Assembly: GCF_001577755.1 (NCBI RefSeq)
Contig: NZ_CP010776.1
Location: 806,001 to 870,000, forward strand
DNA length: 64,000 nucleotides
Source of the DNA: Rufibacter sp. DG15C
GTDB lineage: Bacteria; Bacteroidota; Bacteroidia; Cytophagales; Hymenobacteraceae
Direction: 5' to 3'
Positions 1-64,000 of the stretch are shown here, in pieces; position 1 is the stretch's first letter; every line of letters begins with the position of its first letter. The notes under the pieces are model-generated. The model searched no databases and was not told where the DNA came from. It saw only the letters and a list, made by a program, of their open reading frames with translations. A program made the position numbers and the translations under genes.

Positions 1-683
1 TTATTACCGGTAGAACGGATGTACTCAGCGGCCATTGCCTCATAGTTACCACCAATCTCACCAATCATCACAATAGCGTCGGTCTCTGGATCTTCCATCA
101 ACAACTCCACTGCGTTTTTAGTAGGTGTTCCAATGATAGGGTCACCACCAATCCCGATGGCGGTAGAGATACCCAAACCAGCTTTCACAATCTGGTCGGC
201 GGCCTCATAGGTCAACGTACCAGACTTAGACACAATGCCAATTCTACCTGGCTTGAACACGAAACCTGGCATGATACCAACTTTGGCTTCGCCTGGCGTG
301 ATCACACCTGGGCAGTTTGGTCCAATTAGAGTAACTGCTTTGTTCTTGATGTAGTTTTTAGCGGCTACCATGTCCTTCACCGGAATACCCTCGGTGATAC
401 AAACAATCACTTCAATGCCGGCATCGGCGGCTTCCATGATGGCGTCAGCAGCAAAGGCCGGTGGCACGAAGATGATAGACACGTTGGCTTGCGCTTTCTG
501 CACGGCCTCAGCCACAGTGTTGAATACCGGACGGTCCAAGTGAACAGAACCACCTTTACCCGGGGTTACGCCACCAACCACGTTGGTACCATACTCAATC
601 ATCTGCTGTGCGTGGAAAGAACCTTCTGAGCCGGTGAAGCCCTGCACAATCACCTTGGAATCTTTATTTACTAAAACACTCAT
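1..683 (-). CDS. sucD: Succinyl-CoA synthetase alpha subunit, 3' part outside window
   Basis: Alpha subunit of succinyl-CoA ligase, which in the TCA cycle interconverts succinyl-CoA and succinate with ATP or GTP formation, working with the SucB/SucC beta subunit. The ATG is at 681-683 and 227 codons are visible before the left edge. The N-terminal CoA-binding Rossmann part shows [13 protein letters not shown], then [18 protein letters not shown] and ITEGIPV; the central NCPG and the [10 protein letters not shown] motif of the ligase domain follow. The phosphorylated catalytic histidine of the family lies further on and is not in the window. No sucC is visible next to it, so the gene may stand alone. 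A good promoter lies at 732-762. The identification is firm. Confidence 0.95.
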
Positions 684-731
684 GTGTAGTGGATTATGTG
701 ATAGATGTACGCTCTGTTTTCAAACTGTACG

Positions 732-762
732 CAAAAATAGGCTTTTTTGGCGCGCATCCAAA
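732..762 (-). promoter_or_regulatory. sucD promoter, Bacteroidota type
   Basis: Read on the minus strand there is TTTG (759-762), 19 bp, then TATTTTTG (732-739). Both elements match the Bacteroidota -33 (TTTG) and -7 (TAnnTTTG) consensus at the usual spacing. The predicted start site near 725 leaves a leader of roughly 40 nt before the sucD ATG. This is the best promoter match I found in the window. Confidence 0.65.
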
Positions 763-800
763 CTAAGACTCCGCATTAAACCGCTTACCTCCGCACCTGT

Positions 801-838
801 CGTTTTCGGGCTGCTTTCCAGGAAACACGTCAAAAACG
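801..838. repeat. 38-bp intergenic palindrome, copy 1
   Basis: Degenerate copy in the divergent gap between sucD and uvsE. Left arm CGTTTTCGGGCTGCTTTC; the right arm keeps CAAAAACG at its end. Both neighbours start away from it, so it cannot be the terminator of either. Confidence 0.75.
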
Positions 839-968
839 GAAAATCACCCCATCCGCTTACTGGTTTTGCTAGCAGGCACAAGCAAAACACTCCCTCCCGC
901 CATCCGTTTACAAGAATTCTAAACATCTGCCCTTGGTAGCGGTTATTAGGCCCAAAACCCACCGTAAC

Positions 969-1862
969 ATGAAAATAGGATACCCGTGCGTGAATGAGTC
1001 TCTGGACTGCAGTACCTCTACCACCTTCAGGCTGGCGTCTTATAGTGAGGAGCGGTTGGTGCAGAACGTGGAGAAGAACCTGGCCTGCCTGCGCCGCATT
1101 CTGGAATACAACCTGGAGCATGGGTTTCTGTTCTTTAGGATGAGTTCTGGGTTAGTGCCTTTTGCCAGCCATGCCGTGTGCACCTACAACTGGCAGCAGC
1201 ACTTCCAGATGACGTTCAAGCGGCTGGGCGACTTTATCAAGAAGCACGGCATGCGCATCTCCATGCACCCAGACCAGTTTGTGGTGTTGAACTCGCCAGA
1301 CGAGCGCATTGTGCGCAACAGTATTGCAGAGTTGGTGTACCAAGGCAGTGTCATGGACTTGATGGGGCTGGACTCCACGGCCAAGCTGCAGATACACGCC
1401 GGCGGCGTCTACGGCGACAAGCCAGCGGCCCTCCAACGCTTCATCCACACCTACCATACCATGCTGCCCGAGGAAGTGAAGGCCCGGCTGGTGGTGGAGA
1501 ACGATGACCGCCTTTACAGCCTTCGGGATTGTTTAGAGTTACACGGCGAAACCGGAATTCCCATCCTGTTTGACAACTTCCACCATGAATGCCTGAACAA
1601 CGGAGAGCCCATGGCCGAGGCCCTGCAACTGGCTGCCGGTACTTGGCACCCGCACACCGACGGCGTGCTCATGATGGACTACAGTTCGCAGTCTCAGGGG
1701 GAGCGCAAGGGCAAGCACACCAACAGCATGGACGTAGAGCTATTCCGGGAATTTTTGACGCACCTGAACGGTCTGGACGTGGACATCATGCTGGAAATCA
1801 AAGACAAGGAAGCCAGCTGTCTGCGCGCGCGCCAAGTCTTAGAGGAACTGGCCTTGGTGTAA
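969..1862 (+). CDS. uvsE: UV DNA damage endonuclease UvsE
   Basis: UVDE family (TIM barrel, metal-dependent) nuclease that nicks DNA 5' to UV photoproducts and starts an excision repair route separate from UvrABC. The protein has 297 residues, the usual bacterial length. It opens with MKIGYPCVN and carries the family's conserved stretches: FRMSSGLVPFASH, MRISMHPDQFVVLNSP, LQIHAGGVYGDK, LVVENDD and LFDNFHHE, whose His, Glu and Asp residues are the expected metal ligands. I chose the ATG at 969 because residues encoded upstream of it (from 933) are not family-like. A 38-bp palindrome follows 32 bp after the stop codon. Function is inferred from family resemblance; confidence is high. Confidence 0.93.
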   Translation: MKIGYPCVNESLDCSTSTTFRLASYSEERLVQNVEKNLACLRRILEYNLEHGFLFFRMSSGLVPFASHAVCTYNWQQHFQMTFKRLGDFIKKHGMRISMHPDQFVVLNSPDERIVRNSIAELVYQGSVMDLMGLDSTAKLQIHAGGVYGDKPAALQRFIHTYHTMLPEEVKARLVVENDDRLYSLRDCLELHGETGIPILFDNFHHECLNNGEPMAEALQLAAGTWHPHTDGVLMMDYSSQSQGERKGKHTNSMDVELFREFLTHLNGLDVDIMLEIKDKEASCLRARQVLEELALV

Positions 1863-1894
1863 ACTCCCGTTCAATCATTAAATTATCAGCACCT

Positions 1895-1932
1895 CGTTTT
1901 TGGCCTATTTTCTGAAAAAGAGGCCAAAAACG
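1895..1932. repeat. 38-bp intergenic palindrome, copy 2
   Basis: Lies between uvsE and the following lipoprotein gene, both read rightwards. Left arm CGTTTTTGGCCTATTTTC, right arm ending GAGGCCAAAAACG. An ATG in the gap just inside this repeat opens a false N-terminal extension (MAYFLKKRPKTK) of the next gene. Confidence 0.9.
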
Positions 1933-1968
1933 AAGCTCTTCTTGGGCGCACCTCGTACTGAGGGTGGT

Positions 1969-2982
1969 ATGAAAAGGATTACTCCATCTCTGATTTATAG
2001 CCTTGTGGTCTCCCTGTCTGTTTTCTCTTCGGCGTGCTTCTCTCCTTCTGAGTCCTCCACTACCCCCATATCGGCGGTGGTGACTAAGAAGGTGACGTTC
2101 ACAGACATCCCCTCAGCGTCCGGCATTGAGAAGGTAGAGAACCGCTATTACGTCATTGGCGATGACTCGCCGTATCTGTTCACGCTCAACGAGGACTTTA
2201 AGATCATTGCCAAGACCAAACTGCTGGAGCCTAAAGAGGTGGCCGACGGCCGAATCCCCAAATCCGTCAAACCAGACCTGGAAGCCATCACCTCCCTGTC
2301 TATTGAAGGCGAGACGCACCTGCTCATTCTAGGCTCGGGTGCCACGGAGTATAGAAACAAGGGCTATTTAGTGCCCCTAGACAGAGGCCGATTGGGCCAC
2401 GTCCGCAGCATAGATTTTACCGCCTTATACCAGGCCTTGCAGGACAACCAGAAAGTGACCGGCAGCGCCACCCTGAACATTGAGGGCGTGGCCGCCAACG
2501 AGGAGTTTCTGTACGTGCTGCATCGGTTTAGCCCGGGGGGGCAGAACATGCTCTTGCTGTACGCCATGGAAGAAATCATCCCGTTTTTGATGGGCTTGTC
2601 CCCGGCGCCGGCAGCCCGGCATATCCAGCCCTGGGCCCTGCCCGACATTGAGAACATCAAGACCGGATTCTCTGGCCTAATGCCTTATGACAACGGACAA
2701 CTGCTGTTCACGGCCTCCGCAGAGGAGACGCCCAACGCGATCCTAGACGGCAAGGTATATGGCAGTCTGGTGGGCTGGATGTCGCCTGATTTTGCGGCGA
2801 CAGATGCTCAGAAGCCCCAGCAGATAGCCATCGTCACCGAATCAGATGGCAGTGTCTACCAAGGCAAACTGGAGTCCATCACCCTGGTAGAACCGCTGAC
2901 CGAGGGAGGCTACCAAGCCGTGGCCGTGGCCGACAGCGATGACGGCCGCTCTGAGCTGGTGGTCCTGAAGCTTACGTTTTAA
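1969..2982 (+). CDS. Lipoprotein, beta-propeller-like (possibly DUF6929 type)
   Basis: Predicted 337-residue lipoprotein of unknown function. The chosen start (1969) gives a clean signal peptide, MKRITPSLIYSLVVSL, ending in SSAC with the lipidated cysteine at residue 23. An upstream in-frame ATG at 1900 lies inside a palindromic repeat and is rejected. The mature part has repeating beta-type phrases such as YYVIGDDSPYLFTLN, LLILGSGATEYRNKGYLV and YQAVAVADSDDGRSELVVL, suggesting a propeller. It resembles lipoproteins grouped as DUF6929, but I could not confirm that. A strong symmetrical terminator follows at 3000-3040 and is shared with the convergent gene. Confidence 0.8.
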   Translation: MKRITPSLIYSLVVSLSVFSSACFSPSESSTTPISAVVTKKVTFTDIPSASGIEKVENRYYVIGDDSPYLFTLNEDFKIIAKTKLLEPKEVADGRIPKSVKPDLEAITSLSIEGETHLLILGSGATEYRNKGYLVPLDRGRLGHVRSIDFTALYQALQDNQKVTGSATLNIEGVAANEEFLYVLHRFSPGGQNMLLLYAMEEIIPFLMGLSPAPAARHIQPWALPDIENIKTGFSGLMPYDNGQLLFTASAEETPNAILDGKVYGSLVGWMSPDFAATDAQKPQQIAIVTESDGSVYQGKLESITLVEPLTEGGYQAVAVADSDDGRSELVVLKLTF

Positions 2983-2999
2983 TTCGATTGGATACCTAA

Positions 3000-3040
3000 A
3001 AAGAAAGGCCTTCTGAACCATGGTTCAGAAGGCCTTTTAT
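3000..3040. terminator. Bidirectional terminator
   Basis: Perfect 17-bp arms, AAAGGCCTTCTGAACCA at 3004-3020 and its complement at 3021-3037, flanked by A and T runs. It sits between two convergent genes ending at 2982 and 3061, so it can serve both. Confidence 0.9.
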
Positions 3041-3060
3041 ATTCTAAGACAGCAATAGAA

Positions 3061-3474
3061 TTACTGTTTGATTCTCAGTTTTTTCCAGTAGATGGTATTC
3101 CCGGTCTTCACTTCTACCAAGTAAGTACCGTTGCGCAACACACCCAAATTCATAGGCGGTGCCAGCGTATAATCTCCGGCAGTAAGCGACTTAGTGAACA
3201 GCACCTTACCCGCACTGTTGGCAAATGTCAGGACGCCGTCCTCCACCAGGTTCTGCTGAAACGAGAGCATAAAATCCTTGGACTTGCCTTTCTCTTCGTA
3301 CAAGTCAATGCCTGAGAGCGTCTCGCGGCGCACCACTTTCTCTGGACCTTTCTTGGCATTGGTATCGGCCATAGCCAAGGTGCCTTTTGGCGTAGACTGG
3401 GCTTGAGCCGGAACCAATAAGGCGCCAAATCCGAACATCAACAATGCAACCAGGGTAGTCTTTTTCAGCTTCAT
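3061..3474 (-). CDS. Small secreted protein with a T9SS-like C-terminal sandwich
   Basis: Predicted secreted protein of 137 residues, function unknown. The start at 3474 gives MKLKKTTLVALLMFGFGALL followed by VPAQAQS, a typical signal peptide; an ATG four codons upstream (3486) is the alternative. The rest (SFQQNLVEDGVLTFANSAG ... NGTYLVEVKTGNTIYWKKL) looks like a single beta-sandwich of the kind used as a type IX secretion C-terminal domain, ending in KKLRIKQ. There is no large cargo domain in front, which is odd for a true T9SS substrate; it may be a free-standing domain of related fold. It converges with the preceding lipoprotein on a shared terminator. Confidence 0.75.
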   Translation of the reverse strand: MKLKKTTLVALLMFGFGALLVPAQAQSTPKGTLAMADTNAKKGPEKVVRRETLSGIDLYEEKGKSKDFMLSFQQNLVEDGVLTFANSAGKVLFTKSLTAGDYTLAPPMNLGVLRNGTYLVEVKTGNTIYWKKLRIKQ

Positions 3475-3568
3475 TCTTTCCAACATTATAGGTTCTTAAC
3501 AGGAGCCACTTTTGTAGCTGACAAGACCTATGCACATTCTGTTCCAAAAAACAGAAAACCAGAAAAAA

Positions 3569-4276
3569 TTATTCTTTAATAATGGCCACGGCAGTAGGCA
3601 AAGCGCGCTGGGCCCACAGAGTGTACATAGAAGCGCTGTAATGCAAACCGTCTGGCGCCACAAACGCGGGGTTAGACGTTACCATTTTGGATAGGTCATT
3701 CACGTTGACCACTACCACGCCCGCTTTCTGCCCTTCTTCTGTAATGACGGTGTTGAACTTATTGATCTGGGAGGTGATGGTAGTAGTGTTTTTACCGGTG
3801 GCAAAAGGCGTAAGTCCCCAGTCTGGAATGGTGAGTAACATCACGTTTCTGGGGGTTTTGCTGGCCAGGCCGGTGGCAATGGTTAGCAAGGAGCGCAGCT
3901 CATTTCTAAACTCGTCAATAGGACGGTTCTGGTACTGGTTGTTCACGCCAATCTGCAGGGTCACCAAGCCATAGTCGCTGGGCATGCTCACGGTGCGCAG
4001 GTAGCTTAAGAGGTTGCCGGTGGTCCAGCCGGTTTTGGCCACGTACAAGGGCTCGCCTAACTGGATGCCTTCTTGCTCTAAGAGGACAGACAGTTGCATG
4101 GGCCACCTGTCGGCGGGCAGGACGCCCTCGCCAATGGTATAAGAGTCTCCCAAGGCCAGGAACTTGGCTGCCATGCCAGGTCCGGGCAGGGTGTCCTCCA
4201 GCTCGTCCATGGGAGATTTTTCACAAGAAGAAAACAAAGTAACGACTACTAAAAGTAGGGGAAGCAAATAACGCAT
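3569..4276 (-). CDS. SGNH/GDSL-family esterase lipoprotein
   Basis: Predicted surface or periplasmic hydrolase (esterase, lipase or acetylxylan-esterase type; substrate unknown), 235 residues. The signal ends in FSSC with a lipidated Cys18. Family blocks are in order: GDSYT with the nucleophile Ser45, a glycine-containing KTGWTTGNL, GVNN in place of the usual GxND, and DGLHYS with Asp209 and His212 completing the triad. The change from Asp to Asn in block III position 4 is minor, since Asn is the usual oxyanion-hole residue. The gap to the next gene upstream (4435) holds no recognised element. Family assignment is confident, substrate not known. Confidence 0.88.
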   Translation of the reverse strand: MRYLLPLLLVVVTLFSSCEKSPMDELEDTLPGPGMAAKFLALGDSYTIGEGVLPADRWPMQLSVLLEQEGIQLGEPLYVAKTGWTTGNLLSYLRTVSMPSDYGLVTLQIGVNNQYQNRPIDEFRNELRSLLTIATGLASKTPRNVMLLTIPDWGLTPFATGKNTTTITSQINKFNTVITEEGQKAGVVVVNVNDLSKMVTSNPAFVAPDGLHYSASMYTLWAQRALPTAVAIIKE

Positions 4277-4434
4277 AGAGACTATGGTATTAGTATGAAA
4301 CCTTATTCTTAATTGGCCGTTTAAGGCCTCGCCCGCACAACAGAGATTGCAAAATAATTAGTTCAACCCCTTCCCGAATTTCAACACCACACCTCTACTT
4401 GAACTTTGCCAAGATAAGCATTGTACGGTAGAAA

Positions 4435-5799
4435 TTAAATTTGAGGTGCAGTTGCTAAAAACTCTTTTCTGGCGCTCTCCAGTTCTGCCATCAGGCATTT
4501 GCGCTGTTCCAATAAATGGGCCATAATAGTTGACCTCTTGGTAAAAAGCGAAAGAAAAATCCAGCCACGGCGAGCCACCTCCACGCGGTGCCAGTAATGC
4601 AGCACAAAAAAGCCCGTGATGGGCAGGGTCACCAGGTACGCCACCAGCCCCCAGCCGCTCAGCCCAAACCAGGCGTGCGCGGCCCAGCCAAGCAGCGCAT
4701 AAAAAATAGGAAAGGTGAACATGCCAATGGTCATCATCATAGGCGCATGAAATTCCACGTCTTTGGTCAATGACTTGGCAATCTTGGCGGGCAGAATGTA
4801 AGGCAGGTAATTATGAATCACCCCGTACAAATAAAACGGAAACCCGATGAGTAGGTACAGCACCGTTTCTACCGTCCCCCAGGCCAGGTGGTGGCGCTTG
4901 GGCATGTTTTTGATGGCGCTGGGCAGCAAGCCCACCCGCTCCAGATGGTTCAGATACTCTTGTAAATCCAGGCGCAGTTTATGCACCCGCTCCGGCTGGG
5001 TGTTCTCAAAATGCTGAATGCTCTGCACAATGCCTTTGGTGATTAAGAAGCGCTCCTGCGGGTCTGACTTGGCCAGGTCCAGCTCCTCGGCTAGGGTGTC
5101 CTGGTAGACGGCTTCCACCTGCCGAGCCAAAAGGTCCTCTTCATCGGTTTCGGTGTGGATGACCAGTTCCTCTAGGCGTTCTTTGAGATGGTCGGTCAAG
5201 GCATGCGCCGCCTGGAAGGGGTCTTGTAGATAGGCATCCTTGAACTCCTTGACATGGATGGGTTCGCCCACGTTCACAAATACCTCGCTCCTAAACCTAG
5301 ACGGGTCTGAGTAGTTGAGCCCCACGGGAATAATGCGCACGCCCAGGTGGAAGTCACGCTGGGCCTCGGCGCCCAAGGCAATGCGGGCCGTGCCGGTCTT
5401 AAGCGGACGCAAGCGGCGCTGCATAAAACTGTTGCCCTCTGGGAACACCATGAGCGTACCGCCCTTGCCCAAGAACTCGTAGCACTTGACAAAGGTGGCA
5501 TCGTTCTGCGCGGTGCCGCCATCGCCCACGTCCTCGCGACGGTACACGGGTATCATGAATAGCTTGGAGAACAGCCAGCCCTGGATGCCCGGCTTAAAGA
5601 AACTGCTCTTGGCCAGAAAGTAGATGTCCTGCTTCATGAGCGAGGCGGTCACCACCGGGTCCATGAGCGTGTTGGGATGGTTGGATACTACAATCAAGGG
5701 CCCCTCTGAGAACAGCAGGTGCTTGTTATTGACCGTGAACCGCCTAAAGAACACGCGCAGCGCAATCCGGAAGAGGGACTTTAATATAAAATACAGCAT
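4435..5799 (-). CDS. PlsC-like lysophospholipid acyltransferase, membrane protein
   Basis: Predicted glycerophospholipid acyltransferase that moves an acyl chain onto lysophosphatidate or a related acceptor at the inner membrane. It has 454 residues, about twice a plain PlsC. The PlsC domain occupies roughly residues 15-230: NHPNTLMD carries the catalytic His41 and Asp47 (five residues between them rather than four), and MVFPEGNSF supplies the acceptor-binding EG motif. The C-terminal half adds hydrophobic segments (near YLLIGFPFYLYGVI, MMMTIGMFTFPIFYALLG and WGLVAYLVTLPITGFFVL), so it is membrane-embedded. The start at 5799 gives an immediate hydrophobic helix. The exact substrate cannot be read from sequence. 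Confidence 0.88.
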   Translation of the reverse strand: MLYFILKSLFRIALRVFFRRFTVNNKHLLFSEGPLIVVSNHPNTLMDPVVTASLMKQDIYFLAKSSFFKPGIQGWLFSKLFMIPVYRREDVGDGGTAQNDATFVKCYEFLGKGGTLMVFPEGNSFMQRRLRPLKTGTARIALGAEAQRDFHLGVRIIPVGLNYSDPSRFRSEVFVNVGEPIHVKEFKDAYLQDPFQAAHALTDHLKERLEELVIHTETDEEDLLARQVEAVYQDTLAEELDLAKSDPQERFLITKGIVQSIQHFENTQPERVHKLRLDLQEYLNHLERVGLLPSAIKNMPKRHHLAWGTVETVLYLLIGFPFYLYGVIHNYLPYILPAKIAKSLTKDVEFHAPMMMTIGMFTFPIFYALLGWAAHAWFGLSGWGLVAYLVTLPITGFFVLHYWHRVEVARRGWIFLSLFTKRSTIMAHLLEQRKCLMAELESARKEFLATAPQI

Positions 5800-5829
5800 A
5801 TAGGCTCTGGATTAACACAGGAAGCTACG

Positions 5830-5867
5830 CATTTTTGGCCTCATTTCAGGAAAACAGGCCAAAAACA
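5830..5867. repeat. 38-bp intergenic palindrome, copy 3
   Basis: Between the Dph6-like gene (its stop is 36 bp away) and the acyltransferase start. The outermost CG pair has decayed; the inner TTTTTGGCC / GGCCAAAAA arms are intact. Confidence 0.9.
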
Positions 5868-5902
5868 AAATTCGCGCTCCTTCTTTTCTTGCAAAAGCTT
5901 TA

Positions 5903-6634
5903 CTAACCCGGCAGCAAATCACAGAACCAGAAACCGGTGTCATAGGCGGGCGGTGAGGCGGCAAAGCAATCATCCTCGCTGTCCTGGCTGGAGGGCGCGT
6001 AGCTTTTAAACACAGTCTCCCCTACCTGCACCGGCACGGACGCATGGAAATTGGGGCCGTCATAGACAAAGGTGTGGTATTCGCCGTTCTCGCCGCAGGG
6101 ATCTACGCCGGCGGGCAGGTCTTTTATGAAGGCTTCGTCCAGCTCACGGCCCGCGAAGGACGCGTCCAAATGCTTGCCGTTCACGCAGACCACTTTGGCC
6201 TTGAAACCCAGTCGCCAGAACTCCTCTAATAGCTCCGTAGTGTCTTCGTGCCAGATGGGAAAGACCGCGGTCACGCCTACCTCTGCCAGCTGCGTCTCGC
6301 GGTACTGGCGCAAATCCTCCAAGTAGATGTCCCCGAAGATGGCGTGCGTGACGCTGGCCGCGGTAAACTCCTGCCAAGCATTTGCCATGACTTGGTTGTA
6401 TTCTTTCAAAGACACCCCTTCTGGCAGGAAAAGTGGTGTCCAGGGGAGGTTTAGCCGTTGCACCTGCTGGCGCATGAGTTCTGTGCGCACGCCGTGCATG
6501 GTCACGCGCTGGTGCGCCTGGCTCAAGGACGTGAACAGGGCGTGCAATTGGAACTGGTCTTGCTGTTGAATGCGGTGCAGGGCCAGCGCAGAGTCTTTGC
6601 CGCCGCTCCAGTTAAAGATGGCCTTCGGTTTCAT
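5903..6634 (-). CDS. Dph6-related ATP pyrophosphatase
   Basis: ATP-PPase of the diphthine-ammonia ligase (DUF71) family, 243 residues. The N-terminus has the PP-loop SGGKDS at residues 10-15, which binds ATP, and the C-terminal half has GENGEYHTFVYDGP, the family signature. In eukaryotes and archaea the family amidates diphthine on elongation factor 2; bacteria lack diphthamide, so the bacterial substrate is unknown and the protein should not be called a diphthamide enzyme. HGVRTELMRQQ and FGDIYLEDLRQYRE match the family as well. It is followed by a palindrome on each side and is probably transcribed alone or after the DUF4112 gene. Confidence 0.88.
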   Translation of the reverse strand: MKPKAIFNWSGGKDSALALHRIQQQDQFQLHALFTSLSQAHQRVTMHGVRTELMRQQVQRLNLPWTPLFLPEGVSLKEYNQVMANAWQEFTAASVTHAIFGDIYLEDLRQYRETQLAEVGVTAVFPIWHEDTTELLEEFWRLGFKAKVVCVNGKHLDASFAGRELDEAFIKDLPAGVDPCGENGEYHTFVYDGPNFHASVPVQVGETVFKSYAPSSQDSEDDCFAASPPAYDTGFWFCDLLPG

Positions 6635-6670
6635 GGCGGCAAATTACGCAAAGCCCGCGCCCGGCAAAGG

Positions 6671-6708
6671 CGATTTTGGCTTCTTTTCCAGAAAACAGGT
6701 TAAAAACG
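6671..6708. repeat. 38-bp intergenic palindrome, copy 4
   Basis: Begins 3 bp beyond the stop codon of the DUF4112 gene (minus strand). Left arm CGATTTTGGCTTCTTTTC, right arm GAAAACAGGTTAAAAACG; inner mismatches are mostly wobble-type. Confidence 0.88.
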
Positions 6709-6711
6709 GAT

Positions 6712-7197
6712 TTAGAACGCCGTAGACACCCATTCCCAGCCAAACGCGAACAGCTGCCAGATGCCGTACAGCACCAACCCGAATAGCACCAAGAACACCA
6801 GAAGCACGCCCACCACAAATCCGGTGCCGCGGCCCTGGTACTTGCCCTCCACGTAATGGCGACGCAGCATGTCTACGTTGCGCTGGTTGGCCTTGTACCC
6901 GAAGTCAAATAGCCAGCCCAGCACCGGGATGGCGCCCACCACCGCGTCCAGCAGAATGTTGAACAGCATGCGCACCACCAAAGCTCCACTGGCCCCGTGC
7001 CGGGCCATGGTCATGACCATCACCCCAGACATGGCAAACGTGGACAGGCTGCCCACTACCGGAATCAGGTTGAGCAGCGGGTCCACCCCGAACCTGAAGT
7101 TGGTGCCGGGCACCTTAAACTGGTTGTCCAGGAGGCGGGCCACAGATTCTACCCATTTTAAGCGGTCATCTAACGGTACTTGCGGAGGTGTGTTCAT
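6712..7197 (-). CDS. DUF4112 membrane protein
   Basis: Member of the DUF4112 family, 161 residues, function unknown. The N-terminal part (LDNQFKVPGTNFRFGVDPLLNLIPVVG) is the family hallmark, followed by hydrophobic segments around residues 40-65, 80-105 and 125-155. IPVLGWLFDFGYKAN and the short basic stretch after it match the usual pattern. No catalytic residues are apparent. The start at 7197 fits the conserved N-terminus. It could share a transcript with the downstream Dph6-like gene, although a palindrome lies between them. Confidence 0.88.
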   Translation of the reverse strand: MNTPPQVPLDDRLKWVESVARLLDNQFKVPGTNFRFGVDPLLNLIPVVGSLSTFAMSGVMVMTMARHGASGALVVRMLFNILLDAVVGAIPVLGWLFDFGYKANQRNVDMLRRHYVEGKYQGRGTGFVVGVLLVFLVLFGLVLYGIWQLFAFGWEWVSTAF

Positions 7198-7248
7198 GGA
7201 GTGCTGAAATGATTTTTTTCTCTCATACGCAGAATTGCACTCCCTAGA

Positions 7249-7848
7249 TTATGTACCGTAGTTTCTAGCCATCATTTGCTCCAGACGCGCCTTCACCTCG
7301 GGCCATTCCTGAACAATGATACTGAGCATCACTGAGTCGCGCACGCGGCCCGTGGATGTGACCATGTGGTTGCGCAGAATACCCTCCTCTTGGGCGCCAA
7401 TGCGCTTCATGGCGTTGCGGGAGCGCTCGTTCAGGACATCGGTTTTCAGGGCGACTCTAATGCAGCCCAGTTCCTCAAATGCGTGGCGCAGCAACAGGAA
7501 CTTGGCCTCGGTGTTCACGCCGGTGCGCTGGTAAGCGGGGATAAGCCAGGTCCAGCCAATCTCCAGGCCTTTGTTGGCCTCCTCCATGTTCCCGAAGCGC
7601 GTGCTCCCGATGATGCCGCCCGTCTTCGGGTCCACGTACACGAAGGGCAGCGCCGTGCCTGCTTCCTGCGCCTGCAAGGCGGTGTGCACGTACTGGGCCA
7701 TGTCCTCGGGGGTTTGCAGCACGCTCAAACTCAGTTCCCAAAGGCTTGGCTCCAGCCCTACTGCGCACAGTTCTGGAATGTCTGCGGCTTGCATAGGACG
7801 AAGGAGGACGTGCTGGCCGATGAGGGTGATGGGCGTGGGTTGTTTCAT
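7249..7848 (-). CDS. GNAT acetyltransferase, RimJ/RimL-like
   Basis: GCN5-related N-acetyltransferase of 199 residues, using acetyl-CoA to modify an amine; similar proteins act on ribosomal protein N-termini or on small molecules. Visible features are the N-terminal LLRPMQAADIPEL strand-helix, FVYVDPKTGGIIGSTRFG, the acetyl-CoA-binding region near WTWLIPAYQRTGVNTEAK, and LKTDVLNERSRNAMKRIGA, the classic RimJ/RimL end piece. The start at 7848 (MKQPTPI) is preferred; a longer reading to 7917 begins inside a palindromic repeat and its first residues (MACFQKMRPKTS) are just the repeat translated. Divergent from the SDR gene at 7999. Confidence 0.9.
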   Translation of the reverse strand: MKQPTPITLIGQHVLLRPMQAADIPELCAVGLEPSLWELSLSVLQTPEDMAQYVHTALQAQEAGTALPFVYVDPKTGGIIGSTRFGNMEEANKGLEIGWTWLIPAYQRTGVNTEAKFLLLRHAFEELGCIRVALKTDVLNERSRNAMKRIGAQEEGILRNHMVTSTGRVRDSVMLSIIVQEWPEVKARLEQMMARNYGT

Positions 7849-7884
7849 GACTTGGTTGGAATTTAAGCGTGCGGCAAGTTTACT

Positions 7885-7922
7885 CGTTTTTGGCCTCATT
7901 TTCTGAAAACAGGCCAAAAACG
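7885..7922. repeat. 38-bp intergenic palindrome, copy 5
   Basis: Lies in the divergent gap between the GNAT and SDR genes. Left CGTTTTTGGCCTCATTTT, right GAAAACAGGCCAAAAACG. Its position argues against a pure terminator role. Confidence 0.92.
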
Positions 7923-7998
7923 ATGGCTTCTCTCCTCAGCCCTTTTCTATGAATATGAGTATAGTTTTAGAAGCGATTACCTAACCTAAACAGACACC

Positions 7999-8751
7999 AT
8001 GAAATTAGCAGGAAATACCGTTTTAGTGACCGGCGGGGCCTCGGGCATTGGTCTGGCCATAGCCGAACGCTTTTTACAGGCCGGCAGCACCGTCATTATC
8101 TGCGGGCGCCGCGAAGACAAACTGCACGAGGCCAAGCAGCAGCACCCCACCCTACATGCCCGGGTCTGCGACGTGGCCCAGGAACAGGAACGGAAAGAGT
8201 TATACAACTGGGTTACGGAAAACTTCCCGAAGCTGAACGTGCTGGTCAACAACGCCGGCATCCAGCGCCGCGTGAACCCAGTGGACACGCAAGAACCCTG
8301 GTCTGAGACGCAGCAGGAACTGGCCATTAACCTGGAGGCGCCCATTCACCTGTGCATGCTGTTCGCGGAGCATTTGAAAAAGCAGGAGAAAGCGGCCATC
8401 ATCAACGTGACCTCGGGGCTGGCCTTTACGCCCGCCGCCTTCGCGCCTATCTACTGCGCCACCAAAGCGGCTTTGCATTCCTTCACCGTATCTCTGCGCT
8501 TCCTGCTCTCCAAGACCAGCGTGGAAGTGCTGGAGATTGTGCCGCCGGCCGTAAACACCGACTTGGGCGGCGTGGGCTTGCATACGTTTGGAGAGCCTGT
8601 AGACGCCTTCGCCGACTCTGTGATGCAGCGCCTGGACCAAGGCGAACTGGAAGTAGGCTACGGCAATTCTGAGCAAAGAAGACTGGCGTCCAGACAAGAG
8701 AACGACGCCTTCTCTGAGCAGATGAACCAGCGCATGTTTGGCGGTTCTTAA
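7999..8751 (+). CDS. Short-chain dehydrogenase/reductase
   Basis: Classical SDR of 250 residues, NAD(P)(H)-dependent, substrate unknown. The dinucleotide-binding motif TGGASGIG is at residues 11-18, NNAG at 84-87, and the catalytic set is Ser139 (NVTSG), Tyr152 and Lys156 (YCATK). The phrase VLVNNAGIQRRVNP and the C-terminal VNTDLGGVGLHTFG resemble the DltE-like group of SDRs often found in Bacteroidota. The Arg-Arg after the second strand (CGRRED) favours NADP(H). The stop codon is followed by a palindrome 19 bp on and then a 460-bp repeat-rich gap. Confidence 0.9.
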   Translation: MKLAGNTVLVTGGASGIGLAIAERFLQAGSTVIICGRREDKLHEAKQQHPTLHARVCDVAQEQERKELYNWVTENFPKLNVLVNNAGIQRRVNPVDTQEPWSETQQELAINLEAPIHLCMLFAEHLKKQEKAAIINVTSGLAFTPAAFAPIYCATKAALHSFTVSLRFLLSKTSVEVLEIVPPAVNTDLGGVGLHTFGEPVDAFADSVMQRLDQGELEVGYGNSEQRRLASRQENDAFSEQMNQRMFGGS

Positions 8752-8770
8752 GCCTTGTTTTTTGACAACC

Positions 8771-8808
8771 CGTTTTTGGCTTCTTTTTCGGAAATCAGGG
8801 CAAAAACG
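8771..8808. repeat. 38-bp intergenic palindrome, copy 6
   Basis: Starts 19 bp after the SDR stop. Left CGTTTTTGGCTTCTTTTT, right GAAATCAGGGCAAAAACG; the inner arms are partly decayed. Confidence 0.88.
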
Positions 8809-8820
8809 CTAACATCGCTT

Positions 8821-8925
8821 GCTCCAAAGACCTCGTAGCGTCCGGCAGGACCTGCGAGCGTCTGCGCCAATGACTTCTCCAAAACGCAGATTCCCCCTTT
8901 GAAGGGGGTGTAGGGGGATGTTTAC
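8821..8925. repeat. Modules of the long interspersed repeat
   Basis: Two modules also found in the ~560-bp repeats: a CGTCCGGCAGGACCTGCGAG segment (8839-8858) and a CCCCCTTTGAAGGGGG segment (around 8895-8911) followed by TGTAGGGGGATG. Here they occur in the reverse order relative to the copies at 43.4 and 48.7 kb, which suggests shuffled, independently mobile modules. Confidence 0.65.
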
Positions 8926-8964
8926 ACCAGCAGATGAATCGGCACAGAAGAAAACAATGCGCTG

Positions 8965-8987
8965 GAGACAAGGCAATGCCTGGTCTC
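8965..8987. repeat. Short imperfect palindrome
   Basis: GAGACAAGGCA followed one base later by TGCCTGGTCTC: 11-bp arms with a single mismatch. Similar sequences are widespread in genomes of this phylum to my knowledge; no function is assigned. Confidence 0.55.
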
Positions 8988-9011
8988 TACAGAATCTGCC
9001 ACACTAACTAG

Positions 9012-9058
9012 GCACAGCAGTTCCTTTTCCTTGAGTGAGAGGGGGCTGCTGTGCTTTT
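9012..9058 (+). terminator. Hairpin with T-rich tail
   Basis: GCACAGCAG at 9012-9020 pairs with CTGCTGTGC at 9046-9054, then TTTTCC. The loop is long (25 nt), so efficiency is doubtful. It lies 260 bp beyond the SDR stop. Confidence 0.4.
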
Positions 9059-9059
9059 C

Positions 9060-9097
9060 CGTTTTTGGCCTCGTTTCCAGAAAACAGGCCAAAAACG
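9060..9097. repeat. 38-bp intergenic palindrome, copy 7
   Basis: About 120 bp before the TolB-amidohydrolase start. Right arm is the exact consensus GAAAACAGGCCAAAAACG; left arm CGTTTTTGGCCTCGTTTC. Confidence 0.92.
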
Positions 9098-9214
9098 AAT
9101 TCAGACTCTGGACTCACGACTCTATCCTAACTTATTATTACTCAGCGGTATTTACATTTTGGCAATTGCTCCTTATATTCAGACCTACAAACAAACACTA
9201 CTAAACCTGATTTC

Positions 9215-12200
9215 ATGAAGCATCTATTTCCCAGCCGCCCAGGCCGTTGGACCAAATCAGTGTTTCTGCTTTGCACGCTAGGCTTGCTCTCTGACCCGAC
9301 CTCGGCGCAGCAGACCACCCCGCCCGCAAAGAAAGACGCTCCTAAAAAGGAAGAGAAAAAAGACCTGCCGCTAGAGGCCGGCCGCATCATTGACATCAAC
9401 ACCAAAGAGGGTTCCTGGCTGGCGCTGGACGTGAGCCCTGACGGCCAGAAAATCATCTTCAGCATGTTGGGTGATTTGTACATGCTGCCCATCACGGGCG
9501 GTAAAGCCGAGCAACTAACTGACGGCATGGCGTTGGATGTGCAGCCGCGCTTCAGCCCAGACGGGAAATCCATTGTGTTCCTCTCTGACCGCGACGGCTC
9601 TGACAACGTCTGGGTGATGGAGCTGGCTAACAAGAAGACCCGCCAAATCAGCAAGAGCAAGAACGAGAACTTCCAGGCCGCTGAGTGGACGCCAGACGGC
9701 GAATACCTGGTGGTTTCTCAGGGAAGAAGAAACTTGAAGCTGCACCTGTACCACAAAGACAGCGGTTCTGGTACGCAGTTAATTAAAACGCCAGAGACGT
9801 TGAAAACGGTGGAGCCTGCGTTTGGCAAGGACAGCCGTTACATCTGGTACGCCAAGAGAACCGGCGGCTGGAACTACAATGCCCAGTTACCACAGTTCCA
9901 GCTTTCTACCTTTGACCGTGAGACCGGCGAGACGGATACGAGAACGTCACGTTACGGGTCTGCCTTCACGCCTACCCTTTCGCCGGACGGCAACTGGCTG
10001 GTGTACGGCACGCGCTATAACAACCACACCGGTTTAATTGCCCAGAACCTGAAATCTGGTGACGAGAAATGGCTGGCCTATCCGGTACAACGAGATGAGC
10101 AGGAATCAGTAGCACCACTTGGTGTTCTTCCGGCTATGTCTTTCACACCAGACAGCAAAGAACTGGTGGCTTCTTACGGCGGTAAAATTTACCGCATTCC
10201 TATGAACGGCGCCGCCGCCAAGGAAATCCCGTTTGAGGTGAACACCAAGATTGCCATCGGCCCGAAGCTGGAGTTCAAATACCCTATCAAGGATGACAAG
10301 ACCATGAAGGTGACGCAAATCCGGGACGCTGCGGTGTCTCCGGATGGAAAGCGTGTGGCCTTCACCGCCTTGGACAGACTCTACGTGATGGACTACCCAG
10401 GCGGAACGCCCAAGCGCATCACTACCAATGACTTTACTGAGGCACAACCCGCCTGGTCGCCAGACGGCAAGAACCTCGTGTTTGTGACCTGGCATGAGAA
10501 AACCGGCGGTGCTATTTATAAAGTAGCGGCTACTGGCAAAGGCAAGCCGGAGAAACTGACCGTAGAGAATTCTGTTTTTCAGGAGCCGGTTTGGTCACCT
10601 AAGGGTGATAAGGTTGTGTTCGTGAAAGGCTCTGCCCAGACCTACCGTGAGTCGGCGGGCCCGGGGGCGTTTGACTCTAGACAGACCATCAACTGGATTT
10701 CCAGCAAAGGCGGCGCGAGTACGTTTGTGACCAAAGCCAACCTGGGCGCTAACCCACACTTCGTGCAAGGCGATGACCGCATTTACCTGTACAGCTCCAG
10801 CGACGGATTGATTTCTATTCGTTGGGATGGCACCGACAAGAAGCCGTACGTGAAGGTGAAAGGTATCACCACCTATGGTTCGTTTGCCGACATGCTGGAG
10901 GAAGAGATGAGCCACAACACCCACGTGAACGAGAAGGAGCCTACCATGCAGGCCTCTACCGCCACCACCGTGATTAAGGCTCCAAAAGGCGACAAAGCCT
11001 TGGCCTTGATTAACAATGAGATTTACGTAGTGACCATTCCGTTTGTGGGGGGTGAGACGCCAACTATTTCAGTAGCAGACGTGACTAGCTCACAATTCCC
11101 AAGCTGGAAACTGACGGACATTGGCGGTCAATTCCCAAGCTGGTCTGCCGATGGTAAATCTGTGTACTGGTCTATCGGGAATGCGTTCTTCGCCTATAAC
11201 TTAGACGAGGCTTTCGCCAAGAAAAGAGAGCTGGACTTAGCCGAGGAAAAGAAGAAAGAGGCCAAGCCAGAAGTAGCCGTGAAAACGGACAGCACTGGTG
11301 CCAAAGAGGCGGTGAAGATTGAGGGCTACAAGCCGAAGGAGATGAAAATCGCGATTGAGGTTCCGCGTGACATCCCGCAAGGCACAGTCCTGTTGCAAGG
11401 CGCCCGCATCATTACCATGAACGGTGATGAAGTGATTGAAAACGGAGACATCCTGGTAGAGAACAACCGCATTAAAGCCGTAGGTGCCTCAGGAACGTTG
11501 AACGCTCCTAAGTCCGCCACCGTGGTGAATGTGAAAGGTAAAACCATTACGCCGGGCTTCATTGACACTCACGCGCACATGTGGCCACGCTGGGGTGTTC
11601 ACTCCAACCAGGTTTGGATTTACGCCGCTAATCTGGCCTACGGTGTCACCACCACCCGCGACCCACAGACTGCTACCACTGACGTGCTCACCTACTCAGA
11701 CATGGTGGAAACAGGCAAGATGATCGGGCCGCGCGTGTACTCTACCGGACCGGGAGTTGGCTACTGGGGCTACAACCTGAAGAGCCTTGACCATACCCGC
11801 AACGTCTTGAAGCAGTATTCTGAGTACTACAACACCAAGACCATTAAGATGTACATGGTGGGGAATCGTCAGCACCGTCAGTGGGTAATCATGGCCGCCA
11901 AAGAGCAAGGTCTGATGCCCACCACCGAGGGCGGTCTTGACTTCAAGAGCAACTTAACCGAGATTTTGGACGGCTACCCGGGCCATGAACACTCGTACCC
12001 CATCTACCCGCTGTACAAAGACGTGATTGACTTTGTGTCTCAGTCGCAGATTGCCTACACGCCTACGCTGTTGGTGTCTTACGGTGGACCTTGGGCCGAG
12101 AACTATTACTATGCCACCGAAGATGTAGCCGGCGATAAAAAACTCAACTACTTCACGCCTAAAGTGGAATTGGATGAGAAGATTAGACGCCGCGCCGGGT

Positions 12201-12637
12201 GGTTCATGAAAGAAGAGCACATCTTTGACCGCCATGCGCAGTTTGTCAACAACCTGGTGAAAGCCGGTGGTTTGGCAGGCGTAGGTTCGCACGGTCAGTT
12301 GCAGGGCCTGGGCTACCACTGGGAGCTATGGTCTATGCAGTCTGGTGGCATGAGCAATCTGGACGCCTTGAAAACCGCGACCATCTTAGGTGCCAAGTCT
12401 TTGGGCTTGGAAGGCGACCTGGGCTCAATCCAGAATGGCAAACTAGCTGATTTGGTGATCTTGGACCAGAACCCGCTGGAGAACATCCGGAATACCAACA
12501 CGGTGCAGTACGTGATGCGCAACGGCCGTCTGTATGATGCCAACACTTTGGATGAGCTGGCCCCTACCAAGAAGAAGGCACCAGACTTTGACTGGCACAG
12601 CGCCCTACCCATTGGCGTACCTGGCGTTCAGGAATAA
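9215..12637 (+). CDS. TolB-like propeller fused to an amidohydrolase, secreted
   Basis: Large exported hydrolase of 1140 residues; the reaction is likely cleavage of an amide or cyclic amide (imidazolonepropionase/prolidase-like), substrate unknown. A signal peptide ends near TSAQQ (about residue 32). Residues ~60-660 contain repeated WD40/PD40-like blades, for example LDVSPDGQKIIFS, FSPDGKSIVFLSDRDG, SPDGNWLVYGTRYN, AVSPDGKRVAF and WSPDGKNLVFVTW. From ~730 to the end is a composite-domain amidohydrolase: INGDEV-like start, GKTITPGFIDTHAHM with metal ligands His786 and His788, GHEHSY, and VGSHGQLQGLGYHWEL in place of the more usual GTD motif. The C-terminal NGKLADLVILDQNPLE is typical. A solid terminator follows. 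Confidence 0.93.
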   Translation: MKHLFPSRPGRWTKSVFLLCTLGLLSDPTSAQQTTPPAKKDAPKKEEKKDLPLEAGRIIDINTKEGSWLALDVSPDGQKIIFSMLGDLYMLPITGGKAEQLTDGMALDVQPRFSPDGKSIVFLSDRDGSDNVWVMELANKKTRQISKSKNENFQAAEWTPDGEYLVVSQGRRNLKLHLYHKDSGSGTQLIKTPETLKTVEPAFGKDSRYIWYAKRTGGWNYNAQLPQFQLSTFDRETGETDTRTSRYGSAFTPTLSPDGNWLVYGTRYNNHTGLIAQNLKSGDEKWLAYPVQRDEQESVAPLGVLPAMSFTPDSKELVASYGGKIYRIPMNGAAAKEIPFEVNTKIAIGPKLEFKYPIKDDKTMKVTQIRDAAVSPDGKRVAFTALDRLYVMDYPGGTPKRITTNDFTEAQPAWSPDGKNLVFVTWHEKTGGAIYKVAATGKGKPEKLTVENSVFQEPVWSPKGDKVVFVKGSAQTYRESAGPGAFDSRQTINWISSKGGASTFVTKANLGANPHFVQGDDRIYLYSSSDGLISIRWDGTDKKPYVKVKGITTYGSFADMLEEEMSHNTHVNEKEPTMQASTATTVIKAPKGDKALALINNEIYVVTIPFVGGETPTISVADVTSSQFPSWKLTDIGGQFPSWSADGKSVYWSIGNAFFAYNLDEAFAKKRELDLAEEKKKEAKPEVAVKTDSTGAKEAVKIEGYKPKEMKIAIEVPRDIPQGTVLLQGARIITMNGDEVIENGDILVENNRIKAVGASGTLNAPKSATVVNVKGKTITPGFIDTHAHMWPRWGVHSNQVWIYAANLAYGVTTTRDPQTATTDVLTYSDMVETGKMIGPRVYSTGPGVGYWGYNLKSLDHTRNVLKQYSEYYNTKTIKMYMVGNRQHRQWVIMAAKEQGLMPTTEGGLDFKSNLTEILDGYPGHEHSYPIYPLYKDVIDFVSQSQIAYTPTLLVSYGGPWAENYYYATEDVAGDKKLNYFTPKVELDEKIRRRAGWFMKEEHIFDRHAQFVNNLVKAGGLAGVGSHGQLQGLGYHWELWSMQSGGMSNLDALKTATILGAKSLGLEGDLGSIQNGKLADLVILDQNPLENIRNTNTVQYVMRNGRLYDANTLDELAPTKKKAPDFDWHSALPIGVPGVQE

Positions 12638-12650
12638 GCTGATTTATATT

Positions 12651-12696
12651 AAAAGAAAAGGCCTCACTTGGAAACAGGTGAGGCCTTTTCTTTTTT
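12651..12696 (+). terminator. Rho-independent terminator
   Basis: Perfect 17-bp arms AAAAGAAAAGGCCTCAC (12651-12667) and its complement (12678-12694), ending in a T run. It lies 14 bp after the amidohydrolase stop and its T run overlaps the start of palindrome copy 8. Confidence 0.92.
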
Positions 12697-12727
12697 AGGC
12701 TGTTTTCTGGAAAATAGGTCAAAAACA
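12690..12727. repeat. 38-bp intergenic palindrome, copy 8
   Basis: Immediately follows and partly overlaps the terminator. Inner arms TTTTTAGGCTGTTTTC and GAAAATAGGTCAAAAA; the outer CG pair is lost. Having both elements side by side shows the palindrome is distinct from the terminator. Confidence 0.85.
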
Positions 12728-12859
12728 GACTTTAGTCTGAGCGAAAGTTGCAATACTACAGGCAAAGCAGCTTGGTTTTACTTGACACGTTTACTCCTCT
12801 CTGAATTTCCAGCTTGGTCCTTCCGAGGGAATTTATCAACATGGGATTTGACCTTACAT

Positions 12860-12897
12860 TGATTTTAGGCTAGTTTCAGGAAAACAGGCTAAAAACG
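12860..12897. repeat. 38-bp intergenic palindrome, copy 9
   Basis: 35 bp before the DUF1080 gene. Left arm TGATTTTAGGCTAGTTTC, right arm GAAAACAGGCTAAAAACG; GGCT/GGCT variation is balanced by changes in the other arm (AGGC versus GGCT... pairing kept apart from one position). Confidence 0.85.
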
Positions 12898-12932
12898 GTC
12901 TCCTTATTTCCCTTGGTTCAAACCTGAAAGCT

Positions 12933-13670
12933 ATGATATCAAAGAACAGTTTGCTGCTATTTCCTCTGGCGGTGTTACTTTCCTGTAAATCCACCAACCA
13001 AGATTCTTCCATGGTAAAATCAAATGATTCCAGCAGTAGAGGAGAGTGGCAATCATTGTTTGACGGCAAGACCACCAGTGGCTGGCATACGTACGGCAAG
13101 CAAACCATTGGCAAAGCCTGGACGGTAGAGGACGACGCTCTCCATTTAGACGCTTCTTCAAAAAAGGATTGGCAGACTGCTGAAGGAGGCGACATTGTCA
13201 CAGACCAAAGCTTTGACAACTTCCACCTAAAGCTAGAATGGAAGATTGCCCCCAACGGAAACAGCGGCATTATACTCTTCGTGCAGGAAGAACCAGCCAA
13301 GTATCCTTACGCCTGGCACACCGGGCCAGAGGTGCAGGTATTGGACAATGCCGGGCACCCAGACGCTAAAATACACAAGCACCGCGCCAGCGATTTGTAT
13401 GACCTCATTGCCTGCAGCCCAGAAACCGTGAAGCCCGCCGGACAATGGAACCAAGTAGAAATCATTTGTCAGAATAGCCAGATGACAGTTACGCTAAACG
13501 GAGTGCAGGTGCTGTCCACTACTCTTTGGAACGATGAATGGAAAGGTCTAATAAGTAAAAGCAAGTTTGCCCAGATGCCTGGTTTTGGGATGTTCAAATC
13601 AGGTAAAATAGCCTTGCAAGACCACGGCGATGATGTCTGGTACCGCAACATACTAATCAAGCGACTTTAA
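12933..13670 (+). CDS. DUF1080 (3-keto-disaccharide hydrolase fold) lipoprotein
   Basis: Exported lipoprotein of 245 residues with one DUF1080 domain, a concanavalin-like beta-sandwich; some members hydrolyse 3-keto-glucosides and others are probable carbohydrate binders. The signal ends in VLLSC (Cys18). The family core is clear: WQSLFDGKTTSGWHTYG, WTVEDDALHL, DFHLKLEWKIAPNGNSGIIL in form (NFHLKLEWKIAPNGNSGI), TGPEVQVLDNAGHPDA, AGQWNQVEIICQ and IALQDHGDDVWYRNI. It precedes a TIM-barrel sugar isomerase/epimerase-like gene in the same direction, a pairing common in Bacteroidota sugar metabolism, although a palindrome separates them. No oxidoreductase that would make the 3-keto substrate is nearby. 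Confidence 0.92.
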   Translation: MISKNSLLLFPLAVLLSCKSTNQDSSMVKSNDSSSRGEWQSLFDGKTTSGWHTYGKQTIGKAWTVEDDALHLDASSKKDWQTAEGGDIVTDQSFDNFHLKLEWKIAPNGNSGIILFVQEEPAKYPYAWHTGPEVQVLDNAGHPDAKIHKHRASDLYDLIACSPETVKPAGQWNQVEIICQNSQMTVTLNGVQVLSTTLWNDEWKGLISKSKFAQMPGFGMFKSGKIALQDHGDDVWYRNILIKRL

Positions 13671-13680
13671 GCTACATCCT

Positions 13681-13718
13681 CGTTTTTGGCCTATTCCCCA
13701 GGGAATAAGCCAAAAACG
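13681..13718. repeat. 38-bp intergenic palindrome, copy 10
   Basis: Starts 11 bp after the DUF1080 stop. Arms CGTTTTTGGCCTATTCCC and GGGAATAAGCCAAAAACG pair at 17 of 18 positions; the inner CCC/GGG and A/T changes relative to consensus co-vary. Confidence 0.93.
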
Positions 13719-13821
13719 CCTTTCGGGCAACCCAAATAACTTACCTTGCCCAAAGGAAAGCATGATAGAAGCCGTGGCTTTGAGTTTAGCTGCGTTTTCA
13801 GTCCAAATTTCTTAAAGGAAT

Positions 13822-14739
13822 ATGAACCACCGAAGACATTTTTTACAGCAGTTGGGCCTGGCTGCCGCCGGTCTGGCTTTGGCGCCCAACCTCCTCTCCT
13901 CCTGTGCTTCCTCTGGCCAATCAACTTCTCGCTTAGGGACAGGAAGCATCAAGACAGTAGGCCTGCAACTGTACACTCTTCGCAATTTCCTCCCCACAGA
14001 TCCCAAAGGTGTCATTGCCAAAGTTGCCAGAGCAGGGTATCAGGACGTGGAGACGTATGGCTACTCTGTAAAAGACGGTTATTGGGGCTTGACACCCCGA
14101 GAATTTAAAGACCAGCTCTTAGCCAACAACCTGCTTTCTACTAGCGGCCATTATGACTTCGCGCAATATATTAAGGATGGCCACCTTGACATAGTGAAGC
14201 AGTATATTGAAGCAGCCCATCTGGTGAGGCACTCTTCTATTGTTGTGCCTTGGCTACCTGAAGAAGTACGTACTAATCCAGACGCTTATAAAAACATTGC
14301 GAACAAGATAAATATAGCCGCAGAGCTGTGTAAGGCCGCCAACCTGAAACTGGCATATCATAACCATGATTTCGAATTCATGCCCCAAGGCACTACTACA
14401 GGGTATGATATTCTGCTTAAAGAGACAGATCCTGCTTTAGTCAATTTTGAGGCTGATTTGTTCTGGATGGTGAGAGCAGGCAAAAACCCGATGGACTTGT
14501 TCAAGCAGCACCCGGGCAGGTTTGTGCTTTGGCATGTGAAAGATATGGACAAAGCTAACCCGAACCTGAATACTGAGATTGGCCGCGGGAGCATCCCGTA
14601 TCAGGAGATCTTCAAGCAAGCTAAGCTTTCTGGGGTACACCGTGTTTTTGTGGAGCAGGAAAACTTTGCCGCTGCCGTGGATCCTTTTCAAAGCATCAGG
14701 CAAAGCCATGACTACGTGAAGAACACCCTATTGTCTTAA
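13822..14739 (+). CDS. Sugar phosphate isomerase/epimerase-like protein (AP endonuclease 2 fold), exported
   Basis: Xylose isomerase-like TIM barrel protein, 305 residues; homologues isomerise or epimerise sugars, substrate not predictable. It begins MNHRRHFLQQLGLAAAGLAL and continues to NLLSSCASS, a twin-arginine-type signal that also carries a possible lipobox, so the folded protein is probably exported by Tat. The barrel shows VGLQLYTLRNFLPTDPKG, VARAGYQDVETYGY, LAYHNHDFEFMPQ, FEADLFWMVRAGKNP, FVLWHVKDMD and HRVFVEQENF, which include the metal ligands of the fold (Glu, His, Asp, Glu). Works presumably with the DUF1080 protein upstream. It ends before two consecutive hairpins. Confidence 0.9.
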   Translation: MNHRRHFLQQLGLAAAGLALAPNLLSSCASSGQSTSRLGTGSIKTVGLQLYTLRNFLPTDPKGVIAKVARAGYQDVETYGYSVKDGYWGLTPREFKDQLLANNLLSTSGHYDFAQYIKDGHLDIVKQYIEAAHLVRHSSIVVPWLPEEVRTNPDAYKNIANKINIAAELCKAANLKLAYHNHDFEFMPQGTTTGYDILLKETDPALVNFEADLFWMVRAGKNPMDLFKQHPGRFVLWHVKDMDKANPNLNTEIGRGSIPYQEIFKQAKLSGVHRVFVEQENFAAAVDPFQSIRQSHDYVKNTLLS

Positions 14740-14773
14740 GAGTGTAGAGCTCCCCAAAACAACACATATTAAT

Positions 14774-14823
14774 GCAAAGCGGCGGCCCTTAGTGACTTCT
14801 TGCACCAAGGGCCGCCGCTTTGC
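14774..14823. terminator. Bidirectional hairpin terminator
   Basis: GCAAAGCGGCGGCCCTT at 14774-14790 pairs perfectly with 14807-14823. Placed 35 bp after the isomerase-like gene. A T-run is weak on both sides, so termination strength is uncertain. Confidence 0.7.
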
Positions 14824-14833
14824 CAGGGGCACA

Positions 14834-14866
14834 TAAAAAAAGCAGCGGCCTTGAGCCGCTGCCTTT
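14834..14866 (-). terminator. Rho-independent terminator
   Basis: On the minus strand, GCAGCGGC and GCCGCTGC arms (14842-14849, 14855-14862) are followed by a run of seven T residues. It lies 30 bp beyond the stop of the T9SS cargo gene. Confidence 0.85.
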
Positions 14867-14895
14867 CCAAAAGCATCCTATTGTAATTCCTTTCC

Positions 14896-17007
14896 TTATT
14901 GTACTACTATTCTCTGTACTGTTTTCTGTCCGGCAGCGGTGATGGACACCATGTAGACACCTTGTTTCAAGCCTAGAGACTGTAGCGCTACGGCGGCTTC
15001 GGCGCTGTTACCGTTCAGGGTTCTAGTGTGCAATACTCTTCCGCTCATGTCTAGCAACTGGAAGGCTACGTTACCGGCACCTTGTGGCATCTCATCAAAT
15101 CTGATGTTCAGGTTACCGTTGCTCACTGGGTTTGGATACAAGCTCACTCTCAATCCGTTGCCAGCGCCATTCACACTGTGTTGTACTGCAATCACTTTAG
15201 AGTACTCATTCTTCTTGTCTGTGTCAACTTGGTTCAAGCGGTAGTACACGGTGCCTTTAGAGGCTTGACGGTCTGTGAAGGTATAGTCTCTCAAGATGCT
15301 GCTGTTTCCAGCTCCTTTTACTTCGCCAATTTTCACAAAGTCTTTACCGTTGGTGCTGCGCTCTACTTCAAATCTATCATTGTTGATCTCTGTGGCAGTG
15401 GCCCAGCTTAGTTCAACCCCTCCGTTTCTAGACACACCGTCAAATCTGGTCATGGTCACAGGAAGTGGGTTACCAGGGGCGCATTCAGAGACAACTACTT
15501 GGGCAGTGGCCGTTTCAGTTCCGCAGTCATTGGTAGCCGTTACGGTGATGGTTTGTGGCTGACCTAGTTGCGACTCTTCAAAGATGGCGGCTACTGTTAC
15601 AGATCCGTTTGTTTCTTCAATCACTACAAAGCCTTCTGGCAATGTGAATGAGTAGGTTACGCCTTCTTGTACTTGCTCAACACTAAAGGTGTAGAACTCA
15701 TCTGACAAGTTACAAACAGTGTCTGGGGCTACTAGTGCGACTGTTGGCTCTACGCAAGGTCCGCCACCGCATTCTGGTTTAGGAGTCACTGGCAGTACAT
15801 CTGTTGCTTTGCCGCAGTAGGTTTTCTGTGACTGGTTGTTGCCGGTGTTGCCGTTTCCGTTGTTAGGGTTGCCGTCTGTGTTGTTTCCGTTTCCGTTGTT
15901 GCCGTTACCGGTGGTCTTGTTGTACTCAGCGCTTACTGAGATGGCACCTGGCAAAGCTCCTGCTACTACTACTATTTTCTCTGTTCCTTGGCCAGAAACA
16001 ATCTGCCAGCCGGCTGGTACTGCCCAAGTAAAGGTGAAGAATTTAGGGTTTCCGCCGTTTCCGTTGCCGTTTCCTGGTCCTTGTTTGTCAATGTCTGCGG
16101 TGTAGGTCAAGCGATCGCCTGGGCAGTATTGGCCTGGGCCTGCAATGTCAACGTTTGCGTTACGTCCTGGGTGTACTGGTTTGGTTCTTACTTTAGTGCC
16201 GCACTCAATGTGGTTCACTTTCACTTTCATGGTCCCTGGCTTCTCACCTACTTTCACGGTCACACAGTTAGTGCCTTGGCCAGAGATGATCACCCAACCA
16301 GTTGGTTCTTCGCCGGCGTGTGCTCTTGGAACGTCCCATACATAAGAAGTGTATTTGGCGTCTGCGGTGATGCAATAGGTTACAATATCACCTGGGCATG
16401 GGTCATATGGACCAGTGATAGGAGATGGTTGTGAGGTTGAGCATTTGCCAGAAGCATCGTTGCCACCATTGGTTCCACCACCGTTGTTGCCGCCGCCTCC
16501 GTTAGTGCCACCGCCGTTTGTACCGCCAGTCACTGGAGCACATTTAGCAAGGTCAAACATAACAGTACCAGTGGTAGTGGCCGCCTTGGCAGACACTTTC
16601 AAGGTTTTCATGGTAGAGAACTCATAGGCGCTTAGGTCATACGTGAAGATATCTTCTACCCCGTTTTTGTAACCGTTAATGCCTACGCCCTCAAATTTGA
16701 TAGAGTAGAATGGGTTGTTGGTGCCGTTCTCAACCGTGTATTTGTATTTGGCTGAAGAGTAAGCTACCGCTGATGACGTTACGCCTGCGCCGGTTGGCAA
16801 TTCAAAGGCTACGTTGCTTAAATCATGCGAGCAGTTGGTTTTCACTTTGAAAGAAAGACGAACAAAATCGCTGTCTAACTTCTCAACGCCCATGAAGGTA
16901 AAATCAAAGCACTCATTGGAGGCAGTGCATTGTGCTTGGGCTTGTTGCGTGAATCCGAAAAGTATGAACATTAGGATGCTAGCCCATGAAAGTAATGATC
17001 TTTTCAT
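14896..17007 (-). CDS. Type IX secreted protein with PKD-like domains
   Basis: Predicted cell-surface or released protein, 703 residues. A signal peptide ends at AQAQ (residue ~26). The mature part has a Cys-containing N-terminal domain, a low-complexity linker made of NGGG/NGGN units (~165-185), several PKD/Ig-like modules marked by repeated phrases VISGQGTNCVTV, IVSGQGTEKIVVV and CPGD, a second Asn/Gly linker, another Ig-like module (FSVEQVQEGVTYSFTLPEGF), a module beginning PVTMTRFDGVSRNGGVELSW, and finally a type A T9SS sorting domain (LYPNPVSNGNLNIRF ... LKQGVYMVSI ... QRIVVQ). The last domain directs secretion and attachment by the type IX system, which is not encoded here. An adhesin or matrix role is a guess. 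Confidence 0.92.
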   Translation of the reverse strand: MKRSLLSWASILMFILFGFTQQAQAQCTASNECFDFTFMGVEKLDSDFVRLSFKVKTNCSHDLSNVAFELPTGAGVTSSAVAYSSAKYKYTVENGTNNPFYSIKFEGVGINGYKNGVEDIFTYDLSAYEFSTMKTLKVSAKAATTTGTVMFDLAKCAPVTGGTNGGGTNGGGGNNGGGTNGGNDASGKCSTSQPSPITGPYDPCPGDIVTYCITADAKYTSYVWDVPRAHAGEEPTGWVIISGQGTNCVTVKVGEKPGTMKVKVNHIECGTKVRTKPVHPGRNANVDIAGPGQYCPGDRLTYTADIDKQGPGNGNGNGGNPKFFTFTWAVPAGWQIVSGQGTEKIVVVAGALPGAISVSAEYNKTTGNGNNGNGNNTDGNPNNGNGNTGNNQSQKTYCGKATDVLPVTPKPECGGGPCVEPTVALVAPDTVCNLSDEFYTFSVEQVQEGVTYSFTLPEGFVVIEETNGSVTVAAIFEESQLGQPQTITVTATNDCGTETATAQVVVSECAPGNPLPVTMTRFDGVSRNGGVELSWATATEINNDRFEVERSTNGKDFVKIGEVKGAGNSSILRDYTFTDRQASKGTVYYRLNQVDTDKKNEYSKVIAVQHSVNGAGNGLRVSLYPNPVSNGNLNIRFDEMPQGAGNVAFQLLDMSGRVLHTRTLNGNSAEAAVALQSLGLKQGVYMVSITAAGQKTVQRIVVQ

Positions 17008-17482
17008 AGTAATAGGATTTATAGGAAAAAGAATATTTGAGGATACTTGCTTGGTAATCGGTGTTCTCTTTGAGAAGAGAGTGGGGGAGAAAACTTACCT
17101 TAGTTCAGGAAGATATGGTAAGTGAGGTCTGCTATTGCTGACTGAATCTGGATAGGAAGTACAATTATTTTCATATATAAATCGTTTTAGAGGTTATGTC
17201 GCTGTGTTTTATTATATTTCAGCTTACATACCTCTTTAACGCCCTTTCTTTTATGTGGTTTCACGCATTTTGCACTTTATCTTAAAACTCCAATTATCTT
17301 ATTTGAAAAGTTCAATAAATAACCCTTTTTAATGTTAAAACACCCACTTTTGTGCTAAAAGACGCATTTTACACATTGCACTTTTCAATGTTTTATATAT
17401 TAAATCTTTCAATTAGTTGCATAAGTGATAAATAAGCATATATAGGGTTTCAAATATTGTAGGACAATTTTCGCTTAGTCTC

Positions 17483-17617
17483 CTAAAGAGCGTTTTTCAG
17501 GTTTTCATGGTCAAGAAAATGGTGGGCTAGATTACATGTGAACGCGTAACGCAGCCCTTTTGCTCTAAGCTTGGATGCTTCCCTGAGTGTCAGGAAGAAT
17601 TGTTTATGTTGATCCAT
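17483..17617 (-). CDS. Possible 44-residue protein
   Basis: A short open frame beginning MDQHKQFFLTLREASKLRA and ending HENLKNAL. It is basic, helical in character, with a sensible amino-acid mix (His-His-Phe-Leu-Asp-His near the end) quite unlike translated AT-rich spacer. It has no recognised family, no clear ribosome binding site and no partner gene. It could be a real small protein, a degraded remnant of a larger gene, or chance. Confidence 0.25.
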   Translation of the reverse strand: MDQHKQFFLTLREASKLRAKGLRYAFTCNLAHHFLDHENLKNAL

Positions 17618-17730
17618 TCTTTAGACTGTGTCTACCAGAGCAGAATAACTTTTACAAACCAGTAACAAGCCATAGACGCCCATATACCATGGCACTGAAT
17701 AGTGACTTGGAGTAGGAATTGGTTTTACAC

Positions 17731-17760
17731 AAAAAATGCCCGGTAATTGCCGGGCATTTC
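17731..17760 (-). terminator. Rho-independent terminator
   Basis: AAATGCCCGG and its complement (17734-17743, 17750-17759) followed on the minus strand by six T residues. It lies 26 bp past the AI-2E-type gene. Confidence 0.9.
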
Positions 17761-17785
17761 AAAGCGTTGCTAGTAGGATCTATTC

Positions 17786-18883
17786 TTAAAGGATTTTCTT
17801 TTCGGTGACTATCTTAGGGACTGCCGGCACTTGTCCCGGATAAGATTCGGGTATCTGATCACCTAACAGTTTGCCCCAGGGTTGCAGGTAGTCAATCCGG
17901 TCGAATATGATTTTAAGGACCGCCACAAACGGAATGGAGAGAAACATCCCAGACACGCCCCACAACGCCCCTCCTAGCAACACCGCCAGAATGGAAATCA
18001 GCGCATTAATCTGCACTTTAGAGGATACAATCCTGGGCACCAGAATATTGTTGTCTATGAACTGGATAAGGGCGTAGGCGCCTAAGATTCCTAGCTGGGT
18101 AGAATAGCCGTCTTTGGTGACGGTGGCCATGAGTACGGGCAGCGCGATGGCAATCACGCCTCCAATGTAAGGAATCATGTTAAGGATGGCGCCAATCACG
18201 CCCAACAGGATGGCATACGGCACCCCCAAGAGCATCAAAGCCACGGAGTTCATCACCGCCACAATGGAAGCCTCAATCAAAATACCTACAATGTAACTCT
18301 GGATGGCGGTCTTGGTCTCATGTAAAATGTCTGCCACGTACCGGGTGTTTTTAGACGAGAACACCTCAAACAAGAAATTCAAAATCAGGGGCTTGTACAG
18401 CAGAAACAGGAAGATATAGACCGGTATCAGGAACAGCAGACTGAAAATCCCCAGCACGCTACTCACCGTCCTTCCCACCAAGGCTTTTCCGCCGCTGGCC
18501 GTATCCTTCAGGAACTGGGTCTGCTTCTGGATACTCACCCCAAACGCAGTCTCCATGTAGTGCTGCAAATCCGTCAGAATCTGGGTAAACTTTTGCTTTA
18601 ACGTAGGCAGCATCTCCCCGAACTGCAGAATCTGGGTGGAGAGCAGATACAAGATGGTTCCTATCACCAACAAGGCAAATAGCAGCGTGAGCAAGATGGC
18701 CAGCACCTTAGGCACCCTCAGCTTTAGCAACCTGTTGTTTAAAGGGTTAAGCAGAATGGCCAACAGCAAGGAGAACGCGATGGGTACCAGAATATCTGCC
18801 AAGGTAAAGAGCACATACACCAACAAAATAATACCCAACAGAATGAGGGTCGCTTTCTTGTAAAAGGAGTCAGAGTTTGTCAT
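17786..18883 (-). CDS. AI-2E family transporter (PerM/TqsA-like)
   Basis: Inner-membrane permease of the autoinducer-2 exporter (UPF0118) family, 365 residues. Members have been linked to export of AI-2 and to ion/proton antiport, so the name should not be taken as evidence of quorum sensing. Eight hydrophobic segments are visible, starting with ATLILLGIILLVYVLFTLAD and LVPIAFSLLLAILL; the conserved GVPYAILLGVIGAILNMIPY with IGGVIAIALPVL, and the later FIDNNILVPRIVSSKVQINAL are family signatures. A periplasmic amphipathic segment (residues ~90-140) lies between helices 3 and 4. It is monocistronic by context. Confidence 0.92.
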   Translation of the reverse strand: MTNSDSFYKKATLILLGIILLVYVLFTLADILVPIAFSLLLAILLNPLNNRLLKLRVPKVLAILLTLLFALLVIGTILYLLSTQILQFGEMLPTLKQKFTQILTDLQHYMETAFGVSIQKQTQFLKDTASGGKALVGRTVSSVLGIFSLLFLIPVYIFLFLLYKPLILNFLFEVFSSKNTRYVADILHETKTAIQSYIVGILIEASIVAVMNSVALMLLGVPYAILLGVIGAILNMIPYIGGVIAIALPVLMATVTKDGYSTQLGILGAYALIQFIDNNILVPRIVSSKVQINALISILAVLLGGALWGVSGMFLSIPFVAVLKIIFDRIDYLQPWGKLLGDQIPESYPGQVPAVPKIVTEKKIL

Positions 18884-19229
18884 GGGATGATGTACTTGTA
18901 TTTAGTTAGAATGTTATAATTGCCGCCTTTGTCTGGGAGAATCTTTCGGTCGCTTAGGGTTAGGGGGTTACCTAGGCTCAATTCAGCAAGATCGCAAGAA
19001 GATACTTACAACTTATTAGCAGCGCTAACCCTAGGCAGATTTTGAAGATTGCTACTTAGGCGCCCACGAATTACTCAGCACACCATTATAGGCAGAAAAC
19101 ACAACTTAACAGAAACAGAAAAAAGAGCAGAAGACACAACCTGGCCCGCCACTCTTTTTTACTTTTTCTGCCTTCTAAGATATCCGTTTTTGGCATGTTT
19201 TGGTGAAAACGGGCCAAAAACGGCGATTC
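18884..19229. other. 346-bp intergenic region
   Basis: Between the AI-2E-type gene start and the GH3 stop. Contains TTAGGGTTAG (near 18956) and CTAACCCTA (near 19025) in inverted orientation, a possible A/T-rich hairpin near 19115-19170, and palindrome copy 11. No gene is supported; the small frames present are not protein-like. Confidence 0.55.
19185..19222. repeat. 38-bp intergenic palindrome, copy 11
   Basis: Starts 7 bp beyond the GH3 stop, closing the polysaccharide locus. Belongs to a subtype with GGTGAAAAC at the centre, shared with copies at 36852 and (as GACGAAAAC) 53886. Confidence 0.92.
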
Positions 19230-21569
19230 CTATTTTACCAGGGTGAAGGAAATAGATTGTACCTCACTGGAGTTGGTGCCCACATATACCTTGAACTCCC
19301 CGGGCTCGGCCACATATTTCATGTTGAGGTCATGGAACCTGAGGTCATTTTCAGAGAGCGTGAAGGTGACGGTCTGCGCCTCGCCTTTCTTGAGGAATAC
19401 CTTCTTGAAGCCTTTCAATTCTTTCACCGGCCTGGAAACCGATCCCACTAGGTCCTGCACATACAGCTGCACCACTTCTTCGCCGTCATAGTTACCGGTG
19501 TTCTTCACCTGCACCGTCACTGTTAGGGAGCTGCCCGCTTTCAAGGTAGACGTGCTTACCGTGGGCGCACTATAGGAGAAGGTGGTGTAGCTCAAGCCGT
19601 AGCCAAACGGATACAAGGGCACATTAGGCACGTCCAGGTACCTAGATTTGTACTTGTCCAGCAGGTCACCGGCGTAGGGGCGGCCCGTATTCTTCTGGCT
19701 GTAGTAGATAGGCACCTGCCCCACCGACTGCGGAAAGGTAGCCGTGATCTTCGCCGACGGGTTGTAGTTTCCATAGAGCACATCTGCGATGGCGTTGCCT
19801 CCCTCGGTGCCCGCAAACCAGGTTTCCAGCATGGCGTCTGCGTTGTCGTTCTCCCATTTCAAGGCCAATGGGCGGCCGTTCATCAATACCACCACCAAGG
19901 GCTTGCCCGTGGCTTTCAGGGCCTTGAGCAAATCCAGCTGGCGGCCCGGGAGGGTGATGTCTGCCCGGCTGGAGGCTTCGCCGCTCATGCCCTGGGTCTC
20001 CCCTACCACGGCCACCACCACGTCTGCCTTTTGGGCGGCCGCTACGGCTTCTCTGATCATTTCCTCAGGGGAGCGTTTGTCAATCTCTATCTGTCCGCCG
20101 TGGGCGTTCAGGCGCTTGATCATAAGGGTGTCATCTGCCACGTTGGCGCCCTTGGCGTAGGTGATGCGCACATTGGGTCCGGCAACGTTTCGGATGCCCT
20201 GTTCCACACTGATGGCTTGTTTCCAGTCGCCGGCGCCGTTCCAGTTGCCCAGTTGGTCAATCTGGCTTTTCACCAGTGGTCCTACCAAAGCGATAGAGGC
20301 GGTTTTCTTAAGGGGCAGCGTCTGGTTCTGGTTTTTGAGGAGCACGAGTGTGCGACGGGCAATGTCGCGGGCGGCGTCACGGTACTCTTTCTTCAACAGC
20401 GTCTCCTTGGCGCGCTGCTCGTTGGCGTAACGGTACGGGTCATCAAACAAGCCCAGCTTGTACTTGGCCTCCAGGATGCGGCGGCAGGCCACGTCTATCT
20501 GCGCCTGAGTCACTTTGCCGTCCTTTACCAGTTTGTTGAGCTCCTTCAAATACACCTCGCCCACCATGTCCATGTCCACCCCGGCATCCAGGGCCAGTTT
20601 GGCCACGTCATACTCATTCTTGCCCATGCCATGCGGAATCATCTCATTGATGGCCGTATAGTCCGTCACCACGAAGCCATTGAAGCCCCACTGCTTCCGG
20701 AGTAAATCGGTCATGAGCCATTTGTTACCAGTGGCGGGCACGCCGTTGATGTCATTGAACGAGGTCATGACGCTGCCTGCCCCGGCGTCCAGCGCGGCTT
20801 TGTACGGCGGCAAATACTCGTCCATCATGCGGCGGTCGCTCATGTCTGTGGTGTTGTAATCGCGGCCCGCCTCGGCGGCGCCGTACAGCGCAAAGTGCTT
20901 CACGCAGGCCATGACGGTGTTATAGGCCGCCAAGTCATTGCCCTGGTAGCCGCGCACCATGGCCATGGCCACCTGCGAGCCCAGCCAGGTGTCTTCGCCA
21001 GAACTTTCAGCTATGCGTCCCCAACGCGGGTCTCTAGAAATGTCCACCATTGGGGAGAACACCCAGTTCAGGCCATCGGCAGAGGCTTCATCTCCGGCAA
21101 TGCGGGCGCTGCGCTCAATGGCGGCCAAATCCCAGCTTCCGGCCAAGGCAATAGGCATGGGGAAGATGGTTCGGTGCCCATGGATCACGTCATACCCAAA
21201 AATAAGCGGAATCTTGAGGCGGCTCTGGTTGAGGGCCTTCTCCTGCAGTTTGCGCACGGCAATGGGCGTGAAGGTGTTGAACACGCCACCTACCAGTCCC
21301 TTGGTGATGTTCTCGTCCACGTTCTCGCTCACCACCGGCCCGGTCACCGTGAACCCCACAGACACCAGGTTCAATTGCCCAATCTTCTCTTCCAGCGTCA
21401 TCTTGGCCATGAGCGCATCAATGAATTTCTTCATCTCAGCAGGATTGACGGGCTTTGTTTTCTGCTGTACCGTAGTAGACGGGGCTTTCTTAGACTTCGC
21501 TTTCTGGGCGTTCACCTGCGGGACCATTAATCCCAAAGACAACACTAAGGCTAGGGGTAGTTTTCTCAT
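19230..21569 (-). CDS. bglX: GH3 beta-glucosidase, BglX-like
   Basis: Periplasmic glycoside hydrolase family 3 enzyme, 779 residues, releasing glucose from the non-reducing end of beta-glucosides. A signal peptide ends near VNAQ (residue 22). The TIM barrel holds WGRIAESSGEDTWLGS, CVKHFALYG (Lys224-His225) and GFVVTDYTAINEM, where Asp303 is the nucleophile; the alpha/beta sandwich and a C-terminal fibronectin III-like domain (VQVKNTGNYDGEEVVQLYV ... ELKGFKKV) complete the standard layout. Last gene of the locus. In related loci the GH3 enzyme finishes breakdown of sophoro-oligosaccharides (beta-1,2); that linkage is inferred from the two GH144-like neighbours. Confidence 0.95.
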   Translation of the reverse strand: MRKLPLALVLSLGLMVPQVNAQKAKSKKAPSTTVQQKTKPVNPAEMKKFIDALMAKMTLEEKIGQLNLVSVGFTVTGPVVSENVDENITKGLVGGVFNTFTPIAVRKLQEKALNQSRLKIPLIFGYDVIHGHRTIFPMPIALAGSWDLAAIERSARIAGDEASADGLNWVFSPMVDISRDPRWGRIAESSGEDTWLGSQVAMAMVRGYQGNDLAAYNTVMACVKHFALYGAAEAGRDYNTTDMSDRRMMDEYLPPYKAALDAGAGSVMTSFNDINGVPATGNKWLMTDLLRKQWGFNGFVVTDYTAINEMIPHGMGKNEYDVAKLALDAGVDMDMVGEVYLKELNKLVKDGKVTQAQIDVACRRILEAKYKLGLFDDPYRYANEQRAKETLLKKEYRDAARDIARRTLVLLKNQNQTLPLKKTASIALVGPLVKSQIDQLGNWNGAGDWKQAISVEQGIRNVAGPNVRITYAKGANVADDTLMIKRLNAHGGQIEIDKRSPEEMIREAVAAAQKADVVVAVVGETQGMSGEASSRADITLPGRQLDLLKALKATGKPLVVVLMNGRPLALKWENDNADAMLETWFAGTEGGNAIADVLYGNYNPSAKITATFPQSVGQVPIYYSQKNTGRPYAGDLLDKYKSRYLDVPNVPLYPFGYGLSYTTFSYSAPTVSTSTLKAGSSLTVTVQVKNTGNYDGEEVVQLYVQDLVGSVSRPVKELKGFKKVFLKKGEAQTVTFTLSENDLRFHDLNMKYVAEPGEFKVYVGTNSSEVQSISFTLVK

Positions 21570-21641
21570 GCTCTTTATTAGTTTCTTCTATACACTAAGT
21601 TCTATTCTGGCCTGACTCGCTTAAGACATAGCAGGCTGCTG

Positions 21642-21679
21642 CGTTTTTGGCCTCTTTTCCAGAAAAAAGGCCAAAAACG
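21642..21679. repeat. 38-bp intergenic palindrome, copy 12
   Basis: Starts 8 bp beyond the GH43 stop and lies between GH43 and GH3 inside the polysaccharide locus. Left CGTTTTTGGCCTCTTTTC, right AAAAAAGGCCAAAAACG. Confidence 0.93.
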
Positions 21680-21687
21680 GGTTCTAT

Positions 21688-23433
21688 CTATTTTGACTCT
21701 ATGACCGGGCTCCGCTCAGAAACGCCGTTCTCATTGATGGACTCAATCTGGAAGTAGTACGGCAGGTCTTTGTCCATGCCCTTGAAGTAATACTCGCCAC
21801 TGCCGTGCACCATAATGCAGTTGTAGAGCTTGTCTGGCGCAATGCCCACGTAAATGTTGTAGGCGTACGCATCTGCTGACTGAGACCACTTAAGCCAGGC
21901 GCTGCGCTTGTCCTTTTGGGTGCGCAAGACCACCAGATTGTTCACTGGTTTGGGTTTACTGCCCATGCCGTTGCCAAACACCCTAAACCCGCTCATGGCA
22001 AACTTGCCGGTGGGCATGTGGATGTTCTCCAGCTTGAGGTAACGGGCCTTCACCGGCTCCTTGAGTTCTATGTAGTCATGCGGCACATCGGTCTTGTTCT
22101 GGCTTTTGTCTACCAGCAGTTTCCATTTCTTGCCGTTGGTGGAATGGTAGATTTTGTACTGATGGTAGGTGTTGGTCTGCTTGCCCAGGAATTCGGCGTC
22201 CTGGTCTGCGTAGTTGAGTTGGATGGCGCGCACGGTGCTCAGGGCGCCCAAATCCGTCTGAACCCATTCGCCTTTATCTCCGGTGGCGGCGCTCCAGTAG
22301 GTCTTGATGCTTTCATCGACGGCGTAGTTGGGCGCATAGGCCGCCAGCGTAGAGGACACTGTCACGGGCTTGTTGTAGTTGAGGAGCATCCAACCCGTAA
22401 ACCGGCTTTTGAGATGGTCTGCAGGGCCATTGGGCAGGTAGTGCGGGTAATCCCCGAACGTGGTGTTGCTGTAGAGCACCCCGTCTTTGTCAAACCCGGC
22501 GGGCCACACGCCCAGCCGCCGCTCAAAGTTGTTTTTCACTGACACCACCACGGTAGACACGTGCCACCAGTTGTTCCATTTGTCCTGAAACGTGTTGCCA
22601 TGCCCGGCGCCCCGCACAAAGCCACCCGGCTTGTAGGCAAAGGGATTGTGCGGCTGCGGAGTGAACGGCCCCAACGGATGGTCACTCACCTGCACCCCAT
22701 CGGCGTAACCGCTGAACTCTGTGCCGGGCGCGCCATATTGCAGGTAATATTTACCCTGGTACTTGGTCACCCAGGCACCTTCCATGAACGGGTCCAGAAA
22801 GGTATTGTCCAAGTACTCCCCAAAGCGCTGCCAGCCAAACTTCTCATGGTTGAGGTGGATGAGTGGCTTCTTCTCGCCAATGGGCGCAAAGGTCTTTCTA
22901 TTAATTTCAATGCCGTACAGCGGAAACTCATTGCTGCTGCCCCAATACAAATACAACCGCCCGTCATCATCCAGGAAAAACGCCGGGTCCCAGGCGCCCA
23001 CCTGAAAAGGCTCCACCGCCTCTTTCCACTCGTTGCCCTTGGGGTTGGTGCTCATCCAGAGCGGAAAGTTCTTCTCATGCGTAGACCCGAAGACCAGCAT
23101 GGTATCCCCCATCACAAACACGGCGGGCGCGCAGAGGTCATCATAAACTTTGTGGTGCGGCTTGAGAAAAGACTTGGACACGAAGTTCCAGTGGTACATA
23201 TCACTGCTCCACCAGTAGCCCCACTGATTGGTAGAGAACAGGTAATAATCTCCCTTGTAGGTAACAATAACAGGGTCTGCGGTAGCCCGGTGCTTACCCG
23301 ACTCCGTGAAGTTGGGGATGGGCGTGTAGCCGTAGTCCAGGTTCATGGGATTGCAATAGGTCTGCTGCCCCTGTTGCGCCCAACTGGCCACGCCGCATAA
23401 AAGTAAAACCGCTACCAACCAGAACGCTCTCAT
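21688..23433 (-). CDS. GH43-like glycosidase with discoidin and fibronectin III domains
   Basis: Secreted protein of 581 residues. A signal peptide ends near SWAQ. Residues ~25-330 form a five-bladed propeller of the GH43 type with the expected acids: Asp53 (ATADPVIV), Asp149 (GAWDPAFFLDDDG) and Glu218 (DPFMEGAWV). A discoidin (F5/8 type C) module follows, ~345-480 (YAVDESIKTYWSA, GEWVQTDLGAL, HQYKIYHSTNGKKW, RYLKLENIHM), and then a fibronectin III-like module. GH43 enzymes usually cleave arabinosides, xylosides or galactosides, so the substrate within this beta-glucan-like locus is unclear. Its ATG overlaps the stop of the GH144-like gene by 4 nt (ATGA), implying coupled translation. Confidence 0.9.
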   Translation of the reverse strand: MRAFWLVAVLLLCGVASWAQQGQQTYCNPMNLDYGYTPIPNFTESGKHRATADPVIVTYKGDYYLFSTNQWGYWWSSDMYHWNFVSKSFLKPHHKVYDDLCAPAVFVMGDTMLVFGSTHEKNFPLWMSTNPKGNEWKEAVEPFQVGAWDPAFFLDDDGRLYLYWGSSNEFPLYGIEINRKTFAPIGEKKPLIHLNHEKFGWQRFGEYLDNTFLDPFMEGAWVTKYQGKYYLQYGAPGTEFSGYADGVQVSDHPLGPFTPQPHNPFAYKPGGFVRGAGHGNTFQDKWNNWWHVSTVVVSVKNNFERRLGVWPAGFDKDGVLYSNTTFGDYPHYLPNGPADHLKSRFTGWMLLNYNKPVTVSSTLAAYAPNYAVDESIKTYWSAATGDKGEWVQTDLGALSTVRAIQLNYADQDAEFLGKQTNTYHQYKIYHSTNGKKWKLLVDKSQNKTDVPHDYIELKEPVKARYLKLENIHMPTGKFAMSGFRVFGNGMGSKPKPVNNLVVLRTQKDKRSAWLKWSQSADAYAYNIYVGIAPDKLYNCIMVHGSGEYYFKGMDKDLPYYFQIESINENGVSERSPVIESK

Positions 23434-24770
23434 TTGGTGGCTTCTGTGGTCAGGTGACTACTTTGAAAACCCAGTTTCTTAAGGCCACCCTGCACATCTT
23501 TGTTGCTCATGAAAAGTTTCCAGAGCAGGCCGGTGCGGTAATTCTCAATCATAACAATGATTGGGCCCTGGTCAATGGCCAGGTAAGAGTCTGCATACCA
23601 GTTATGGTGCTCACTGAAGCCGTCCACAAAGCCGTATTCGCCCCATATCTTGTCACCAAGGTTGTTATAGAAATGCTTGAGCGCCTGCATAGAAAACTCT
23701 GGCGTGTACGGGAACGCAGACAGCGCCGCCGTGGGCGAGATTACGCCCAAATCCTCAGTGGGTGAATGGGCGGCGTAACCGCGGTAGCTGTCTGAGGCCG
23801 TTAAGCCCCAGCTGTTGGCGCTGTAGCCTTTGTATTTCTTGGGGTTGTCTATACAGTAGGCCCGATTGATGAGCGTGTGGTTTTTGTTCTGCTCCCAGTA
23901 GTCTGCGTAATTGTCTTTAAGGCCGCGTGGGTCCAATCCCAGAAAAGAGTAATGGGAGAAGAACAGCGGCCCGCCGTAGTCAAAGCCTAGCGGCAGCTTT
24001 ATACCGTAATATTCCCGCCCGTTGCGGAAGTAGTTGCTATTGGCCCAGCCCTGGTGGTACACCTGCGGACTGATGGAGAAGCGCGGCGAAGAAGCGGCCA
24101 GCACATAGGTAATTAAACACTCATTGAAGCCTCTTATCTGGTGATTCATGCTCCAGTCGTTGTTGGGGCTCCAGTGCCAGTACAACACGTTCTGGTTGTT
24201 CTGGGTGTGCCAGTTCCACTCAATGCCGTCCCAGAGCCACTGTATCTTGTTGCGCAGCTGGTTCTCGGCGGGCGTGTCTTTGGTGAAATACTGTTTAGCG
24301 CAGAGCAGGCCCTGAAACAGGAAAGAGGTTTCTACCAGATCGCCGCCGTCGTCTTTGGGGCTGAACCGGATCACCTTGCCCGTCTCGCCGTTGAGCCAAT
24401 GCGGGAAAACCCCATGGAACATGTCTGCCTTCCAGAGGAAATTGACAATCTTCTGTACGCGTTCGGCGGCTTGTTGACGGGTAATCCAACCGCGCTCGGC
24501 GGCTACTATGATTCCCATGACGCCAAAGCCCGTGCCTCCCGTGGTCACTACCTCATTGCCATAGTCAAACGAGGTGTTGCTGCGCTCGCGGGCCATGCCG
24601 CTCACCGGGTGACCGAAGTCCCAAAAGTATTTGAAGGTTTGTTTTTGCACCAGGTCCAGGAGCTGCTCGTCTGTGAGGTTTTTGGGACGCTTGGCCGCGT
24701 TTTTCTTCTGGGCCATGGTCCAACCAGAAAGCAGGCAACAAAGGAGAAGGAGAGCGAAGAAGTGCTTCAT
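23430..24770 (-). CDS. GH144-like glucanase (glucoamylase-family protein) A
   Basis: Exported enzyme of 446 residues with a single (alpha/alpha)6-barrel of the bacterial glucoamylase/GH144 type; the founding GH144 enzymes are endo-beta-1,2-glucanases. The signal peptide ends near WTMAQ. Characteristic strings run through the protein: FKYFWDFGHPVSGMARERS, GGTGFGVMGIIVAAERGWI, MFHGVFPHWLNGETG, FSPKDDGGDLVETSFLFQGL, WHWSPNNDWSMNHQIRGFNE, GGPLFFSHYSFLGLDPRGL, AYCIDNP, NSWGLTASDSYRGY, ISPTAALSAFPYTPE and IDQGPIIVMIENYR. Unlike its paralogue at 26437 it has no lipobox and no C-terminal extension, so it is likely periplasmic. Confidence 0.92.
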   Translation of the reverse strand: MKHFFALLLLCCLLSGWTMAQKKNAAKRPKNLTDEQLLDLVQKQTFKYFWDFGHPVSGMARERSNTSFDYGNEVVTTGGTGFGVMGIIVAAERGWITRQQAAERVQKIVNFLWKADMFHGVFPHWLNGETGKVIRFSPKDDGGDLVETSFLFQGLLCAKQYFTKDTPAENQLRNKIQWLWDGIEWNWHTQNNQNVLYWHWSPNNDWSMNHQIRGFNECLITYVLAASSPRFSISPQVYHQGWANSNYFRNGREYYGIKLPLGFDYGGPLFFSHYSFLGLDPRGLKDNYADYWEQNKNHTLINRAYCIDNPKKYKGYSANSWGLTASDSYRGYAAHSPTEDLGVISPTAALSAFPYTPEFSMQALKHFYNNLGDKIWGEYGFVDGFSEHHNWYADSYLAIDQGPIIVMIENYRTGLLWKLFMSNKDVQGGLKKLGFQSSHLTTEATK

Positions 24771-24969
24771 GGTGCAATGATTTCTGAAGAAGATGGAAAG
24801 GAGGCATCTCCCGTCCGGTAATCCTTTCTAGGTTGGTTCAGGCAATTGCCGCTAGGCGTGCAACGCTGGCCACCGGGCCTTTCAATTGGTTTTCAGAGGG
24901 CAGCCTTTGGGCGCGTCTCTTTTATTTTTCCTAGCTCCTCTCCCAAATTCAGGAGAGGGCTGGAAAATC

Positions 24970-25007
24970 CGTTTTCGGGCTATTTTCTAGAAAATAGCCC
25001 GAAAACG
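24970..25007. repeat. 38-bp intergenic palindrome, copy 13 (perfect, co-varied)
   Basis: Arms CGTTTTCGGGCTATTTTC and GAAAATAGCCCGAAAACG are exact complements although they differ from the consensus at three positions per arm. All three are compensated. It lies 46 bp beyond the LamG lipoprotein stop. Confidence 0.97.
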
Positions 25008-25053
25008 GCAATCATTATCATTCATTCAATTATTCAAGGGTGAGCGTACTCAA

Positions 25054-26325
25054 TTATTTCTCTGCGTTGTACATGGCCAACACTTCGGCGTCTGTCAAGG
25101 CAGTATGGAAGATACGAACCTCGTCCAGGCTACCTCTAAAGTGGTTCGCCGTGGTTTGGTTGTAGCCGCCCCAAGGCTCAGAGGCCCAAAGCGTACCACC
25201 GCGTGACTGGTTAAAACCAAACGCGAATTTGTTTTCTACTTCTGGGTTGGCATCATACTTCAAACCTTTCATAGTTCTTTCAATAGAGGCACTAGGTAAC
25301 AGCATGAAGTTGTCTCTCTCCATCAATACACCGTTCACATACAGTGATCTGGTTTTAGCCGTACCGTTGAACACAACGGCTATGTGTGCCCATTTGTCTT
25401 TCACAAGGGCTGCCATGCCACCAGCAGCGGTCAGGTTTTTCTCCACCTCAATGGCTTCCCAGCCACCAGAAGTACCTGTCATGCCATCTCCATTAAAGAA
25501 GAAGTCTCCTGGGCTGGTAGTACCGTTGCCCCACTCATAGCGGGCTACCACTTTGGCGGTGTTGTAGTCTGCACCCAGTTCAAAGGCAAGGCCATGGAAG
25601 GCACCTAAGCCCATCACAAAGTGTGCCTTAGGATTGCCGCTACCGTCTACCTGACCGGCAGACGTGGCTTTCATCCAGAAGCTTAAGGTAAAGTTGCTGG
25701 AGTTCAACAGTTGCTCACCGTTAGGGATTTCAATGATAGAAGTGGTTCCGTTAAACACGGCGGCTTTACCCGCTTGACCTTTGCGGTCTTCGCCGTAGGT
25801 GATGGCTACCACACCACTAGCTGGTGCAGAGAAAGCGCCTACCTGGTCATTGGCGTTGCCGTCAAAAGACCAATGTGCAATCACACCCGGCAATGGCGCA
25901 GTGCCAGCGGTAGTAAACGTCTTGGTCATAGCTGCCATGGTCTGGCCGTCAGCGGCAGTCAAAGCCCCCATGCTCAAGGTGTAAGTGGTGCCGGCAACCA
26001 AAGGAGCGCTTGGTGTTAGGGTCACTTCCATGCCGCTAGTGGTTACAGTAGCTGGCACTGCATTGGTGTCTCCTTGCTTTTTAAGCGTGATGTTAGTATT
26101 GGTGGCACTAGTAGCATTAACCGGCACCGAGAACGTGGCTTTGATGGCAGCGTTGGTGGGCACGTTGGTGGCGGCCGTAGCCGTATTCAAGTCAACGGTG
26201 CCTGCCATCAGAGACTTTAACTCAAACTTGGTTGGGTTGTCATCCTCGTCATCACTACAGGCCGTGAATGAAAAAAGCGCCACTAGTACCAGCAGGCTTC
26301 TCCAATTGTTAAATAAGTGTTTCAT
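25054..26325 (-). CDS. LamG/Big-domain surface lipoprotein of the polysaccharide locus
   Basis: Lipoprotein of 423 residues; probable surface glycan-binding protein filling the SusE/SusF-type slot. Signal MKHLFNNWRSLLVLVALF ends in FTACSDDEDD, with an acidic stretch after the cysteine of the kind that marks surface export of Bacteroidota lipoproteins. Residues ~35-140 are a Big_5-like Ig domain (TNVPTNAAIKATFSVPVN, LVAGTTYTLSMGALTAADG). Residues ~150-420 are a LamG/concanavalin-like domain (VIAHWSFDGNANDQVG, AAVFNGTTSIIEIPNG, NFTLSFWMKAT, KWAHIAVVFNGTAKTRSLYVNG, FRGSLDEVRIFHTALTDAEV). No catalytic residues are evident. Confidence 0.88.
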   Translation of the reverse strand: MKHLFNNWRSLLVLVALFSFTACSDDEDDNPTKFELKSLMAGTVDLNTATAATNVPTNAAIKATFSVPVNATSATNTNITLKKQGDTNAVPATVTTSGMEVTLTPSAPLVAGTTYTLSMGALTAADGQTMAAMTKTFTTAGTAPLPGVIAHWSFDGNANDQVGAFSAPASGVVAITYGEDRKGQAGKAAVFNGTTSIIEIPNGEQLLNSSNFTLSFWMKATSAGQVDGSGNPKAHFVMGLGAFHGLAFELGADYNTAKVVARYEWGNGTTSPGDFFFNGDGMTGTSGGWEAIEVEKNLTAAGGMAALVKDKWAHIAVVFNGTAKTRSLYVNGVLMERDNFMLLPSASIERTMKGLKYDANPEVENKFAFGFNQSRGGTLWASEPWGGYNQTTANHFRGSLDEVRIFHTALTDAEVLAMYNAEK

Positions 26326-26436
26326 AAATAGTTTGTTTAGTGAATGTTATGTATGGTATTCGTAATAATAATGGCTTAATGATCAGCAGCACTTGGAGTA
26401 GCTTTAAAAGCTCTTCGGTGATGAACTATCATATTC

Positions 26437-28062
26437 TTAATGCAGGAACACGACCAGTTCTTTGTTTACAGAAGCATTCTTTAGGCGCAATCTATACGTG
26501 CCCGGGGGCAGCGCCTTCCCGAAGTTGACGGTGTGCAGACCTGTGGCTTTGGTTTCATTGGTCCAGATGGTTTCCACCACGGTGCCGTCCCCTTTCTCCA
26601 CTTGCAGCGTCAAGCCGGGTGCATTGTTGACCGCTACTTCTATCTGGTAGGCGTCTGCGTCTGGGTGCTTGAGCAAGTCCAGCAGATTGGACTGCACATC
26701 CAGCACCGCCAACGCAAAACCTGTCTCATACACTGGCTTCTGAATACCGGCCTTGGCTAAGCCTGCCTGAATCTCGGGCAAATTGGTGAACAGGGACCAA
26801 AGTAATCCGCTGCGGTAGTTCTCAATCATGGTGACAATGGGCCCTTGGTCAATAGCCAAATACTGCCGACCTACCCAATTTCTTTCCTTGTTGTAAGCGT
26901 CATACGGGCCATACTCTCCTATCATCACGGCCTTCAGGCTGGTGTACAGATGGCGCAGCACCTGCATAGAGAAGTAAGGCGTGTAAGGGAAAGAAGAAAG
27001 CGCCGCCGTGGGCGAAATGGTCCCGTTGTCATTGGTAGGGCTGTGCGCGGTATACCCGTTATAGGTGTCAGAGGCCGTCAAGCCCCACAGGCTGGCAAAG
27101 TAACCGTACTTCTTGGGGGCAGTATTGATGCTGTAAGACCGGTTGATCAAGGTGTGCTTGACGTTCTGCTGCCAATAGTTGGTGTATTGGTCTTGTAGTT
27201 GCCGCGGGTCTAAACTGATGAATGAGTAATGCGCGAAGAACAATGGCCCTCCATACTCCGGTCCCAGGTTAAGTTTATAGCCCTCATAGGTGCTGCCGTT
27301 CCAGAAACCACCGTTGCCAATCCAAGAGTTTTGGTACACGGTAGAAGGAATGGCGTGTGTGGGTGAAGACAAGGCCAACACGTAGGCAATCAGGCCCTCG
27401 TTCCAACCTTGGATGGGCATGTTCATCTCCCAGCCGTAGTTAGGGCTCCAGTGCCAGTACAGTTTGTTATCCCCTCTAGAGGCATACCAGTCCCACTCCA
27501 CGGTCTCCCAGAGTTGCGTGATTTTGGTGCGGAGCTCTACTTCTTTAGAATCTGAGCTATTGTAATACGCTCTGGCCGTGAGCAGTCCGTTCACCAGGTA
27601 AGCGGTCTCAATCACGTCTCCACCATTGTCTTTGGGGCTGAAGGCAATCACGTCACCGGTGCTGCCGCTCAGCCAATGGGGCCAAACACCGTGAAACCGA
27701 TCTGCCGCAGCTAGGAAATTGCATATCTTGAGTAATCTGTCCACGGCCTGGGCGCGGGTAATGAATCCTCTGTGCGTACCCACCACAATGGCCTGAATGC
27801 CAAAACCTGAGCCTCCGCTGGTCACCAAGTCACCAGACGTGGTACGTTCCCGCGCCAGGCCAGAGGTAGGGTGGGCAAAATCCCAGAAGTAGTTGAAGGT
27901 GCTTTTCTGCACCTCATCTAGGAGCTTCTTATCCTCTACCGTGGAAGATGGCGCCGCTGGCTGTGGTTCTGGGGTAGATTCTTCCTTTTCTTTACATGAA
28001 GAAGCCACACCCAACCACAGCAGGGTCATCAAAAAGAAAAATATAGGTGTTGGTCTCTTCAT
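26437..28062 (-). CDS. GH144-like glucanase lipoprotein B
   Basis: Second GH144-like enzyme, 541 residues, anchored as a lipoprotein (Cys23 in ASSC, followed by KEKEES). The barrel repeats the motifs of its paralogue at 23430: FNYFWDFAHPTSGLARERT, GGSGFGIQAIVVGTHRGFI, FHGVWPHWLSGSTGDV, FSPKDNGGDVIETAYL, WHWSPNYGWEMNMPIQGWNE, GGPLFFAHYSF, SPTAALSSFPYTPYF and IDQGPIVTMIENYR. An extra beta-domain of ~75 residues follows (VAVNNAPGLTLQVEKGDGTV ... GTYRLRLKNASVNKEL), perhaps carbohydrate-binding. The acidic residues after the lipid-anchored cysteine suggest the outer surface, so it may make the first cuts while the soluble paralogue works in the periplasm; that division of labour is inference. Confidence 0.92.
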   Translation of the reverse strand: MKRPTPIFFFLMTLLWLGVASSCKEKEESTPEPQPAAPSSTVEDKKLLDEVQKSTFNYFWDFAHPTSGLARERTTSGDLVTSGGSGFGIQAIVVGTHRGFITRAQAVDRLLKICNFLAAADRFHGVWPHWLSGSTGDVIAFSPKDNGGDVIETAYLVNGLLTARAYYNSSDSKEVELRTKITQLWETVEWDWYASRGDNKLYWHWSPNYGWEMNMPIQGWNEGLIAYVLALSSPTHAIPSTVYQNSWIGNGGFWNGSTYEGYKLNLGPEYGGPLFFAHYSFISLDPRQLQDQYTNYWQQNVKHTLINRSYSINTAPKKYGYFASLWGLTASDTYNGYTAHSPTNDNGTISPTAALSSFPYTPYFSMQVLRHLYTSLKAVMIGEYGPYDAYNKERNWVGRQYLAIDQGPIVTMIENYRSGLLWSLFTNLPEIQAGLAKAGIQKPVYETGFALAVLDVQSNLLDLLKHPDADAYQIEVAVNNAPGLTLQVEKGDGTVVETIWTNETKATGLHTVNFGKALPPGTYRLRLKNASVNKELVVFLH

Positions 28063-28152
28063 TCGTCTACGCGCTATTTTATTTTAAAGGCATCCTTTCT
28101 CTGAGCATTGTTACCGTCTCAGAGGGAAAGACCTTTTGCTTATACGCTTCTA

Positions 28153-28190
28153 CGTTTTTGGCCTGTTTCCTGGAAAATAAGCCAAAAACA
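28153..28190. repeat. 38-bp intergenic palindrome, copy 14
   Basis: 22 bp beyond the SusD stop, between SusD and GH144-like B. Left CGTTTTTGGCCTGTTTCC, right GGAAAATAAGCCAAAAACA. Confidence 0.92.
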
Positions 28191-28212
28191 GAGGAGCGAC
28201 TTTGTTTATCTG

Positions 28213-29703
28213 TTAGTAGCCTGGGTTCTGAGTAAGCACGCCGGCAGACTTGTCAATCTCGCCCTGCGGAATAGGCATCAATTCATGCTTACTGGCCACA
28301 AATCCTGTTTTGCCGGCCGCGTGCAGCACATCGGCGGCAATTCCCCAGCGCACCAGGTCAAAGAAGCGCTCATGCTCCATCGCAAATTCCACCCGGCGCT
28401 CGTGCCGGATAATGTCTCTTAACGCAGCTTGGTTGCGTTCCGTAATCCTAGGCAGAACAGCGGCGTTGCTTCCGCGGGCGCGGGCACGCACCATCTCCAG
28501 ATACATAAGGGCTTCATCTGTGTTTGCGACACCACCCAGTTCATTTGCGGCCTCGGCGGCCATCAAGACCACGTCTGCGTAGCGCAGAATTCTGATGTTC
28601 ACCCAAAGGCCATGCTTGTTGTTGGCTTCGGCCCTTACCTTAGGATCTGTGTACACTTTTTGGTTGTAGCGCTCATTGGGCACCGATGCCGGAATCACCT
28701 CGCCGTAGGGCGTGGTCTCACCTCTGAACAAGATGGTAGCTTCTTTTCTGGGGTCACCAGGCTCATAGGCATCTACCAATTGCTGTGATGGCGTGTTGAA
28801 GCCCCAGCCAAAGTCAAAGTCTCCAGATCCTCTCACGCCTTGCACCTCGGCGTATTGGGTGCCAAACTGATGGACAGTGTTGTGGATGGCCTGTATCTCA
28901 AATAGGGACTCTTTGCTGTTCTCCTTGGCCTCGGTAAAGATTTGATTGTACGGCGTGCTCAGGTCAAACATGCCAGAAGCCATCACGGCTTTGGCTTCGG
29001 CCAGCGCGCTGCCCCACTTCTTCTGGTATAGGTAGACTTTGGCCAGCATGCCTTGGGCAGCATATTTGGTAGGGCGGCCTATAAACTCAGAACCCCAGCT
29101 TGGAGGCAGGTTCACAGAGGCAAACTGAAGATCCTGCTCAATGAAACTGTACACCTGCGCCTGTGAAGACTGCGGAATGTTAAAGTTGTCACCTTGGGCC
29201 AGCACCTTTTCAATGATGGGCACGCGGCCGTAGGTTCTTACTAAATTAAAGTACAAGTAGCCTCTTACAAACCGCGCCTCTGCTTGTGAGGTACTATAAT
29301 CTGCCGGACTGATGTCATTTTTGCGCTCCTCGGCCTGCTGCAACACCAGATTACACTTACTGATCGCAGAAAAATGTGAGGTGTAAAAATCTGAGGTAAG
29401 ACCGTTGGTTGGCAGGATATTAAAGTTGTCCAGCGCCAGCTGGTCTGGGGCATCTGCCGGCGTACTTCCCTTGTCTGCGTCATCTGACGTGATGCTGGTA
29501 ATCCCTACAAAGGCAAACGCATGCACGCCCCACGCCCGAAGGTCTGAGTACATGCCATACACATACTGCGTCAAGCCGCCCGCCGGATAGTTTTCTGTAG
29601 TATAACGCCCTTGCGGCTGTCTGTCCAGGAAGTCATCACAGGAGGTGCTCACAGCCAAAACCCATAATAGACAAGCAGTGGTATATTTATATAGACGGTT
29701 CAT
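28213..29703 (-). CDS. SusD/RagB-family nutrient-binding lipoprotein
   Basis: Outer-membrane surface lipoprotein of 496 residues that lids the SusC pore and captures oligosaccharide. The signal ends in STSC (Cys22) then DDFLDRQPQG, the standard SusD start. Recognisable family parts are YSDLRAWGVH, SAISKCNLVLQQAEE, EARFVRGYLYFNLVRTYG, KYAAQGMLAKVYLYQKKW, LRYADVVLMAAEAANELGG, MVRARAR, IRHERRVEFAMEHERFFDLVRWG and the C-terminal LMPIPQGEIDKS ... LTQNPGY. It starts 5 bp after the SusC stop, so the two are co-translated from one message. A palindrome follows it. Confidence 0.97.
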   Translation of the reverse strand: MNRLYKYTTACLLWVLAVSTSCDDFLDRQPQGRYTTENYPAGGLTQYVYGMYSDLRAWGVHAFAFVGITSITSDDADKGSTPADAPDQLALDNFNILPTNGLTSDFYTSHFSAISKCNLVLQQAEERKNDISPADYSTSQAEARFVRGYLYFNLVRTYGRVPIIEKVLAQGDNFNIPQSSQAQVYSFIEQDLQFASVNLPPSWGSEFIGRPTKYAAQGMLAKVYLYQKKWGSALAEAKAVMASGMFDLSTPYNQIFTEAKENSKESLFEIQAIHNTVHQFGTQYAEVQGVRGSGDFDFGWGFNTPSQQLVDAYEPGDPRKEATILFRGETTPYGEVIPASVPNERYNQKVYTDPKVRAEANNKHGLWVNIRILRYADVVLMAAEAANELGGVANTDEALMYLEMVRARARGSNAAVLPRITERNQAALRDIIRHERRVEFAMEHERFFDLVRWGIAADVLHAAGKTGFVASKHELMPIPQGEIDKSAGVLTQNPGY

Positions 29704-29708
29704 ATAGC

Positions 29709-32708
29709 TTAGAAATTAATGTTTACACCACCTGTGAAAATAACCGGAACCGGGTAGGTACCGTTGTCCACGCCAGACTCCAACACGCCGCCGCCCACTT
29801 CAGGAGAATAGCCCGTGGCTTTGGTAAAGGTTTTCAGGTTCTGGGCATTTACATATACTTTGGCACCCTTTAGTTTGAGCATGTTTAGTACCCCGCCCGG
29901 CAAGTTGTAGCCCAGTGTGAGGTTCCTGATTCTGAAGTAATCCCCTTTCTCTAGGTAGTAGTCTGACGGCCTGAAGTTCTGGGAACGGGTATTGTCCAAG
30001 ATTGGCTCTTTGTTAGAAGTGCCCGGACCGGTCCAGCGGTCTAAACGACGGGCCTCATAGTTAAGAATAGAGAAGTTGGCAGCAATTCTGTTGTTGTAAA
30101 TGTAGTTGCCGGCTACTCCTTGCACATCCAAGCCTAATTCAAAACCTTTGTAATTTAGGTTGAGCGAAGCCCCATAGATAAAGTCTGGTGTTGGTGACCC
30201 TAGGAAGGTTCTGTCCTTGTTGTCAATGATATTGTCTCCGGTAAGGTCCTTGAACTTGATGTCTCCCGGAGAAACTGGCACGGCGCTGGCCGGTGAATTG
30301 GCAATCTCATCTTGTGATTGGTAAATTCCCTCCTGCACATAGCCGTAAAAAGCCCCAATAGGATAACCCAAAGAAGTTCTGGAGTTGCCATTTATTAATT
30401 CATAGCCAATATTGTCTCCAAATGAAGTCACCTCATTGTGAACCGTGGTGGCGTTGGCACTTAAACTGTAACCAAAGTCTCCTTTCTGATCACGCCAGGT
30501 AGCGGATAATTCAAAGCCTTTGTTCAACACGCTAGCCGCGTTGGTGAAAGTAGGCGGAATACCTGCGCCGGCAGGCGGAGCCACTATCACCAAAATCTTC
30601 TCTGTCTTGCGGTTATAATAGTCTGCATCTATGGTTAACCGATTGTTGAGCGTAATTACCTCCACACCGGCATCGGCGCCTTCGGTCACTTCCCATTGAA
30701 TGAATGGATTAGGAACATACTCTGGCACCGCCGCCGGATACACATTCTCTCCAAACACGGCAGATACCCCAGAGTTAAGGACCGGATAAATGGCATATCT
30801 GTTGCTGATGTTTTGATTGCCTTGTCTACCCCAAGAGGCTTTCAACTTAAGAAAGTCTACATATTTCTGGTTCTGCATAAAGGACTCATCAGAGATTACC
30901 CAACCCGCGCCTACCGCCGGAAAGTTGTCAAACTGGTTATTTGGTCCAAAGCGCGAGGTTCCATCCCGGCGTAATGACACGTTTAACAGGTACTTGTTGG
31001 CAAAGGCGTAATTAACCCTGAAGAAGGCAGAGGCTAAGGCTTCTTCGCCGGCGTTGCCAAAGTTGCGCTCGGCTTCCAGGTCATTGCTGATGTCCAGGAA
31101 CCAGAAATCTGGGTTATTGGGGATGGGCGTAGTTAAGCCCTGCGTAGAACCGCCCAGGTTGTCGTCTGCTCTGTACTGGGCCGTGGCGCCCAACAACACC
31201 GTGAAGTCATGCTTTTCATTAAAGGTCTTGGAATAGGTAAGGGTATGGTCCTGCTGCCAGCTGGTAAAGGTGGCCTTGTTTTGTCTTACCCCGCTAATGT
31301 CATTGAACTGCGCGCGCTGGTCACCAAAGCCTACTGAGAAAATGGGTGAGTAGCCTCGCTCCTGGTTAAAGCCTAGGTCTGTGTAAAACGTAGAGCGCCA
31401 GGTAAAGGCTTTCAGAAACTTCACTTCGCCGAAGGCTGAACCTACAAACCGGTACCCATTGCTGACAGTGGTACCTTTGTAAATCTCCATGAACGCTACC
31501 GGGTTGCCCACCTGCGCTCTCTGGAAAGAAGGACCTGAGTTGTATGCCCCCGAAGAATGGTACGGCGAATAGACAGGTGCTGCCCACAGAGAATTCAAGA
31601 TGCCTCCCGTGGCCGGCGTTCTGTCCCACCGGAACAAGCTGATATCTGCCCCTACTTTCAGGTTTTCATTTACGGTGAACTCATCGCGTAAGTGAGCGGT
31701 GTAGCGTTTGTAAGAATCATACTTCACCAACCCGTCTTGGTTAAAATAGTTGAGGCTAAAGCTGGCCGCGTTACGTTCTGTGCCGCTGGTGATGCTGAGG
31801 CTATTGTTGTTAATGAAGGCGTTCTCGCGCAGAATCTGGTCCTGCCAGTCTGTGTCTGCGGTATAGCCGTTAAAATCAAAGTCAAAGGGTGCCTGTCCTA
31901 AGTTGGCCAACTGTTCATTGTAGAGCTGCTTAAATTGGGCGGCATTGGCCACGTCAATCTTTTTGGCCACCCGTTGAATACCGGCATAGGAGTTAAAGTT
32001 GATGTTGGTCTCCCCTTTCTTGGCCCGCTTGGTAGTAACAATGATAACCCCGTTGGCACCCTGTAACCCGAAGATGGCCAACGAAGAGGCATCCTTCAGT
32101 ATCTCCATGGATGCAATGTCATTAGGGTTCACGAAGTCAATGTTATTGGCAAAAATACCGTCCACTACATACAGCGGGGTAGTTCCTGCATTCAAGGAAC
32201 CAATCCCTCTAATCCGGATGGTAGGTGCTGCCCCAGGAGAGCCGTTGTTAGTGATCAAGACTCCAGCCGCCTTCCCTTGAATGGAATTCAATGGGTTAGG
32301 AGCAGGAGTGTCCTCAAACTCTTCGGCTTTTAAAGACACAATGGAGCCCGTAACGTCTCTTTTTTCTTGCGTGCCATAGCCTATCACCACTACTTGCTGT
32401 AGTTCATTGGCAGCGGCCTGCATGGTCACATTAATATTTGACCTACCGTTCACTGGAACCTCTTGCGTGGCAAACCCAAGATAGCTGATGACCAGTGTAG
32501 CATTGGAAGGAACGTTGTTAATGGTATACTCCCCATTCACATCTGTATTGGAGCCGTTAGTGCTTCCCTTCACCAGCACGCTGGCACCAATGAGGGCTTC
32601 ATTGGCATCTCCACCCGTCACTTTCCCCTTTACCGTCAGGGTTTCCTGGGCATACAAAGAGGTTAGACAAAAGAAGCTTAAGAATATAAAAAGTAGAGGT
32701 CTCTTCAT
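29709..32708 (-). CDS. SusC/RagA-family TonB-dependent transporter
   Basis: Outer-membrane TonB-dependent importer of oligosaccharides, 999 residues. Order of parts: signal peptide to about LYAQ (residue 21); CarboxypepD_reg domain (VKGKVTGGDANEALIGASVLV ... NGEYTINNVPSN ... LVISYLGFATQEV, ~24-110); TonB-box region LQQVVVIGYGTQEKRDVTGS; plug domain (SIQGKAAGVLITNNGSPG, PTIRIRGIGSLNAGTTPLYVVDG); and a 22-strand barrel ending in an aromatic-terminated strand VIFTGGVNINF. No extra N-terminal STN domain is present, so regulation by an anti-sigma factor is not expected. It heads the structural genes of the locus; the 600-bp gap upstream should hold its promoter. Confidence 0.97.
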   Translation of the reverse strand: MKRPLLFIFLSFFCLTSLYAQETLTVKGKVTGGDANEALIGASVLVKGSTNGSNTDVNGEYTINNVPSNATLVISYLGFATQEVPVNGRSNINVTMQAAANELQQVVVIGYGTQEKRDVTGSIVSLKAEEFEDTPAPNPLNSIQGKAAGVLITNNGSPGAAPTIRIRGIGSLNAGTTPLYVVDGIFANNIDFVNPNDIASMEILKDASSLAIFGLQGANGVIIVTTKRAKKGETNINFNSYAGIQRVAKKIDVANAAQFKQLYNEQLANLGQAPFDFDFNGYTADTDWQDQILRENAFINNNSLSITSGTERNAASFSLNYFNQDGLVKYDSYKRYTAHLRDEFTVNENLKVGADISLFRWDRTPATGGILNSLWAAPVYSPYHSSGAYNSGPSFQRAQVGNPVAFMEIYKGTTVSNGYRFVGSAFGEVKFLKAFTWRSTFYTDLGFNQERGYSPIFSVGFGDQRAQFNDISGVRQNKATFTSWQQDHTLTYSKTFNEKHDFTVLLGATAQYRADDNLGGSTQGLTTPIPNNPDFWFLDISNDLEAERNFGNAGEEALASAFFRVNYAFANKYLLNVSLRRDGTSRFGPNNQFDNFPAVGAGWVISDESFMQNQKYVDFLKLKASWGRQGNQNISNRYAIYPVLNSGVSAVFGENVYPAAVPEYVPNPFIQWEVTEGADAGVEVITLNNRLTIDADYYNRKTEKILVIVAPPAGAGIPPTFTNAASVLNKGFELSATWRDQKGDFGYSLSANATTVHNEVTSFGDNIGYELINGNSRTSLGYPIGAFYGYVQEGIYQSQDEIANSPASAVPVSPGDIKFKDLTGDNIIDNKDRTFLGSPTPDFIYGASLNLNYKGFELGLDVQGVAGNYIYNNRIAANFSILNYEARRLDRWTGPGTSNKEPILDNTRSQNFRPSDYYLEKGDYFRIRNLTLGYNLPGGVLNMLKLKGAKVYVNAQNLKTFTKATGYSPEVGGGVLESGVDNGTYPVPVIFTGGVNINF

Positions 32709-33305
32709 AAAGTATAGTTATGTGAGCTGGACTGAGAATCACCTATGATTGATAGGCTCAAATCTTGCTGCTTAATACGTATGAAACCAAAAAGCTACCT
32801 ATACAACGCTACATCAAATGAAATTTTCTTAAAAAAACGCCCTTAAAACGCATATCAACAAAGGATACACGACTTTTATGAGGTGATTTTTGCGAATTTC
32901 ATATTGTTGGGAGAGAGTGATTTACGCGTCCTTGTGAGGTAATGTTGAGGTGAATAATTGAAAAAACAGCTGATGACCCTGTCAGGATGTAGACCAAGAT
33001 GTATAATCTAACTGAGAACCTTCCATGGATCCTGTAATACAAAAGGCGACACAACTCAAAAAGGAGGAATGAAGAAAGAATTAAGCAAGCCCGTCCTATT
33101 CTTAAGATGTGATGTACCAGAAACTAGAAGAAAATGTCCTATGCGTTTTTGGCTTGTTTTCTAGGAAACAGGCTAAAAACGGAAGCGCCTCCTCTTACTC
33201 TGAAAGAGATTTTTTTAAGTTAGGAAGACATGAAGAGAGTTAGTGAATACGGCAGAAGGGTTCTATGCCATAGCCGACACGAGGGAGAAAAGAAGCAGGA
33301 ACGTA
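32709..33305. other. 597-bp leader region of the SusC operon
   Basis: Between the regulator stop and SusC start, no convincing gene. A minus-strand TTTG (32815-32818), 17 bp, TAGCTTTT (32790-32797) is an imperfect promoter candidate for susC with a leader of ~75 nt. Palindrome copy 15 lies in the far half. The remaining ~250 bp next to the promoter candidate are the natural place for the operator of the adjacent regulator, but I could not pick out a repeated site. Confidence 0.5.
33144..33181. repeat. 38-bp intergenic palindrome, copy 15
   Basis: 124 bp beyond the regulator stop. Arms CGTTTTTGGCTTGTTTTC and GGAAACAGGCTAAAAACG differ from full complementarity at three positions, and each is a G-T/G-U wobble on this strand. 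Confidence 0.92.
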
Positions 33306-36203
33306 CTATACTTCCATCAGGAACTCCACCAGATTCTTCTCATGGTCTAGGTTGAGCTTCTTCCGGAGGCGGTAGCGGCTAATCTCTACGCTCCGGACGG
33401 TGATGTTTAGCAGCGTGGCAATCTCTTTGCTGTTCATGTTCAGGCGCAGGTAGGCACACAGCTTCAGGTCTTTGGGGGTGAGCTCTGGGTGGACGGCTTT
33501 CAACTTTTTGAAATAGTTCTCATGGGCCTCGTTGAAACTGCTCTCAAACAAATTCCAGTCATAGTCTGTGTCCATGCCCTCTTCTATCACCTTCTGCAGC
33601 TTCTTCAACTGCTCAGGCGCCAGCTTCTTGCCAGAGGCGTCCTTTAATTGTAGGATTTCCTCTCTGATGCCGTTGAGCAACTCGTTCTTTGACACAATGC
33701 TCAAGGCCGAGTTGGCCAGCTCTCGGCTTTTGGTGGCCAATTCAGACTCCAGCTGCTCGTTGCGCAGCCGTACCAGCTTTTGTTCGTTGAGCAGAGCCTC
33801 TCGGCGGAGCGCCTCTTCTTTCTCCTGCTCTAAGCGCATTTCTATGCGAGCCTTGTCTTTCCTGAGTTTTATTTGATATAAGTACCGGAACAGATACACC
33901 AAAGCACTGCCCAGCAATACGTAGCCCAAAAGCGCCCAATAGGTGGCAAACCACGGCGGCCCCACGGTAAACTTGAAGGCAGTGACTGGTGATACGGCAC
34001 CGTCTTCTACCCTGGCCCTCACCAGGAACCGGTACTCTCCCTGCGCCAGATTAATAAACTCCTTCTGGGTAGTTGAAGACCAATCTGACCAGCGCTGGGA
34101 ATAGCCCTCCAGGTAGTACTGGAACTGGGGCTTCATCTGACTGAAATAGGGCAGCGCAAAGGAGATACTCAGGCTGTTGCGTTTGTAGGGGATGGTAAGC
34201 GGAAAGGTAGCTGCCTCGGTGAGCAGGGCCTTGTCTTCTACGCTGTGCTGCACTTTTCTGATGAGCACCTGCGGCATGGCCTTCCTTCGGGCGAAGCGCA
34301 GGTCTGCGTTGTACACCACAAAGCCCTCGTCAATGCTAATGAGGTAAATGGAGTTGCTGATTCTGCTGATGTTCTCATAATACTCCACCATGTGCCCACT
34401 GAGCATGGTAAACTGGTTGGCGCTTACATTCACCGTCCCGGCCTTTGGCATATCTACCAGCGCCACCTGGCCGTGGTTAATGAACCAGTACTGGGTCCCC
34501 GCTGCTTTTATGATGCGGTTAGACGTGGCAAAAGGCCCCAACTTCTTATTGAGTTCTGTGTATTTGGAAAAGGAGTCGCTGATGGCATCATAAATATAAA
34601 AGCCTGCGTCTGAGGTGAAGACAATGCGTCCGTCCAGCCTGAACGTATTGATGCGGTAGTCGGCGGGCAGGCCTTGTTTCTGGTTGTAGTATTGCAGAGA
34701 TTCTACCTTTTTCAGGTCTGAGCTCAGGGACAGCTTATACAGTCCCTTATAGGCATGACTCACCCAGATGTGGCCGTTGTTGTCCTGCTCTACGTACCTT
34801 GAAGGCTCCCCAAATCCTTCTATTTTATGGGACAGGACCCAATTGCCCTGGGCGTCTTTCCGGTAGAGGACCAAGCCGGTGTAGGTGCCCTGGATGAGCG
34901 TCTCTTCCTCAGAGGCTAGTTTTTTGATTGCCCAGCCGCCCTTGTAATCTGAGAGTTTGCGCAGCTGGTTCCCCACTACCTGGAACGTGCCTTCATTGTG
35001 GCCGCAGAGCAGCTGCCCGCCCAACAAGGATAGTTCCCACACCTGCCCCTGTGAGCCTTCTATGATTTTAAAGTCCAGGGATTGATAGGACTGGTTTTTC
35101 TGCGCCGGCCACTCACTGTAAAAGAGTCCTTGGTTGGTGCCCAAGTAGATGTTGCCGCCATGTATCAAACTGGAATACACAGTGCCAAACTTACCGGTCT
35201 TGTCAAAGTAGAAGTAAAATGGTGAATCCACTTCTACCCTGTCCACGCCATTGTCCAGGCCCGCCCACAGGTTCTGCTCCTGGTCCGCGAACAGGCTCAG
35301 CACGGTGTTGTTCTGCAACCCGCTGGCCTTGTTGATTTTGTGGAGGACCTTGCCCTGTTTATCCAGGATGATCACCCCGTTGAGGATGGTACCAAAAGCC
35401 AGGGAATTGTCCTTTAAAAGAACCCCATTGTTGAGCTGGTTGGTTTTGAGGAAGTCATTGGCGTCATTGGCCCAAGGCCTGATTCCCGCCTCGTCGTACA
35501 GAAACAAGCCGTTTTTGGCAGTGCCTATCAGGAAAGAGTTTCCCTGCAAGGGCAGCACCGACAACACGTGGGCATCACCCAAAAAAGCACTCCCCGGAAT
35601 AAAGGCCAGTTGGTTATTCTTGAGTTCATAGAGGCCTTTGCCCAAGACCTCCACAAAGTAGCGGTTCTTGGCCTTTAGGAGAAAGAGTAGACTTTGCTCG
35701 CCTTTGACTACCTGTATTTTGCCCTTCTCATAAATATAGATACCAGAGAAGGACTGGAACAGCACGCGGTCCTTCTCCACGTGTATTTTCCAGATTTCGT
35801 CTTTGAGGCCGTGTTCTTTGGGAATTAGGTTAATTAAAGAGCGGTAGACGAAGCGGCCTTTGTCATTGTAATGCCAGTACCCAAACTCCCCGAAACCACC
35901 GGCATAAACTTTGTCCTCGCTTGCATTTGCCGCCACAGCCCGCACAATCACCTTATTGGGCATTCTGTAGAGCTGCCAGTGGTTGCCGTCAAAGGCCAGC
36001 AGCCCCTCTGAGTTCCCGAAGTACTTTACCCGGTTGCGCCCCTCAGTGATGGACCAGTTCTGGTTGCCCGACTGGTAGAGCAGCTTGGAGTAGTTCTGAA
36101 CGAAAGGAAAGCTAAAATTCTGGGTAGACTCTGCCTGCGCGCTTGTCAAGGAGACAGCCCAAAATAGCATTGCCCATAAGAGATAATTTACCTTGCCTTG
36201 CAT
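33306..36203 (-). CDS. Membrane-spanning propeller/Y_Y_Y sensor with LuxR-type HTH
   Basis: Predicted one-piece transcriptional regulator of the polysaccharide locus, 965 residues. The start at 36203 gives a signal peptide (MQGKVNYLLWAMLFWAVSL to AQAES); a longer reading to 36311 adds non-secretory residues and is rejected. Periplasmic residues ~30-680 form Reg_prop-like propeller blades (VYAGGFGEFGYWHYND, LWAGLDNGVDRVEVDS, IWVSHAYKGLYKLSL), followed by a Y_Y_Y domain (QFQYYLEGYSQRWSDWSS ... GEYRFLVRARVEDG), one membrane helix at ~751-776, a charged coiled coil, and a C-terminal LuxR-type HTH from ~908 (LTPKDLKLCAYLRLNMNSKE, SVEISRYRLRKKL). There is no kinase or receiver domain, so it differs from the hybrid two-component sensors usual in such loci. 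Confidence 0.9.
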   Translation of the reverse strand: MQGKVNYLLWAMLFWAVSLTSAQAESTQNFSFPFVQNYSKLLYQSGNQNWSITEGRNRVKYFGNSEGLLAFDGNHWQLYRMPNKVIVRAVAANASEDKVYAGGFGEFGYWHYNDKGRFVYRSLINLIPKEHGLKDEIWKIHVEKDRVLFQSFSGIYIYEKGKIQVVKGEQSLLFLLKAKNRYFVEVLGKGLYELKNNQLAFIPGSAFLGDAHVLSVLPLQGNSFLIGTAKNGLFLYDEAGIRPWANDANDFLKTNQLNNGVLLKDNSLAFGTILNGVIILDKQGKVLHKINKASGLQNNTVLSLFADQEQNLWAGLDNGVDRVEVDSPFYFYFDKTGKFGTVYSSLIHGGNIYLGTNQGLFYSEWPAQKNQSYQSLDFKIIEGSQGQVWELSLLGGQLLCGHNEGTFQVVGNQLRKLSDYKGGWAIKKLASEEETLIQGTYTGLVLYRKDAQGNWVLSHKIEGFGEPSRYVEQDNNGHIWVSHAYKGLYKLSLSSDLKKVESLQYYNQKQGLPADYRINTFRLDGRIVFTSDAGFYIYDAISDSFSKYTELNKKLGPFATSNRIIKAAGTQYWFINHGQVALVDMPKAGTVNVSANQFTMLSGHMVEYYENISRISNSIYLISIDEGFVVYNADLRFARRKAMPQVLIRKVQHSVEDKALLTEAATFPLTIPYKRNSLSISFALPYFSQMKPQFQYYLEGYSQRWSDWSSTTQKEFINLAQGEYRFLVRARVEDGAVSPVTAFKFTVGPPWFATYWALLGYVLLGSALVYLFRYLYQIKLRKDKARIEMRLEQEKEEALRREALLNEQKLVRLRNEQLESELATKSRELANSALSIVSKNELLNGIREEILQLKDASGKKLAPEQLKKLQKVIEEGMDTDYDWNLFESSFNEAHENYFKKLKAVHPELTPKDLKLCAYLRLNMNSKEIATLLNITVRSVEISRYRLRKKLNLDHEKNLVEFLMEV

Positions 36204-36340
36204 TCTTAGATTAAAGTCTCCCTTAAGGTAATTGGATGCTTTGATCAGCCTAACTATGAGCCAAGCTGCTTTTGTTGCGCAAAAACAGTTTAAAGATACT
36301 GATAAAAACAAAAGAATTGCTCAGCAACAGGAAAGGCATA

Positions 36341-36384
36341 TAACACAAAAGGCCCGTCATTTTCATGACGGGCCTTTTGTGTTA
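36341..36384 (-). terminator. tmRNA terminator
   Basis: A long hairpin, AACACAAAAGGCCCGTCAT against its complement around a 4-nt centre, beginning directly beyond the tmRNA 3' end. The CTTTTGTGTTA tail supplies the T-rich end on the minus strand. Confidence 0.85.
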
Positions 36385-36385
36385 T

Positions 36386-36758
36386 TGGTGGAGATGCAGG
36401 GAGTCGAACCCTGGTCCAGACAAGGAAACTTGAGCGCTTTCTACATGTTTAGTCTTGGATTGGTTTTCGTGTGAGTTCAGGCCCAAGCCTGGCCTATGAA
36501 ATCACCTTAGGTGCTTTAGTTTCATGCACTCCCCACACCTTGGAGTACACTAGATCGGCATTACGATGCCCTGTGACCAACCCCCACCGAACCGAGGAGC
36601 TGCAGGACAATGGCAAAATGCTTAGTACCTAGACTAGGCAGCCATGGCGTAGTTAGACTCGCCAGATAATAGTCGGTCAATTCTGATTTACGGGAAAACA
36701 GCCAACTCCCGACATGCTTACACCCAGCTTGCTCAAGCTGTCAATTCCGGTCATCCCC
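36386..36758 (-). ncRNA. ssrA: Transfer-messenger RNA
   Basis: One-piece tmRNA of about 373 nt that rescues stalled ribosomes. The tRNA-like ends pair: 5' GGGGATG (from 36758) with 3' CATCTCC, then ACCA with CCA encoded at 36386-36388. The T-arm reads GGGTTCGACTCCC. The reading frame for the proteolysis tag is at 36637-36663, GESNYAMAA, followed by TAG (36634-36636). The last residues AMAA replace the more common ALAA. Candidate pseudoknot-forming GC-rich segments follow the tag. The partner protein SmpB is not in the window. Confidence 0.96.
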
Positions 36759-36805
36759 AATAAGTAAAAGAACGTGGTATGCTTTCTTTTACGCCCGAAG
36801 GCCTG

Positions 36806-36813
36806 CAAAAGTA
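36806..36813 (-). promoter_or_regulatory. tmRNA -7 promoter element
   Basis: On the minus strand TACTTTTG, an exact TAnnTTTG, about 48 bp upstream of the mature tmRNA 5' end, leaving a ~40-nt leader to be trimmed by RNase P. A TTTG lies 13 bp further upstream (36827-36830), closer than the usual 19 bp. Confidence 0.5.
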
Positions 36814-36851
36814 ACCAAATAATAGACAAATACTAGCCCTTTCTGGTTCCG

Positions 36852-36889
36852 CGTTTTCGGCTTGTTTTGGTGAAAACAGCCCAAAAACG
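36852..36889. repeat. 38-bp intergenic palindrome, copy 16
   Basis: Begins 3 bp beyond the YjjG-like stop. GGTGAAAAC-centre subtype: left CGTTTTCGGCTTGTTTTG, right GAAAACAGCCCAAAAACG. Confidence 0.92.
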
Positions 36890-36892
36890 GCT

Positions 36893-37597
36893 TTATAAAA
36901 ACGTTTTCAGCTCACTCAGGCAGGCCACCTCATAGGTGGGCTTTAATGGAATGCGCTTACGCTCAGGGTTAAAGAACACCTGGTCCAAGCCCGCGTTCAT
37001 GGCGCCCAGGATATCGGCCTCCAGGTTGTCGCCAATCATGAGGCTCTCACTGGCCTTTACGCCGGCGCGCTCCAGGGCGTGCTGGTAGATTCGGCGGTCT
37101 GGCTTGGTGCAGTTCACGCACTCAGACGTGACCACCTCAGAGAAATACTGCGTCAGGTTAGACGATTGTAGCTTAATGGCCTGCACGTCTTTAAAACCGT
37201 TGGTGATAATGTGCAGCGTGTATTTCTGCTTCAAGTAGCCCAGCACCTCATGCGTAAACGGAAACACCGCCGACTTGGTAGGACAGATGTCTGTGTACGC
37301 CTCGCTCAGCCCTACGGGCACGTCTTCTTCGGCCACGCCCAACCCGGTAAGACATTTTACAAAGCGTTTCTCCCGTAGCTCCTGCTGGTCAATCTTGCCC
37401 TTGTGGAACAGGTCCCAAAGCCTGAGGTTGATGTAGCTGTACTTCTTATAAAAGTCTGTGATGGTGAAGTCGCCTAGGCGGTGCAGTTCAAACTCATGAA
37501 ACAAGTGCACCAGCGTCTCTTCTGAGTTTTTCTCAAAGTCCCAAAGGGTATGGTCCAGGTCAAAGAAGAGGTGGCTGTAGGTTTTTACTTTTTTCAT
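36893..37597 (-). CDS. YjjG-type HAD nucleotidase
   Basis: Haloacid dehalogenase-superfamily phosphatase of 234 residues, closest to YjjG noncanonical pyrimidine nucleotidases, which dephosphorylate dUMP, dTMP and damaged pyrimidine nucleotides. Motif I is FFDLDHTLWDF with Asp13 and Asp15, motif II IITNG, motif III the Lys in CTKPDRRIY, motif IV GDNLEADILGAMNAG. The helical cap between motifs I and II (KKYSYINLRLWDLFHKGKI) fits the YjjG branch. The ATG at 37597 is preferred since residues from an upstream ATG (37639) are unlike the family. It may be co-transcribed after the ArsR gene, 122 bp upstream. Confidence 0.9.
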   Translation of the reverse strand: MKKVKTYSHLFFDLDHTLWDFEKNSEETLVHLFHEFELHRLGDFTITDFYKKYSYINLRLWDLFHKGKIDQQELREKRFVKCLTGLGVAEEDVPVGLSEAYTDICPTKSAVFPFTHEVLGYLKQKYTLHIITNGFKDVQAIKLQSSNLTQYFSEVVTSECVNCTKPDRRIYQHALERAGVKASESLMIGDNLEADILGAMNAGLDQVFFNPERKRIPLKPTYEVACLSELKTFL

Positions 37598-37719
37598 GGG
37601 AGTACGCGTTGGGCCTTCAAGAACGGCGGCCGGTGCCACAAAGTTCTTCGTTCTTGGGTAAAACCAACGGATTGGGACAATGTTTATTTACCGTGCCGCC
37701 CATCGGGCAGACGCAATGA

Positions 37720-38106
37720 CTACAAGCCCGTAAAATGACGCTGCTGCAGGCGGTTGATGGCCAGCTCACGGTTGGAGTACAGGGTCTGGTACACTTCCTG
37801 GTCATGCAAGAGCAGCTGGTCCTTCTCCAGATAGCCGAACATCTGCTGCAAGAGGTCCAGCATTTCGTCTTTGATGGCGTAGAAGGCCCACTGGTCCTGT
37901 TTCCGAAAGGAGACCAGACCGGCGTTTTTGAGGTAGATGAGGTGGCGGGAGGTCTTGGTCTGGGTGAAGTCCAGCACCATCTCCATGTCCGCGATGCAGA
38001 GCTCTTTGTTGCGCAGCAGCAGGTGCAGAATGCGGATGCGCGAGGCATCGCTCATGGCCTTGAATACTTGTTCCCCGAAATTGACGTTGAAATGTTTGAG
38101 CCTCAT
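37720..38106 (-). CDS. ArsR-family winged-helix repressor
   Basis: Small transcriptional repressor of 128 residues. The winged helix is clear: FKAMSDASRIRILHLLLRNK, IADMEMVLDFTQTKTSRHLIYLK (recognition helix TQTKTSRHL) and the wing AGLVSFRKQDQWAFYAIKD. The ELCIADM version of the metal-binding ELCVCDL motif lacks the two cysteines of ArsR/SmtB arsenite sensors, so it probably does not sense arsenite; a C-terminal helix (LLLHDQEVYQTLYSNRELAINRL) may bind another ligand. A perfect inverted repeat covers its own -7 box, suggesting self-repression. It is divergent from the gene at 38191, which may share the control. Confidence 0.9.
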   Translation of the reverse strand: MRLKHFNVNFGEQVFKAMSDASRIRILHLLLRNKELCIADMEMVLDFTQTKTSRHLIYLKNAGLVSFRKQDQWAFYAIKDEMLDLLQQMFGYLEKDQLLLHDQEVYQTLYSNRELAINRLQQRHFTGL

Positions 38107-38118
38107 GTTCTACTAGCT

Positions 38119-38136
38119 GCGTAAACAAATTTACGC
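38119..38136 (-). promoter_or_regulatory. Candidate ArsR operator over the -7 element
   Basis: GCGTAAACAAATTTACGC: 7-bp perfect arms with a 4-nt spacer. On the minus strand the middle reads TAAATTTG (38126-38133), an exact TAnnTTTG -7 element, 13-20 bp upstream of the arsR-like ATG. Overlap of operator and promoter is the standard layout for repression by this family. Confidence 0.6.
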
Positions 38137-38190
38137 CCCCTGCGGCACAAAGTACCATAAAAAGGCTATACTTGTAAACGATCTTATTCA

Positions 38191-38883
38191 ATGCAGACTT
38201 TCTCTTCCGTTTTTACCCAATCCATTGGCCGCAGGTGGCGCTTGCTTTTCACGTTTAGTGCACTTTTGTTCTTCTCCTGGGGCTTCTCTCTTAGCACAAC
38301 ACATGCCCAAGGCGGCAAAAAGGTCATCCAGCTAACCGGCGTAGTAGCCGCCGGCGACAGCCTTTTAGGAATACCAGGCGCCAGCGTGTACGTGCCCAAG
38401 GCCGGCAGAGGCACCACTACCAACGAGTATGGCTTCTTCTCGCTTCCAGTGCTGGCCGGCGACAGCGTAGTGATTAGCTCACTTGGGTTTGCCAAGCAGT
38501 CCATCATCATTCCGGCCAATTTTGAGAAGCAGAGTTATTCTGTGATCATTGAGATGCTGGAAGATCCTACCGTGCTGGCCGAGATCAAGGTGTTCCCGTA
38601 TGCCACCTTTAGGGAGTTCACTCAGGCGGTCATGGCCATTAAACTACCGTCACAGGACGTAGACCAACAGACGGCTATGAGCTCCCAGATTCTGGCCCAG
38701 ATGTACAAGAACACGCCTATGGATGGCAATGCCAACCACCAGAACTACATGAACCTGCAAAACCAGCAGATGCTACGCAGAGGCGGTTACAACCCAGGGG
38801 CCACCAATCCATTGCTCAACCCGGTTGCCTGGTACCAAGTGATCCAAGCCATCAAACGTGGCGATTTCAAGAAGAAGGAGTAG
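38191..38883 (+). CDS. Carboxypeptidase-regulatory-domain protein, secreted
   Basis: Predicted periplasmic or outer-membrane protein of 230 residues, function unknown. A long N-terminal region with hydrophobic segment LLFTFSALLFFSWGF leads to a cleavage-like THAQ (residue ~40). Then comes a CarboxypepD_reg-like beta-sandwich of the type seen at the front of SusC proteins (IQLTGVVAAGDSLLGIPGASVYV, GRGTTTNEYGFFSLPVLAGDSVVISSLGFA) and a polar helical tail rich in Gln, Asn and Met (MYKNTPMDGNANHQNYMNL). No TonB plug or barrel follows, so it is a stand-alone domain. Divergent from the ArsR-type repressor. A strong hairpin terminator follows. Confidence 0.85.
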   Translation: MQTFSSVFTQSIGRRWRLLFTFSALLFFSWGFSLSTTHAQGGKKVIQLTGVVAAGDSLLGIPGASVYVPKAGRGTTTNEYGFFSLPVLAGDSVVISSLGFAKQSIIIPANFEKQSYSVIIEMLEDPTVLAEIKVFPYATFREFTQAVMAIKLPSQDVDQQTAMSSQILAQMYKNTPMDGNANHQNYMNLQNQQMLRRGGYNPGATNPLLNPVAWYQVIQAIKRGDFKKKE

Positions 38884-38900
38884 TTGCAAATCAATAAATA

Positions 38901-38943
38901 TAGCAAGAAGGCCCAACCAGACGATGGTTGGGCCTTCTTGCTA
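38901..38943 (+). terminator. Hairpin terminator
   Basis: TAGCAAGAAGGCCCAACCA (38901-38919) pairs perfectly with 38925-38943. Its right arm ends in CTTCTTGCTA rather than a pure T run. It lies 18 bp after the gene ending at 38883. Confidence 0.8.
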
Positions 38944-38954
38944 TAAGACGAATT

Positions 38955-38992
38955 CGTTTTTAGCCTAATTTCTGGAAATTAGGCTAAAAACG
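38955..38992. repeat. 38-bp intergenic palindrome, copy 17 (perfect, co-varied)
   Basis: Arms CGTTTTTAGCCTAATTTC and GAAATTAGGCTAAAAACG are fully complementary, with three compensated differences from the consensus. In the gap between convergent genes, next to a separate terminator. Confidence 0.97.
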
Positions 38993-39007
38993 ATAAATGA
39001 GCGTCCT

Positions 39008-39376
39008 CTACAAATACAGTAATATAAAAGACGCAACCAAAGCCACTACCACCAGCCATCCCCTGAATCTTCTCTGCCTTTGTGTCTCACTGCACCCCCA
39101 GCGCAGGTCATAAAGCACATATTTGCCACAGTAGCGCACTACATTAAAGATTAAAATACTGAGCGCAACCACTAACCCAATCAACTTAGCATAGTTAAAT
39201 TCGCCGGGTTCATTCTTTTGAGGCTCTACGAATAGCCACAAAACCTCATAATAAATTTTACAGCAAAGGAACACTTGCATCACACTAACTAACCCAATTC
39301 CCCTCGGCCCATCGGGACCGTCTCTTGAGTAAAAGAATTTGGTCACCCTGTAGAATATGTAATCAAAGAACTTCAT
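39008..39376 (-). CDS. Small membrane protein, unknown
   Basis: Unrecognised protein of 122 residues. Three hydrophobic stretches are visible: VSVMQVFLCCKIYYEVLWLFV (residues ~30-50), AKLIGLVVALSILIFNVV (~63-82) and GWLVVVALVASFILLYL at the very C-terminus, with a conserved-looking RWGCSETQRQRRFRG basic loop between the last two. It is flanked by palindromes and hairpins on the downstream side. Composition and length are compatible with a real gene, and its start at 39376 is the only good one. No function is proposed. Confidence 0.65.
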   Translation of the reverse strand: MKFFDYIFYRVTKFFYSRDGPDGPRGIGLVSVMQVFLCCKIYYEVLWLFVEPQKNEPGEFNYAKLIGLVVALSILIFNVVRYCGKYVLYDLRWGCSETQRQRRFRGWLVVVALVASFILLYL

Positions 39377-39425
39377 TTGTAAACTCTTGGCTCTGCACTA
39401 AATTTCACTCGCACGCTCTGTTCAT

Positions 39426-39461
39426 GCAAAAAGAAAGCCCACTCCTGTAAAGAATGGGCTT
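39426..39461 (-). terminator. Rho-independent terminator
   Basis: On the minus strand AAGCCCA and TGGGCTT arms enclose a 13-nt loop and are followed by TCTTTTTGC. It is the terminator of the M1 peptidase gene, placed just after palindrome copy 18. Confidence 0.7.
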
Positions 39462-39470
39462 CCCAAAAAT

Positions 39471-39508
39471 CGTTTTTGGTCTATTTCTTGGAAAACTGGC
39501 CAAAAACA
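39471..39508. repeat. 38-bp intergenic palindrome, copy 18
   Basis: Begins 4 bp beyond the M1 peptidase stop. Left CGTTTTTGGTCTATTTCT, right GAAAACTGGCCAAAAACA: moderately decayed inner arms. Confidence 0.88.
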
Positions 39509-39512
39509 AAGA

Positions 39513-41846
39513 CTATTGATTCCCTTGCGGGCGTGTTTGCTGTTGGCGTTGCATCTGCTGTTGCAGAGGGTTTGGCGTGACGCCCTGCGGCTGCTGCTTG
39601 AACAGTTCAAAGCGCGAAGGCGCCATGCGGGCCGGGTACGCATTGTTGCTCATGTCAATGTCAGCGGTTTCTTGGAACGGGTCCAGGACGAAGCTCACCA
39701 CCGGTTTCTCAGTCACGAACACCTTGGTCACTTCCTGCTCATTGTAGCGCCAGATCTCTGCCGGTATGCGCACAATCTGGTTGGTTCCGTCAGAGAAGGT
39801 CATTTGCATTACTACCGGCATTACTAAGCCACCGTTGTTGCGCAAGCCCACTTCATAGAAGTTGAGGCCTTTTTCCAGAATGGCCTTTTCTTCGGGGCTT
39901 AAGGACTGTACGTATTTCTGGTAAGTGGCTTGGCTTTCTGGTGTTACCGCCAAGGGGTCATAGTTGTTGTAGAAGTCCTTCAGCTCTGGCTTGGTGTCCA
40001 GCAAGGTCTTCGGGATTTCCTGCAGGTTACGCTGCTGCGAAATGCTCAACGGCGCGGCGTTGATTTCCTCCCGCTTTCTGGTGTTCTCAACCTGGGGGTT
40101 CTTGGTGTCTACGGAGTACCACTTCACGCCAGTCAGTTCTTGTTCCACGTAGTCTGTGGTGTAGAACCAGCCTCTCCAGAACCAATCCAGGTCCGTGCCA
40201 GACGCGTCTTCCATGGTTCTAAAGAAGTCTGCGGGCATTGGGTGCTTGAAGGCCCAACGGCGCGCGTATTCTTTAAAGGCGTAGTCAAACAGCTTGCGGC
40301 CCAATACGGTCTCACGCAAGATGTTCAAAGCGGTGGCAGGCTTGCCGTAAGCGTTGTTGCCTAGCTGAGAGATAGACTCAGAGTTGGTCATGATAGGCTG
40401 TTGCATAGCCTTGTCCATCTTCATGTAGGTGGTCATGTTTCTGGCCTCACCGCGGCTAGACGGATAATCGCGTTGCCATTCCTGCTCTGCTAGATATTGC
40501 ACGAAGGTGTTCAAGCCTTCGTCCATCCAGGTCCACTGACGCTCATCCGAGTTGATGATCATCGGGAAGAAGTTGTGGCCCACCTCATGGATAATCACCG
40601 AAATCATGCCGTACTTGGTGCGCTCCGTATATGAACCGTCTTTCTCTGGACGGCCGCCGTTAAACGAAATCATTGGGTACTCCATCCCGCCCACGGCGCC
40701 GTGCACCGAGATGGCCACCGGATACGGATAGTCAATCGTGAACTTGGAGTAGACTTTGATGGTGTGCGCCACTACTTCTGTGGAGTATTGGCCCCACAAC
40801 GGGTTGCCTTCTTTAGGATAATAGCTCATGGCCAGCGTGTTCTTGCCGGCGTAGTTTACGTTCATGGCATCCCAGATGAACTTGCGGCTAGACGCCCACG
40901 CGAAGTCGCGCACGTCTTTGGCCACAAACGTCCAGGTCTTTTTACCTTTCGCTTTAGATTTCTCTGCTTTCAGGGCCTCTTCTGGCGTCACAATCAACAC
41001 TGGCTTGTTGGCTTTCTTGGCTTGGGCCAAACGGTTGCGTTGCGTAGAAGTCAAGACGTCTTCGTTCTGCAGCTCACCGGTAGAAGCTACCACGTGGTCA
41101 GCAGGAACGGTCAGGCTCACTTTGTAATCCCCGAACGGCAGGGCGAACTCACCCGTGCCCAGGAACTGCTTGTGCTGCCAGCCATTCACGTCATCATAGA
41201 CAGCCATGCGCGGGAACCACTGCGCCATCTGGTACTCGTAGTTGCCGTCTTCGGGGAAAAACTCATAGCCCCCGCGACCGCCTTGCTTCTTTTGGTCATT
41301 AATGAGGTTGGTCCAGTCAATGGAGAACTTCACAGACTGCTTGGGCCGTAGCGGCTGAGGCAGGTCAATGCGCATCATGGTGAAGTTGATGGTGTAGGGC
41401 AAGGCTTTGCCGTTGGCGTCCTTCACCGATTTGATTTTATACCCGCCGTCAAAGGTCTGTTCTGCCAAGGCCTCTGCCGTGCTGAACGGCGCCCGCGCCG
41501 GCACCGAGTTGGTACGCGTGAGGCTGGTCATGGAGTTCTTCTCAAAGATGTTCTGGTCCAACTGCACCCACAGGTAGGTGAGCACGTCCGGAGACAGGTT
41601 GGTGTAGGTGATGGTCTCAGAGCCGGTCAAGGACTGGTTGTCATCGTTCAGTTCGGCTTTGATGTTGTAGTCGGCGCGTTGTTGCCAGTACTCATGGCCG
41701 GGCGCGCCCGAAGCCGAACGGTAGGTGTTAGGAGTGGGTAATTCCTGGGCCAGCTGCCTGAATTTGGACTTATCAATGGTTTCCTGCGCCAAAACCGGGG
41801 CCAAAGCGCTTAACAGCAGCCCCGAGGCGAGTAAGAACTTCTTCAT
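39513..41846 (-). CDS. M1-family metallopeptidase, exported
   Basis: Zinc aminopeptidase-like protein of 777 residues. The start at 41846 gives a clean signal peptide (MKKFLLASGLLLSALAPVLAQ); an upstream ATG at 41894 is rejected. The M1 N-terminal beta-domain runs to ~residue 280 (YNIKAELNDDNQSLTGSETITYTN). The catalytic site is HEVGH (His420, Glu421, His424) with the third zinc ligand Glu443 in TWMDEGL, exactly the 18-residue spacing of the family. The substrate-binding GAMEN motif appears as GAVGGMEYPM, the variant seen in many Bacteroidota M1 proteins. The C-terminus ends in a Gln/Arg-rich tail (QQQMQRQQQTRPQGNQ) of unknown purpose. Confidence 0.93.
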   Translation of the reverse strand: MKKFLLASGLLLSALAPVLAQETIDKSKFRQLAQELPTPNTYRSASGAPGHEYWQQRADYNIKAELNDDNQSLTGSETITYTNLSPDVLTYLWVQLDQNIFEKNSMTSLTRTNSVPARAPFSTAEALAEQTFDGGYKIKSVKDANGKALPYTINFTMMRIDLPQPLRPKQSVKFSIDWTNLINDQKKQGGRGGYEFFPEDGNYEYQMAQWFPRMAVYDDVNGWQHKQFLGTGEFALPFGDYKVSLTVPADHVVASTGELQNEDVLTSTQRNRLAQAKKANKPVLIVTPEEALKAEKSKAKGKKTWTFVAKDVRDFAWASSRKFIWDAMNVNYAGKNTLAMSYYPKEGNPLWGQYSTEVVAHTIKVYSKFTIDYPYPVAISVHGAVGGMEYPMISFNGGRPEKDGSYTERTKYGMISVIIHEVGHNFFPMIINSDERQWTWMDEGLNTFVQYLAEQEWQRDYPSSRGEARNMTTYMKMDKAMQQPIMTNSESISQLGNNAYGKPATALNILRETVLGRKLFDYAFKEYARRWAFKHPMPADFFRTMEDASGTDLDWFWRGWFYTTDYVEQELTGVKWYSVDTKNPQVENTRKREEINAAPLSISQQRNLQEIPKTLLDTKPELKDFYNNYDPLAVTPESQATYQKYVQSLSPEEKAILEKGLNFYEVGLRNNGGLVMPVVMQMTFSDGTNQIVRIPAEIWRYNEQEVTKVFVTEKPVVSFVLDPFQETADIDMSNNAYPARMAPSRFELFKQQPQGVTPNPLQQQMQRQQQTRPQGNQ

Positions 41847-41889
41847 TCTAAAAGTTTGTGAGTTTGTGGTAGTGTGAACGAGCAAATTG

Positions 41890-41911
41890 GGCATTTATTG
41901 GCCAAAAACAA
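41890..41911. repeat. Half copy of the 38-bp palindrome
   Basis: Only the right-arm end TTGGCCAAAAACA survives, between the M1 peptidase and J-domain genes. Read as a degraded copy. Confidence 0.4.
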
Positions 41912-41934
41912 AGCTTCTGACGCGTGTCTCTACA

Positions 41935-42579
41935 TTAATTTTGCTCATTCAGGTTTTCCCCGAAGTAATAGGCGATGTCCTCTTTCAGGGACTTCATCAT
42001 CTGCAACACGCGCAGACCAATGGGAAGGATAATCACGCCCAAGACAATGAACTTGTAATAATAGGGATGGTAGAAATAGCCCGCCCAGGCAAACAGGAAA
42101 GGCGTCACCAGCACCGCCAGGCCAAACACCGCGCCAAACACCAACACTACATAACTAACGGACCGCGCCAGGTGGTACCACCATTTGGTTTTCATGGCCA
42201 GAGTACGCCGGATGTAAGCTTCATGGTCTTTTTTGGCCTGCCGCCGCACGCGCTCCTTCCCTACCTCGGCCCAGGCTGCAAACTCCTTGGGGTCTGCGGG
42301 CGGCTCGTAGACGTATTGGTACTTCTCCCAGTCTTGCTCGGCTTTGGATTTGGCAGGCTCTGTAGGCACCACGGGTGGCGCATACGAATATAAAGGCCGG
42401 GAATGATAGCCCTGCAGAAACTCATAGGCGGCCTGTACCCGCAGGAACATCTCCTGCGCGCCCGCCTCGCGGTTTCTGTCGGGGTGGTATTGTAAAACCA
42501 GCTGTCTATAGGCGCGCCTCACCTCTGGCATCTGCGTGCCAAAAGGAACTTGCAACACTCTGTATGACTCCGCCAGCAT
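41935..42579 (-). CDS. J-domain protein with membrane anchor
   Basis: DnaJ-like co-chaperone of 214 residues. The N-terminal J domain (residues ~4-60) has the HPD motif at His32-Pro33-Asp34 needed to stimulate Hsp70 ATPase, within RAYRQLVLQYHPDRNREAG. No Gly/Phe or zinc-finger region follows. The C-terminal half has two or three hydrophobic helices (SVSYVVLVFGAVFGLAVLVTPF, YKFIVLGVIILPIGL), so it tethers Hsp70 to the membrane, like DjlA/DnaJ-type C proteins. The client is unknown. The start at 42579 is 4 residues before the usual J-domain start. Confidence 0.9.
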   Translation of the reverse strand: MLAESYRVLQVPFGTQMPEVRRAYRQLVLQYHPDRNREAGAQEMFLRVQAAYEFLQGYHSRPLYSYAPPVVPTEPAKSKAEQDWEKYQYVYEPPADPKEFAAWAEVGKERVRRQAKKDHEAYIRRTLAMKTKWWYHLARSVSYVVLVFGAVFGLAVLVTPFLFAWAGYFYHPYYYKFIVLGVIILPIGLRVLQMMKSLKEDIAYYFGENLNEQN

Positions 42580-42607
42580 GTTCTTATTATCTACCCGGAA
42601 GGGTTTC

Positions 42608-42645
42608 CGTTTTTGACCTCTTTTCTATAAAATAGCCGAAAAGTC
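42608..42645. repeat. 38-bp palindrome, copy 20, overlapping a gene end
   Basis: CGTTTTTGACCTCTTTTCTA then TAAAATAGCCGAAAAGTC. The right arm lies inside the last codons of the HupE-like gene and the repeat supplies that gene's stop codon. The only copy found overlapping coding sequence. Confidence 0.75.
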
Positions 42646-43227
42646 CTGCTCCAGAATGAGCATGAGGGCAATGGCCCCGGCGGCCGCACTCACCCCCAAC
42701 ACCCAGTCTCTTCTACCCACGCTAAACACATTCACCAAAATGGTGCTCACCAATAGAATTAGGGCTACAATCAGCAACTGGCCAATTTCAATGCCCACGT
42801 TGAAGGCAAACAGCTCCAGCACAATATTTTCGCCTTTGCCCAGCAGGGACTTGAGGTAATTGGAGAAGCCCATGCCATGAATCAGCCCGAAAGCCACCGC
42901 AAAGAAGTTGCTCCAACTAAGTACCACTGAACCCTTGCGTTTGTTTTTATCCATCTGCGTGAGGTTGTACAGACACGTGAGCAGAATGGTCACCGGAATC
43001 AACAACTCAATCAAGGCCGTATTAAACGTTATCACCTCTAGCGTAGACAAGGCCAAGGTAATGGAATGCCCCAGCGTGAAACTGGTGACCAAGGCAAGGA
43101 TTCTTCGCCACTCCTGCCCGGTATAGAGCGCGCACATGGCCAGCACAAAGACCATGTGGTCATACGCCTGCAGGTTGAAAATATGGTGGAAGCCTAACTG
43201 AAGATACGTGTAAAAAACCGAAGACAC
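42625..43227 (-). CDS. HupE/UreJ-family membrane protein
   Basis: Integral membrane protein of about 200 residues, related to the HupE/UreJ nickel/cobalt-type permeases (the HupE/UreJ_2 branch; metal specificity unproven). Family strings: FYTYLQLGFHHIFNLQAYDHMVFVLAM with paired histidines and YDH, FTLGHSITLALSTL, FGLIHGMGFSNYLK and NVGIEIGQLLIVALIL. The family normally begins right before FYTYLQLG. No ATG is available there; the best start is GTG at 43225-43227. A longer reading from 43329 begins in a palindromic repeat and is rejected. The C-terminus (LEQDFSAIL) is encoded within another copy of the repeat. Confidence 0.85.
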   Translation of the reverse strand: MSSVFYTYLQLGFHHIFNLQAYDHMVFVLAMCALYTGQEWRRILALVTSFTLGHSITLALSTLEVITFNTALIELLIPVTILLTCLYNLTQMDKNKRKGSVVLSWSNFFAVAFGLIHGMGFSNYLKSLLGKGENIVLELFAFNVGIEIGQLLIVALILLVSTILVNVFSVGRRDWVLGVSAAAGAIALMLILEQDFSAIL

Positions 43228-43290
43228 AGGAGCTATTTTATAAATATTAAAGCAGACAAATTTAAGCAACGACCTGTCTTTTGCAAGGAC

Positions 43291-43328
43291 CGTTTTTGGC
43301 TTGTTTTCTGGGAATTGGGCGGAAAGCA
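43291..43328. repeat. 38-bp palindrome, copy 21, right arm decayed
   Basis: Left arm CGTTTTTGGCTTGTTTTC is intact; the right arm (GGAATTGGGCGGAAAGC) has lost most complementarity. Upstream of the HupE-like gene. Confidence 0.65.
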
Positions 43329-43334
43329 AGGATT

Positions 43335-43386
43335 GAATTGCTGTTTGATTGCTGATTGCTGGTTGCTGATTGTTAATAGCTGGTTA
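43335..43386. repeat. Degenerate TTGCTGATTGCTGG run
   Basis: Successive words GAATTGCTGTT, GATTGCTGATTGCTGG and TTGCTGATTG follow each other, giving a short imperfect tandem repeat with a period near 7-8 bp. No function is apparent. Confidence 0.5.
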
Positions 43387-43429
43387 CTTACCATAAGTTA
43401 ACTTCCACTCAGCCCAACGTGCCTTCTAC

Positions 43430-43992
43430 CCGCCGTTGTTGGTGTTCTCACCAACGACTCAGACTGCCTTTCATGCCACATCTGTGCTTGTGAACGCATT
43501 TGGCTATCCCTGAGAAATACTTTCATTCTGGTGCGCACTCACAGTCTTGTTTCATAGATTCTGCCAAGCGCTCACGGCCGCGGGGCCCCGTCCTGTCCCT
43601 TCGCACTGCTGTTGTACTCTGGGCCTGTGGGGCCCCGCCCTGCCGGGCGACGAAACAACAGAGGCGCTCAGGACCAGGACTGGTTTTGGTTCCAGTTCTG
43701 TAATGACCTGATGGTGGGTTCGTTGCTTGAAGGCAAATTCGGTCACTGTCGCTGCAGAGGCATGCGTGCTGCGCACGGTTTGGTTTATCTGCTGGCACGT
43801 GGGCATGGTTCAAGTCTGCGACTTGGACCCATGTTGGAGGCAGTTTGCAACTGCCCTGAAGCACTAGCTTCAACCTGCGCATAGCGTCCCCCTTTGAAGG
43901 GGGTAAGGGGATGGCAAGGGCGCCTGCCAAAAAGAACTGCCTTTACTCAAAAAACCTTGCAGCGTGCAAAGGTCCTGCGAGCGTCTGCGCCA
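43430..43992. repeat. Long interspersed repeat, copy A
   Basis: About 560 bp, matching 48712-49290. The core 43533-43698 is nearly identical to 48831-48997, including GCGCTCACGGCCGCG, CTGCTGTTGTACTCTGGGCC and GAAACAACAGAGGCGCTCAG. GCGCTCA occurs directly repeated at both ends of the core, and CTGTTGT/ACAACAG form an inner inverted pair. A second conserved part reads TTCAAGTCTGCGACTTGG then ACCCATGTTGGAGGCAGT. It ends in a CCCCCTTTGAAGGGGG block and a CCTGCGAGCGTCTGC block. No open frame is shared in a protein-like way. Confidence 0.85.
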
Positions 43993-43997
43993 ACGAC

Positions 43998-44035
43998 CGT
44001 TTTTAGCTTGATTTTCAGAAAACAGGGCAAAAACG
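43998..44035. repeat. 38-bp intergenic palindrome, copy 22
   Basis: Left CGTTTTTAGCTTGATTTT, right GAAAACAGGGCAAAAACG. 78 bp beyond the ClpB stop. Confidence 0.88.
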
Positions 44036-44055
44036 GTTGCCGTCTGGCACCAAAC

Positions 44056-44095
44056 GAAAAGGCGCCGAAGGGAAATCTCCCTCCGACGCCTTTTC
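44056..44095 (-). terminator. ClpB terminator
   Basis: AAAAGGCGCCGAAGGGA and TCCCTCCGACGCCTTTT form a stem with one bulge, and a TTTTC tail on each side. 18 bp beyond the ClpB stop on the minus strand. Confidence 0.8.
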
Positions 44096-44112
44096 TTATT
44101 CATCATTCATTC

Positions 44113-46731
44113 TTACCTATCTACTGGCAAGTCAATGTCAATGTTCACAAATTTTATCTGGTCTCCGGCCAGCACCGCTTCTACCACCGCGTCTTTCCGG
44201 ATGTCGCCGCCCAGGATGGACTTGGACAGTTCGTTCAAGATACGGCGCTGTAGCACGCGCTTCAACGGACGGGCCCCGAACTGCGGGTCGTAGCCTTCGC
44301 GTCCCAGGAAGTCCAGCACTTCGTTGGTGGCTTCCAAACGGATGCCCGAATCTTCAAGACGTTCCTGGATGTGACGGAACTGGATGTCCACAATCTTCCT
44401 AATCTCACGGGAACTCAACGGACGGAACATAATCAGCTCGTCAATCCTATTGAGGAACTCTGGCCGAAGCGTTTTCTTCAAGACCTCAAACACTTCGTCC
44501 TTGGTGCGCTCAATGGTGGGTTCTGGGTTCTTCTCATCCAAATCCTGGAAGTTTTCCTGGATGATGTTGGCCCCAATGTTGGACGTCATGATGATGATGG
44601 TGTTCTTAAAGTTGGCCACGCGCCCTTTGTTGTCCGTCAGGCGACCGTCATCCAAGACCTGCAACAGGATGTTGAACACGTCCGGGTGCGCCTTCTCAAT
44701 CTCGTCCAGCAAAATCACAGAGTACGGCTTCCGGCGCACGGCCTCGGTCAGCTGACCGCCTTCATCATAGCCCACATAGCCCGGAGGCGCCCCTACCAGA
44801 CGGCTCACGGCGTGACGCTCCTGGTACTCGCTCATGTCAATGCGGACCATGGCGTTCTCATCGTTGAACAGGAAGTCGGCCAAGGCTTTGGCGAGCTCCG
44901 TTTTACCCACCCCGGTGGTTCCCAGGAAAATGAACGACCCGATGGGGCGCTTAGGGTCTTGCAACCCGGCGCGGCTCCGGCGCACGGCATCAGAAATGGC
45001 CGCAATGGCCTCTTCCTGACCGGCCACGCGGCGGCCTAGTTCTTCTTCCAGGTGCAGGAGCTTCTCGCGGTCGCTTTGGAGCATTTTGTTCACGGGCACG
45101 CCCGTCCACTTGGCTACCACTTCGGCCACGTCTTCAGAGGTCACCTCTTCCTGGAGCATGTGCTCACCGGCCTGTTGCTGCTTCACAGTTTCCTGTAATT
45201 CCTTCAAACGGGCTTCGGCTTCCTGGATGATACCGTAGCGCAGCTCGGCTACGCGGCCGTAGTCTCCGGCGCGCTCAGCATGGTCTGCTTCCAGCTTGTA
45301 TTGCTCAATGGCTTCTTTCTCTTTCTGGATGCCTTCAATGACCTGTTTCTCGCTTTGCCATTTGGCACGCAAGGTGTCCCGGGCTTCGCTTAAATCAGCA
45401 ATCTCTTTAGACAGCAGGTTCTCTTTCTCCTTGTCGTTTTCTCTTCTGATGGCTTCGCGCTCAATCTCCAACTGCATGATTTTGCGCTGTACCTCGTCCA
45501 GTTCTACGGGCAAGGAGTCCATCTCAATGCGCAACTTAGACGCCGCCTCATCAATCAAGTCAATGGCTTTGTCTGGCAGGAAACGGTCAGAGATGTATCG
45601 GCTGGACAATTCCACGGCAGAGATGATGGCATCGTCTTTAATGCGCACGCCGTGGTGCAGCTCATACTTGTCTTTGATACCTCGCAAGATGGAAATAGCG
45701 TCTGGAATGCTGGGCTCGTCCACGGTCACCGCCTGGAAGCGACGCTCCATGGCTTTGTCCTTCTCAAAGTACTTCTGGTATTCTTTGAGCGTGGTGGCCC
45801 CGATGGCATGCAGCTCCCCTCTCGCCAAGGCTGGCTTTAACAGGTTGGCGGCGTCCATGGCGCTTTCCCCCCCGGCCCCGGCGCCAATCAAGGTGTGGAT
45901 TTCGTCTATGAACAGGACAATGTCCCCTTCTGAGTCCACCACTTCTTTGATGACCGCTTTCAGACGCTCCTCAAACTCGCCTTTGTACTTGGCACCGGCC
46001 ACCAGCAGACCCATGTCCAGGCTCATGATGGTTTTGGATTTGAGGTTCTCAGGCACGTCACCAGACACAATGCGCTGGGCCAGACCTTCTACGATGGCGG
46101 TTTTACCCACACCCGGCTCACCTAAAAGAATCGGGTTGTTCTTGGTACGACGGCTGAGGATTTGCAAGACGCGACGTATTTCCTCGTCACGGCCAATCAC
46201 CGGGTCAATCTTGCCCAAACGCGCCTGCTCATTGAGGTCAATGGCGTATTTCTTGAGGGAGTTGTACTTGGCCTCGGCGTTTTGGTCCGTGACTTTAGAA
46301 TCGCCGCGCAGTTCTTTGATGGCGGCTTTCAGGCCTTTCTCGGTGATGCCCGCGTCTTTCATGAGCGTGGCTACCTTGTCGCGGCCCGCCAGCAAGCCCA
46401 AAAGCAAGTGCTCAATGGCTACGTACTCGTCGTCAAACTCTTTTAGATAGGACGTCGCTTTTTGCAGGGCCGCCGCCGCGTCATTACTTAGGTAAGGGTT
46501 TCCGCCGGTTACCACCGGGTAAGCAGTCACTATCTCATTGAGTTTGGACTCGAATTGGTTGGTGTTCACGCCCAGCTTCTTGAGGTAGAAGTTGGGCACG
46601 TTTTCGTCGGTTTGCAGGATGCCCTTGAGCAGGTGGCCGGTTTCAATGGCCTGCTGCTGGTTGCCCCCCGCTATCTCAGTGGCCTTCTGCACGGCCTCCT
46701 GAGACTTGATGGTATAATTGTTAAAGTTCAT
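44113..46731 (-). CDS. clpB: ATP-dependent chaperone ClpB
   Basis: Hsp100 disaggregase of 872 residues that works with DnaK/DnaJ to pull proteins out of aggregates in the cytoplasm. Order: Clp N-domain (two repeats, 1-145), first AAA+ module with Walker A GEPGVGKT at 204-211 and sensor region [14 protein letters not shown], the coiled-coil middle domain (~395-520, [19 protein letters not shown] ... [16 protein letters not shown]) which distinguishes ClpB from ClpA/ClpC, the second AAA+ module with Walker [14 protein letters not shown] near 600, [18 protein letters not shown] pore loop, and the C-terminal D2-small domain ([16 protein letters not shown]). Length and layout are standard. No heat-shock element was recognised upstream. 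Confidence 0.98.
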
Positions 46732-46800
46732 AGCTTCTATATCGTGGTTAGAGTAGTTTCTTACTTTTCTACGAGGCTAGAAGCAAACAGGGTACCGAAC

Positions 46801-46838
46801 CGATTTTAGCCTGTTTTCCGGAAATTATGACAGAAACA
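46801..46838. repeat. 38-bp intergenic palindrome, copy 23
   Basis: Left CGATTTTAGCCTGTTTTC, right GAAATTATGACAGAAACA, strongly decayed on the right. Between ClpB start and the stop of the 46878 gene. Confidence 0.7.
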
Positions 46839-46877
46839 ATTAGAAACTATTTAACATAATCAGACAAAATGACTCAA

Positions 46878-47462
46878 CTAGAGTTTATCAAACTCTGTTG
46901 TAGTGGCAACCGGCGGATTCAACTTCTGCAACAGCTTTAAAATCATGCGATAGACTTCTTGCAGTTTGTCCATGTCCAGGATGGCGTCGTCCTTGGAGAA
47001 GGTAAGAAACGGCGTGGCATCTGGCTCATCATTGTCCACGCTCAGTTTTAACTCGCAGTTGGAATGCTCCAGCAGAGTCTGCCGCACTTTAGCATCTGAT
47101 AACAGCGACGCCAAGGCCACGGGGTCGTTGGCTTTGATCACGAAGGCATCGTCCAGGTCAGGCAGGTTCAACTGCACATCCCCCATCCCGAAGAATTTAC
47201 CAATCTCGCTCATCCAGTCCTGCTCATGCAAGGCAAACCGAAGCGGCACATTGGTGGGCACGGGCGCCATGAACGTGGTAGACGAAGAACCTCCTTCAAA
47301 CCCTCCGCCCAGGTCAATGTCAATGTCCAGAAAGACCTCAGTGTCATTGAGCATCAATTGCGCCGAGTAGCTGGTGAGGTTTTTATCACGGGCAAGGTCA
47401 ATGGTAAGCTGGCGCCAAAGTTCTTCTTCTGACGTACCGGAGAATCTGCGAAGTGTGTCCAT
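46878..47462 (-). CDS. Conserved-looking hypothetical protein
   Basis: Unrecognised soluble protein of 194 residues with no signal peptide or membrane segment. It is acidic, with alternating beta-type segments (YSAQLMLNDTEVFLDIDIDLGGGFEGG, CELKLSVDNDEPDATPFLTFS) and C-terminal helix LDMDKLQEVYRMILKLLQKLN. The phrase SYSAQLMLNDTEVFLDIDIDLGG and the GGG loop have the regularity of a folded domain. Amino-acid use is like its neighbours. It starts at an ATG at 47462 and lies after the SPFH gene, separated by a hairpin. No function proposed. Confidence 0.75.
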   Translation of the reverse strand: MDTLRRFSGTSEEELWRQLTIDLARDKNLTSYSAQLMLNDTEVFLDIDIDLGGGFEGGSSSTTFMAPVPTNVPLRFALHEQDWMSEIGKFFGMGDVQLNLPDLDDAFVIKANDPVALASLLSDAKVRQTLLEHSNCELKLSVDNDEPDATPFLTFSKDDAILDMDKLQEVYRMILKLLQKLNPPVATTTEFDKL

Positions 47463-47513
47463 AGCAATATTGAATTCTAACTTTTATTTATTAAACCCTC
47501 TGGGCTGTAAACG

Positions 47514-47550
47514 CCAGCGGCCTTACGCTAAAGACGTAAGGCCGCTGGTT
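47514..47550. terminator. Hairpin between SPFH gene and 46878 gene
   Basis: CCAGCGGCCTTACG (47514-47527) pairs perfectly with 47535-47548, 7-nt loop. T-rich only on the plus side (TTTTGG), so for the minus-strand SPFH gene it is a strong stem with a weak tail. Confidence 0.65.
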
Positions 47551-47575
47551 TTGGTTAATCTAAAGTTTGTCTGCC

Positions 47576-48370
47576 CTATTGCACGTTCTTAAAGAAGACG
47601 GGCGAGTTGCCGTACAAAGGCGTGGACCCGTTCCATTTTTCTATGAACTGCTGCTGAATGAGCAAGGGCGTCAAGGTCTGCTGGCGCAGGCGGTTAGCCT
47701 CCGCCTCGGCCTGGGCTTCTACAATCTTTTTGCGGGCCTGGGCCTCGGCTACTTTCAATTCGTTCTCCACCTGCATGGCCTGTTGCACCGCGCGGTTCTT
47801 GAGGTTCACGGCACGCACAATCTCCTCGGGGTACGTGAGGCCGCTGGTCATCTGCTCCAGCTTGAACCCGTCCTGTTGCAGGGCTTGGTCCAGGGTGGTT
47901 TGCACTTCGGCTTCAAACTGCTGGCGCTTGGAGATGATCTCCTCGGTGCTGTATTGGTTCAACCGTATCCTGAACGCGTCTTTCACATAGTTAAGCAAGG
48001 TGGTCTTGGCAATCTCGCCTATGTCTTTGCGGTACTTCTTGAAAATCTGCGGGGAGGCACCCGCCTTCACATAAAAGGAGATGGTGGGGTCTACCGTGAA
48101 CACAGAACCGTCCTTGGCATTGACCGTGAACGCGTCATAGTCCTGCGTCTGGATGTAAGTCGGAAACTCGTAGACTTCCTCTGTGAAGGGATTGTACCAC
48201 ACACGGCCCGTCACCAGAGACACGTCTTGCACGCCTTTCTCGGTGCCGTACATTTTTACCAGGATGCCCTCATGCCCGGCGTCTACGCGGGTACAGGATT
48301 GGGTAGCGGTGATGGAAAAAATCAAAATGGCTACCCCTGTTAGAATAGCAGTCAGTATGCGGCGGTTCAT
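47576..48370 (-). CDS. SPFH/Band 7 (prohibitin-like) membrane protein
   Basis: Prohibitin-type scaffold of 264 residues, forming oligomers at the membrane and often associated with membrane proteases such as FtsH. One N-terminal segment (ILTAILTGVAILIFSITATQ) serves as anchor. The Band 7 domain follows (CTRVDAGHEGILVKMYGTEKG ... VSLVTGRVWYNPFTEEVYEFP ... FTVDPTISFYVKAG), then a long coiled coil (EIVRAVNLKNRAVQQAMQVENEL, VAEAQARKKIVEAQAEAEA) and a short tail ending PVFFKNVQ. Upstream, a 63-residue membrane protein overlaps its ATG by 4 nt, so the two are translationally coupled. Confidence 0.93.
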   Translation of the reverse strand: MNRRILTAILTGVAILIFSITATQSCTRVDAGHEGILVKMYGTEKGVQDVSLVTGRVWYNPFTEEVYEFPTYIQTQDYDAFTVNAKDGSVFTVDPTISFYVKAGASPQIFKKYRKDIGEIAKTTLLNYVKDAFRIRLNQYSTEEIISKRQQFEAEVQTTLDQALQQDGFKLEQMTSGLTYPEEIVRAVNLKNRAVQQAMQVENELKVAEAQARKKIVEAQAEAEANRLRQQTLTPLLIQQQFIEKWNGSTPLYGNSPVFFKNVQ

Positions 48371-48558
48371 GAGCGGTTTATTTTAGAAAGTAAGTACCGG
48401 ATGATGATGAAATTGCCTACCAGCAGCATGGCCAGGAAGAACACGCCAAATAGGACAGCCACGTCTGAGGGTTGCCGCAGCAGCTCGGTGATTTGGGTGT
48501 AAGACAGGAAATCTATGGGAATGAGCAGCAGTAGCAGCAGTAAATACTTGGGTTTCAT
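48367..48558 (-). CDS. Small two-helix membrane protein coupled to SPFH protein
   Basis: Unrecognised protein of 63 residues. The start MKPKYLLLLLLLIPIDFLSY (48558) is favoured because it begins with a positive charge and a hydrophobic helix; an upstream ATG at 48591 is possible. A second helix is VAVLFGVFFLAMLLVGNFIII, and the tail RYLLSKINRS is basic. Its stop codon overlaps the SPFH start (ATGA), which argues the two proteins act together, perhaps as a membrane partner of the SPFH oligomer. Confidence 0.75.
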   Translation of the reverse strand: MKPKYLLLLLLLIPIDFLSYTQITELLRQPSDVAVLFGVFFLAMLLVGNFIIIRYLLSKINRS

Positions 48559-48711
48559 GGGTTGGGAATGGCCTGCGGGTTGAAGAATCAATATTAAGGA
48601 TTCTCACGGGATTTGCCGCTATTGCTTTTTTGGTTGGTGAGAGAAAACTTATTCTAGTTTATGGACTTTCTTGTGGGGTGCTTTTCTTAATGAATGCTGA
48701 AGGTTGTACTC

Positions 48712-49290
48712 TTCCACCGTTGTGGGTGTTCTCACTAATGACTATGACTGCTTTTCCAGCTACAATGACCCTTGCCAATACTTTTGTGCACGCATCTGGC
48801 TATTCCCTTGGCAAGATCGTCTTCTGCGGTGCGCATTTACAGTCTTGTTTCATAGTTTCCGGTAAGCGCTCACGGCCGCGAGGCCTCGTCCTGGCCCTTC
48901 GCACTGCTGTTGTACTCTGGGCCTGTGGGGCCCCGCCCTGCCGGGCGACGAAACAACAGAGGCGCTCAGGACCAGGACTGGTTTGGGTTCCAGTTCCGCT
49001 GGCGCTTATAAGTAACTACCCTGTCTGTAGGCGAAGGCCGTTCCTGTCGCTGCAGAGGCATACGTGCTACGCACGGTTTGCTTGATCAGCTTTCCCGTGG
49101 CCATGGTTCAAGTCTGCGACTTGGACCCATGTTGGAGGCAGTCTGCGACTGCCGTTGGCCTTTTGCCAATTGGTGCGCATTGCGTCCCCCTTTGAGGGGG
49201 TAGGGGGATGATAAGCTTATTGCAGTTTGAGTAGAACGCTCCTCCAAAGACCTTGTAACGTCTGGCAGGACCTGCGAGCGTCTGCTCCCT
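48712..49290. repeat. Long interspersed repeat, copy B
   Basis: Same modules and order as 43430-43992. Core 48831-48997 is highly similar; the flanks (CCGTTGTGGGTGTTCTCAC at the start, TTCAAGTCTGCGACTTGG then ACCCATGTTGGAGGCAGT further on, a CCCCCTTTGAGGGGG block, then GGCAGGACCTGCGAGCGTCT at the end) are more diverged. Both copies lie on the same strand relative to each other and directly downstream of a minus-strand gene start. Confidence 0.85.
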
Positions 49291-49339
49291 AACCAGACCC
49301 AAAGCAGGCTAACAATAAAGGATTTAGGGGTATTCAAAC

Positions 49340-49377
49340 CGCTTTTGGCCTCTTTTCCAGAAAACAGGTCCAAAATG
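49340..49377. repeat. 38-bp intergenic palindrome, copy 24
   Basis: Left CGCTTTTGGCCTCTTTTC, right GAAAACAGGTCCAAAATG. 27 bp beyond the endonuclease V stop. Confidence 0.85.
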
Positions 49378-49404
49378 AGAACCTGCCGCCTAAGCACCCA
49401 CTAA

Positions 49405-50082
49405 TTATCGGACTTCGGCTTTAAAGACTTCGGCGTAGTAGTCTGCCAGGCGGGTGGGTTCTGGGAGTTTGTGTTTGATGGCGGTTTCTAAGGTGAGGGC
49501 GGTAGCGGTCTCCAAATCCATCAAATGACCCGGAGAGACGAACACGGGTTTCACTTTGTCTTTGGTCACAATGACGGTTCCTATCTGCTCCTGTTTGCTC
49601 ATGAGCGGAAATGAGCTGCCTTTGACGGGGGTGGGTTCGTCATATTTGCCGGTGAGCACTTTCTTGGCCACACCCATGGTGGGTTTGTTGAGCAAGACGC
49701 CCAGCTGGCTGGCAATGCCCAGGCGCCGCGGGTGCGCAATGCCGTGACCGTCTACCATGATCAGGTCGGGTTTCTGTACTAGTTTCTCGTAGGCTTTGAG
49801 CAGATTGGGCGTTTCCCTAAAGGCCAGAAACCCCGGAATGTAGGGCAGTTCCACCGGGCCGTAATGGTACACCTTCTCCACCAACTCCAAACTGGGATAC
49901 TTCAGCAACACAAACACCGACAAGATATTCTCGCCAATGAACGACGAGTCACAGCCGGCCAGCCACTTCAGTTCAAAGTCTGGTTTTTGAAGAATCACCT
50001 GTTGCCGCAGCTCTTCCTGCTTGGCCGTGAGTTCTTTGACGATGATTGGATCTGGTGTGGGATATTGTGCGTACCAAGCCAT
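49405..50082 (-). CDS. nfi: Endonuclease V (deoxyinosine 3' endonuclease)
   Basis: Repair nuclease of 225 residues that nicks DNA (or RNA) one nucleotide 3' of deoxyinosine arising from adenine deamination. The catalytic acids sit at the same spacing as in E. coli Nfi: Asp45 in AGCDSSF, Glu90 in YIPGFLAFRE and Asp111 in MVDGHGIAHPRRLGIASQLG. The C-terminal part has GVAKKVLTGKY and PVFVSPGHLMDLETA, including the Lys and His of the family. Length matches the family. It is flanked on both sides by 38-bp palindromes and probably transcribed alone. Confidence 0.95.
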   Translation of the reverse strand: MAWYAQYPTPDPIIVKELTAKQEELRQQVILQKPDFELKWLAGCDSSFIGENILSVFVLLKYPSLELVEKVYHYGPVELPYIPGFLAFRETPNLLKAYEKLVQKPDLIMVDGHGIAHPRRLGIASQLGVLLNKPTMGVAKKVLTGKYDEPTPVKGSSFPLMSKQEQIGTVIVTKDKVKPVFVSPGHLMDLETATALTLETAIKHKLPEPTRLADYYAEVFKAEVR

Positions 50083-50125
50083 GTTGTATAGTCCTGAGTC
50101 TAAAGTTGGGCATCATGAGTCGTGC

Positions 50126-50163
50126 CGCTTTTGGCTTGTTTTCCGGAAATCAGGCTGAAAACG
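50126..50163. repeat. 38-bp intergenic palindrome, copy 25
   Basis: Left CGCTTTTGGCTTGTTTTC, right GAAATCAGGCTGAAAACG; the GGCT/AGGCT difference and CTTTTGG/TGAAAACG pairing use wobble. 43 bp upstream of the endonuclease V start. Confidence 0.87.
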
Positions 50164-50376
50164 ACATTCCCTATGACTGTACGGCAACTCCAGTAGCAAG
50201 ATATCTTGGCCTCTAGAAAAGGGAGTAATGACTTGCCCAACTTGAAAGTAGACTGAAGATTTGTTGACAATAGATGATTAAGAACAACCCTGCTTAGAGC
50301 AAGCGCTTTTCTAACTACCCCACAAGGTCCTTTCAGGATGATAAAATAAGGAAGAGATCCTTACAGCTTGCATATT

Positions 50377-50411
50377 AAGTCTAGCATCTTGCGTCTTATG
50401 TCTTGTGTCTA
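50377..50411. repeat. Degenerate tandem run of TCTTGYGTC-like words
   Basis: Consecutive words GTCTAGCA, TCTTGCGTCT, TATGTCT and TGTGTCTA repeat a core of about 7-8 bp with substitutions. Related words occur at 9104-9123 (GACTCTGGACTCACGACTCT) and 50090-50122. Such runs are found in other genomes of the phylum to my knowledge. Confidence 0.5.
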
Positions 50412-50416
50412 TCCCC

Positions 50417-51136
50417 TTAAGCGCTGCACGGGATCATCAGGTCAATGAACAGGATCCGCCACTGGCCGTTGAGTTGCGCGAAGTGGAACTTGAAGCCCGA
50501 AGCGGTGTGCAGCACGGTTTTGTTCACTAGCAATTGAGTCTGGGCGATGGTCTTTTTTTGGGGCGCGGGAAGCTCTGTGTATTGCACGGCCGTGTTCTTT
50601 CTAAAGGCGGCGGCATCTGCCACAAAACAGCCTTTTTGGGCGTAGGCGTCCTCCCCTTCGCAGGTGACTTTGGGCAGGGTGGCTATGGCTTGCAGGTCAC
50701 AACTCTTGAAGTATTCTTTGATGGTGAAGAACGGCAAGTCCTGGTAGAATCGCTTGTACTGGCGTATGTCTGTGACTTTGGTAAACTGGGGCATGGCGCC
50801 GGGCGTGTCTATGATGTAGAGGCCATGCGTGGGGTCAATGTACTGGTTAAAGGCCTGTGCGTCTCCCTGCTGAATGCTTTGGTTAAATTGATTGAACATC
50901 TTCTCAAAGCCCGAAAGGTCTTCTTCTGGTGACGGCTTCTTGACTACCTCATCCTGTACGGCGTTGAGGGCGTCTTTTTCCAGCACACGGCCTTCGGGTC
51001 CGGCAGAAACGGCGGGAGCGGTGGCGGTGTCCAGAGTAGTAGCGGCGTCTGACGTGACGGTTTCTGTGGACGTTTTGCTTTGGCAGCTAGCCAGGCCCAG
51101 GCTCAACACCAAGGCGTAATGCATCAAGGTCTTCAT
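50417..51136 (-). CDS. Hypothetical lipoprotein downstream of histidine kinase
   Basis: Predicted lipoprotein of 239 residues, unknown function. The start at 51136 gives MKTLMHYALVLSLGLASC with Cys18; an ATG at 51178, abutting the kinase stop, is an alternative. After a Thr/Ser/Ala-rich stretch (~20-50) there is a folded domain with FEKMFNQFNQSIQQGDAQAFNQYI, HGLYIIDTPGAMPQFT, LPFFTIKEYFKSCDLQAI, CEGEDAYAQKGCF and FKFHFAQLNGQWRILFIDLMIPCSA; the last fits an NTF2-like fold. Four cysteines could form disulphides. It is almost certainly co-transcribed with the kinase. Confidence 0.8.
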   Translation of the reverse strand: MKTLMHYALVLSLGLASCQSKTSTETVTSDAATTLDTATAPAVSAGPEGRVLEKDALNAVQDEVVKKPSPEEDLSGFEKMFNQFNQSIQQGDAQAFNQYIDPTHGLYIIDTPGAMPQFTKVTDIRQYKRFYQDLPFFTIKEYFKSCDLQAIATLPKVTCEGEDAYAQKGCFVADAAAFRKNTAVQYTELPAPQKKTIAQTQLLVNKTVLHTASGFKFHFAQLNGQWRILFIDLMIPCSA

Positions 51137-51178
51137 GTATTTGTATACGGGTCTGTGTAAAAGAATTTGCCTTTTCAT

Positions 51179-53728
51179 TTACTCGGCTCTCTTGAGGTAC
51201 ACTTTAATGGTTGTACCTTCCCCCACGGTGCTCTCCACTTCAATCTTTCCCTGGGCATTGTCTAAGATTCTTTTCACCATGTAGAGGCCAATTCCAGAAC
51301 CTTCTACGTGGTCATGGAACCGACTGAACATGGTAAACAGCTTAGTTTTCTGTTTAGGGTTGATGCCTAGGCCATTGTCTTGTATGACCAGCACCACATA
51401 GTCCTCTTCTGGCTGGCAACTGATCTTTACCAGCGGGTTTCTGTCTGGGTGCCGGTATTTGATGGCGTTAGAAAGCAGGTTGTAGACCACGCTGCGCAGG
51501 TTTTTCTCTGAGAAGGACACCATGGCATCGTTCCGGATGGTGGATTCTACCTTGGCGCCCGAAGCAAGAATGATTTGCTGCATGTCTAGCTGCACTTCCT
51601 GCACTACCTCCTGCAGGTTTACGGTTTGGGCCGCCTGGTCGTGGTCTTTCTGTAGCTTGGTGATTTCGGTGAGGCTGGCAATGGACTTCTTGAAGCGGTC
51701 AATGGAGTTTTGCATCATCTTAATGATGGCTTTGACTTCATGGCCCTTCAAACTTTCCTGGGGTAGTTCTACCTGCAATTCTCTCAGCAGCATCTCTATG
51801 TTAGAAATAGGTGCTTTCAAGTCATGTGACGCGGTATAGATAAAATTATCCAGGTCTTTGTTGGTGTGGGTAAGCTGTTGGTTGGCGTCGGCCAGGTCCA
51901 GGTTGGCCAGGCGCAGGTCTTCATTGGCGGCGGCCAGTTCAACGGCAATGGCGCTGGCCTGTTGGGCGCTGGTCTCTATTTTTAAGCGAGCCTCTACCTG
52001 GTCGGTTACGTCCGTGACCAAGGTATAGAAACCTACCACTTCGCCGCCTCTTACGTCTGGCACATAGTCTGTCTTTATATGCTTGACAAAATCTTCGCGG
52101 TAGGGCATGGTGGCCTCAAAGCTAAGGCGCTCTCCGGCCAGGGCGCGGTCCATGTAGCCTTTGGTGTTATTGTAGGCTTTTTCACCCACCACGTCCTGCA
52201 CCCGGCGGCCCAGCAAATCTTCAGACTTGATAGGAAACCACGCTTCATAGGCTTTGTTAGTGAAACGGTAAACCCGGTCCCGGTCCAGGTACCCAATGAG
52301 GACCGGCAAAGAATCTGTGATGAGCCGCAGGTTGTTGGCGTTTTCTTCTACGGCTTTGCGTGCCGCCACCTGCTCTGTCACCTCAATAGCGAAGACCAGA
52401 ACGCCGTCTACTATGCCTTCTTCGTTGGTTCTGGCTTGTTGAATGTACCTGAAGTACCTGTCCTCTAAGAAGCCATGGGGCGAGGTGAAGGGAATGAGCA
52501 ATTCTGGCTCTTCATGGGTGATACCCGTTCTATACACTTCTGAGAAGGTCTCATACGCCTTGTTATGTCCAATCTCTGGCAAGGCCTCTAAAATGGGCTT
52601 GCCCAGAAGCTCCCTGTCGGGGAAAAGGCCTGCGTACACGGGGTTTACCAGTTCATACACCAAGTTGGGGCCAGCCAGTATGCAGATGGCCGTGGGCGCA
52701 TCCATAAAGAGCCTTTCAAAGCGCTGGCGTTGGCGCTCCGCATCGGCCTGGGCTTTTTGCACCTCCTGGGTGCGTCTTTCTACCCGGGCCTCCAGTTCCA
52801 GGTTAAGGGCTTTCAGGTCCTCGGCGCTTTTCTCTACTTGTTGGCGGGCTTCTACAAAAGGCGTTACATCCAAGGCAAAAATGAACATGCCGTTGATCTT
52901 GCCTTGGGCGTCATAAAGGGCCTGGTAGATGAAGTTCCAGTAAATGTCCTCTACCGGTTGGTCTTTGTAACGGGCTACGGGTATCAAAATCTCCTTGCCT
53001 TCAAACGTCTCACCGGTAGTGATGACGTGCTGCACAATTTCTTCTATGGGCTGGCCCTTTAGCTCTGAAAGAGCTTCAAACAAGGCTAGACCCAGTAATT
53101 TGCGTCCCGGAAACAACTGCTGATACGCGTCATTGATTTCCTTGAATTCAAGATTTGGACCTTCCAGAACGGCCATGGCCGCCGGTGCCTGGGCAAACAG
53201 GCGCTCTAACCGAAGGCGTTGCTGTTCTACCTCGGCCAAGGCTACTTTTTCCCTTTCTTCGCTCTCCAGTAGGTTCTTTTTAGATTTCTCCGCCTCTGTG
53301 ACGTTGGTGGCCTCGTTCAAAATATAAAGCACCTCTCCCCTTTCGTCTAAAATAGGCGTGTTGAGGATAGACCAATACCGTTCTATAAAAGAGGCCGAGT
53401 GGTTGGGATCTGGGATGTCATACCGCGTCACCTCCATCTGGTGGGCCTGTTTACTAGCCAGCACCTGTTGCAAAGAAGCTCTCAGCTTTACTGAAGAGAG
53501 AGACTCGCCGGCTTCTGGATTGTCTGGAAAAGCGTCAAACACACTTTTCCCGAGCAGTTGCTCCCTGGTTAGAAGCGTTTCTTTTAAATAAGCTTCAGTA
53601 CACCCTAATATTTTCAAAGAAGGCGAGAGCACAAGAATAGGGTTGTTTTGTGCCTCAAAAATCTTCTGAAACGAAAGCGCCTCATTAAAAGAAGCTGTAG
53701 GTTTGGGGGAAGTGGAGAAATCAGTCAT
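51179..53728 (-). CDS. PAS-domain sensor histidine kinase
   Basis: Soluble multi-PAS histidine kinase, 849 residues, no transmembrane segment. Four PAS-type units are visible: residues ~20-145 (IFEAQNNPILVLSPSLKILG), ~170-295 (RLFAQAPAAMAVLEGPNLEF), ~335-460 (RLFMDAPTAICILAGPNLVY) and ~470-590 (ITDSLPVLIGYLDRDRVYRF), with coiled coils between. The dimerisation/phospho-acceptor region has the phospho-His635 in TASHDLKAPISN; the catalytic domain has N-box NLLSNAIKY, G1 DNGLGI, and G2 GSGIGLYMVKRI. No response regulator is adjacent, so its partner lies elsewhere. The lipoprotein gene follows directly. PAS2 and PAS3 look like internal duplicates. Confidence 0.95.
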   Translation of the reverse strand: MTDFSTSPKPTASFNEALSFQKIFEAQNNPILVLSPSLKILGCTEAYLKETLLTREQLLGKSVFDAFPDNPEAGESLSSVKLRASLQQVLASKQAHQMEVTRYDIPDPNHSASFIERYWSILNTPILDERGEVLYILNEATNVTEAEKSKKNLLESEEREKVALAEVEQQRLRLERLFAQAPAAMAVLEGPNLEFKEINDAYQQLFPGRKLLGLALFEALSELKGQPIEEIVQHVITTGETFEGKEILIPVARYKDQPVEDIYWNFIYQALYDAQGKINGMFIFALDVTPFVEARQQVEKSAEDLKALNLELEARVERRTQEVQKAQADAERQRQRFERLFMDAPTAICILAGPNLVYELVNPVYAGLFPDRELLGKPILEALPEIGHNKAYETFSEVYRTGITHEEPELLIPFTSPHGFLEDRYFRYIQQARTNEEGIVDGVLVFAIEVTEQVAARKAVEENANNLRLITDSLPVLIGYLDRDRVYRFTNKAYEAWFPIKSEDLLGRRVQDVVGEKAYNNTKGYMDRALAGERLSFEATMPYREDFVKHIKTDYVPDVRGGEVVGFYTLVTDVTDQVEARLKIETSAQQASAIAVELAAANEDLRLANLDLADANQQLTHTNKDLDNFIYTASHDLKAPISNIEMLLRELQVELPQESLKGHEVKAIIKMMQNSIDRFKKSIASLTEITKLQKDHDQAAQTVNLQEVVQEVQLDMQQIILASGAKVESTIRNDAMVSFSEKNLRSVVYNLLSNAIKYRHPDRNPLVKISCQPEEDYVVLVIQDNGLGINPKQKTKLFTMFSRFHDHVEGSGIGLYMVKRILDNAQGKIEVESTVGEGTTIKVYLKRAE

Positions 53729-53776
53729 GTACCGCTGAGAGCTGATGTAGCAAAGGAACTCCCTTTACGTGGTTAC

Positions 53777-53784
53777 CAAAGATA
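53777..53784 (-). promoter_or_regulatory. Kinase-gene -7 promoter element
   Basis: On the minus strand TATCTTTG, exact TAnnTTTG, 49 bp upstream of the kinase ATG. A TTTA 16 bp further upstream is a poor -33 element. Confidence 0.45.
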
Positions 53785-53885
53785 GGATTAATATTGAGCT
53801 TAAAGCGCAGAAAAGACCTTTTTAACGGCCATGGATTAAAGTTGTCAGCACCAGCGTTCATGCCACAAACAATAGTCGCAAAGGT

Positions 53886-53923
53886 CGTTTTTGGCTTGTT
53901 TTGACGAAAACAGCCCAAAAACG
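53886..53923. repeat. 38-bp intergenic palindrome, copy 26
   Basis: Divergent gap between kinase and idh genes. Left CGTTTTTGGCTTGTTTTG, right GAAAACAGCCCAAAAACG: related to the subtype at 19185 and 36852. Confidence 0.93.
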
Positions 53924-54007
53924 AAAGACCAGTTTGCCTCTTAACCTATTCAGGTATTTATTGTTTAGAACAGTTGGTCTGCAGAATAGTGCGTATCAAT
54001 TTTCACT

Positions 54008-54015
54008 TATATTTG
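54008..54015 (+). promoter_or_regulatory. Isocitrate dehydrogenase -7 promoter element
   Basis: TATATTTG, an exact TAnnTTTG, 88 bp upstream of the ATG. There is no TTTG at the standard distance; TTGG at 53974 is too far. The leader would be about 80 nt. Confidence 0.45.
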
Positions 54016-54024
54016 CCGGTCTAA

Positions 54025-56328
<2,304 letters not shown>

Positions 56329-56345
56329 GAGGATAAGTTATAGAA

Positions 56346-56386
56346 AAGGAAAGGCCGCTCGGGAGAAATCTCAAGCGGCCTTTTCA
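56346..56386 (+). terminator. Rho-independent terminator
   Basis: AAGGCCGCT (56351-56359) pairs with AGCGGCCTT (56374-56382) around a 14-nt loop, with AAAAGG before and TTTTC after. 17 bp after the isocitrate dehydrogenase stop. Confidence 0.85.
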
Positions 56387-56452
56387 TTGTGTCTTATAAA
56401 TGAGTAAAGCTTGTGAACGGTCACATTAAAAAAACCTAACAGAGCTAAAGGA

Positions 56453-57001
56453 TTAATTATTCAGTACACCAAGTAGAAGCCCTAAAACCCCCAAAATAAT
56501 AGCTGGTAGAAACAAATTCATAAGAGCAAATACATAGTTGAACCCCTGCACCTTTGCTATTCCTATCACTAGAATTCTGATAGTGAAAACCCAACCAATC
56601 AGTCTGATTAAATAGTTAACCTCAATAATCTCTCCGCTTACTGCAAACAAGACCAGTACGTAGGTTAAATAAATGACCTCAGGAATGAAAGCAAGCGATA
56701 CAATCAACGCCATTTGATGGAAGGTAGCTTTCCCATTCCACATCTTTCCAATCAAGAGGTACATGTAAGGAAGAAGGAATTTCAAGGCCAGCCAAATAAG
56801 CACTGTTTGAAACAGAAGAAAAACAAGCCCGCCTGCAACCCCAAATGTAGCAAACACCTTATCCTCCCCTACACTTAATAAAGAAGCTGTCAACCCAGCT
56901 ATTAGGAAGTTGAGATTAAGAAGGCTTGTGCTTAACCCATTTTCAAGAAGGAAATCTATTGTCGCAGATGTTTTTGTCCAAATTTTTGTATAAGGGTTCA
57001 T
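56453..57001 (-). CDS. Yip1-domain-like membrane protein
   Basis: Membrane protein of 182 residues with about five hydrophobic segments: NFLIAGLTASLL, FATFGVAGGLVFLLFQTVLIWLALKFLL, ALIVSLAFIPEVIYLTYVLVLF, WVFTIRILVIGIAKVQGF and NLFLPAIILGVLGLLLGV. The arrangement of five helices and the phrase IRILVIGIAKVQGFNYVFAL resembles Yip1-family proteins of bacteria, whose role is unknown. It sits at the start of the AT-rich block. A -7 element at 57037-57044 should drive it. Confidence 0.75.
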   Translation of the reverse strand: MNPYTKIWTKTSATIDFLLENGLSTSLLNLNFLIAGLTASLLSVGEDKVFATFGVAGGLVFLLFQTVLIWLALKFLLPYMYLLIGKMWNGKATFHQMALIVSLAFIPEVIYLTYVLVLFAVSGEIIEVNYLIRLIGWVFTIRILVIGIAKVQGFNYVFALMNLFLPAIILGVLGLLLGVLNN

Positions 57002-57036
57002 TATTTAGATTAGTAACATCAAGTGTAGTCAATGGT

Positions 57037-57044
57037 CAAAGCTA
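57037..57044 (-). promoter_or_regulatory. -7 element of the Yip1-like gene
   Basis: TAGCTTTG on the minus strand, exact TAnnTTTG, 36 bp upstream of the ATG, with TTTA 21 bp further upstream. GTTTAG/CTAAAC near 57048-57070 forms an inverted repeat over the -33 region. Confidence 0.45.
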
Positions 57045-57196
57045 GCGTTTAGACAATGTTATTACTAAACTTTTCTATTACTCCATTTATAGAATAATGT
57101 GAAGTGTTTTTTCCACAAGAATAGAGGATGATAAGTTCTAAATGTATTACAGCAACTTTCTTAGTTTACCAGGTAAGATAAAGTCCTGCCAGGCAG

Positions 57197-57616
57197 TTAA
57201 TAAACCTCCACCTTATGATTAGCTGGCGCTTCAATTGCTAGGCTGTCTCTGGTATTTTTCTGAACGGTTATCGCCGCGAAGAGGCTCAATAGAAAGGACA
57301 TCCCGTAAAAGCCTTTCTCGCTCAGAAATAAATCTGCGTTCCAAAGCCCTACGGTGAGAAGCACTAGCGACACGATGGTAGAAAACCAGGCAATCCCATA
57401 ATACATACTAGAAACAGGAATACCATCTAATTGGTCACGCACGCTTTTTTGCAGAGAGATGGCTGAGAACAAACCATACATGAGAATGGTAAAGTAATAC
57501 CCTTTTTCATTCAGCATCATGTCGGCGTTCCATAGCCCAATGATGTAGGCACTGATACCAGTAAGTAGAACAAAATAAGAGGCTGCGGCAAATACGTTGG
57601 ATGGTTTCTGATTCAT
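57197..57616 (-). CDS. yiaA: YiaA-like inner membrane protein (duplicated YiaAB two-helix domain)
   Basis: Inner-membrane protein of 139 residues made of two similar halves: SYFVLLTGISAYIIGLWNADMMLNEKGYYF and AWFSTIVSLVLLTVGLWNADLFLSEKGFYG, each with the GLWNAD(x)5EKG signature and two helices, so four helices in all. The function of YiaA is unknown. A TTGAC-N4-GTCAA palindrome lies upstream with a good -7 element, and the adjacent upstream gene encodes a Crp/Fnr regulator, so yiaA is a candidate target. This is the best evidence of local regulation in the window. Confidence 0.9.
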   Translation of the reverse strand: MNQKPSNVFAAASYFVLLTGISAYIIGLWNADMMLNEKGYYFTILMYGLFSAISLQKSVRDQLDGIPVSSMYYGIAWFSTIVSLVLLTVGLWNADLFLSEKGFYGMSFLLSLFAAITVQKNTRDSLAIEAPANHKVEVY

Positions 57617-57642
57617 CTTTGTTTTTAGTTAAATGATGAATC

Positions 57643-57650
57643 AAAGGTAG
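57643..57650 (-). promoter_or_regulatory. yiaA -7 promoter element
   Basis: TACCTTTG on the minus strand, exact TAnnTTTG. No TTTG lies at the -33 position; instead the operator at 57670-57687 covers that region. Confidence 0.55.
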
Positions 57651-57669
57651 AGGAGGTCCCAATCCTTTC

Positions 57670-57687
57670 TTTTGACATTTGTCAAAA
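57670..57687. promoter_or_regulatory. Candidate Crp/Fnr-type operator
   Basis: TTTTGACATTTGTCAAAA, a perfect palindrome around TTGAC-N4-GTCAA, the format of Fnr-type sites (TTGAT-N4-ATCAA). Its centre (57678.5) lies about 41.5 bp upstream of the start site predicted from the -7 element, the class II activator position. It lies 10 bp past the stop of the regulator gene. Confidence 0.65.
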
Positions 57688-57696
57688 AGCGAAATG

Positions 57697-58260
57697 CTAT
57701 ACCTGGCTTCTTATTCTGCTCAGCGTTTCCTGACTAATACCCAGGTAAGAAGCCGTTTGCCCAAGCGAGATTCTGTGAAGAATGTGTGGCGAGTTTTCTA
57801 GTAGCTGTTCATAGCGCTCTTTAGCCGTTTTAAACTGCATGGCCATAAACCGCTCTTCCAGCCGTATGTAGTACTGCTCATTGATAATGCGGACAAGTCG
57901 CTCTAGGTCATGATGCGCATCAAACAACTGGTGCAATGCTTCAGAACTAATGCTCCACAAAGTAGAATCCTCTAAAGCCTGTATGTTTTCTACCGCTGGC
58001 TTTCTAGAAATAAAGCTGTAAAAGGAGGTGACAAAATTATCCTCGAAGCCAAACCAATAGGTAATCTCTTTCCCGTCTAGGTTATAATACCCTCGCAAAC
58101 AACCTTGCTCAAGGAAATACAAGTTATTGCAAACTGTCCCCTCTTTTACCAAGAAGGAATTTCTTGGAATCTTAATTTGGGTTAAAGCTTTCGACAAGGC
58201 TTTCCAAGCTTCAGAAGAAATAGGATAGTACTTTGATATGCAATTATATAATGCATTCAT
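57697..58260 (-). CDS. Crp/Fnr-family transcriptional regulator
   Basis: Regulator of 187 residues. The N-terminal cyclic-nucleotide-binding-like beta-roll (LVKEGTVCNNLYFLEQGCLRGYY ... ITYWFGFEDNFVTSFYSF) lacks the residues for cAMP and has no Fnr-type cysteine cluster, so the signal is unknown. The C-terminal HTH includes LGQTASYLGISQETLSRIRSQV; the recognition helix carries E-T-L-S-R (Glu178, Ser181, Arg182), the E--SR pattern of Fnr that reads TTGA half-sites. That agrees with the TTGAC-N4-GTCAA site just downstream. The gene is slightly short at its C-terminus compared with typical members. It is upstream of yiaA and reads in the same direction. Confidence 0.9.
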   Translation of the reverse strand: MNALYNCISKYYPISSEAWKALSKALTQIKIPRNSFLVKEGTVCNNLYFLEQGCLRGYYNLDGKEITYWFGFEDNFVTSFYSFISRKPAVENIQALEDSTLWSISSEALHQLFDAHHDLERLVRIINEQYYIRLEERFMAMQFKTAKERYEQLLENSPHILHRISLGQTASYLGISQETLSRIRSQV

Positions 58261-58429
58261 TTAAACCTATTATTTTTAAATGTAATACAAAAGTCCCGCA
58301 GTTTTAACACAGGAAATAAACATAGATTATTAATTATTTAATAGCAGAACTAAAAGCAACAACCTTCAATAGAATGAATATTATTCAACCGATTTTACTA
58401 TGATTATGCAACATCTATATTTTTATTAT

Positions 58430-59290
58430 TTAATCCATTTTAAACCTTTGCGCCCAAACCGCTTGTTGAACAGAATCTAATCCGTGGTTAGTCAGAGAAT
58501 CATACAAATCGCCTTCTTTAGCAACTTTGTTGTGAAAGTAAGTAATTACTACCATCAACTGCTCTCTATCTCCACCCCAAAGCTTTGATAGGCTATCGTT
58601 AGCCAAGTTTGCATAATGTTTATTTATATTAAAGTGTACCTGCTCATGCAACAAAAGGTCCTTATCTCTTATACCTATTGATGCTTTTCGGTAAGACTTT
58701 GATTTATCCATACATGCTATAACTATGGCCGGCGGATAGTTATAAGCGATGTTGACTTTACCATAGAATGCATTAGTTATAAAAGCGTCATATTTTGAAG
58801 TATCACCTAATTCTAATCTCTCAGCATCATCTATTACTCTAAAATCCTCAAACGTCAGGTTGGGTTTCCAAGGAACATAAATATCGGATACCTCTGAACG
58901 CATGAAAGTTTCATGAGGAATTACTAGAAAAATTGAAGTAGTTAAAATTGCAACGAGTAAGGCTTTAGTTATATAACCAAGATTTGGCACCGATGACTTT
59001 ACCTTATAAACCCATATTGATATAGACACAAGAAGGAGAGCACAAACTGTATTGTAATAGGTGTAAGTTAACATTACAGGAATAGTTAACATCAAAAGGC
59101 CTATCAATAAGGCAATATAAGCTGACGAGGAATCATCTTTTAACAACCAACTTATAGCCTTGACTATCGAAATTATGAATAGAATTATTGGCGTAAAGAA
59201 TACAAAACCACTAACGCTACCAGATAATAATATTATAATGCTATAGACTATTCCCATAACTGAGAGAATAATGACTTTTGGATTATTCAT
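58430..59290 (-). CDS. Membrane protein with HExxH motif (DUF922-like)
   Basis: Protein of 286 residues in the AT-rich block. Residues 1-125 hold four or more hydrophobic helices (VIILSVMGIVYSIIILLSG, FFTPIILFIISIVKAISW, YIALLIGLLMLTIPVMLTY, LLVAILTTSIFLVIP). The rest is an extracytoplasmic domain that begins PWKPNLTFEDFR, and contains LLLHEQVHFNI, with His215, Glu216 and His219 in an HExxH zinc-binding arrangement and a further His225. This resembles the DUF922 putative Zn-peptidase fold. Proteolytic activity is a prediction only. Codon use is much more AT-rich than in neighbouring genes such as the isocitrate dehydrogenase. Confidence 0.7.
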   Translation of the reverse strand: MNNPKVIILSVMGIVYSIIILLSGSVSGFVFFTPIILFIISIVKAISWLLKDDSSSAYIALLIGLLMLTIPVMLTYTYYNTVCALLLVSISIWVYKVKSSVPNLGYITKALLVAILTTSIFLVIPHETFMRSEVSDIYVPWKPNLTFEDFRVIDDAERLELGDTSKYDAFITNAFYGKVNIAYNYPPAIVIACMDKSKSYRKASIGIRDKDLLLHEQVHFNINKHYANLANDSLSKLWGGDREQLMVVITYFHNKVAKEGDLYDSLTNHGLDSVQQAVWAQRFKMD

Positions 59291-59574
59291 TCGTCAATTC
59301 AAAAATTATTAAAATCAGCACTCTCTAATGAAAGGTAGCTTTTATAGTACAACTTCACTGAATAAAGGTAAAACAATGATTGATTGAGATGGATATAATA
59401 CCAAAAATACGATTTACTATTAGTATTAGCATGTATTATCACGTGTTTGTTAGTTGTATTGAATAAGATGAGCACTTTAATACCCTCATTAGATTTGTTT
59501 GCAATTCCCCAATTTATTGTATTCCCTAACAATAATCCCTTCTACCAGTTAAAGTAAAAACTTAAGCCTTAACC
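59291..59574. other. AT-rich gap, no gene supported
   Basis: About 284 bp, strongly AT-rich. A 77-codon minus-strand frame (59299-59532) is present, but its amino acids (Asn, Tyr, Lys, Ile-rich) match chance translation of AT-rich DNA. No palindrome or terminator seen. Confidence 0.5.
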
Positions 59575-60489
59575 ATGCCCAATCCCACCTCACCCAACAA
59601 CCTAACCATCATCCTCGCAGGAGCCACCGGCCACTTAGGAGGACTCATTGCCGAGGAGTTGCGCAAAAGAGGCGCGCACGTGCGGGCTTTGGTGCGGATG
59701 GAAACCGAGGCTGGCAAACGTTCTGCCTTGCAAGCCCTGGGCGCCGAGGTGGTGGAGGTGGATTTTCAAAATGCACCTGCCTTGACCCAGGCCTGCCAAG
59801 GTGGGACCTGCGTGGTGAGTGCTTTGTCTGGCTTGCGGGACGTCATGGTAGACACCCAGACCCAGCTCTTGAACGCGTCTGTACAGGCAAGCGTGCCCCG
59901 GTTTATTCCCTCAGACTTCTCCATTGATTTCACCCGGCTGGCCTATGGCAAGAACCGCAACCTGGACTTCAGGAAGGAGTTTAGCGAGGTGCTGGACAGC
60001 GCACCCATTGCCGGGACCTCGGTCCTGAACGGCATGTTCACAGACTTGCTCACGGGCCAGGCGCCGGTGGTGCTGTTCCCGTTAAAGCGCATCCTGTTCT
60101 GGGGCAACGCAGACCAGCCCCTGGATTTCACCACCATTGCCAACACCGCCCAATATACCGCCCTGGTGGCCCTAGACCCCAACACACCCCGCTACCTGCG
60201 CATCGCCGGCGATGTGCAATCGCCCAGAAGCCTGCAACGCGTCGCCAGCCAGGCCACAGGTCAACCCTTTAAACTCTTGAGAGCCGGCGGGCTGGGCGTC
60301 CTGAACGCAATGATTAAAGTGACCAAGACGCTTATGCGCAACAACCAGGAAGTGTTTCCGCCGTGGCAAGGCATGCAGTACCTGCGCGACATGCTCAGCG
60401 GAGAAACCAAACTGGCCCCCCTGGACAATGACCGCTACCCAGGCATGCGCTGGACCAGCGTGCAAGAAGTGCTGGCCACTAAAAAGTAA
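59575..60489 (+). CDS. NmrA-like NAD(P)-binding protein
   Basis: Atypical SDR of the NmrA/isoflavone-reductase-like group, 304 residues, probably reducing or sensing with NADP(H). The glycine motif is ILAGATGHLGG near residue 13, followed by an arginine-containing ALVRMETEAGKR after strand 2, favouring NADP(H). LGAEVVEVDFQNAPAL and VVSALSGLRDVMVDTQTQLL follow, then PRFIPSDFSIDF and the active-site-like YGKNRNLDFRKEF, which keeps a lysine in NRNLDFRK. Substrate is not known. GC content returns to the regional level here, marking the end of the AT-rich block. A palindrome begins 5 bp after the stop. Confidence 0.88.
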   Translation: MPNPTSPNNLTIILAGATGHLGGLIAEELRKRGAHVRALVRMETEAGKRSALQALGAEVVEVDFQNAPALTQACQGGTCVVSALSGLRDVMVDTQTQLLNASVQASVPRFIPSDFSIDFTRLAYGKNRNLDFRKEFSEVLDSAPIAGTSVLNGMFTDLLTGQAPVVLFPLKRILFWGNADQPLDFTTIANTAQYTALVALDPNTPRYLRIAGDVQSPRSLQRVASQATGQPFKLLRAGGLGVLNAMIKVTKTLMRNNQEVFPPWQGMQYLRDMLSGETKLAPLDNDRYPGMRWTSVQEVLATKK

Positions 60490-60493
60490 AACC

Positions 60494-60531
60494 CGTTTTT
60501 GGCCTGTTTTCTGTAAAACAGGCCAAAAACG
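60494..60531. repeat. 38-bp intergenic palindrome, copy 27 (closest to consensus)
   Basis: Left arm CGTTTTTGGCCTGTTTTC is the consensus exactly; right arm TAAAACAGGCCAAAAACG differs in one base. It lies between convergent genes, where it could act as terminator for both. Confidence 0.97.
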
Positions 60532-60577
60532 GGTGCTGTATTTCTGCTGGGCAAGATAATCTCCCCAGCCAAACGGT

Positions 60578-61549
60578 TTAGCGGTTGGCCACAATGGCAA
60601 ACTTCTGGTGCTTGGTATCCAATACCAGCGTAGTTCCCAAAAAGAGCTTATTGCCCGTCATCCCGCCCATCCCCGAAAACCGCATCAAGGTAGTATTTAT
60701 GAAACTCATGCCCTCCATGTAGGTGGCTTGCTTGACAGGAATCTGCGTCTGGCCGAACGTGGCCGTTTTGCTGGTGTTGATGGTGAACGCCGTGAGGGTA
60801 GTGCCCCAGGAATTTACCTTGGTCGTGTCGGTATGGCTTCCTTGGTCGGCCAGTTCTTTCCAGGTAGACTGGTTGGTGAGCAACTCATAGGCGCTGGCGC
60901 CGGTGTCAAACATCAACTTGGTTTCTTTGCCGTTGATGGTAGAAGGGAGCATGACGCGTCTGTTCTCAAATTCAAAGTCCAGCATGGGCGTAGAAGCCGG
61001 AATCTCTTTGGGCAATTGGTCGCCCCAGAAGATGACGCCTTTGGGGTAGTCAATGGCCACCACCTTGTTCTCAATAAAGTCTGAGCCCAGCGTGCCAATC
61101 ACTTCTACCTGGGTAGTGTCTTCCCAGTTAATGCCCGTGGTCCCGTTGGCCAGCACTTTCATTTCTGTAGCCGTCACCGCCAGGTCACCCACATTGAATT
61201 TCATGTCTTGCAAGGACAGGCCGTTCTCTTTTTGGTGCAGGTTATAGGTGCCGTACTTTTTCTGAAGCGCCTCTACTTTGCTTTGGTAGAAAAGCGAGTA
61301 CGGCGCGCCCGTGTCTAACTGCATGTAGAACTTCTTAGAAGAACCCGGCAAGGTCACCGGCACCAAAAGAAAAGCATGAGTATCATTGGCATCACCGCGC
61401 CATACAAACGGAATGTAGTGGGCCTGGTTGGCCATGTGCAGTTGGTTGGCAGGCGGGGCAAACTTCTTCTTGAAGTAGAAGCAACCTCCTACTGAGCTCA
61501 GGATAAACAGTACAACAAAAACGAGGGAGAGTCTTTTCAGCAGTTTCAT
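60578..61549 (-). CDS. Retropepsin-like aspartyl protease lipoprotein
   Basis: Predicted lipoprotein of 323 residues with two aspartyl-protease half-motifs, FYMQLDTGAPYSLFY (Asp79) and KLMFDTGASAYELLT (Asp215), as in secreted pepsin-like or duplicated retropepsin-like proteases. The signal MKLLKRLSLVFVVLFILSSV ends in GGC (Cys23). The start at 61549 is chosen because the residues from 61639 to there are not signal-like. The surroundings of each DTG are hydrophobic, as needed for the active site, but protease activity is unproven. A long gap of ordinary sequence follows before the XRE gene. Confidence 0.85.
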   Translation of the reverse strand: MKLLKRLSLVFVVLFILSSVGGCFYFKKKFAPPANQLHMANQAHYIPFVWRGDANDTHAFLLVPVTLPGSSKKFYMQLDTGAPYSLFYQSKVEALQKKYGTYNLHQKENGLSLQDMKFNVGDLAVTATEMKVLANGTTGINWEDTTQVEVIGTLGSDFIENKVVAIDYPKGVIFWGDQLPKEIPASTPMLDFEFENRRVMLPSTINGKETKLMFDTGASAYELLTNQSTWKELADQGSHTDTTKVNSWGTTLTAFTINTSKTATFGQTQIPVKQATYMEGMSFINTTLMRFSGMGGMTGNKLFLGTTLVLDTKHQKFAIVANR

Positions 61550-61641
61550 AGCAAGTGTTTTTTTTCTTGCAATGTTAGGGCAGAGACCAGCGCTTGAACA
61601 CGCCACTCTTACGCCATATGCCCGCCAAACACACGCCAAGG

Positions 61642-61660
61642 CCGTTTTTGCCTATGACAT
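61642..61660. repeat. Half copy of the 38-bp palindrome
   Basis: Only the left-arm segment GCCGTTTTTGCCTATGAC is recognisable, upstream of the retropepsin-like gene. The second half has no matching arm. Confidence 0.35.
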
Positions 61661-61699
61661 TCTTACGCCATTCCTGACAAAGCTAGTATTAAGTGTGTT

Positions 61700-62344
61700 T
61701 TACCCGAACAAATAGAACCCTACGGGATAGAGATTTTGGCTGGTTCTCAGCTTAACCGCACCATACAAAATGGCCGCAATGTTGAGCGCATAAAAGAAGA
61801 AAAACGTCCCGAGGACCAGAAAGCCCAGCCTCACCTGGAAGTAATACGCCAGCGCTAATTGGACGCCCAAGGCCAGCAACAAACCCAGGTGCATGCCCAC
61901 ACACCACAACACTTGAAAGTTGACCACTCGCGCGCCCAAGACTCTGGCCTCTGACCCTTCCGGCTGTTTCCTCCAGAGCCACAACGGCACTAGAAAACCC
62001 AAATACGGCAACACCAGAAACGCGAAGGACGCGATGTTCAACTGTTGCAACCACATGCTGAGCGCCCCCGGCGAATGTATCATCGGCTGAACCGCAGGCG
62101 GGGCCACCTCCTGCTCCACCGCCACAGGCAGAGACGGCACTTCGGATTCTTCCGGCCTGGCAAATTCCTCCACCGGTTTGCCCAAGGCCTGCGCCAAAGA
62201 TTTCAGGGTATAGCCCCGCGGGATGCTCTTGCCCCCCTCAATCCGTTGAATGGTCCTCAAGCTGATTTGCGAAAGGTCAGCCAGGTCTTCTTGTGACAAG
62301 CCTTGGCTCTTTCTATAGGTGGTGACTTTATCAGCTAGGTTCAT
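61700..62344 (-). CDS. XRE-type HTH fused to a membrane domain
   Basis: Protein of 214 residues. Residues ~1-60 form an XRE/Cro HTH (LADKVTTYRKSQGLSQEDLADLSQISLRTIQRIEGGKSIPRGYTL). A Pro/Glu-rich linker follows (~70-100), then four hydrophobic helices (ASFAFLVLPYLGFLVPLWLW, QVLWCVGMHLGLLLALGVQL, FLVLGTFFFFYALNIAAIL) resembling the DUF4870 fold. It is a membrane-tethered DNA-binding protein. The start at 62344 (ATG) is preferred over a TTG three codons upstream. Such fusions are common in Bacteroidota; the signal they read is unknown. Confidence 0.85.
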   Translation of the reverse strand: MNLADKVTTYRKSQGLSQEDLADLSQISLRTIQRIEGGKSIPRGYTLKSLAQALGKPVEEFARPEESEVPSLPVAVEQEVAPPAVQPMIHSPGALSMWLQQLNIASFAFLVLPYLGFLVPLWLWRKQPEGSEARVLGARVVNFQVLWCVGMHLGLLLALGVQLALAYYFQVRLGFLVLGTFFFFYALNIAAILYGAVKLRTSQNLYPVGFYLFG

Positions 62345-62445
62345 GAGGTTCAAGCAGAATAGGAATGCAGAATTCTTTCCTTAAAAGTAAGCAATAGTGG
62401 GTAGCGGTTTTTGCCTAGCCTGTAAATTCTCTTGATATCATTAAG

Positions 62446-62483
62446 CGTTTTTGGCATCTATTCCAGAAAACAGCCTAAAAACG
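62446..62483. repeat. 38-bp intergenic palindrome, copy 28
   Basis: Divergent gap between the XRE and DUF4394 genes. Left CGTTTTTGGCATCTATTC, right GAAAACAGCCTAAAAACG. A separate left-arm fragment (CGGTTTTTGCCTAGCC) is at 62405-62420. Confidence 0.85.
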
Positions 62484-62625
62484 CTTTATAGAAAATATAG
62501 GAGGGCTCAATCTTACTTCCGCCACTGTGTGTTCTGAGCATGGCAAGTTTATTTAGAAGCCCGCAATCTGGGCATCAAGCCAGTTCGTAGGTCCCTACAT
62601 ATGAACCACTTAAACACATCTTGCT

Positions 62626-63519
62626 ATGAAAACAAACAAACATTTTGCCTTCGGGCTTTCGGGATTTCTCTCCATTTCCCTGTTATTTTCTTCTTGCTCT
62701 ACAGATGAGCTTGAGACCTTGACCCCACAAAACGCGACGGCTATTGACGCAGCTAAAAAGATGGACAGCCCCACCCTTTTTTATGCGCTTACCAATATGA
62801 ATCAGTTGGTGAAGTACAGCTCCAACCAAACCATACAGGAGATGAGCGCGGTTAGCATTACCGGCTTACAAAGCGGCGAGAGCCTCTTGGGCATTGATTT
62901 CCGGCCAGCCACGGGCCAACTGTATGCCGTTAGTAACCAAAGTAGATTGTATGTGATTGATCAAATGACGGGGGCTGCCATGGCTATAGGTTCTCAGCCC
63001 TTCTCCCCTGCCATTGAGGGCACAGAGGTGGGCTTTGACTTTAACCCGACGGTAGACCGCATTAGGTTAGTGACCAACACAGGCCAGAATCTTCGTTTGA
63101 ACCCCATCACAGGAACAGTGGCTGCCATTGACGGTGATTTGAACCCAGGAAACCCGGCGGTAGTAGCCGCGGCGTATACCAACAGCATGGCCGGCGCTAC
63201 GTCTACCACCCTGTATGACATTGACGTAAACACTGACAAGCTCTACATTCAGTCTCCTCCTAACAGCGGCGGATTGGTAGAAGTAGGTAGCCTAAACGTG
63301 CAGGCCTCCGGCGAAGGCGGATTTGACATTTCCCCAGGCAACTCCATGGCCCTTGCTGTTTTGTATGGCCGGGGTGGCGGCGATGCCGATCAACAAGAAG
63401 AATCAAACGGCAACAAATACCGGTTCTACTCCATTGACCTGCAGACGGGCAAGGCGAAGAACCTGGGCAAAACAGACCGAGCCGTAATTGGTATTGCCAT
63501 CATGCCAACTGGCAACTAA
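62626..63519 (+). CDS. DUF4394 lipoprotein
   Basis: Exported lipoprotein of 297 residues. The signal ends in FSSC (Cys24), followed by STDELETLTPQ. The remainder is a DUF4394 beta-propeller: LFYALTNMNQLVKYSSNQ, GESLLGIDFRPATGQLYAVS, GTEVGFDFNPTVDRIRLVTNTGQNLRLNPITGTV and a terminal VIGIAIMPTGN. DUF4394 proteins are widespread in Bacteroidota and Actinobacteria and their function is unknown. A low-complexity insertion GRGGGDADQQEESNGNK sits near residue 250. The gene is followed by a long bidirectional terminator. Confidence 0.93.
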   Translation: MKTNKHFAFGLSGFLSISLLFSSCSTDELETLTPQNATAIDAAKKMDSPTLFYALTNMNQLVKYSSNQTIQEMSAVSITGLQSGESLLGIDFRPATGQLYAVSNQSRLYVIDQMTGAAMAIGSQPFSPAIEGTEVGFDFNPTVDRIRLVTNTGQNLRLNPITGTVAAIDGDLNPGNPAVVAAAYTNSMAGATSTTLYDIDVNTDKLYIQSPPNSGGLVEVGSLNVQASGEGGFDISPGNSMALAVLYGRGGGDADQQEESNGNKYRFYSIDLQTGKAKNLGKTDRAVIGIAIMPTGN

Positions 63520-63563
63520 GCCATTCGTTCTCTCTTGGGTAGTTTCTTCAACCCACCCCATCT

Positions 63564-63610
63564 TAAACAAAGAAGCCGTTTCAATCTAGTTGAAACGGCT
63601 TCTTTGTTTA
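63564..63610. terminator. Bidirectional terminator
   Basis: TAAACAAAGAAGCCGTTTCA (63564-63583) pairs perfectly with 63591-63610 around a 7-nt loop. It lies between the convergent DUF4394 and TPR genes. Confidence 0.92.
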
Positions 63611-63710
63611 GTGAGCATCAGCAATAGACTTTCTTTTACTGAGATGAGTATCCTTAATGGCAACTGCCAAGATACCTTGGCCAACTTTGCTTGTACAGGG
63701 AATGATTCTA

Positions 63711-64000
63711 CTATTTCCCCGCCTCCAGGCTTTTCAGCTTTCTTCTGGTTTCTGCTACTTCCTCCAAAGACAGTGCCTTTTTAAAAGCTTCCATGGCTTT
63801 CTTCTTATTACCTACCGCCACGTAATAGTCGCCCATGGAATCATAGAGGTTGCCCACGGCGGGGTAGTTTTCAAGGTTTAATTGGAAAAATTGGTAGGCC
63901 TTGTCATACCGTTTTTCGCTCAAAGAAATATAACCCAGCGTATTCACTGTGGTCATGTCCGGCAACACTGGGTATTGTAGCATAGCAGACACGGCACGGT
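63711..64000 (-). CDS. TPR-containing protein, C-terminal part, cut by window edge
   Basis: The last 96 codons of a gene that continues past the right edge. It shows two or three TPR-like helix pairs: LGYISLSEKRYDKAYQFFQLNLENYPAVG and GDYYVAVGNKKKAMEAFKKALSLEEVAE. In Bacteroidota, such a C-terminus commonly ends an esterase-like (alpha/beta hydrolase) or beta-lactamase-fold protein, but the catalytic part is outside the window, so no function is assigned. The frame is open to the edge, so the ATG and GTG codons seen near 63983-63992 are not necessarily starts. Confidence 0.75.
   Translation of the reverse strand, partial: RAVSAMLQYPVLPDMTTVNTLGYISLSEKRYDKAYQFFQLNLENYPAVGNLYDSMGDYYVAVGNKKKAMEAFKKALSLEEVAETRRKLKSLEAGK

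Follow-up and report, generated by a model that had tools for sequence, protein, structure and literature searches.

The intergenic palindromes of Rufibacter are probably landing sites for a putative symmetric protein, and a minority of them near gene ends appear to double as terminator hairpins. In the following, the window is the whole stretch of 64,000 nucleotides of Rufibacter sp. DG15C (Bacteroidota; genome G000, 4.14 Mb) that was analysed. The copies are genuine as a family, far beyond chance. A symmetric weight matrix found 344 of them in 864 kb of G000, with a clean score gap and 0 matches in the reversed control, which extrapolates to about 1,650 copies in the whole genome, and about 200 copies were found in each of three sampled congeners (copies were collected from 0.5-0.86 Mb of DNA per genome, and gene coordinates come from a simple ORF caller written in-house). 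The consensus, CGTTTTTGGCCTGTTTTC-NN-GAAAACAGGCCAAAAACG, spans 38 letters. Its skeleton, GTTTT-8N-TT-6N-AA-8N-AAAAC, was matched 64-1,449 times per genome in all 16 of 16 Rufibacter genomes and just 0-2 times in each of 43 other genomes of relatives, and a wrong-spacing control with one base more per arm gave 0 matches in G000. The same palindromes were not found in other genera beyond chance. An Rfam search of the window matched tmRNA solely, and a search of open-access papers turned up no account of the family in Rufibacter or Hymenobacteraceae. The SusC-like protein P0001 of the window has its best match in R. roseus (76%).

The placement of the copies is orderly. About half of the intergenic gaps in G000 hold one copy. 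Among tandem gaps of 250-1000 bp some 75% are occupied, and among convergent gaps of at least 80 bp some 80%. The number per gap saturates at about one, most gaps that are long enough to divide transcription units being occupied, and coding sequence is almost free of copies. Positions peak shortly 3' of stop codons and in convergent gaps, and divergent gaps also carry copies (Table 1). Of 815 half-site pairs, 806 have a spacing of exactly 21. Lone half-sites occur at about the control level with no excess beyond chance, and there is essentially no asymmetry of orientation relative to transcription, an asymmetric site model being clearly supported in genome G012 alone. Between G000 and G013, at about 83% DNA identity, the presence of a palindrome was concordant in 218 of 223 orthologous gaps (both with a site, 118; one only, 5; neither, 100), and orthologous sites stood at the same offset in 93 of 96 cases. 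Divergence of these sites was 0-5% at T4-6, T15-16 and their partner positions and about 25-45% at positions 8, 10, 11, 13, 14, 18 and 19. Over ten species compared the same gaps were occupied, by sites in differing symmetric species-specific variants, or dialects.

Table 1. Palindromic sites and an adjoining inverted repeat in the window
Positions	Feature	Pairs	Remarks
801..838	palindromic site	12/18	
1895..1932	palindromic site	16/18	tandem gap
5830..5867	palindromic site	14/18	tandem gap
6671..6708	palindromic site	13/18	3 nt past stop codon
7885..7922	palindromic site	15/18	divergent gap
8771..8808	palindromic site	13/18	19 nt past stop codon
9060..9097	palindromic site	16/18	shares gap with 8771
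12690..12727	palindromic site	12/18	
12860..12897	palindromic site	13/18	one compensated pair (8/31), five unpaired
13681..13718	palindromic site	17/18	compensated at 13/26, 16/23, 17/22; one C-A mismatch; 10 nt past stop codon
19185..19222	palindromic site	15/18	7 nt past stop codon
21642..21679	palindromic site	17/18	8 nt past stop codon
24970..25007	perfect palindrome	18/18	three symmetric changes per arm relative to consensus
28153..28190	palindromic site	14/18	22 nt past stop codon
33144..33181	palindromic site		departs only by three G-T pairs, on + strand
36852..36889	palindromic site	14/18	between tmRNA gene and 3' end of ORF 36893-37639
38899..38945	non-family inverted repeat		21-bp arms; strong, terminator-like; adjoins 38955
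38955..38992	perfect palindrome	18/18	three symmetric changes per arm; convergent gap
39471..39508	palindromic site		second in convergent gap of 38955; 4 nt past stop; two sites there in most other species
42608..42645	degenerate palindromic site	10/18	
43291..43328	degenerate palindromic site	9/18	
43998..44035	palindromic site	13/18	
46801..46838	degenerate palindromic site	10/18	gap occupied in 10/10 species compared
49340..49377	palindromic site	13/18	
50126..50163	palindromic site	13/18	gap occupied in 10/10 species, own dialect in each
53886..53923	palindromic site	15/18	divergent gap
60494..60531	near-perfect palindrome	17/18	20-bp arms with flanks; convergent gap, 4 nt past stop codon
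62446..62483	palindromic site	13/18	divergent gap

Such static positions bear on a mobile origin, in which REP/REPIN-like palindromes would have been moved by a RAYT (Y1) transposase. Like the REP, BIME and REPIN elements of enterobacteria and Pseudomonas, the Rufibacter palindromes are short, extragenic, often at gene 3' ends, present in hundreds to thousands of copies and found in species-specific variants, but they form a single rigid dyad of 38 bp in which T/A tracts are phased, and they do not vary in presence and absence, their positions being retained between species with only 5 of the 223 orthologous gaps differing in this species-level comparison. Moreover, G000 has no Y1_Tnp match and no RAYT gene, and no consistent arrangement of sites around RAYT genes was seen in other species. 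We rejected the REP/RAYT origin, which is very improbable, on the absence of the transposase from G000 and the fixity of the positions. One copy (G006:C1:3033014-3033051) lies near a weak Y1_Tnp match (3033190-3033384) and is probably an ordinary intergenic copy.

A reading as DNA-uptake sequences of naturally competent Rufibacter, comparable to the DUS of Neisseriaceae or the USS of Pasteurellaceae and lying in inverted pairs of which some also serve as terminators, turns on placement too. An abundant short motif with some 10^3 copies, species dialects and inverted pairs within terminators does resemble the DUS of Neisseriaceae (PMC3630211). DUS, however, are also common within genes, with inverted pairs at terminators (PMC3630211), whereas the Rufibacter unit is always a full dyad, almost never in genes and about one per gap, and its single motif is not found alone beyond chance, which makes uptake an improbable account.

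The initial annotation had argued from covarying arms that the palindrome is preserved as a structure. This did not hold over the family. In the 344 aligned copies mean pairing was 13.64 of 18 against 13.57±0.05 for randomly re-paired arms, and double complementary changes stood at the level of independence for nearly all pairs (17 observed against 13.5 expected at pair 8/31, 15 against 16.2 at 10/29 and 19 against 22.7 at 13/26). The exception was pair 7/32, with 17 against 4.2, which covaries in every species sample and weakly also outside the terminator class described below. Among the 27 copies of the window covariation was within chance, the covariation score being matched or beaten by 82 of 500 shuffles and the percentage paired by 152 of 500. 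The permutation tests take no account of phylogeny, and the result of independence is conservative in this respect because common descent of the copies would raise covariation and not mask it. Pairing in a shifted register gave no excess at offsets -2 to +2, and mean folding energy relative to re-paired arms was mixed: the effect was greatest in G006, and G012 showed none. The strand comparison of G-U with A-C mismatches, proposed in the annotation for telling RNA from DNA selection, gave no RNA signal: counts of G-T and A-C on the transcribed strand were 191 and 248 in G000, hence no G-T excess, 108 and 108 in G013, and 33 and 33 in terminator-oriented copies, where the test is low in power. 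The covariation of base pairs over a family that marks a structured RNA was found in the terminator-like subset only.

Since pairing equals that of re-paired arms and G-T mismatches are not in excess, the family fits a symmetric protein-binding site and not a hairpin. The annotation had also named a symmetrical site, and for most copies this is the best supported of its options: the skeleton provides invariant symmetric contact bases, the half-site spacing is rigid and the half-sites are independent. Two departures from this symmetry were seen, namely some dependence at pair 7/32 and an anti-correlation of the arms in G012. At pairs 10, 11, 13 and 14 the arms of free copies are complementary less often than expected, an effect seen mostly in G012. 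Free-standing copies of G012 (e.g. L154-L156, L196-L197, L219-L238) favour two half-site types, GGGCTCA with GGCTTC, and thereby the arms become anti-correlated at pairs 10, 11 and 14, while its perfect-core copies nearly all carry GGGGCTCA or CGGGCTCA in both arms.

The view towards which the annotation leaned, that every copy is an RNA hairpin (a terminator or a stabiliser of an mRNA 3' end) under selection for pairing, would account for the peak just past stops and in convergent gaps, for the covariation of the terminator-like subset and for the paired changes of copy 24970 relative to R. roseus. It is distinctly unlikely nonetheless, given chance-level pairing, the missing G-T bias, the rigid spacing, the invariant T/A skeleton and the copies in divergent gaps. 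For the majority of the family, arm independence and the lack of wobble bias refute it.

A minority of copies behaves differently, and for these selection on a hairpin is supported. The distribution of mismatches is bimodal in four species, in which perfect cores (positions 7-14) numbered 134 against 43 expected, with too few copies at one to three mismatches in the core and too many at five or six. Perfect cores cluster 22-30 nt 3' of stops, because such palindromes cap a lengthened stem that is accompanied by a T-tract, e.g. GCCACTCC-site-GGAGTGGCTTTTTT. Stems extended by at least 4 pairs were found in 154 of 994 copies against about 23 expected, 113 of the 154 with a T-tract, and in these extended-stem copies nearly every variable pair covaries. 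The excess of perfect cores was 63 against 18.6 expected in the extended class, 24 against 8.8 with two to three extra pairs and 33 against 11.6 with a T-tract only, this last being a loose criterion that 49% of the copies with at most one extra pair satisfy. Copies with neither feature had 14 perfect cores against 11.3 expected (217 of 1000 shuffles). The numbers of core mismatches in orthologues of G000 and G013 are correlated (r = 0.40), and the class tends to belong to the locus. Separate terminators were rarer where a perfect copy was present (5-7% against 18-21%).

The extended-stem subset has the GC stem-loop, the U-tract and the distance to the stop codon of Rho-independent terminators, whereas most copies have neither an extended stem nor pairing beyond chance, and in the palindrome proper the 5' arm is rich in T and the 3' arm in A. 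We infer that a minority of copies form the predicted tips of Rho-independent terminator hairpins, the arms covarying there only. Against the combined explanation by binding site and terminator stand the equal G-T and A-C counts of terminator-oriented copies, for which RNA selection predicts a bias, the covariation of pair 7/32 in all species samples, weakly even outside the class, and the shortage of complementary arms in free copies. Strong inverted repeats outside the family, whose 5' arms are rich in A and 3' arms rich in T as is typical of bidirectional terminators, occur in the window at 38899-38945, 36340-36385, 63564-63610 and 12651-12694.

Perfect copies might instead arise by template switching between the arms during replication (quasipalindrome correction), a mechanism already known (PMC8794818), with no selection involved. 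The bimodal mismatch counts, with their excess at zero and deficit at one to three in the core, and the lack of G-T bias agree with it. The perfect copies depend, however, on gene context (51% at 26-30 nt past stops, 0-2% in divergent gaps of G000 and G013), which counts against this view because a purely mutational process would be blind to gene ends, and perfect cores are not in excess where terminator-like features are missing. As the whole explanation it is unlikely; template switching may contribute to perfect copies (PMC8794818), and arm-to-arm correction may be a mutational source within the terminator-like subset.

The individual copies on which the annotation relied can be placed accordingly. 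The perfection of copies 24970 and 38955, with three compensated changes per arm, was confirmed over 18 pairs. The - strand gene 25054-26325 has its stop 46 nt before copy 24970, and on that strand GATTTTCC follows the copy. Comparison with the R. roseus orthologue of the copy shows paired changes at 1/38, 6/33, 7/32 and 13/26. The stem of copy 24970 is extended by one pair only; by its stop distance, trailing GATTTTCC and four paired changes it fits the terminator subset despite this, and it is likely the predicted terminator hairpin of that gene. Copy 38955 has neither an extended stem nor a T-tract, so its perfection is not clearly explained by the terminator class, and chance yields some perfect cores. 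For copy 33144 the three wobble pairs described hold for the + strand; both neighbouring genes are on the - strand, so a transcript would carry three A-C mismatches and not wobbles. In the same gap R. roseus (L003:9348-9385) has the palindrome TCGTTTAGGTCTGTTTTATAGAAAACAGACCTAAACGA, where the window copy is imperfect. Perfect and imperfect states can thus differ between orthologues. Compensated changes, also reported for two further copies, were borne out in three pairs of copy 13681, one C-A mismatch aside; copy 12860 gave poor support.

On our preferred reading, the genus-wide dyad sites of about 38-40 bp, usually one per gap between transcription units, would be read by a putative symmetric (dimeric or multimeric) sequence-specific protein, which would bind two half-sites at rigid spacing and recognise T/A tracts about one helical turn apart. 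Purifying selection would hold each site in place, and the preference of the putative protein at flexible positions would drift between species and give rise to the dialects. The minority just past stop codons would have been built into Rho-independent terminators as the hairpin tip, where RNA pairing would act as an extra constraint and make the arms covary. The sequences themselves show the family, its restriction to the genus, the rigid spacing, the skeleton, the retention at orthologous gaps, the dialects, the independence of the arms and the terminator-like subset; the protein, its binding, a role at gene boundaries and terminator activity are all putative.

There is also a lesson of method: base pairing does not necessarily follow from symmetric "compensated" changes among related palindromes, because two half-sites that tolerate the same substitutions produce them by chance. 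Tentatively, Rufibacter could possess a chromosome-wide protein-DNA system, new to Bacteroidota, in which a fast-changing putative symmetric protein and about 1,000-2,000 fixed dyad sites, roughly one per transcription-unit boundary, co-drift in specificity and sequence into dialects, and its role could be architectural, insulating or in DNA uptake. If the palindrome is a protein-binding site, one protein would recognise more than 1,000 gene-end targets in each genome, and throughout the genus its specificity would have drifted together with those sites, which would offer a natural system for the co-evolution of a DNA-binding protein with a thousand sites.
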